This document shows, piece after piece, positions 1 to 38,628 of a stretch of DNA of 38,628 nucleotides. The DNA is from Nitrospirota bacterium. GTDB taxonomy: Bacteria > Nitrospirota > Nitrospiria > Nitrospirales > NS-4. The stretch is taken from the NCBI GenBank assembly GCA_005877615.1, contig VBOD01000114.1:1-38628 (forward strand), read 5' to 3'. The translations under genes and the position numbers were made by a program. The notes under the pieces are model-generated. The model did no database searches. It had not been told where the DNA came from and saw only the letters and a program-made list of their open reading frames with translations. Positions within the stretch are counted from its first letter, which is position 1; each line of letters opens with the position of its first letter.

Positions 1-1883
1 CCTTCTTGTCAATCGTCGGGCCCGCCGTGACTGTGATGGCCCCGATGGCGTTCTTGGTCACCTTGATCTCGAGACGAACCGTGTTGGCATGGGGAATCAC
101 ATGCGGCGTCACGTTCAAGGTAAGCGTCGCATCAACGAACGTGGTTTGCGTTCCCTGCAGCGAGGTGGTCTGGAAGGGAACCTGCTGACCCTGTTCAAGC
201 TTGGCCGGTTTATTGTCCAACGTAATGATCTTGGGCGCAGAGATGACCTTGGTCTGGCCCAGGGCCTCCCCGGCCGACAGCCGCAGATCAAGCGTGCCGG
301 TAGTCCCCAAAAATTTCCCGACGAGGAGACCTATCGTGCTTCCCGGCACACTCACGCCTGACGCGGCAGCGGGGAGGTTGACCAAAAAGTCATTCGCTTG
401 CGTGCCCACGGCGACGCCGGAGGCGCCAACGTTGAGCGTGATCGGTGCATCCTTGCCACTTCCCGTTGACGTCGTACGTATTGAACTGAGCCCCCACTGG
501 ATCCCGAGCCCGCGGGCGAAGTTCTTACTGGCCTGGACGATCCGTGCCTCGATTTGGACCTGTGGCGTCCGCTGGTCCAGGTCATGGACGATCCTCTCGA
601 CCCGGGCCACATTGTCCGAGATGTCCCGGACGACGAGCGCGTTGGTCCGGGAATCGACCTTGATCTCGCCTCGTGGGCTGAGACTGCTTTTCGCGACGTC
701 GATGGACTTCGCCGCATCGCTGTAATTGAGGTAGATGATGCGCGTCACGAGCTCTTCGGCTTTCAGCGTCGATTCTTTTGCCTTGGCGGCGTCATCCCGG
801 AGCCGGGTGATGTTGGCCAGGGTGTCGATCCACAGGATGTTCCCTTCGCGGATCTGCCCCAGGTTGTTCAATTTGAGGATGAGGTCGAGCGCCTGGTCCC
901 ACGGCACGTTCAACAGTTTCAGCGTCACCTTCGACTTGACTGCTTCCCCGACGACCATGTTGAGACCGCTGACGTCGGCGATCAGACGGAGCACGCTGCT
1001 GATCTCTGCGTCCTGAAAGTCCAGGGAAATACGCTTCCCGGTGAATCGTTCGGGGCCGCCGAGCCCGCCAATATCGGTCGGTTGATCCGGTTTCGGTTGC
1101 GCCAGCGACGTCAGGGGATCGAGGAACTTGAGCCGTTCCGGCACCGGCACCGGCACGTTGCGCCGTGGGCTCATGCCCGCGACGTTCGTCGCGGGAGGGG
1201 GCCCCGCAGACGCCCCTCCCGCACCCACATCGGCCGGGCCAGGAGCGGAACGAGTTACCGTTTGCGTTCCTTGAGGGGCCTGCACTGCCAGGGCCTGTTC
1301 CGACAGGGTCACCCGGAGTTGCGCCCCGGTCTTCTCGATGATAAAGGGGACGGTCCGACCCAGATCGAGCACCAACCGCACTTTCGCCTGCGGGAACTGG
1401 TGCACGCCAATCCGAATCTGCCGCATGAACTGGTGTCCAACGGGCACAGCCTGCCGCTTGGTGCCGTTGACGACATTCATGAGGTCAATGACGAGCCGGT
1501 TCCCGCTCAGCTTCGTGACGTCGTAGGTCAGATCACCGTCGCCGGTAATGAGCACCACCACGCTGTGCTTGGTCCGCTGCACGGTGAGGTCAGTCAAGGA
1601 TCTTGCCGGCGGCAGCAGTTTGTCGTTGTTTGTCCCTGCGGCGATGAGGGAAGGCGGGACAGCCTCGCCTGCGGACTGTACTGACGGTGCTTCGGGCGCC
1701 GACTTTGACGCGTCAGCAGGAGGAGGCGCCAGCTCTCTCGCCGGCGCTTCTGCACTGCGCGTGGGCGCAGTCTCAGCGACGGTCGGTTCCATCATCGGCT
1801 GGGTCGGGGCGCAGGCCTGCAGGGTTCCTAGCAGCACAGCTCCTGCCACGAGGACCCCCAGGCTGGTCAGTTGAGTTTTCATT
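1..1883 (-). CDS. pilQ: Type IV pilus secretin PilQ, 5' portion; C-terminus beyond the left edge
   Basis: Manual minus-strand translation from ATG at 1883 (MKTQLTSLGVLVAGAVLLGTLQAC...) is open to position 1. It has an AMIN-like N-terminal region and secretin motifs (ISLDFQDAEISSVLRLIADVSGLNMVV, NALVVRDISDNVARVERIVHDLDQRTPQVQIEARIV). The ATG overlaps the pilP stop. Not in the ORF track because it is truncated. Confidence 0.93.
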
Positions 1884-2772
1884 CGGTCACCTCTCTGGGA
1901 CGGAGGAGGATTTCGACCTCCTTCGTGCTTTTTCTTCCTGCGATATCTAGGGTGGGTTCCGCCACGATGATCGCTTTATCGGTTATCGTTTTGATGACCC
2001 CGTTGTTCGTGCCCAGCAGCATGCCCTCTTTCACCGTGTATCCCTTGCCTTCTGGAGTCTGGATCAGTCCGAAGTAGCCGTACCCTCCCCACATGATGCC
2101 AAGGAGCTTCATGTCGCTGATCTGGACCCGTTGCAGAGGAGGCATCTGTGACTGCAATGAAGCGCTTTTGATCATTTTCGTGAGCGACTGGAACGGATCG
2201 CGCCGGCTTTTCGGATCATAGGAATAGCCTTCAGCACTGTCCATGGGCGGGGTGGAAGCCCCAGGCGCGGTGGCCGTCGTCATCGCTGGCGGGGTCGCAG
2301 CAGGAGTAGGCAAACCGGGAACGGGAAGCTTCGTGCCCGCCTGGGGCGGAGTGGGTGCGGCAGGAGCCGGTGCAGGCGTGCCGGCTGCAGGAGCTGGCAT
2401 TCCAGGCTTGGCTGGCGCAGCAGGCGCACTGGGAGCGGGAAGCTTCGCGCCGGCCTGGGGCGGAGCAGGTGCGGCAGGAGCCGGTGCAGGCGTGCCGGCT
2501 GCAGAAGCTGGCGTTCCAGGCTTGGCTGGCGCAGCAGGTGCAGCGGGCTGGGCCGGAGCCTGTCCGGCGCTGCCAGGAGGCGGCGCCTTGGGCTTCACTG
2601 ACGGCGCTGCCGGCGGCTTCTGATCTTCTCCAGTCAACAGGCTCATGGCCACCAGTGTTTGCCTGGTCGTCGGTTCCGCGAGCGCAGTGCCTACGCCCAG
2701 CAGCACGACGGCTGTCAAACCGGCAACGTAATAGAGGGTGACCATTCTCATGGTGTCTTTTCGGTGTCTCAC
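1879..2772 (-). CDS. pilP: Type IV pilus biogenesis protein PilP with Pro/Ala-rich repeat linker
   Basis: 297 aa; C-terminal PilP-like domain (DPFQSLTKMI...LLGIMWGGYGYFGLIQTPEGKGYTVKEGMLLG); lies between pilO and pilQ. Confidence 0.9.
   Translation of the reverse strand: MRHRKDTMRMVTLYYVAGLTAVVLLGVGTALAEPTTRQTLVAMSLLTGEDQKPPAAPSVKPKAPPPGSAGQAPAQPAAPAAPAKPGTPASAAGTPAPAPAAPAPPQAGAKLPAPSAPAAPAKPGMPAPAAGTPAPAPAAPTPPQAGTKLPVPGLPTPAATPPAMTTATAPGASTPPMDSAEGYSYDPKSRRDPFQSLTKMIKSASLQSQMPPLQRVQISDMKLLGIMWGGYGYFGLIQTPEGKGYTVKEGMLLGTNNGVIKTITDKAIIVAEPTLDIAGRKSTKEVEILLRPREVTE
2323..2550 (-). repeat. Two tandem copies of a 114-bp (38-codon) imperfect repeat within pilP
   Basis: gggaagcttcg... begins at 2323 and again at 2437; the following ~110 bp are nearly identical. 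Encodes the repeated (P/A)-rich segment AGTPAPAPAAP(A/T)PPQAG(A/T)KLP. Confidence 0.85.
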
Positions 2773-3389
2773 TTCCCTGCCGGCTTGGCCCCTCCGGGTG
2801 CGGTGGACGCGGCTGGAGACGCGAAAGCCGTGAGCTGGAACGATGTCTGGACAGACACACGACCCCGCTCTTCCTTCCCGCCTCCCATCTTGATTTTGTT
2901 GACATTGATGATGCGTGGGAGTTTGCCGATCCGGTCAAAGAAGAGCGCCAAGGTGTGGTACCCGCCGCTCATCTCGACATCTACGGGGAGCCGGACAAAA
3001 AGCTTGGATGAATCCTCCGTACGGATACCGGGTTTCCAGAGCTTGAGGTCCAGACCGATGCGTGTCCCGAGGTTGGAGAGTTGCTTGAGCAGTGTTACGG
3101 CCTCCTCCTCGGGAGGCAGGTATTCAAGGTTCTTAGCGAGCTGGCGCTGCAAGTCCGCATTCAACTGTTTGAGCTCCTCGAGCTTCGCGATCCTGGCCTT
3201 GTTGGTGGTGATTTCCGTATCGAGCTTGGCGATCTCAGTCTTCAAGTTGGTGATGGTCGCCTGGAACGGATCTTCGACATAGAAATAGAACCCGACGCCG
3301 ATCCCGACCAAGACCAGGACCAACATGGCCACCTTCTGCTGCATCGGGATGGCCTTGAAGGCCGTGAGATCTGGAGCTTTCATCGCCAT
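2769..3389 (-). CDS. pilO: Type IV pilus inner-membrane protein PilO
   Basis: 206 aa; N-terminal TM helix, coiled coil and PilO-like C-terminus; position in pilMNOPQ. Confidence 0.92.
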   Translation of the reverse strand: MAMKAPDLTAFKAIPMQQKVAMLVLVLVGIGVGFYFYVEDPFQATITNLKTEIAKLDTEITTNKARIAKLEELKQLNADLQRQLAKNLEYLPPEEEAVTLLKQLSNLGTRIGLDLKLWKPGIRTEDSSKLFVRLPVDVEMSGGYHTLALFFDRIGKLPRIINVNKIKMGGGKEERGRVSVQTSFQLTAFASPAASTAPGGAKPAGK

Positions 3390-3392
3390 GCG

Positions 3393-3950
3393 TCAGGCCT
3401 TTACCGCCATCTTGATTCTGAACGAGTAGATGATCAGGCCTTCTTCCGTCGTCTGACGGCTCTCCTCCAGCAACACGCCCGCAAAGTACCCACTCTGCTG
3501 GAGGTTCCTGATAAACTCCACGATATCGTCGTTCGTCAACGCCTTGCCAGTGAGTGTGATCTCCTTGTCGCCGTCGACGTTGGTCAGCCAGACCTTCAAG
3601 GGATCCAAGCTCTGGCTCAGATAGTCAAGCAACCGAACCGGCCCGCCCTGATTCTTGCGAAGTTGCTCGATGATGCGGTTCTTGTCCTCCAGCAACTGCT
3701 TGTTCTTCTCGTAATCCTCCACCTCCTGGACCTTCTTCTTGAGCGACTCCAGCTCCTTCGTCTTGCTCTCCTTGAGTTGGGTCTGCAACGCGACCTCATC
3801 GACGAGCATCAGCCAGCGATACCCGCATGCCCCAACAAAGACGAGCAAGATCCCCAGGCCGACCACCAACTGGAACACCGCCTCATCGACAGGAACCTTG
3901 GCCTTTTTGGCGGCAACTCGCTTGACCGGGAGGAGATTGATCTTGATCAC
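3393..3950 (-). CDS. pilN: Type IV pilus inner-membrane protein PilN
   Basis: 185 aa; starts MIKINLLPVKR, typical of PilN. Confidence 0.93.
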   Translation of the reverse strand: MIKINLLPVKRVAAKKAKVPVDEAVFQLVVGLGILLVFVGACGYRWLMLVDEVALQTQLKESKTKELESLKKKVQEVEDYEKNKQLLEDKNRIIEQLRKNQGGPVRLLDYLSQSLDPLKVWLTNVDGDKEITLTGKALTNDDIVEFIRNLQQSGYFAGVLLEESRQTTEEGLIIYSFRIKMAVKA

Positions 3951-5011
3951 CGGTCACCCTCCCGCCGCAGGGCGAGGCCGACGACGACGGCGGCCTCCGG
4001 CGCGATCCGCTCTATGTCTTCGTGACTCTTCTTCAACGCTGACGTATCCAGCTTCTTGAAGGGATTGGCCACAGACGTTTCGATCCCCAAGTGTTCTGAA
4101 ATCTTGACCGGCAGGCTCTTGATCTTGGAGCACCCGCCGCACAGGACGATGCGCGCGATGTCTTCCGGGGAGGTCGTCCGGAAGTAATCGAAGGAACGGC
4201 TGATCTCCGTCGCCAGCTCCTCATCGACTGTGGCGACCGCCTGGTGGAGCGCGTCGGCGTTGACATCGGGCAACTGGCCTTTCTTGGCCGCTTCAGCATC
4301 TTCCAGACTCAGCCCCAGATCCTGTTGGATCCGCTCCGAGTACCGGTTGCCGCCGATCGCGATGTCCCGGGTGAACGCGGAGACACCGCCCTTCAAGATG
4401 TTAATATTCATCACGCTGGCCCCGATGTTCACGATCGCAGTCAGCTCAGCCGGTGACACGTCGTAATTCACGCAGTACATGTTCTCAACGGCGAACGCGT
4501 CGACATCAACCACCTTGGGCGTCAAGCCGGCCTCGCGCACCGCGTTGGCATAATCGTTCAGCTTGTCCTTCTTGGTAGCGACCAGCAGGACTTCCATCTC
4601 ACCCTGCGTGACGGAGGACTGTTTTTCCTGCGAGAGGATATGGAAATCCAGGTAGACGTCGTTTATATCGAAGGGGATGTATTGCTCCGCCTCGAACTTG
4701 ATTTGCTTGTCCAACTCTTCTTCCGGCATCGGCGGGAGGGTAATTTTCTTCACGATGACGGACGTCCCGGAGATCGACAGGGCGACGTTCTTGTTCTTGA
4801 GCTTCTGCTCGGTGGCGAGCTCCTTGATGGCCGTCACGACCCCCAAACCGTCCATGATCGATCCGTCGACGATCATTTCAGCGGGAAGCGGCTTCATGCC
4901 GAACCGCTCCACCTTCAGCTTTCCCGTGGACTCCTTGAGTTGCAACATCTTGATGGACCCAGACCCGATGTCCAACCCCAGCAAGTACGCTTTCGAACCA
5001 AATCCAAACAA
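3947..5011 (-). CDS. pilM: Type IV pilus actin-like assembly ATPase PilM
   Basis: 354 aa; LLGLDIGSGSIKMLQL and ASVMNINILKGG...VLCGGCSKIKSL motifs of PilM; apparent TTG start. Confidence 0.95.
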   Translation of the reverse strand: MFGFGSKAYLLGLDIGSGSIKMLQLKESTGKLKVERFGMKPLPAEMIVDGSIMDGLGVVTAIKELATEQKLKNKNVALSISGTSVIVKKITLPPMPEEELDKQIKFEAEQYIPFDINDVYLDFHILSQEKQSSVTQGEMEVLLVATKKDKLNDYANAVREAGLTPKVVDVDAFAVENMYCVNYDVSPAELTAIVNIGASVMNINILKGGVSAFTRDIAIGGNRYSERIQQDLGLSLEDAEAAKKGQLPDVNADALHQAVATVDEELATEISRSFDYFRTTSPEDIARIVLCGGCSKIKSLPVKISEHLGIETSVANPFKKLDTSALKKSHEDIERIAPEAAVVVGLALRREGDR

Positions 5012-5038
5012 CGGTCGCCCTTTCTATCTTTCCTGCGT

Positions 5039-5314
5039 CTAACTTGATGCGCGCCGACGAATGATGCGCTTGATCTCTTCGAGATTCGTCGTCGTGTACA
5101 GTCGCCAATTCCTCCAATCGCGCGGCGGCGTTGAGATTAGGCCTTCGCGCTCCCAGCGATACAGCGTCGCCTTCGAGATATCAAACAAATGACACACTTC
5201 CAGGGTCGAGAACCGCCGTGAGACAGGCTTGCGACCTGCGGGCCGCACGCTGTGCCCTTTCCTCTTCACCTCAACGGCCTTCATCATGCGCGGCTCGTGA
5301 AATCGATTGGACAC
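5039..5314 (-). CDS. Small MerR-family-like helix-turn-helix protein (DNA-binding domain only)
   Basis: 91 aa; RRFSTLEVCHLFDISKATLYRWEREGLI resembles a MerR/HTH_17 fold; GTG start at 5314 or downstream ATG at 5287; immediately upstream of pilM. Confidence 0.75.
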   Translation of the reverse strand: MSNRFHEPRMMKAVEVKRKGHSVRPAGRKPVSRRFSTLEVCHLFDISKATLYRWEREGLISTPPRDWRNWRLYTTTNLEEIKRIIRRRASS

Positions 5315-5326
5315 ATAAATGTCGTA

Positions 5327-5354
5327 AGTATAGTTAGTATAATTTTGATGTCAA
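5327..5354 (-). promoter_or_regulatory. Sigma70-like promoter upstream of the MerR-like gene/pil cluster
   Basis: Minus strand TTGACA (5354-5349), 16 nt, TATACT (5332-5327); the TATACT motif is repeated at 5341-5336. Confidence 0.6.
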
Positions 5355-5526
5355 GAGGTATTTTAAAAAGGAAATTTGTGACTACCGCGCGGCAGCCGCT
5401 TCAACAACGCGACGCGACCCACGTAAGGGACCGGCCCTACAACCCCTAGCGGTAAGACATCGTACTGATGATAGTCCTTGTGGGAGGGGAGGAAGAGGAA
5501 CGCAGGGAAACTTAGACAGCGTTGTC

Positions 5527-6996
5527 CTAGCAGACGCGCTTACGTCGGCTGGCGGACGGGATGTTGAGTTCCATCCGGTACTTGGCCACGGTGCGCCTGG
5601 CCAGGACCACGTTTTGGGCTTTCAGTCGCGCGACGATCTCTTGATCCTTCAAAGGACGGTTGGAGTCTTCCTCCTCCACCATCTTGCGAATCATCTCACG
5701 CACTGCAACGGAGGACAATTCGCTCAGCCCTTCCTGGGACCTTGCGATACTGGTGGTGAAGAAAAACTTGAGCTCGAAAATCCCCTGCGTGCAATGGACG
5801 TATTTGTTGGAGGTGACGCGGCTGATGGTCGACTCGTGCATGGAGACGTCTTCCGCCACGTCGCGTAGCACCATCGGCTTGAGGTACTGGATACCGTGCT
5901 CGAAGAAAGGCTCCTGGGCCTTGACGATGCTCTCGACGACCCGCACGATCGTCTTGTTCCGTTGGTCAATGCTCCGAATCAACCACTGAGCGGATCGCAG
6001 CTTCTCGTCCAGGAACGCGCGCGTGGCGTCCGTAGGATCGCGCTTGCCAGCCAAAAATCTGCGATAGTAGGAGTTGATCCGGAACCGTGGCATGCCGTCG
6101 TCGTTGAGCCTTACCACCCACTGCCCGTCAGACTTGAAGACATAGACGTCCGGGATGATCGGATGATTGTCTGAAGCAAAGAACGGGCGTCCAGGCTTGG
6201 GCTCGAGCCCCTCGATGATCTTGATGGCGTGCAGGACTGCGTCCATAGGGACGCCGAGGGCCTTGGCGATCGCCGGGTATCGCTTGTGTTCCAAGTCCAC
6301 CAGGTGATGACGGATAATGGCCTCGACGAGAGAGCCGCCCAGCCCCAAGTGCTCGATCTGCGCCAGCAGGCACTCCGGGAGATCACGCGCCGCCACGCCG
6401 ACAGGATCAAAACCCTGGATCACCTTGAGCACGTGCGTGGCCTGCGCAAGAGACACTCCGGACGCTGAGGCCAATTCTTCCAGCGGCGTGCGCAGATAGC
6501 CATCCTCATCAAGATTGCCGATGATGCTCCGCCCGATGTCATGCTCGGCCCTGTCGAGCGGGGCCAGGGCCAATTGCCACACGAGGTGATCTTCCAGAGA
6601 GGCAGTTTTGGTCATCGTCTGCTCGAGGGAGGGAAGTTCATCACGCCCGTTGCGCGGCGCCTCGACGTCGCCCCAACGCCGATCGTCATCAAAATACTCG
6701 TCCCACGCTCCCGTCAACTCCTCCCGGCTGGTTTCATCTCCGCCGGCTTCTCCTGCAGCGTCCTCCTCATCCCGCTTGACCGTGCCCGTATCCTGACCCT
6801 CTTCAGAAGTGCCTGCCTCCGTCTCCGGGTCTTCGAGCTCTGAGCTGCCCTCTTCGAGGAGGGGGTTTTCTTCGAGTTGTTGCGTGAGGGCTTCCTGCAA
6901 TTCAAGGCGGGACAATTGGAGCAGCTTGATGGCCTGCTGCAATTGCGGCGTCATGATCAGCCGTTGCGACAGGCGGAGGTCAAGGCGTGGCTGCAT
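5527..6996 (-). CDS. rpoN: RNA polymerase sigma-54 factor
   Basis: 489 aa; N-terminal Q/L-rich activator-interaction region (LRLSQRLIMTPQLQQAIKLLQLSRLEL) and RpoN-box ARRTVAKYR near the C-terminus. Confidence 0.98.
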   Translation of the reverse strand: MQPRLDLRLSQRLIMTPQLQQAIKLLQLSRLELQEALTQQLEENPLLEEGSSELEDPETEAGTSEEGQDTGTVKRDEEDAAGEAGGDETSREELTGAWDEYFDDDRRWGDVEAPRNGRDELPSLEQTMTKTASLEDHLVWQLALAPLDRAEHDIGRSIIGNLDEDGYLRTPLEELASASGVSLAQATHVLKVIQGFDPVGVAARDLPECLLAQIEHLGLGGSLVEAIIRHHLVDLEHKRYPAIAKALGVPMDAVLHAIKIIEGLEPKPGRPFFASDNHPIIPDVYVFKSDGQWVVRLNDDGMPRFRINSYYRRFLAGKRDPTDATRAFLDEKLRSAQWLIRSIDQRNKTIVRVVESIVKAQEPFFEHGIQYLKPMVLRDVAEDVSMHESTISRVTSNKYVHCTQGIFELKFFFTTSIARSQEGLSELSSVAVREMIRKMVEEEDSNRPLKDQEIVARLKAQNVVLARRTVAKYRMELNIPSASRRKRVC

Positions 6997-7011
6997 AAAT
7001 CCGTTCCTCGA

Positions 7012-7773
7012 CTACAGGCGGAATCCTTCTCCCAGATACACTTCCCGTGCGCGCTGGCTGCTCACGAGGTACGCGGGAGACCCTTCCTCTAAGATCTCGC
7101 CCTCGGTGATGATGTACGCGCGGTCGGTGATAGACAACGTCTGCTGGACGTTGTGGTCGGTGATCAACACACCGATCCCGCGCTCTTTGAGCCGCCGGAT
7201 GATGCTTTGGATGTCGCCGACCGCAATCGGATCGATCCCGGCGAACGGTTCGTCCAGCATCAGGAAATGTGGCCGCGTGACCAGCGCGCGGGCAATCTCC
7301 ACGCGCCGTCGTTCGCCGCCTGACAGGGTGAAGGCCTTGTTCGTCCGGATGTGATCCAACCCAAGGTCCTTAAGTGCGGTCTCCAGACGCTCTCGTCGCG
7401 CGTCTTTGCTCAGATCCAGCAATTCGAGAATCGCCACCAGGTTCTGCTCCACCGTCATGCGTCGGAACACCGACGACTCCTGGGGTAAGTAGCCGATCCC
7501 GCGCCGCGCCCGCTGATACATGGGCAGGTCCGTGATCGCCTCCCCACCCAGGAGGATGGCACCTTCGTCCGGCAGCGTCAAGCCCACCATTATGTCGAAG
7601 ACCGTCGTCTTCCCCGCCCCGTTGGGGCCAAGAAGCCCGACGATCTCCCCGGCATGCAGCGCCAGGCTCACGCCCCTGACGACGCGCCGCCCCCGATAGG
7701 CCTTTTCGAGTCCACGCGCCTCAAACGCGTAGGGCCCCTTCCCGTCCCCCGAGGTCCCGGTGACGTCCGTCAC
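7012..7773 (-). CDS. lptB: LPS export ABC transporter ATP-binding protein
   Basis: 253 aa; Walker A GPNGAGKTT, signature LSGGERRRVEIARAL, Walker B FLMLDEPFAGIDP; adjacent to lptA and rpoN. Confidence 0.96.
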   Translation of the reverse strand: MTDVTGTSGDGKGPYAFEARGLEKAYRGRRVVRGVSLALHAGEIVGLLGPNGAGKTTVFDIMVGLTLPDEGAILLGGEAITDLPMYQRARRGIGYLPQESSVFRRMTVEQNLVAILELLDLSKDARRERLETALKDLGLDHIRTNKAFTLSGGERRRVEIARALVTRPHFLMLDEPFAGIDPIAVGDIQSIIRRLKERGIGVLITDHNVQQTLSITDRAYIITEGEILEEGSPAYLVSSQRAREVYLGEGFRL

Positions 7774-8330
7774 CGGGGTTTGGGTTCCCTATCGTTGATG
7801 ATGACCCGACTCCCCTCGACGATGCTCCGGTCTTCCCTCAGGAACATGGTCATCTTGGTGCCGGTCACCCGATAGCCTTCCTCCCAGGCCTCCGGATCGC
7901 CTGTCAGGACGAGGGTTTCATCCCGCTGGTGATAGACCGCCTTCTTCGATTTCGCTCGCTTTTCGCCCCGCTGCATGAATACGTTGCCCGTCGCGTCGAT
8001 CAGGTTGATCGCCCGATTGCCGAACGTGGGCAGGTCGGTGGCGGCCGGAGACGCTGGCGTGCCTGTTTTCCCGCTTCTCTGGGCGGAGGGCGCCGGGGGA
8101 GTGCCGTCAAAGTGGACGACCATCTGATCAGCGCGCATCACGAAGTCCCCTTTGGTCATCACCACCTTCCCCGTGAAGAGTGCCATATTGTCATGGTCTC
8201 TGAAAACGAGGGATTCGGAGGTGATGACGATTTCGGCTGGCGTGGTGGGCGAGGGCTCCGGCGGCGGTGCCGCGGAGACGATGGTGCTGCCCACGAGGAG
8301 AAGCGCGCTAGTGAATCCCCACGCGGACAT
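7770..8330 (-). CDS. lptA: LPS transport periplasmic protein LptA (OstA-like)
   Basis: 186 aa; OstA-like repeats (ITSESLVFRDHDNMALFTGKVVMTKGDFVMRADQMVVHF); signal peptide; position between lptB and lptC. Confidence 0.88.
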   Translation of the reverse strand: MSAWGFTSALLLVGSTIVSAAPPPEPSPTTPAEIVITSESLVFRDHDNMALFTGKVVMTKGDFVMRADQMVVHFDGTPPAPSAQRSGKTGTPASPAATDLPTFGNRAINLIDATGNVFMQRGEKRAKSKKAVYHQRDETLVLTGDPEAWEEGYRVTGTKMTMFLREDRSIVEGSRVIINDREPKPR

Positions 8331-8889
8331 CGTGACGGACCCTCATTTCTCGGGAGGCAGGGAACGCGTCCATGCCTTGGCCCGTGACCTCCAGCCGGGG
8401 ACCAGTGATCCTCACCGACTCGTCGGTCCAGATCCGAAGTGCCTGGTTGTCCCATCTGATCCGCGGAGTAAAAATCGTAAATCCGCCGTTCAGGATCAAG
8501 GCGAGGTTGCCGGATCGCTTGCTGATCACGAAATCTTTCGACGTGATGTTGATGGTGCCCTCATCACCAGCCACGGTCATGGTGACGCCATCGGTCCCCA
8601 TCAGCGTCACCTGCACATCATTGAGCACTGCCTTGGCATCCGCCTCGAACAGCTGCGCCTGTCGGGCATGGATCTTCCAGTCCACGAGCCCACCCTTGCT
8701 TTGGGCGAACGAGAATTCCTGCAGGCCGGCATCTGCCTGCTGCGGCAAGCTAGGGGCGGAGGCCTGCGGGACTCGACGAGCCGGCCCGGCGGCGACAAAC
8801 ACGAGAATCGTCGCCAGCAAAGCAAGCATCGTGCCCACAAGCGCGGCTCTCGCGACACGCAAAGACGATGGCGTCCTCTTCGCCAACAC
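8308..8889 (-). CDS. lptC: LPS export system protein LptC
   Basis: 193 aa; N-terminal TM, LptC-like repeats (GGLVDWKIHARQAQLFEADAKAVLNDVQVTLMGTDG); GTG start. Confidence 0.88.
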   Translation of the reverse strand: MLAKRTPSSLRVARAALVGTMLALLATILVFVAAGPARRVPQASAPSLPQQADAGLQEFSFAQSKGGLVDWKIHARQAQLFEADAKAVLNDVQVTLMGTDGVTMTVAGDEGTINITSKDFVISKRSGNLALILNGGFTIFTPRIRWDNQALRIWTDESVRITGPRLEVTGQGMDAFPASREMRVRHDVRVGIH

Positions 8890-8897
8890 GGGGGGGC

Positions 8898-8926
8898 ACT
8901 ATAGCACAATGTTGCCGGGGAGTAAA
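8898..8926 (-). promoter_or_regulatory. Putative sigma70-like promoter for lptC
   Basis: Minus strand TTTACT (8926-8921), 17 nt, TATAGT (8903-8898), 8 nt before the GTG of lptC. Confidence 0.5.
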
Positions 8927-8936
8927 GGCAGGGAGC

Positions 8937-8963
8937 GGGCCGTCACAGCGGCCCTGCGCAGGG
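8937..8963 (-). terminator. Hairpin-forming region downstream of rplQ (possible terminator or processing site, no clear U-tract)
   Basis: Overlapping palindromes GGGCCG-(N6)-CGGCCC (8937-8954) and CCCTGCGCAGGG (8952-8963). Confidence 0.35.
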
Positions 8964-8987
8964 TCGAGAGGTGCCGTTCGGCGAGTC

Positions 8988-9458
8988 TTACGCGCCCGCG
9001 GCAGCAGACGCCTTGGCCGGTGTGGCCCCGGTTTTCGAGGAGCTCCTGCCCGCGCCTTTCTGATCAGCGGCGAGCCCTTTGCCCGCCTCTTTCTTGTCGA
9101 CCGGGCGAGTCACCAGTTCGATCACGGCCATGGGCGCGGCATCCCCCACCCGGCGCCGCGTCTTGATGATACGGGTGTAACCGCCATGGCGCTCGGCGAA
9201 CCGGCCCGCCAGATCCTTGAACAGCTTAGACACGACGCGCTTGGCGCGTATATATGCCGCCGCGCGGCGTTGCGCATGCAGGCTCCCCTCCTTACCTAAC
9301 GAGATCATGCGCTCGGCCAGGATGCGGAGTTCTTTGGCCTTGGCTTCGGTCGTCTCGATCCGTTCGTGTTCCAGCAAGGAGGTGACAAGGCTCCGAAACA
9401 ACGCTCGACGGTGATGGGTGTTCCGACCGAGTTGCCGGCCGCTCTTCCGATGTCGCAT
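8988..9458 (-). CDS. rplQ: 50S ribosomal protein L17 with low-complexity C-terminal extension
   Basis: 156 aa; [45 protein letters not shown]. Confidence 0.97.
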
Positions 9459-9467
9459 GCTTCAGCC

Positions 9468-10472
9468 TTACCCCTCTCTCGTTTCCGAACCAGTTCCTTG
9501 CGGGAGATGATCCAGCTTCATGCCGAGGCTCAGCCCCATCTCGGCGAGGATTTCCTTGATCTCATTGAGTGATTTTTTGCCGAAATTCTTGGTCCGCAGC
9601 ATGTCGGATTCCGTCTTCTGCACGAGATCCGCGATGGTCTTGATGTTGGCGTTCTTTAAGCAATTGGCGGCCCTCACCGAGAGCTCCAGCTCATTGACGC
9701 TGCGCAGGAGGTTCTTGTTGATTTCCGTGATGGCTTCCTGTGCCACCGGCTGCACGAGTGCCTCTTCCATGTCTTTGACCTTGATGAAGATCTCGAGATG
9801 GCCTCGCACGATCAGCGCGGCGGACGACAGCGCGTCCTCGGGCGAGACGCTCCCGTCGGTCCAGACTTCCAGAATCAACTTGTCGTAGTCGGTCATCCGC
9901 CCAACACGCGCGTTCTCCACCAGGTAGTTCACGCGGGTGACCGGTGAGTAGAAGGCGTCCACGGGAATCACGCCGATGGGCATGCCCTCTTCCTTGTTCC
10001 GTTCTGCCGAGACATACCCGCGCCCATGCTTGACGACGATCTCCATGTCCAGTACGGCGCCCTTATCCAGAGTCGCAATGTGAAGGTCAGGCGTCAGGAT
10101 CTCGATGTCTGCATCGTGCTCCACGTCACCGGCTTTGGCGACTCCGGGCCCTTTCTTGCGCAGGCGAATCGACTTGGTCTTATCGGCATGCAACTTGAAG
10201 CGGATCTTCTTGACGTTGAGAATGATGTCGGTGACATCTTCGGTGATGCCGGGAATCGTGGAGAATTCGTGCAGGACGCCCTCGATTTTGACGGAGACGA
10301 CGGCGGCTCCCGACAACGAGGACAGCAAGACTCGACGCAGTGAATTGCCGACAGTCGTGCCGAACCCACGCTCGAACGGCTCGGCAGCAAACCGTCCGTA
10401 GGTCGCGGTCAAGCTCTCTTTGTCGACTTCGACCTTCGTTGGTACCTGAAAATCACGCATTCCCTTCAGCAT
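9468..10472 (-). CDS. rpoA: DNA-directed RNA polymerase subunit alpha
   Basis: 334 aa; EPFERGFGTTVGNSLRRVLLSSLSGAAV and C-terminal domain NLLRSVNELELSVRAANCLKNANI. Confidence 0.99.
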   Translation of the reverse strand: MLKGMRDFQVPTKVEVDKESLTATYGRFAAEPFERGFGTTVGNSLRRVLLSSLSGAAVVSVKIEGVLHEFSTIPGITEDVTDIILNVKKIRFKLHADKTKSIRLRKKGPGVAKAGDVEHDADIEILTPDLHIATLDKGAVLDMEIVVKHGRGYVSAERNKEEGMPIGVIPVDAFYSPVTRVNYLVENARVGRMTDYDKLILEVWTDGSVSPEDALSSAALIVRGHLEIFIKVKDMEEALVQPVAQEAITEINKNLLRSVNELELSVRAANCLKNANIKTIADLVQKTESDMLRTKNFGKKSLNEIKEILAEMGLSLGMKLDHLPQGTGSETREG

Positions 10473-10542
10473 ACTAGCTCCTTATGCCGGGTTGACGCGG
10501 TGCGCGGCCGTGGCGCGGCCAAGTCGTGGCGCCACGCGCAGC

Positions 10543-11169
10543 TCACCGCGAATAGAGATCCACGACCAACTGTTCGTTGACAGGTAAGGCAATGTCGTCT
10601 TTGGTCGGCAGGCCTCGCACCGTGGCCTTGAAGTTCGCCTTGTCCAAGTCCAGCCAGGCCGGGATGCCTCGCCCCTCGACGGCGTCCAGCGCCGAGACGA
10701 TGGGGACGATGGACCGGCTGCGCTCCTTGACCTCAATCACGTCACCTTCCTTGACCAGAAAAGAGGGCCGGTTGACCTTCCGACCGTTGATGCGGTAGTG
10801 GCCGTGATTCACGAGAAGCCGTGCCTCTCTCCGGGAGGCCGCAAAGCCGATGCGGTAGACCACGTTGTCCAGGCGTCGCTCCAGGGTCCGGAGCAGGTTC
10901 TCGCCCGTAATGCCCTGCTGGCGTTCAGCTTTGGCGAACGTACCCCGGAACTGGCGTTCTAGGATCCCGTAAATGCGCTTCAGCTTCTGCTTCTCGCGGA
11001 GCTGGGCGCTGTACTCCGAGACACGCTGACGCCCCTGACCGTGCTGGCCGGGCGGATAGGCACGCCGTTCCACTGCGCACTTTTCCGTCATGCAACGGGA
11101 CCCTTTCAGGAAGAGCTTGACCCCCTCCCGACGGCACAACCGACATACCGGTCCACGATATTTTGCCAC
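10543..11169 (-). CDS. rpsD: 30S ribosomal protein S4 (Zn-binding Cys form)
   Basis: 208 aa; [16 protein letters not shown]...; [32 protein letters not shown]. Confidence 0.98.
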
Positions 11170-11183
11170 TGTTCGTTCCCCTT

Positions 11184-11271
11184 CGTTAATCGTTATCCGT
11201 TATACGTTAAACGTGGCATTTGCATCTTTCTTCGTGCTTACCATTTAACGATTAGCGTTTAACGTTGCACG
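11184..11271. repeat. Intergenic convergent heptamer arrays between rpsK and rpsD
   Basis: + strand CGTTAAT|CGTTATC|CGTTATA|CGTTAAA|CGT (11184-11214), 29 nt core, then inverted TTTAACG|ATTAGCG|TTTAACG|TTGCACG (11244-11271). Confidence 0.85.
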
Positions 11272-11274
11272 TCC

Positions 11275-11658
11275 TCAGACCCGACGCCGTTTCGGCGGAC
11301 GACAGCCGTTGTGAGGGATCGGCGTCACGTCCCGGATCATGTTGATGCGAAGGCCGGCCGCCTGCAACGCCCGAATGGCCGACTCGCGCCCGGCGCCAGG
11401 GCCCTTCACGTACACGTCGATCTGCCGCATGCCGCACTCCATCGCTTTCTTGCCCGCTACTTCACCGGCGCGGGTCGCCGCAAACGGCGTGCTTTTGCGG
11501 GACCCTTTGAAACCCTGGTCGCCGGCACTCGCCCAGACAATCGTGTTTCCGCTCATGTCCGTGATGGTCACGATCGTGTTATTGAAGGAGGCCTGAATGT
11601 GGGCCACGCCGCTCTGGACGATCTTCTTCTCCCGCTTCTTGCCTTTCTTCACCCCCAT
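11275..11658 (-). CDS. rpsK: 30S ribosomal protein S11
   Basis: 127 aa; [42 protein letters not shown]. Confidence 0.98.
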
Positions 11659-11670
11659 GCCGTGCCTCCC

Positions 11671-12051
11671 TCACCCAACCTTGAGCGTCTTCCGTGCCTT
11701 GCCCTGGCCCTTGGGTCCTTTTCGTGTCCGTGCGTTCGTTTTGGTTCGCTGCCCTCGCACCGGCAGCCCACGACGGTGCCGGAGCCCCCGATAGCACCCG
11801 ATGTCGACGAGCCGTTTGATGTTCATCGACACTTCCTTGCGGAGGTCTCCCTCCACCTTGTGTTCCCGTTCGATGATCTCGCGCAGCTTCACGATCTCAT
11901 CCTCGCGGAGATCCTTCACGCGCGTGGACGGTGAGACTCCCGCCTTGGTGAGGATCCGGGCGGCGAGCGCCCGCCCGATGCCGTAGATGTAGGTCAATCC
12001 GACGTGGACCTGTTTATCCCGCGGCAGATCGACTCCAGCGATGCGCGCCAT
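11671..12051 (-). CDS. rpsM: 30S ribosomal protein S13
   Basis: 126 aa; [30 protein letters not shown]. Confidence 0.98.
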
Positions 12052-12078
12052 AACCTGTCTCTCCTCTCTGTGGGCTCA

Positions 12079-12192
12079 CTACCCTTGCCGTTGTTTGTGC
12101 CGGGGATTCGGGCAGAGCACTCGGACGACCCCGCGCCGCCGGACCACTTTGCATTTCGAGCAGATCGGTTTGACCGACGATTTCACTTTCAT
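12079..12192 (-). CDS. rpmJ: 50S ribosomal protein L36 (zinc-ribbon form)
   Basis: Manual translation [37 protein letters not shown] (37 aa); below the ORF track cutoff. Confidence 0.96.
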
Positions 12193-12224
12193 GACCGCTC
12201 AGCCCCCTCCAGGGATGGTTGCTG

Positions 12225-12443
12225 CTATTTGAACCGGTACGTGATCCGCCCCCGCGTCAGATCGTAGGGCGAGAGCTCCACCGTCACCTTGTCGCCCGGG
12301 AGGATACGGATGAAATTCATCCGCATTTTGCCGGAAATGTGCGCCAGGATCGTGTGGCCGTTGTCCAATTGGACGCGGAACATGGCGTTCGGCAGCGTCT
12401 CGGCGACGGTCCCTTGCGCTTCGATCACATCTTCCTTGGCCAT
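12225..12443 (-). CDS. infA: Translation initiation factor IF-1
   Basis: [75 protein letters not shown] extends to 12464 but the conserved start is at 12443. Confidence 0.97.
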
Positions 12444-12464
12444 CGCCCTGGTCACTCCGTCCAT

Positions 12465-13229
12465 TTATAATTTCGTCAGAATCCGCGGGCCCGCGTCAGT
12501 CACGACGATCGTATGCTCAAAGTGGGCCGACAGACTTCCGTCTCGGGTGACGGCCGTCCAGCCATCGGCCAGCAGCCTGGTTTCCGGCCGTCCCATGTTC
12601 ACCATCGGCTCGATCGCGAGCGTCATCCCCGGTCGCAAGCGAGGCCCTTTTCCGGGCTCGCCGTAGTTCGGCACCTGGGGCTCTTCATGCAAACGCCGGC
12701 CGATTCCGTGTCCCACGAACTCTGTCACGACGGAAAAGTTCGCCCCTTCCGCGTGGCGCTGCACGGCGTGGGAGATATCGGAAATCCTCTTGCCCGCGAC
12801 GGCTTGGGCGATTCCCCGGTGGAGCGCCTCTTCCGTCACCTGTAACAGGCGGCGCGTCTCGTCAGAGACGGCGCCGACCGGAACTGTAATGGCGGCATCT
12901 CCATAATATCCGTCCACGACGACCCCGACGTCCAGTCCCACGATGTCGCCCTCTTTGAGCACGCGGTGCGAGGGAATACCGTGCACGACCTCTTCGTTGA
13001 CCGACACACATAAGGTGTGCTGGTAGATCTTGTCGCGAACCCGGTAGCCCTTGAACGCCGGCTTGCCGCCTCGCTCGAGGATGAACTTCTCCGCAAAGCG
13101 ATCCAGTTCTTCCGTCGCCACACCGGGCTTGATCTGATGGCGCAGCGCCTCGAGGACCTCGGCGACGATCCGCGACGCGCGGCTCATCTTCTCGATCTCT
13201 TCGGGGGACTTCAATTCGATCTCAGTCAT
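12465..13229 (-). CDS. map: Type I methionine aminopeptidase
   Basis: 254 aa; IELKSPEEIEKMSRASRIVAEVLEAL, GLDVGVVVDGYYGDAA, EFVGHGIGRRLHEEPQVPNYG. Confidence 0.97.
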   Translation of the reverse strand: MTEIELKSPEEIEKMSRASRIVAEVLEALRHQIKPGVATEELDRFAEKFILERGGKPAFKGYRVRDKIYQHTLCVSVNEEVVHGIPSHRVLKEGDIVGLDVGVVVDGYYGDAAITVPVGAVSDETRRLLQVTEEALHRGIAQAVAGKRISDISHAVQRHAEGANFSVVTEFVGHGIGRRLHEEPQVPNYGEPGKGPRLRPGMTLAIEPMVNMGRPETRLLADGWTAVTRDGSLSAHFEHTIVVTDAGPRILTKL

Positions 13230-13885
13230 GCCACCCTCGTCGCATGCACGACGGCCAGCAGTTGCTTGTAGACCTGGTCGATCGAGACGGTGGCATCCAC
13301 CCGACGCAGGAGCCCCTGCTTCTGATAATACTCTACGAGCGGGCGGGTCTGATGGTCAAACACCTTGAGTCGGGCCAACACCGTTTCGGGCTTATCGTCG
13401 ACACGCTGCACCAGCGCTCCGCCGCACTTGTCGCAGACCCCCTCCCGTTTGGGCGGATCATGCTCGATGTGATAGACCGTTTGGCACGTGGAGCAACTGC
13501 GGCGCCCAGAGAGGCGGCGGACGATCTCCTCATGAGGCACCTCGAAGCTGATCACATGATCGAGCCCAGGGGTGCCGGTCTCTTTGAACATCCGGTCCAA
13601 CGCTTCGGCCTGCGCCACTGTCCGGGGAAACCCATCGAGGATATACCCTCGCACGCACGCTGGGCTCGTCAATTTTTCCCGGACGAGTCCGATGACCACC
13701 TCATCCGGCACGAGCTTGCCCGAGTCCATGTAGCCCTTCGCCCGCAGCCCGAGCGGCGTGCCGCGCTTGACGGACTCCCGCAGAATTTCTCCGGTGGAGA
13801 CCTGGGGGATCTTCTCCTGCTTAGCCAAGCGCTGCGCCTGCGTCCCCTTGCCCACGCCGGGCGCTCCCAAAAAGACCAGGCGCAT
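13226..13885 (-). CDS. adk: Adenylate kinase (zinc-type LID)
   Basis: 219 aa; MRLVFLGAPGVGKGTQA; DGFPRTVAQAEALD; LID with CSTC...CDKCG. Confidence 0.98.
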   Translation of the reverse strand: MRLVFLGAPGVGKGTQAQRLAKQEKIPQVSTGEILRESVKRGTPLGLRAKGYMDSGKLVPDEVVIGLVREKLTSPACVRGYILDGFPRTVAQAEALDRMFKETGTPGLDHVISFEVPHEEIVRRLSGRRSCSTCQTVYHIEHDPPKREGVCDKCGGALVQRVDDKPETVLARLKVFDHQTRPLVEYYQKQGLLRRVDATVSIDQVYKQLLAVVHATRVA

Positions 13886-13889
13886 CGCC

Positions 13890-15203
13890 TTACCCGCTTC
13901 GTCCTTTCAGCCGTCCCTTGGCCAGGAACCCCTCATAGTTGCGCATGAGCATGTGCGACTCGATCTGTTGCGCCGTGTCCAAGCCCACGCCGACGGTGAT
14001 CAACAATGAGGTGCCACCGAAATAGAACGGCACGCCCAGTTTGTAGATCAGGATCTCTGGGATGATGCACACCCCCGCCAGGTAGAGCGAGCCCGCGAAC
14101 GTGATGCGGTTCAGGACCCGGTAGATGTAGTCTGAGGTCCGCTGGCCCGGTCGGATGCCCGGAATGAATCCTCCATACTTCTTCATGTTGTCGGCGATAT
14201 CCACCGGGTTCAGCACCACCGCCGTGTAAAAATAACAGAAGAACACGATCAGGCTGACGTACAGGATCGTGTAGGTCACCGAGCCTGGGGCGAGCATGGT
14301 GCCCGCCTGCTGGACCCAGGGGATCTGGATGAAGCCGGCGATCGTCGCTGGAAACGCGATGATCGACGAGGCAAAGATCGGCGGAATCACGCCTGCCGTG
14401 TTGATCTTGAGCGGGATGTGCGTGCTCTGCCCGCCAAACACCCGCCGCCCCACCACGCGCTTGGCGTACTGCACCGGGATCTTGCGCCTGCCGGTCTCCA
14501 GAAACACGATCGCCGCGATCACGCCAACCATCCCGCCGATGAGCATCACGAGCCAGAACCCCGTCAACTGACCGACTTCAAACAGCCGATAGGTCTCCAC
14601 CACCGCAGCCGGCAGGCGGGCGACGATCCCCGCGAAGATAATCAGCGAGATGCCATTCCCGATCCCCCGCTCGGTGATCTGCTCCCCGAGCCACATCAAG
14701 AAGGCCGTGCCGGCGGTTAGCGTCAACATGGTCATCAGGCGGAAACTCCACCCGGGAGCCTGTACGAAGGCGCCGCGGTTCATGCCCTCAAGCCCGATGG
14801 CGATCCCGAATGACTGGATCAAGCCGATCCCGATCGTCCCGAACCGAGTGTACTGAATGATCTTCTTTCGTCCCCGCTCGCCTTCCTTGGCGAGCTTGGT
14901 CAGGTGCGGGATCACCACGGTCAGCAGCTGCAGGATGATCGACGCGCTGATGTACGGCATGATGCCAAGCGCGAAGATCGTCAGCCGCGAGAGGGCCCCG
15001 CCGGAAAAGATATCGAGAAACCCAAGAAGCGCGCCGCCTTTCTCCAGCAGGAACTTGCCGAGTTCGTCGTTGTTGATACCCGGGGTCGGGATGTGCGCGC
15101 CGATCCGATAGACCGCCAACATCCCGAGCGTGAACAGAATCCGGTTCCGCAGCTCCGGGATATTGAAGATGTTCTTGAAATTCGTGATCAGCCGCTCAAG
15201 CAC
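13890..15203 (-). CDS. secY: Preprotein translocase subunit SecY
   Basis: 437 aa; multi-TM protein; [46 protein letters not shown]. Confidence 0.98.
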
Positions 15204-15645
15204 CGTCGAGAACCTCTACCATCCCCCCCGCGGCTTGGATCTTGGCGATCGCGGCCTCGCTGAACCGATGCGCCTGGACGTGGACCGCCCGCGACAACGA
15301 GCCTTCTGCTAAGACCTTGATCTTGGCCCCCCGCCCGCGCACGAGGCCGGCTTGCGCAAGGATTTGCGGAGTCACATCCTGGACGCCTTCGAGCCGGTTC
15401 AGGTCGCGGAGGTTCACGACAGCCCACTCCTGCGTGAAGATGTTCGTGAACCCGCGCTTGGGCACGCGCCGGGTCAGGGGCATCTGTCCCCCTTCAAACC
15501 CGGGACGCTTGCCGCCTCCCGAGCGGGCTTTCTGTCCCTTGTGGCCCCGCGTGGCCGTCTTGCCGTGTCCGGAGCCGATACCCCGGCCAACGCGCTTGCG
15601 ACGCCGCCGTGACCCTGGGGCTGGTTTCAAGTCATGCAGCTTCAT
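15196..15645 (-). CDS. rplO: 50S ribosomal protein L15
   Basis: 149 aa; [44 protein letters not shown]. Confidence 0.98.
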
Positions 15646-15827
15646 GGAGCCCCCTTGCCTGCATCCCTGACTTCCAGCAGGTAGGAGAGCTTGTGAACCA
15701 GCCCCCGCACTTGCGGCGTGTTCGGCCGGATCACGGTGTGGTGGAGCCGACGGAGGCCGAGCCCGCGCAGGATGATCCGATGGGACCTTGGCGTGCCGAT
15801 GGGACTGCGGACCAAGGTGATCGCCAT
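15642..15827 (-). CDS. rpmD: 50S ribosomal protein L30
   Basis: [56 protein letters not shown] extends upstream to 15857. Confidence 0.93.
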
Positions 15828-15860
15828 TGTCTCATTGGGTGTGGTCTTTCGCCCCATCGC

Positions 15861-16355
15861 CTACCCCGCCTGCGGGACGATCGCTTTGCGGATACGAAGC
15901 ACTTCGTCTGGGTCCCGCAACTGATTCAGCCCGGCCAGGGTCGCCTGCACCACGTTGAAGGGATTGCCGCGCCCCAGCGTTTTCGCCACAATATTGTGGA
16001 TCCCCGCCAACTCAATCACGGCCCGTACGGCTCCGCCGGCGACGATCCCGGTTCCGGCCGACGCCGGCTTGAGCAGCACATGCTCGGCGCCAAACTGACC
16101 GTGGACCTCATGAGGAATAGTCCCGTTCTTGATCGCGACCCGGACGAGATTTTTCTTGGCGTGCTGCACGCCTTTGGAGATGGCCTCGGGAACCTCCGCC
16201 GCCTTGCCCTTGCCGATGCCGACCAGGCCTTGCTCATCGCCGACCACGACCAGCGCGGTGAAGTTGAACCGTTTGCCCCCTTTGACCACCTTGGCCACGC
16301 GGTTGATGTAGACGACCTTATCTTTCAGGTTCAGTTCGTCCGGGTTGATCTTCAC
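15861..16355 (-). CDS. rpsE: 30S ribosomal protein S5
   Basis: 164 aa; [31 protein letters not shown]. Confidence 0.98.
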
Positions 16356-16374
16356 GATTCGACGGTGCTCCTGT

Positions 16375-16743
16375 TTAGAACTTCAGCCCCTTTTCGCGGG
16401 AGGCCTCGGCCAATGCCTTGACCCGCCCGTGGTACTTATAGCCGCCGCGGTCAAACACGACGGCCGTCACGTTGGCTTTCAGGGCCCGCTCGGCGACCAG
16501 CCGGCCCACAGCGGCGGCAGCCGTCACGTTCCCTCCGTTCTTCACCTTGCCCTTGAGCTCCTTGTCCAGACTCGACGCGCTGATCAAGGTCCGCCCGGTT
16601 GTGTCGTCGATCACCTGGGCATAGATGTGCGCGTTGCTCCTGAACACGTTGAGCCGAGGACGCTGGGCTGTCCCGAACACCCGGAGCCTGACCCGGTGGT
16701 GCCGGCGGACCCGGCTACGTTCCCGTTTGCTCACATCCAACAT
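16375..16743 (-). CDS. rplR: 50S ribosomal protein L18
   Basis: 122 aa; [31 protein letters not shown]. Confidence 0.97.
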
Positions 16744-16755
16744 CGCCGGCTTCCC

Positions 16756-17292
16756 TTACTTGCCCGTCTTGCCTTCCTTGCGAATCAAGATTTCGCCCGC
16801 GTATTTCACACCCTTGGCCTTGTAGACGTCAGGCCTCTTGAGAGCCCGAATATTGGCGGCGATCTGGCCGACCAGGTACCGGTCCCGCCCCCTGATCGTC
16901 ACCACCGTCTGCTTGTCCACCTTGGCCTCAATGCCCTCTGGCAGCGGGAACGCGATGGGATGCGTGAACCCGAGGTTGAGATTGAGTGTTCGTCCGCTCA
17001 GCGCGGCCTTGTACCCGACCCCGTTGATTTCGAGGACTTTCTCATACCCCTTCGTGACTCCCTCGACCATGTTGCGGATCTCGTTCCGGACCAGCCCGTG
17101 GAGCGCGCGGTGCTGACGGGTATCGGCCGCGCGCTGCACCACAACATTGCTATCAGCCACCGAGACCGTGATGTCCGGCGGGATCGGCCGTGTGAGGGCC
17201 CCAAGCGGGCCTTTCACGAACACTTTCTGGGTGTCGACCTTGACGTCAACGCCCTGCGGAATGGGTACTGGCTTTCTTCCGATCCGTGACAT
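16756..17292 (-). CDS. rplF: 50S ribosomal protein L6
   Basis: 178 aa; MSRIGRKPVPIPQGVDV. Confidence 0.98.
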   Translation of the reverse strand: MSRIGRKPVPIPQGVDVKVDTQKVFVKGPLGALTRPIPPDITVSVADSNVVVQRAADTRQHRALHGLVRNEIRNMVEGVTKGYEKVLEINGVGYKAALSGRTLNLNLGFTHPIAFPLPEGIEAKVDKQTVVTIRGRDRYLVGQIAANIRALKRPDVYKAKGVKYAGEILIRKEGKTGK

Positions 17293-17301
17293 CGAACGCT
17301 C

Positions 17302-17700
17302 CTACCAGATATAGCAGAGCACTTCGCCGCCGATCTTCTGAACGCGTGACTCGGTACCGGTCATGACCCCTTTCGGCGTGGTCAGGATGGCGACTCCCAG
17401 ACCGCCCCGCACTTTCGGAATGTGCGAGCGCCGGACATACACTCGTCTGCCCGGCCGGCTCACGCGACGGAGCCCCGTGATCATGGGGATCTCACCCTCC
17501 TGGTAGCGGAGGTGCAGCCGCAGGACCGGATGGCCGCCGTCCTCGGTGCGCTCCACGCCCTGAAGGTATCCTTCCTGCTGGAGAACCCGGGCGACCTCGG
17601 CCTTGAGTGCGGAGGCTGGCACCTGCACAGTCGCATGCCGCCGCCGCACGGCGTTTCGGATCCGGGTGAACATATCGGCGAGGGGATCAGTCATCGCCAT
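17302..17700 (-). CDS. rpsH: 30S ribosomal protein S8
   Basis: 132 aa; [28 protein letters not shown]. Confidence 0.98.
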
Positions 17701-17704
17701 CGCG

Positions 17705-17890
17705 TCACCAGCTCGATTTGATCACCCCGGGGATCTCGCCCCGAAGGCTCAGAAAGCGAAAACAGATACGGCACAGCTTGAACTTGCGCAGGAAGCTCCG
17801 CACCCGGCCGCAGTTGGGGCAGCGGTTGTACACCCGCGTTTTGAACTTCTGGGGCCTCTGCGCCTTTAATCTTAGAGCCAATCGGGCCAC
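17705..17890 (-). CDS. rpsN: 30S ribosomal protein S14 type Z
   Basis: 61 aa; [38 protein letters not shown]. Confidence 0.97.
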
Positions 17891-17912
17891 GGTTTCGGCA
17901 CCTCCTGTCAGA

Positions 17913-18551
17913 TCAGGTTCGGAAGGGCATGCCCAGGTACTTCAACAGGGCCTTGCCTTCATCGTTGGTGTTCGCGGTCGTCACGATTGTGATATCCATC
18001 CCATGGATGGCCTCGACCGTGTCGTACTTGATTTCGGGAAAGATCAGTTGCTCCTTGAGGCCCAGCGTGTAATTGCCGCGCCCGTCGAAGGACTTCGGCG
18101 AGACCCCTTTGAAATCGCGAATGCGCGGCAGGGCCGCGGTCACCAAACGGTCCAAGAACTCGTACATGCGCTTGCCCCGCAACGTGACCTTCGCCCCGAT
18201 CGGGAGGCCTTTGCGGAGCTTGAAGTTTGCGATCGCCTTGCGGGCGCGGGTCATCACGGGGTGCTGCCCGGTAATGGTGGCCAGTTCCTTCACGGCCGAA
18301 TCCAACAGCTTGACGTTCTGTGTCGCCTCGCCCATGCCCACGTTGAGCACGATGCATTCAAGCCGCGGTACCTGCATCCGGTTCGTATAGGAGAATTCCT
18401 TCATCAGGCTCGCCACGACCGCCTTGTGGTAGTGCTCCTGCAAGCGGACCGGGCCGCGGGGCTCGGGCGCTGCCTTGGCTGGTTGGCCCTCGGGCTTGGT
18501 TGCCGGTTTGGGCGCGGGTTTGGGGGCCGGCTTGGGTTGGGGCTTCGCCAT
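17913..18551 (-). CDS. rplE: 50S ribosomal protein L5 with N-terminal K/P/A-rich extension
   Basis: 212 aa; canonical L5 begins near [41 protein letters not shown], preceded by [35 protein letters not shown]. Confidence 0.95.
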
Positions 18552-18553
18552 GG

Positions 18554-18934
18554 CTACGGTCGCTCGCTGCTCTCAATGGGTTGCATGCACTTGCGGCACA
18601 CGCGGACGCGGGAACCGTCGGTCAGCGTCTTCGTCCCCACGCGCGTCGGCTTCTGACACGTGGAGCAATACAGCATCACGTTCGATAGCTGAATGGGCGC
18701 CTCCCGCTCCAGGATGCCCCCCTGTCGGTTCTGCTGGGTCGGCTTCGTATGCCGCTTGATGATATTGATCCGTTCGACCGTGACCTTGCCGTCGAGACGG
18801 AATACGCCGAGGACCTTCCCGGATTTCCCGCGATCCTTGCCCGCGATGACGACGACCGTGTCGCCCTTGCGCACGTGGCACTTGGGCGGGACTTCCTGGG
18901 GGCGGTTGGCGCTCAGCCAGCCTCGACGTCTCAT
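18554..18934 (-). CDS. rplX: 50S ribosomal protein L24
   Basis: 126 aa; [55 protein letters not shown]-terminal Cys pairs. Confidence 0.96.
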
Positions 18935-19303
18935 CTACAGCACCTCCGGCGCAAGCGAGATGATCTTCATGTACTTCTTCCAGCGCAGCTCGCGGGCCAC
19001 CGGCCCGAAGATGCGGGTGCCGACCGGCTCCCCCTGCGCGTTGATCAACACACAGGCATTGCGGTCGAACTTGATGTACGAGCCGTCTTCCCGGCGGACT
19101 CCCTTCGTCGTCCGCACGACCACGGCCTTGCTGATGTCCCCTTTTTTCACAGTGGCCTGTGGGATGGCTTCCTTGACCGTCACCATGACAACGTCTCCCA
19201 GGCTCCCGTAGCGGCGCTTGGTCCCGCCGAAGACGTGGAAACACATGACTTTTTTGGCCCCTGAGTTGTCGGCCACGTCCAGCATGGAATAGATCTGAAT
19301 CAT
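18935..19303 (-). CDS. rplN: 50S ribosomal protein L14
   Basis: 122 aa; [27 protein letters not shown]. Confidence 0.98.
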
Positions 19304-19578
19304 CGCGCTCTGGCCTTCTCGACGATTTGTACGACTCGGAAATGCTTGTCCTTGCTTAGCGGCCGGGCTTCAACCAGCCGGACCCGATCACCAATCTGGC
19401 ACTCGTTCTTCTCATCGTGCGCCTTCAACCGCGTCACCCGGCGCAGCACCTTCCCATAGCGATGATGACGGACGAATCGCTTCACCACCACGACCACGGT
19501 CTTTTGCATCTTGTTGCTCACTACTTCGCCGACGAACTCGCGGCGGTGAGCCTGATCCTGACGGCCGTTCTCGCTCAT
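19300..19578 (-). CDS. rpsQ: 30S ribosomal protein S17
   Basis: 92 aa; [33 protein letters not shown]. Confidence 0.97.
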
Positions 19579-19811
19579 GCAGCGCCTCGGGAGGATGTCG
19601 CCGCCTCGCTGCGCTGCGTTTCGCGGATGATGGTCTTCAGGCGGGCGATCTCCCGCTTCGTCTGCTTGATTTTGGCCGGATTCTCAACCCGTCCGGCTAC
19701 AAACTGAAACCTGAGGTTGAATAATTCTTTCTTCAATTCCTTGACCTTTTCCTCCAATTCCACGGTCGTCAGGCCACGCAGGTTCTTCACGTGGATCGCG
19801 TGCGTCTCCAC
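19575..19811 (-). CDS. rpmC: 50S ribosomal protein L29
   Basis: 78 aa; [46 protein letters not shown]. Confidence 0.97.
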
Positions 19812-19813
19812 GG

Positions 19814-20227
19814 CTACACGCCCTTTCGTGCGACGAACATGGTCGCGACCGGCAATTTATGCGCCGCCAAGCGGAGGGCCTCCTGGGCCACCTCCGGCGT
19901 CACTCCATCCATCTCGTACAGGATGCGCCCCGGCTTCACCACGGCAACCCAGTATTCGGGATTGCCCTTGCCCTTGCCCATACGGGTCTCGGCTGGCTTC
20001 TTGGTGATCGGCTTATCGGGGAAGATGCGGACCCAGACTCGGCCGCCGCGCTTGACATGGCGCGTCATGGCGATCCGGGCCGCTTCGAGCTGCCGGTTCG
20101 TGATCCAGCCCGGCTCGAGCGCCTTCAGGCCGTAGTCGCCGAGCGTCACCTGACACCCCCGGTAAGCCTTCCCCCGCATGCGCCCCTTGTGCATCTTCCG
20201 ATGTTTAACTTTCTTGGGAGCGAGCAT
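19814..20227 (-). CDS. rplP: 50S ribosomal protein L16
   Basis: 137 aa; [24 protein letters not shown]. Confidence 0.98.
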
Positions 20228-20236
20228 GCATCCCTC

Positions 20237-20905
20237 CTACCGCCGTTCCAGCTCACCCTCTGCCCTGCCACGCGATGCGGCAGGCAGGATCTCGCCTTTG
20301 TAGATCCACGCCTTGATGCCGATCTGTCCCATCGTCGTATGGGCCTCCGCGAACCCGTAGTCAATGTCGGCGCGGAGGGTATGGAGCGGCACACGGCCCT
20401 GCAGATACCACTCGGTCCGAGCGATCTCAGCCCCGGCAAGCCGGCCCGAGCACCGAATCTTGATGCCCTGGGCGCCTAGGCGGAGGGCCGACGCGACGCT
20501 GCGCTTCATGGCTCGGCGGAACGCGACACGCTTCTCCAGTTGCACGGCGATGTTTTCGGTGACCAACTGCGCATCCAGCTCTGGCTTCTTGATCTCCTTG
20601 ATGGTGATGTAGACCTGGCGGTTGATCATCTTCTCCAGGTCGGCCTTGAGCTTGTCCACCTCCGCGCCCTTGCGCCCGATGATGATGCCGGGCCGGGCGG
20701 TATGGATGATGACCGTGACTTGGTCTCCGGAGCGTTCTATCTCCACCTTCGACACGCCCGCGTGATAGAGCTTGCTCTTCACCATCTTGCGGACACGGAT
20801 GTCTTCGTGCAGGATCTTGGCGTAGTCGCGGTCCGCATACCACCGCGAGCTCCACGGCTTGACATAGCCGAGCCGCAACCCGACCGGATGTGATTTTTGG
20901 CCCAT
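20237..20905 (-). CDS. rpsC: 30S ribosomal protein S3
   Basis: 222 aa; [30 protein letters not shown]. Confidence 0.98.
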
Positions 20906-20911
20906 CCCGAG

Positions 20912-21283
20912 CTAGCCTTTTTCCTTCTTGTTGACTTTGCCCTCTACCGGCGTGACCGCAATGGTGATGTGGCTCGTGCGCTTGTGAATCGCAAACGCAC
21001 GGCCCTGCGCGCGCGGCTGAAACCGCTTGAGCGTGGGTCCGACATCGACCCAGGCCCGACTGACGCGCAGGCTGTCGGCATCCCCGAGTTCCTTGCCCGG
21101 CTGCTGGCCGTTCGCCACCGCGGAGAGGAGCACTTTCTGCACCACTTTCGCCGCGGCGCGTGGGGTGAAACGGAGCAAGGCCAGTGCGTCGCTGACCGGG
21201 CACCCTCTGATCAGATCCACCACCGGGCGTGTTTTCCGGGGGGACATCCGCACGTAGCGCAGCGTTGCTCTTGCTTCAGCCAT
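20912..21283 (-). CDS. rplV: 50S ribosomal protein L22
   Basis: 123 aa; [34 protein letters not shown]. Confidence 0.97.
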
Positions 21284-21295
21284 AGCCTCCGTTCC

Positions 21296-21583
21296 CTATT
21301 TGAGCGCCACGGCTTTTTCGGTCTTGACGGCCCCGTGCCCCTTGAAGAACCGCGTGGGCGCAAACTCGCCCAGCTTGTGTCCCACCATGTTCTCCGTGAC
21401 GTAGACCGGAATAAACTTTTTGCCGTTGTGAATGGCCAACGTGTGGCCGATCATTTCGGGCACAATCGTCGACCGGCGCGACCAGGTCTTGAGAATCCTC
21501 TTCTCGCCGCCGGCGTTCATCTGCTCGATCCGGCCCAGCAAACGGGCATCGACGAACGGGCCTTTGGACACTGAACGAGGCAT
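21296..21583 (-). CDS. rpsS: 30S ribosomal protein S19
   Basis: 95 aa; [23 protein letters not shown]. Confidence 0.98.
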
Positions 21584-21604
21584 GGTCGTTCCTTCTGAAC
21601 TCGC

Positions 21605-22432
21605 CTACGGTTTCCGCCTGGCGATGATGAACTTTTTGGTCTGCTTGTTCCGTCGGGTCTTGTATCCTTTGGCCTTCTGGCCCCAGGGCGACACCGGATG
21701 AGGATTCCCCGCCCCTGACTTCCCTTCTCCTCCGCCATGAGGATGGTCGACCGGGTTCATAGCCACTCCCCGAACGTGGGGCCTCCGCCCCTTCCACCGC
21801 TGCCGGCCCGCTTTCCCGATCGTAATGTTCTCGTGATCGGTATTGCCGACCTGCCCGACCGTCGCCTGACAGGCAGCCAGGACCTTCCGCATCTCGCCGG
21901 ACTTGAGACGGAGCTGGACGTAGAGCCCTTCCCGTCCCATCACCTGCGCCGAGGCCCCCGCACTGCGGATCAGCTGCCCGCCCCGTCCGGGTTTGAGCTC
22001 AACGTTATGCACCAGAGTCCCGGTGGGGATCTGCAACAGCGGCAGCGCGTTTCCCACCCGCACCTCAGCCTCGGCGCCGGATTGCAGCCGGTCACCGACC
22101 CGCAACCCCTCGGGCGATAGGATGTAGCGTTTGTCCCCGTCGGCATAATAGAGCAACGCGATGCGGGCTGAGCGGTTGGGATCGTACTCAATTGAGTGCA
22201 CGCGCGCCGGGATCCCCGCCTTGTCGCGCTTGAAGTCGATGCGTCGGTAGAGCCGCTTGTGCCCACCCCCATGGTGCCGGACCGAGAGACGGCCTTGGTT
22301 GTTGCGTCCCCCGGTGCCCTTGATGTACTCCAGCAAGCGTTTCTCGGGCTTGACGGGGCTCAACTCATCGGTGGTCAGCACCGTCATCTGCCGGCGGCCC
22401 GGGGAGGTCGGTCGAAAAGTTTTAACGCCCAT
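21605..22432 (-). CDS. rplB: 50S ribosomal protein L2
   Basis: [25 protein letters not shown]...; [20 protein letters not shown]; conserved start at 22432 (ORF extends to 22495). Confidence 0.98.
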
Positions 22433-22725
22433 TAGACGCCCTCGAAGATCTCCAGCTTCTCGCCTGGCTTCAGCGTCACGATCGCCTTCTTCCAATCCGG
22501 CTTCTTGCCCACCATCCGCCCGAGCCGCCGGACCTTGCCGCCAACGTTCATCACGCTGACTTTCTCGACCTTGACGTTCAAGGCGCGCTCGGTTGCCTTC
22601 TTGATCTCGACCTTGTTGGCATCTGCCCGCACCAGAAGGCCGATCTTGCGCTGAGTTTCCCGCATGTCGGTCAATTTCTCGGTCAGCAGGGGGCGGATGA
22701 TGATGTCGAGAGCCTCCCGGGTCAT
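22432..22725 (-). CDS. rplW: 50S ribosomal protein L23
   Basis: 97 aa; [36 protein letters not shown]. Confidence 0.97.
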
Positions 22726-23345
22726 GCCCAGGCCTCCTCGAGCCTTGCCAGATCCCGCCGTGCGATCAGCACCGTGTCGTGCAGGAGCAGATCCCGGACA
22801 TTGACCCCTTCCGGCTGGACGACCGTGACCGGCGACAGGTTGGCCGCGGCGCGGCGAAGCAGATCCTGTTCACCCCCGGCCACGATCAATGTCTTCCCTT
22901 TGAGGCTAAGCACCTTCAGCATCGCGGCGAGCGATTTTGTCTTGCCATCGGATTCTGGGAGATCTTCCAGGACTAGCAATCCCCCGTCCCGGACTTTGGC
23001 AGAGAGGGCCGCACGCACAGCCCCCCGCGCCTTCCCTTGGGGGATCGAGTACCCGTAGTCGCGAGGGTGTGGCCCAAACACGATCCCACCATGGCGCCAC
23101 ACTGGGGACCGGATGGAGCCTGCCCGGGCCCGGCCGGTATGCTTCTGCTTGTAGGGTTTCCTGCCAGTCCCGCTGACTATGCTGCGCGTCTTGGTGGAGG
23201 CCGTTCCCTGTCGACGGTTCGCCTCCTGCATGACGACCACTTCATGGAGAACGGATGTCTTGACCTCCACTCCGAAGACCTCGGGACGGAGTTCGGCTGC
23301 GCCTACCTTCCGCCGGTTCAGGTCGATTATGTCGATCGTGGGCAT
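22722..23345 (-). CDS. rplD: 50S ribosomal protein L4
   Basis: 207 aa; [49 protein letters not shown]. Confidence 0.98.
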
Positions 23346-23360
23346 GGATCTCAGTCTCCG

Positions 23361-23987
23361 TTAGGAGGCCTTCTTCGACTTCTGAATGGCGACCAGGCTG
23401 CCACGGGCGCCTGGGATGGCTCCTCGCACGAAAAGGAGGTGCTCCTCAGGCCTCACGTCGATGACCTCGAGCGCCTGGGCGGTCACCCGCACGCTCCCCA
23501 TGTGCCCTGGCAACCGCTTGTTCTTCCAGACCCGCGAGGGATAAGAACTGCTCCCGATCGAGCCTGGCGCGCGGTGGAACATTGACCCATGCGACTCCGG
23601 ACCGCCCGCGAAATGATGCCGCTTCACCACGCCTTGGAACCCTTTTCCCTTGGAGACCCCCACGACGTCCACCAACTCGCCTTTGGTAAACATGCTCACC
23701 GTGACGGTTGCACCGACCTGCGCCTCGCCCGTGGCACGGAATTCACGCGCATGCCGGTACGCCGGCAGATTGGCCTTGGCGAAGTGCCCCTTGACCGGCT
23801 TCGACACTTTCCGGTCTGGCAGTTCCCTGAACGCCAACTGGACAGCGGTATACCCGTCACGCTCCTTCGTCTTGACCTGCGACACGCGGCAGGGGCCAGC
23901 CTCGATCACCGTGACGGGCACCGTCTTTCCTCCCTCGAGGAACACCTGGGTCATTCCAAGCTTCTGCCCCAGCAACCCGTTGGTCAT
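23361..23987 (-). CDS. rplC: 50S ribosomal protein L3
   Basis: [40 protein letters not shown]; conserved ATG at 23987 overlapping the rpsJ stop. Confidence 0.97.
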
Positions 23988-24301
23988 AGCTTGATCTCCA
24001 CGTCCACCCCGGCGGCCAGGTTGAGCTTCATCAGGGCGTCCATCGTCTCGGGCGTGGGCTCCATGATATCCATGAGTCGCTTGTACGTGCGGATCTCGAA
24101 CTGCTCGCGGGACTTCTTGTCCGCATGGGTCGAGCGCTGCACGGTCCACTTGTTGATTCGGGTCGGTAACGGAATCGGCCCGACCACCTTGGCACCCGTG
24201 CGCTTGACGGTGTCGACGATCTCCGCGACCGACTGGTCCAGGACCCGATAGTCAAAGCTCTTGAGCCGGATACGGATCCGCTGATCGAGCTTGATCGCCA
24301 T
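23984..24301 (-). CDS. rpsJ: 30S ribosomal protein S10
   Basis: 105 aa; [39 protein letters not shown]. Confidence 0.98.
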
Positions 24302-24322
24302 ACCCTTCTTCGACCCCTTCCC

Positions 24323-25528
<1,206 letters not shown>

Positions 25529-25583
25529 ACTCCCCCCGTGCTCGCCGCCCTCACACCGCGTGACGGCGCTTGACGATATTGCC

Positions 25584-25649
25584 GTGACCCGTGGTCACCA
25601 GCTCGTGGTTTGTCCGCAGGACTTGAAAACTGAATAGTCTGTCTGACAG
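25584..25649 (-). promoter_or_regulatory. Hairpin-rich leader upstream of tuf copy 1
   Basis: Inverted repeats GTGACC-(3)-GGTCAC (25584-25598), GTCC-(3)-GGAC (25612-25622), CTGTC-(1)-GACAG (25639-25649) in the ~180-nt rpsG-tuf spacer. Confidence 0.4.
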
Positions 25650-25708
25650 GCTTGTTGACTAGAACGTCACACGCACTATCTGAATGGCAGACTGTGTCAG
25701 TTCCTTTC

Positions 25709-26179
25709 TCACCACCGGTAATGGGCGAAGGCCCGATTGGCCTCGGCCATCCGGTGGACATCTTCCCGTTTCTTGACGGCCGCGCCGGTGTTGGTGGCCG
25801 CATCCATGAGTTCCCGCGCCAGTTTATCCATCATGCTCTTGCCGGCCCGCGCGTGCGCCGACTCCTGGATCCACCGGAAGGCCAAGGCCATGCGGCGGAC
25901 CGGACGGATCTCCACAGGCACCTGATAGGAGGCCCCCCCCACGCGCCGGGATTTGACCTCGACGACCGGCTTGACGTTCTCGACCGCCGTCCGAAAGATC
26001 TTCAGCGGATCCTCATTCGCGCGCTCCTGAATCAGATCGAATGCGCCGTAGCAAATGCGTTCAGCCGTGCTCTTCTTCCCCTTTTTCATGAGGGTATTGA
26101 TGAACTTGCCGAGCAGCTTGTCGTGGTGCCGGGGATCGGGTGCCGCCTCCCGGGGAACGATACTGCGCCGCCTCGGCAT
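25709..26179 (-). CDS. rpsG: 30S ribosomal protein S7
   Basis: 156 aa; [42 protein letters not shown]. Confidence 0.98.
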
Positions 26180-26203
26180 CTCAGCGTCTCCTCGCCATGG
26201 CCC

Positions 26204-26587
26204 TCACGCGGCTCCAGGCTTCTGCTGCTTGGCGCCGTACTTGGAACGGCTTTGGCGCCGGTTCTGCACCCCCACCGCATCGAGGGCACCGCGCACCAGA
26301 TGATACCGAACACCGGGCAGATCCTTGACGCGCCCGCCTCTTACCAAGACGATGGAGTGCTCCTGCAAGTTGTGCCCGACGCCTGGAATGTAGGTCGTGA
26401 CCTCCATGCCGTTCGTGAGCCTTACCCGCGCAACTTTCCGTAGGGCCGAATTCGGCTTTTTGGGCGTCGTCGTATACACCCGGATGCAGACTCCGCGTCG
26501 CTGAGGCGATCGCATCAGCGCCGGGCTCTTGGTTTTGTTTCTGGCGAGCGTGCGCCCGTGCCTCACCAGTTGATTGATCGTCGGCAT
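26204..26587 (-). CDS. rpsL: 30S ribosomal protein S12
   Basis: 127 aa; [12 protein letters not shown]...[40 protein letters not shown]. Confidence 0.99.
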
Positions 26588-26635
26588 CCACCTATCCTTC
26601 CCTCACGCATGTTCGTGATCGAGCAAAACCGTGAG

Positions 26636-26664
26636 ATTCTAGAGATTCTCCCCTGACCTGTCAA
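26636..26664 (-). promoter_or_regulatory. Sigma70-like promoter for rpsL-rpsG-tuf
   Basis: Minus strand TTGACA (26664-26659), 17 nt, TAGAAT (26641-26636), ~49 nt before the rpsL ATG. Confidence 0.75.
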
Positions 26665-26709
26665 GCCGAAACTCGCTGAATCCGAAACACTTTAGACCCA
26701 TTCGACACC

Positions 26710-30924
<4,215 letters not shown>

Positions 30925-31011
30925 GCTTCTACCTCCCTACCGAGCTTGCTGAACCCGGCCCTTCGATCCAATGGGCCTGGATATTCAATACCACCAGTTG
31001 TTTTGCGCTCA

Positions 31012-34980
<3,969 letters not shown>

Positions 34981-35063
34981 GGATCATCCCCCACTTGGAT
35001 AGTGGCCGTCTCTTCGGTCGTCCCAGGGACGGCTGGTGGAATCAGAGCACCCACGGGCACGTG

Positions 35064-35462
35064 CTATTTAATCTCGACTTTGGCGCCCTGCTCTTCCAGT
35101 TTCTTCTTGATGGTCTCGGCCTCTTCCTTGGTGACGCCGGTTTTCACCGGTTTGGGGGCGCCTTCGACGAGGTCCTTCGCCTCCTTGAGGCCCAGATTGG
35201 TTAGCTCGCGCACGACCTTGATGACCTGGATCTTCTTCTCGCCGGCATTCACGAGGACCACGTCGAACGCCGTTTTTTCTTCGGCCGGCGCGGCCCCCGC
35301 CGCCGCACCCCCGCCCGCCGGCGCCGCCGCCGGCGCCGCCGCGGTCACGCCAAAACGCTCCTGCAGGGCTTTCACGTAGTCGTCCAATTCCAAGACCGTC
35401 ATCCCTTCGATCATCTTGATGAACTCTTCCTTCGACAGCTTCGTCGCAGTTGCACCTGGCAT
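35064..35462 (-). CDS. rplL: Ribosomal protein L7/L12, likely also initiated internally within the fused ORF
   Basis: ATG at 35462 preceded by AAGGAGG (35474-35468) with 5-nt spacing; 132 aa complete L7/L12. Confidence 0.75.
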
Positions 35463-35993
35463 GGGTTCCTCCTTCGGTTTCCCCTTAATGGCAATCAAGG
35501 TTCCTACAAACTTGACCACAATTCCGTTCAGCGTGCCAACCAGCCCCACCAGAGGGCCCTGCACTCCGGCCAGCAACATCGACAGCAGGGCATTCCGCGG
35601 GGGCAGTTCCGCCACAGCCTTCACGCGCGACGCGTCAAGCAGGTTCCCCTCAACCACGCCGACCGTGATCCGCATCTTCTTGTCGCGCTTATCCTTGGCG
35701 ATAAAGTCGCGAAGGATCTTCGCGGGCAACGCCGGATCGTCATAGCCTATCGCGACGGACAGCGCCCCTCGGAAGTGCTCTTTGGCCACGCCCAATGGGG
35801 TCCCGTCCGCGGCCAGGATCGCCAGCGTGTTCTTCACGACCTTGAGCTCCGCCCCGGCGCCTCGTAGTTGTCGGCGCAACTCCGTGACCTCGTTGCCCGC
35901 CAACCCCGTACACTCGGTCAGAAACGCCGCGCGCGCGCGACTGAACTTCTCTCTGAGCTTGGCAATCGCCTGTGCTTTCTCTTCCCTACGCAT
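35064..35993 (-). CDS. rplJ-rplL: Fused ribosomal protein L10 - L7/L12 single ORF (309 aa)
   Basis: L10 portion, codons 1-177 (35993-35463): [31 protein letters not shown]...[33 protein letters not shown]7/L12 portion (35462-35064): [39 protein letters not shown]...[42 protein letters not shown]. No stop between them. Confidence 0.95.
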
Positions 35994-36039
35994 TACGTTC
36001 CTCTCTCAAATCCGTCCGCTCTCGGGAAGTCTGCAGTGG

Positions 36040-36735
36040 CTACGCCACCAGCTTCTTGCTGAGCGCGGCGGTATCCACTGAGACCCCAGGGCCCATCGTC
36101 GACGACAGGGTGACCGATTTGAGATAGCGGCCCTTGCTCGACGACGGTTTGGCTTTGATCACCGAGTCCAGAATGGCGAGGGCGTTCTCGTACAGCTTCT
36201 CCGCCTCGAACGAGACCTTGCCGACCCGGACATGGAGAATGCCGGCTTTCTCCACCTTGTACTCCACCCGTCCCTTGCGGATGTCGCTGATGGCCTTGGC
36301 GACTTCGAACGTCACGGTCCCTGTCTTTGGATTAGGCATCAGTCCGCGCGGGCCCAGAATCTTGCCAAGCTTGCCCACGGTTCCCATCATATCCGGCGTG
36401 GCGATGGCGCGATCAAATTCCAGCCAGCCGCCCTTGATCTTTTCCACCAGTTCCTCGCCCCCGACGATATCCGCTCCGGCGTCCCGGGCCTCTTTCTCCT
36501 TCTCGCCTTTGGCAAACACCAGAATGCGGACTTTGACGCCAGTGCCATGCGGGAGAACCGCCGAACCCCGCACCATCTGATCTGACCGCTTTGGGTCCAC
36601 CCCCAGGCGGAGCGCCATCTCCACCGTTTCGTCGAACTTCGCGTAGGCTGTCCGCTTCACCAACTCCACCGCCTCCCGCAGGTCATACGGCCGCGGTTCA
36701 ACCAGCGCGGCGGCCGCCTTCCACTTCTTGCCCAT
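36040..36735 (-). CDS. rplA: 50S ribosomal protein L1
   Basis: [60 protein letters not shown] extends to 36798 but the conserved start is at 36735. Confidence 0.98.
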
Positions 36736-36751
36736 CGTGATACTCCTCGTC

Positions 36752-37180
36752 CTAGTCCTTCGCGACAACAATCCCCATGCTCCGCGCCGTTCCTTCAATG
36801 ATCCGGGCGGCCGCCGCCAAATCGGCAGCGTTGAGATCGGGCAGTTTGATCCGCGCGATCTCGTTGATCTGGGTGGGGGTGACCTTCCCCACCTTGTCTT
36901 TGTTTGGCACCCCGGAGCCCTTGATGATCCCGGCCGCTTTCTTGAGGAGGTCTGAAGCGGGCGGGGTCTTCATCACGAAGGTAAAGCTCCGATCGGTATA
37001 GACCGTAATGATGACCGGGATGATGGACCCCTCCTGGCTCTGGGTCTTGGCGTTGAACTGCTTGCAGAACTCCATAATGTTCACGCCGTGCTGCCCCAGG
37101 GCCGGACCCACCGGCGGCGCAGGGTTGGCTTTCCCGGCCGGGATCTGCAACTTGACCAGGGTTTTGACTTCCTTTGCCAT
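36752..37180 (-). CDS. rplK: 50S ribosomal protein L11
   Basis: 142 aa; [38 protein letters not shown]. Confidence 0.98.
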
Positions 37181-37192
37181 ACGACTCCTCTT

Positions 37193-37723
37193 TTATAATC
37201 GCTCGACTTGCAAGAACCCCAGCTCCACCGGAGTGCCTCGACCGAAGATGCTCACCAAGACCTTGAGCCGATTGCGCTCCTGATCCACGTCATCCACCAT
37301 CCCATTGAACCCGAGGAACGGTCCGTCGATGATGCGAACGTTGTCCCCTTTGTGAAATTCCTCCTTCTGGCGGGGCACCGCGGTCCCGCTATCGATTTGC
37401 TTGAGGAGCGTGTCGACCTCCTCCTGCGCTAAGGGGACGGGTTGCGAGCCCCCGCCCACAAAGCCGGTGACCTTGGGGGTCTCCTTGATCATCTGCCAGG
37501 ACTCGTTCGACATATCCATCTCGACCAGAACGTACCCCGGGAAAAACTTCCGAGTCGAGGTGCGTTTCTTTCCCTCCTTGATCTCGATCACGTCTTCGGT
37601 CGGCACCAGCACTTGCCCAATCTTGTCCTGCAGACCCATTTGGCTCGCGCGTTCTAAAATGCTGTCCTTGACACGTCCTTCGAAGCCTGCGTATGTGTGG
37701 ACGACGTACCAGTTCTTGCCCAT
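37193..37723 (-). CDS. nusG: Transcription termination/antitermination protein NusG
   Basis: MGKNWYVVHTYAGFEGRVKDSILERA...FFPGYVLVEMDM...; KOW FHKGDNVRIIDGPFLGFNGMVDDVD; conserved start at 37723. Confidence 0.98.
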   Translation of the reverse strand: MGKNWYVVHTYAGFEGRVKDSILERASQMGLQDKIGQVLVPTEDVIEIKEGKKRTSTRKFFPGYVLVEMDMSNESWQMIKETPKVTGFVGGGSQPVPLAQEEVDTLLKQIDSGTAVPRQKEEFHKGDNVRIIDGPFLGFNGMVDDVDQERNRLKVLVSIFGRGTPVELGFLQVERL

Positions 37724-37737
37724 GATGCCGTTCTCGC

Positions 37738-37932
37738 TCAAAGTATCTTCACGATCAGTAGACTGATCACAATATCGGCCAACCGTAAAAAGAGCGACAC
37801 GATGAACACCAAGATGATCACGACCGTCGTGGACCCGATCGTTTCGCTCCGGCTCGGGTAAGAGATCTTCCTCAGCTCCGAACGGACATCGTTGAAAAAC
37901 TCTACGAGAGCAGCCCACATCCGTGTGAACAT
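37738..37932 (-). CDS. secE: Preprotein translocase subunit SecE
   Basis: MFTRMWAALVEFFNDVRSELRKISYPSRSETIGSTTVVIILVFIVSLFLRLADIVISLLIVKIL; located between tRNA-Trp and nusG. Confidence 0.93.
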   Translation of the reverse strand: MFTRMWAALVEFFNDVRSELRKISYPSRSETIGSTTVVIILVFIVSLFLRLADIVISLLIVKIL

Positions 37933-38060
37933 TTGGTCCCGTGCACTCCCTGTAATGTGTACCCCTGCGGCATTGGCTCTCCCACGCCCCCCTTCACGAT
38001 CACTTGAGGTGTCGAACACGCGGCCCATTGGATCGAGCGCCGGTTCGACCAAGCTGGGTG

Positions 38061-38137
38061 TGGCAGGGGCACTAGGAATTGAACCCAGACCTTCGGTTTT
38101 GGAGACCGACGTGCTAACCGTTGAACACCATGCCCCT
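38061..38137 (-). tRNA. trnW: tRNA-Trp (CCA anticodon), CCA end encoded
   Basis: Minus strand AGGGGCATGGTGTTCAACGGTTAGCACGTCGGTCTCCAAAACCGAAGGTCTGGGTTCAATTCCTAGTGCCCCTGCCA folds as a cloverleaf; anticodon loop CTCCAAA; position upstream of secE is common. Confidence 0.95.
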
Positions 38138-38144
38138 TCACAGA

Positions 38145-38231
38145 CGTTAAACGTTAATCGTGAAACTCTAAACGCGAGCGGCCTGCGCTACGCTGTCTTC
38201 CCGATTAACGAATAACGGTTAACGATTAACG
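38145..38231. repeat. Intergenic convergent heptamer arrays between rpmG and tRNA-Trp
   Basis: + strand CGTTAAA|CGTTAAT|CGTGAAA|CTCTAAA (38145-38172), GC-rich core, then ATTAACG|AATAACG|GTTAACG|ATTAACG (38204-38231) abutting the rpmG stop. Confidence 0.87.
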
Positions 38232-38381
38232 TCACTTCACTTCCTTGTGTGGAGTGTGCTTGCGGCAAAACCGACAATACTTGCGACGCTCCAGCCGCTC
38301 CGGATCGTTCTTTTTGTTCTTCATCGTGGAATAGTTACGCCGCTTGCAGTCGGTACACGCCAATGAAATGATCTCTCGCAT
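38232..38381 (-). CDS. rpmG: 50S ribosomal protein L33 (zinc-ribbon form)
   Basis: Manual translation [49 protein letters not shown] (49 aa). Confidence 0.97.
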
Positions 38382-38399
38382 CTTAAGTCCCCTAACCTC

Positions 38400-38440
38400 T
38401 ATCAGCTCTCAGCTCAAGGGCTGAACGCTGACGGCTGATC
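38400..38440. repeat. Intergenic convergent heptamer array/hairpin between tuf copy 2 and rpmG
   Basis: + strand TATCAGC|TCTCAGC|TCAAGG|GCTGAAC|GCTGACG|GCTGATC. Confidence 0.8.
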
Positions 38441-38446
38441 GCTCCC

Positions 38447-38628
38447 TTACGCCAGGATGTCGGTGACGATGCCGGAGCCGACGGTCTTGCCCCCTTCGCG
38501 GATCGCAAAGCGCAGCCCCTGGTCCATCGCGATCGGCGAGATCAACTCCGCCGTGATCGCCACGTTGTCCCCCGGCATCACCATCTCCACCCCCGCCGGC
38601 AACGCCACCACCCCCGTCACGTCCGTCG
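38447..38628 (-). CDS. tuf: Elongation factor Tu (copy 2), 3' end only; runs off the right edge
   Basis: 182 bp read as identical to 24323-24504 of tuf copy 1, including the stop codon. Confidence 0.96.

Follow-up and report, generated by a model that had tools for sequence, protein, structure and literature searches.

The stretch we analysed (the window) is a contig of 38,628 nucleotides, C126, from a Nitrospirota genome (G000) of 1.82 Mb that is about 90% complete and broken into 131 contigs. At 38145-38231 a short element separates two essential genes, rpmG and the gene for tRNA-Trp (Table 1). The preliminary description had parsed it as four heptads, a core and four inverted heptads, and this parsing is correct to the base. 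The plus-strand letters of array 2 are ATTAACG AATAACG GTTAACG ATTAACG. The element begins immediately behind the rpmG stop codon and leaves exactly 7 nt before the tRNA; both statements had been made before and both are confirmed by the gene positions. The inversion of the arms needs a qualification. The heptads are indeed convergent, but the arms are not exact inverted copies: about 5 to 6 of 7 positions pair, and the last base is usually mismatched. The earlier description of the twin at 11184-11271, with its core unrelated to that of the first element, holds as well; this twin lies at the rpsK-rpsD junction. A further inverted heptad element, built from the word GCTGANN, occupies the tuf-rpmG junction. 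It is absent from that junction in the sister species G002 and G003, and more GCTGANN arrays are found on contigs C26 and C129.

Table 1. Heptad elements and neighbouring genes, in window coordinates
Feature	Position	Strand	Remarks
Array 1, four degenerate CGTTAAN heptads	38145..38172	+	CGTTAAA CGTTAAT CGTGAAA CTCTAAA; 3' arm in the rpmG transcript
Core, 31 nt	38173..38203	.	CGCGAGCGGCCTGCGCTACGCTGTCTTCCCG; unrelated to the twin's core
Array 2, inverted	38204..38231	-	minus-strand reading CGTTAAT CGTTAAC CGTTATT CGTTAAT
rpmG (ribosomal protein L33)	38232..38381	-	translation, 49 residues; stop TGA 38232-38234 abuts the array
tRNA-Trp (CCA)	38061..38137	-	ARAGORN; 7 nt from the element, downstream in transcription direction
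Second inverted heptad element, word GCTGANN	38401..38443	.	tuf-rpmG junction
Twin array 1	11184..11211	+	CGTTAAT CGTTATC CGTTATA CGTTAAA
Twin core	11212..11243	.	rpsK-rpsD junction
Twin array 2, inverted	11244..11271	-	minus-strand reading CGTGCAA CGTTAAA CGCTAAT CGTTAAA; 3 nt after the rpsK stop

Chance similarity between AT-rich sequences, which the preliminary description had kept in mind, can be dismissed. With up to two mismatches, CGTTAANCGTTAANCG matches 11 times in the window, always inside one of the two elements, where shuffles lead us to expect 0.06 matches. A scan for lags of 4 to 15 that does not use the word at all confines the lag-7 runs of the window to 38145-38231 and 11184-11271. 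The elements are not alone either. The exact two-heptad pattern has 16 matches in the whole genome (the reversed control has none), and with mismatches there are about 22 places, 16 of which an automatic parser recognises as two-sided. Hence the expectation that other copies exist holds, with about 20 in this genome and with variation between species: the three sister species (G001-G003) have 20, 47 and 38 exact matches, again with none for the reversed control. The genus is represented by four genomes, each a fragmented metagenome-assembled genome (MAG) in which repeats break contigs, and our genome-wide comparisons were made on the stretches around the copies. Most other relatives do not have the exact CGTTAAN pattern, and a few from another family do. 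Among named genomes the two-sided form is found in Belliella, Algoriphagus, Bacteroidales, Chthoniobacter, Opitutia, a Gemmatimonadetes MAG and Pseudidiomarina.

The anatomy is similar across copies. Our parser found 82 two-sided elements in five genomes, and 75 were kept after cleaning. Three to five degenerate heptads flank a core, with four heptads being the commonest arm length on both sides (36 and 29 of 75). Positions 1 to 5 of the heptad (CGTTA) are nearly fixed, which is partly a product of how the arrays were found; position 6 holds A or T, and all bases occur at position 7, G only rarely. The innermost heptad leans towards CGTGAAG and its inverse. The cores range from 3 to more than 40 nt and are mostly unrelated between copies. 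In this genus the units also follow a rule. Adjacent heptads within an arm are identical in only 24 of 427 cases (60 ± 6.6 expected). Opposite heptads of equal rank pair at position 7 in 27.8% of cases; shuffled partners give 42%, and every one of 1000 shuffles lay above the observed value. Short-read assembly copes badly with long perfect repeats, however, and some identical or perfectly paired arrays could have been dropped from the MAGs. In other phyla the same word behaves in the opposite way, with 7 different and 28 identical neighbours compared to 91 different and 21 identical in this genus. The avoidance of identity and of pairing at the last base argues against simple slippage as well as against selection for a perfect hairpin.

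The position of the elements relative to genes is far from even. Among 92 classifiable elements, 64 lie between co-directional genes, 16 between convergent genes and 12 between nominally divergent genes. When the reading frames of these 12 were inspected, only one was clearly divergent (L166) and one was unclear (L197, beside a tRNA). If 10-15% of all junctions were divergent, a background share that is assumed, the probability of two or fewer among 92 would be 0.004 to 0.00005; gene calls are rough, and most of the nominally divergent ones were wrong. The gap between the upstream stop codon and the element is mostly 0-20 nt. Copy number and placement thus fit the REP-like reading that had been offered as one possibility. 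The other possibility, that the element releases tRNA-Trp from the transcript, is not supported as a general role, since a tRNA gene adjoins only 7 of 56 locus groups and most groups lie between protein genes.

A comparison of orthologous junctions shows what is kept and what is not. The element at 38145-38231 is present in two sister species, and across the three species its arms are 96% identical (53-55 of 56 positions), while species pairs have 23-27 of 31 core positions in common (74-87%). As a yardstick, fourfold sites of nusG are 77-83% identical. The high identity of the arms could reflect a function and would then speak against a merely tolerated repeat. This argument uses only 38145-38231, a site that was located through its genes; conservation of heptads among orthologues in general was set aside as proof of selection because the arrays were found via that very word. 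At several junctions every sister species has the element, as though it were favoured at these places, which again counts against tolerance.

At other junctions the cores are exchanged or deleted and the arms persist, which agrees with the earlier proposal that the arrays rather than the core are the conserved unit. Two loci (L067 and L211) have the same left arm, CGTTATT CGTTAAT CGTTAAA CGTTGAA; one has a core of 27 nt and the other a GC-rich palindrome of 90 nt. At folP-glmM, the three left heptads of G002 are identical to those of G003, and the core of G002 is GTAGGGGC..GCCCCTAC. This palindrome is itself dispersed over many sites, mostly without heptads, and in G001-G003 about ten loci have the GTAGGGGC composite with unvarying inner junctions. 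Cores also appear to be inverted while the arms stay in place: at rpsK-rpsD, the core ends in G000 and G001 resemble the reverse complement of the core in G002 and G003, which suggests an inversion between the arms. Elements can also be lost or lacking. The more distant relatives G004 and G007 have an 11-nt spacer at rpsK-rpsD, G005-G007 have short spacers, and one junction in G003 retains a collapsed remnant. At another junction, in G001, an 8-nt period array (CGTTCCGT-like; L268:173-221) takes the place of the CGTTAAN element of the sister species. The junction between rpmG and tRNA-Trp is either empty in other genera or filled with different heptads (CGTGATN, GTGCTGA), namely convergent arrays of the CGTGATG type in G063 and of the GTGCTGA type in G067.

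Other palindromes are seen in and around these elements. The perfect palindrome GTAGGGGCACGGCGCGCCGTGCCCCTAC is dispersed in G001-G003 (for example at L183:5446, 6200, 7582 and 12810 and at L177:1487), with about 40 copies in G002. It mostly stands alone, but at about ten loci it forms the core between CGTTAAN arms, always with the same inner junctions. GC-rich palindromes CACCCCCACCC...GGGTGGGGG form cores within heptad arms at L211:1502-1640 (G001) and at L255 (G003). At the rpsK-rpsD junction of G001 (L148), a GC-rich hairpin GGCCCCG...CGGGGCC replaces the outer heptads of one arm beside rpsK.

On balance, we think that the element at 38145-38231, which is one of the dispersed copies of an imperfect, non-coding inverted repeat, is probably tolerated, REP-like and renewed by recombination. 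What we observed, and what this reading is built on, is the copy number, the anatomy of arms and cores, the operon junctions near stop codons, the loss or absence in relatives, the exchange of cores and the words specific to lineages. Such an element would spread and renew itself through recombination. The arms would serve as patches of homology and as hairpin-forming ends, through which cores could be exchanged, lost, turned round or entered by other palindromic repeats. Selection would then leave the element where it does the least harm, that is, downstream of a stop codon and ahead of the following ribosome-binding site. Once transcribed, it would form an interrupted hairpin, and effects on mRNA decay or on the processing of tRNA-Trp would be a by-product that is not specific to any gene. 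As neither a mobilising protein nor a target-site duplication was identified, we infer spread from the pattern of the copies.

One could also argue that the hairpin itself is selected at operon junctions. Stem blocks of 5-6 bp, separated by regular mismatches, would protect the upstream mRNA (or here the tRNA-Trp 5' leader) or determine where it is processed, and thanks to the mismatches the operon transcript would escape destruction by RNase III. In favour of this are the location of the elements in co-directional operons, after the stop codon of one gene and before the following gene, the conserved arms at 38145-38231, the renewed occupation of the same junctions in distant genera and a stem that is interrupted beyond chance at position 7. 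However, the RNA of the element has only a modest advantage over shuffled sequences in folding into its interrupted hairpin (z = -2.2), and a search for covariation was negative: there are no complementary changes between the arms, rather the reverse. The 5' and 3' arms do not differ significantly relative to transcription, the flanking genes are of many kinds, and close relatives manage without the element. No Rfam family scores above its gathering threshold at the site except the tRNA. We therefore regard a selected hairpin, the main rival, as unlikely. There is no intrinsic terminator (a GC-rich stem followed by a run of T) at 37700-38628 and no sigma-70 promoter-like site at the element. 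A stop-codon cassette, in which the 7-nt period would place stops in all frames, was rejected because only 7 of 37 5' arms stop all three.

It is less likely still that the arrays are binding sites at the level of the DNA, where a putative protein would read one heptad per unit and organise the chromosome or control read-through. The nearly fixed positions 1 to 5 next to variable positions 6 and 7 would suit such a protein, and identical successive words are avoided as if several related but different sites were needed. Yet the constancy of the first five positions is partly built into the detection of the arrays, different genera use different words at one and the same junction, and CGTTAAN sites are missing from most relatives in the order.

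We consider it very improbable that the elements are classical MITEs or REPINs moved by a RAYT or another transposase. Copies are dispersed and intergenic and have inverted ends, and the GTAGGGGC composite recurs with the same inner junctions. But the RAYT that had been suggested as a mobiliser was not found here: there is no match to the Y1_Tnp domain in this genome (about 90% complete) or in G001, and there are single matches in G002 (weak) and G003. Furthermore, most copies share neither a core nor fixed ends, and the compared empty sites show no clear target-site duplication. Finally, a heptanucleotide microsatellite grown by slippage (with a polymerase footprint setting the period and template switching producing the inverted pairs) would explain why loci fetched by their NusG or RpsD proteins contain nine runs at lag 7, with more than one word, and no run at lags 5, 6 or 8-12, and why the same word forms identical tandem copies in other phyla, but slippage, another of the earlier suggestions, is hardly credible in this genus because duplication would give an excess of identical neighbours, and both neighbours and opposite arms show the reverse of what duplication or the copying of palindromes would leave.

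An excess of seven-base repeats in bacterial genomes has been noted without being explained, and the case studied best was linked to G-quadruplexes. The cyanobacterial STRR heptanucleotides are tandem 7-nt units dispersed between genes; these differ from CGTTAAN elements in being direct tandem arrays of different words. The likeness to REP sequences and BIMEs lies in short imperfect palindromes that occur in many copies shortly downstream of stop codons, in intergenic DNA that is transcribed. However, REPs and BIMEs keep a fixed palindrome and often come with a RAYT, whereas the elements described here keep the heptad word and have no RAYT in this genome. A common fixed palindrome of the REP or REPIN kind is not seen, as cores are unrelated between copies and often between orthologues.

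The closest likeness is to the GGGAATC heptads of Xanthomonas campestris and X. axonopodis, whose convergent arrays have been interpreted via G-quadruplexes and form 70-75 close convergent pairs per genome, most commonly with four units (PMC4692102). Both systems consist of degenerate 7-nt units, mostly four, in close convergent pairs; both are intergenic, lie between aligned ORFs near a stop codon and are rare between divergent ones; and in both, related species share junctions while length and sequence vary (PMC4692102). Neither strand of CGTTAAN contains a run of G, in contrast to GGGAATC, which makes the proposed G-quadruplex impossible. In the CGTTAAN elements, moreover, cores are swapped for other palindromes and identical neighbours are avoided. 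The TAACTGA repeats of Beggiatoaceae and cyanobacteria are also intergenic heptads, with 2-6 units, a patchy distribution across phyla and a presence in ribosomal-protein operons, but they use another word and form direct arrays close upstream of start codons that are almost never inverted (PMC4679880); CGTTAAN arrays are inverted pairs after stops. A literature search that covered few subscription papers found no description of CGTTAAN arrays or of arrays in Nitrospirota. Hence, the anatomy is of a known but unexplained kind reported from Xanthomonas, and the CGTTAAN word, free of G-tracts, is a new variation on it. The element at 38145-38231 looks like a tolerated, self-renewing repeat of that kind and not like a device that releases the neighbouring tRNA.

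Because the same anatomy occurs without G-tracts, G-quadruplexes cannot be the general reason for convergent heptad arrays. It is a tentative and rather doubtful generalisation that these arrays form a bacterial intergenic class with words specific to lineages (such as CGTTAAN, CGTGANN, GCTGANN and GGGAATC), and that a putative dedicated activity makes or maintains them, proceeding in steps of 7 nt and, in some lineages, enforcing diversity among the units. If it were true, the G-quadruplex account would be a special case. The opposite neighbour rules (identity elsewhere, difference here), together with different lineage words at one junction, make the origin of the arrays testable by comparing strains. 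Triplets of CGTGANN occur in 47 of 98 relatives, with up to 89 per genome and no control matches in most. At rpmG-tRNA-Trp and tuf-rpmG, G063 (L133:2551-2770) and G067 (L137) carry inverted arrays of CGTGATG, CGTGAAG/CGTAAGG and GTGCTGA.
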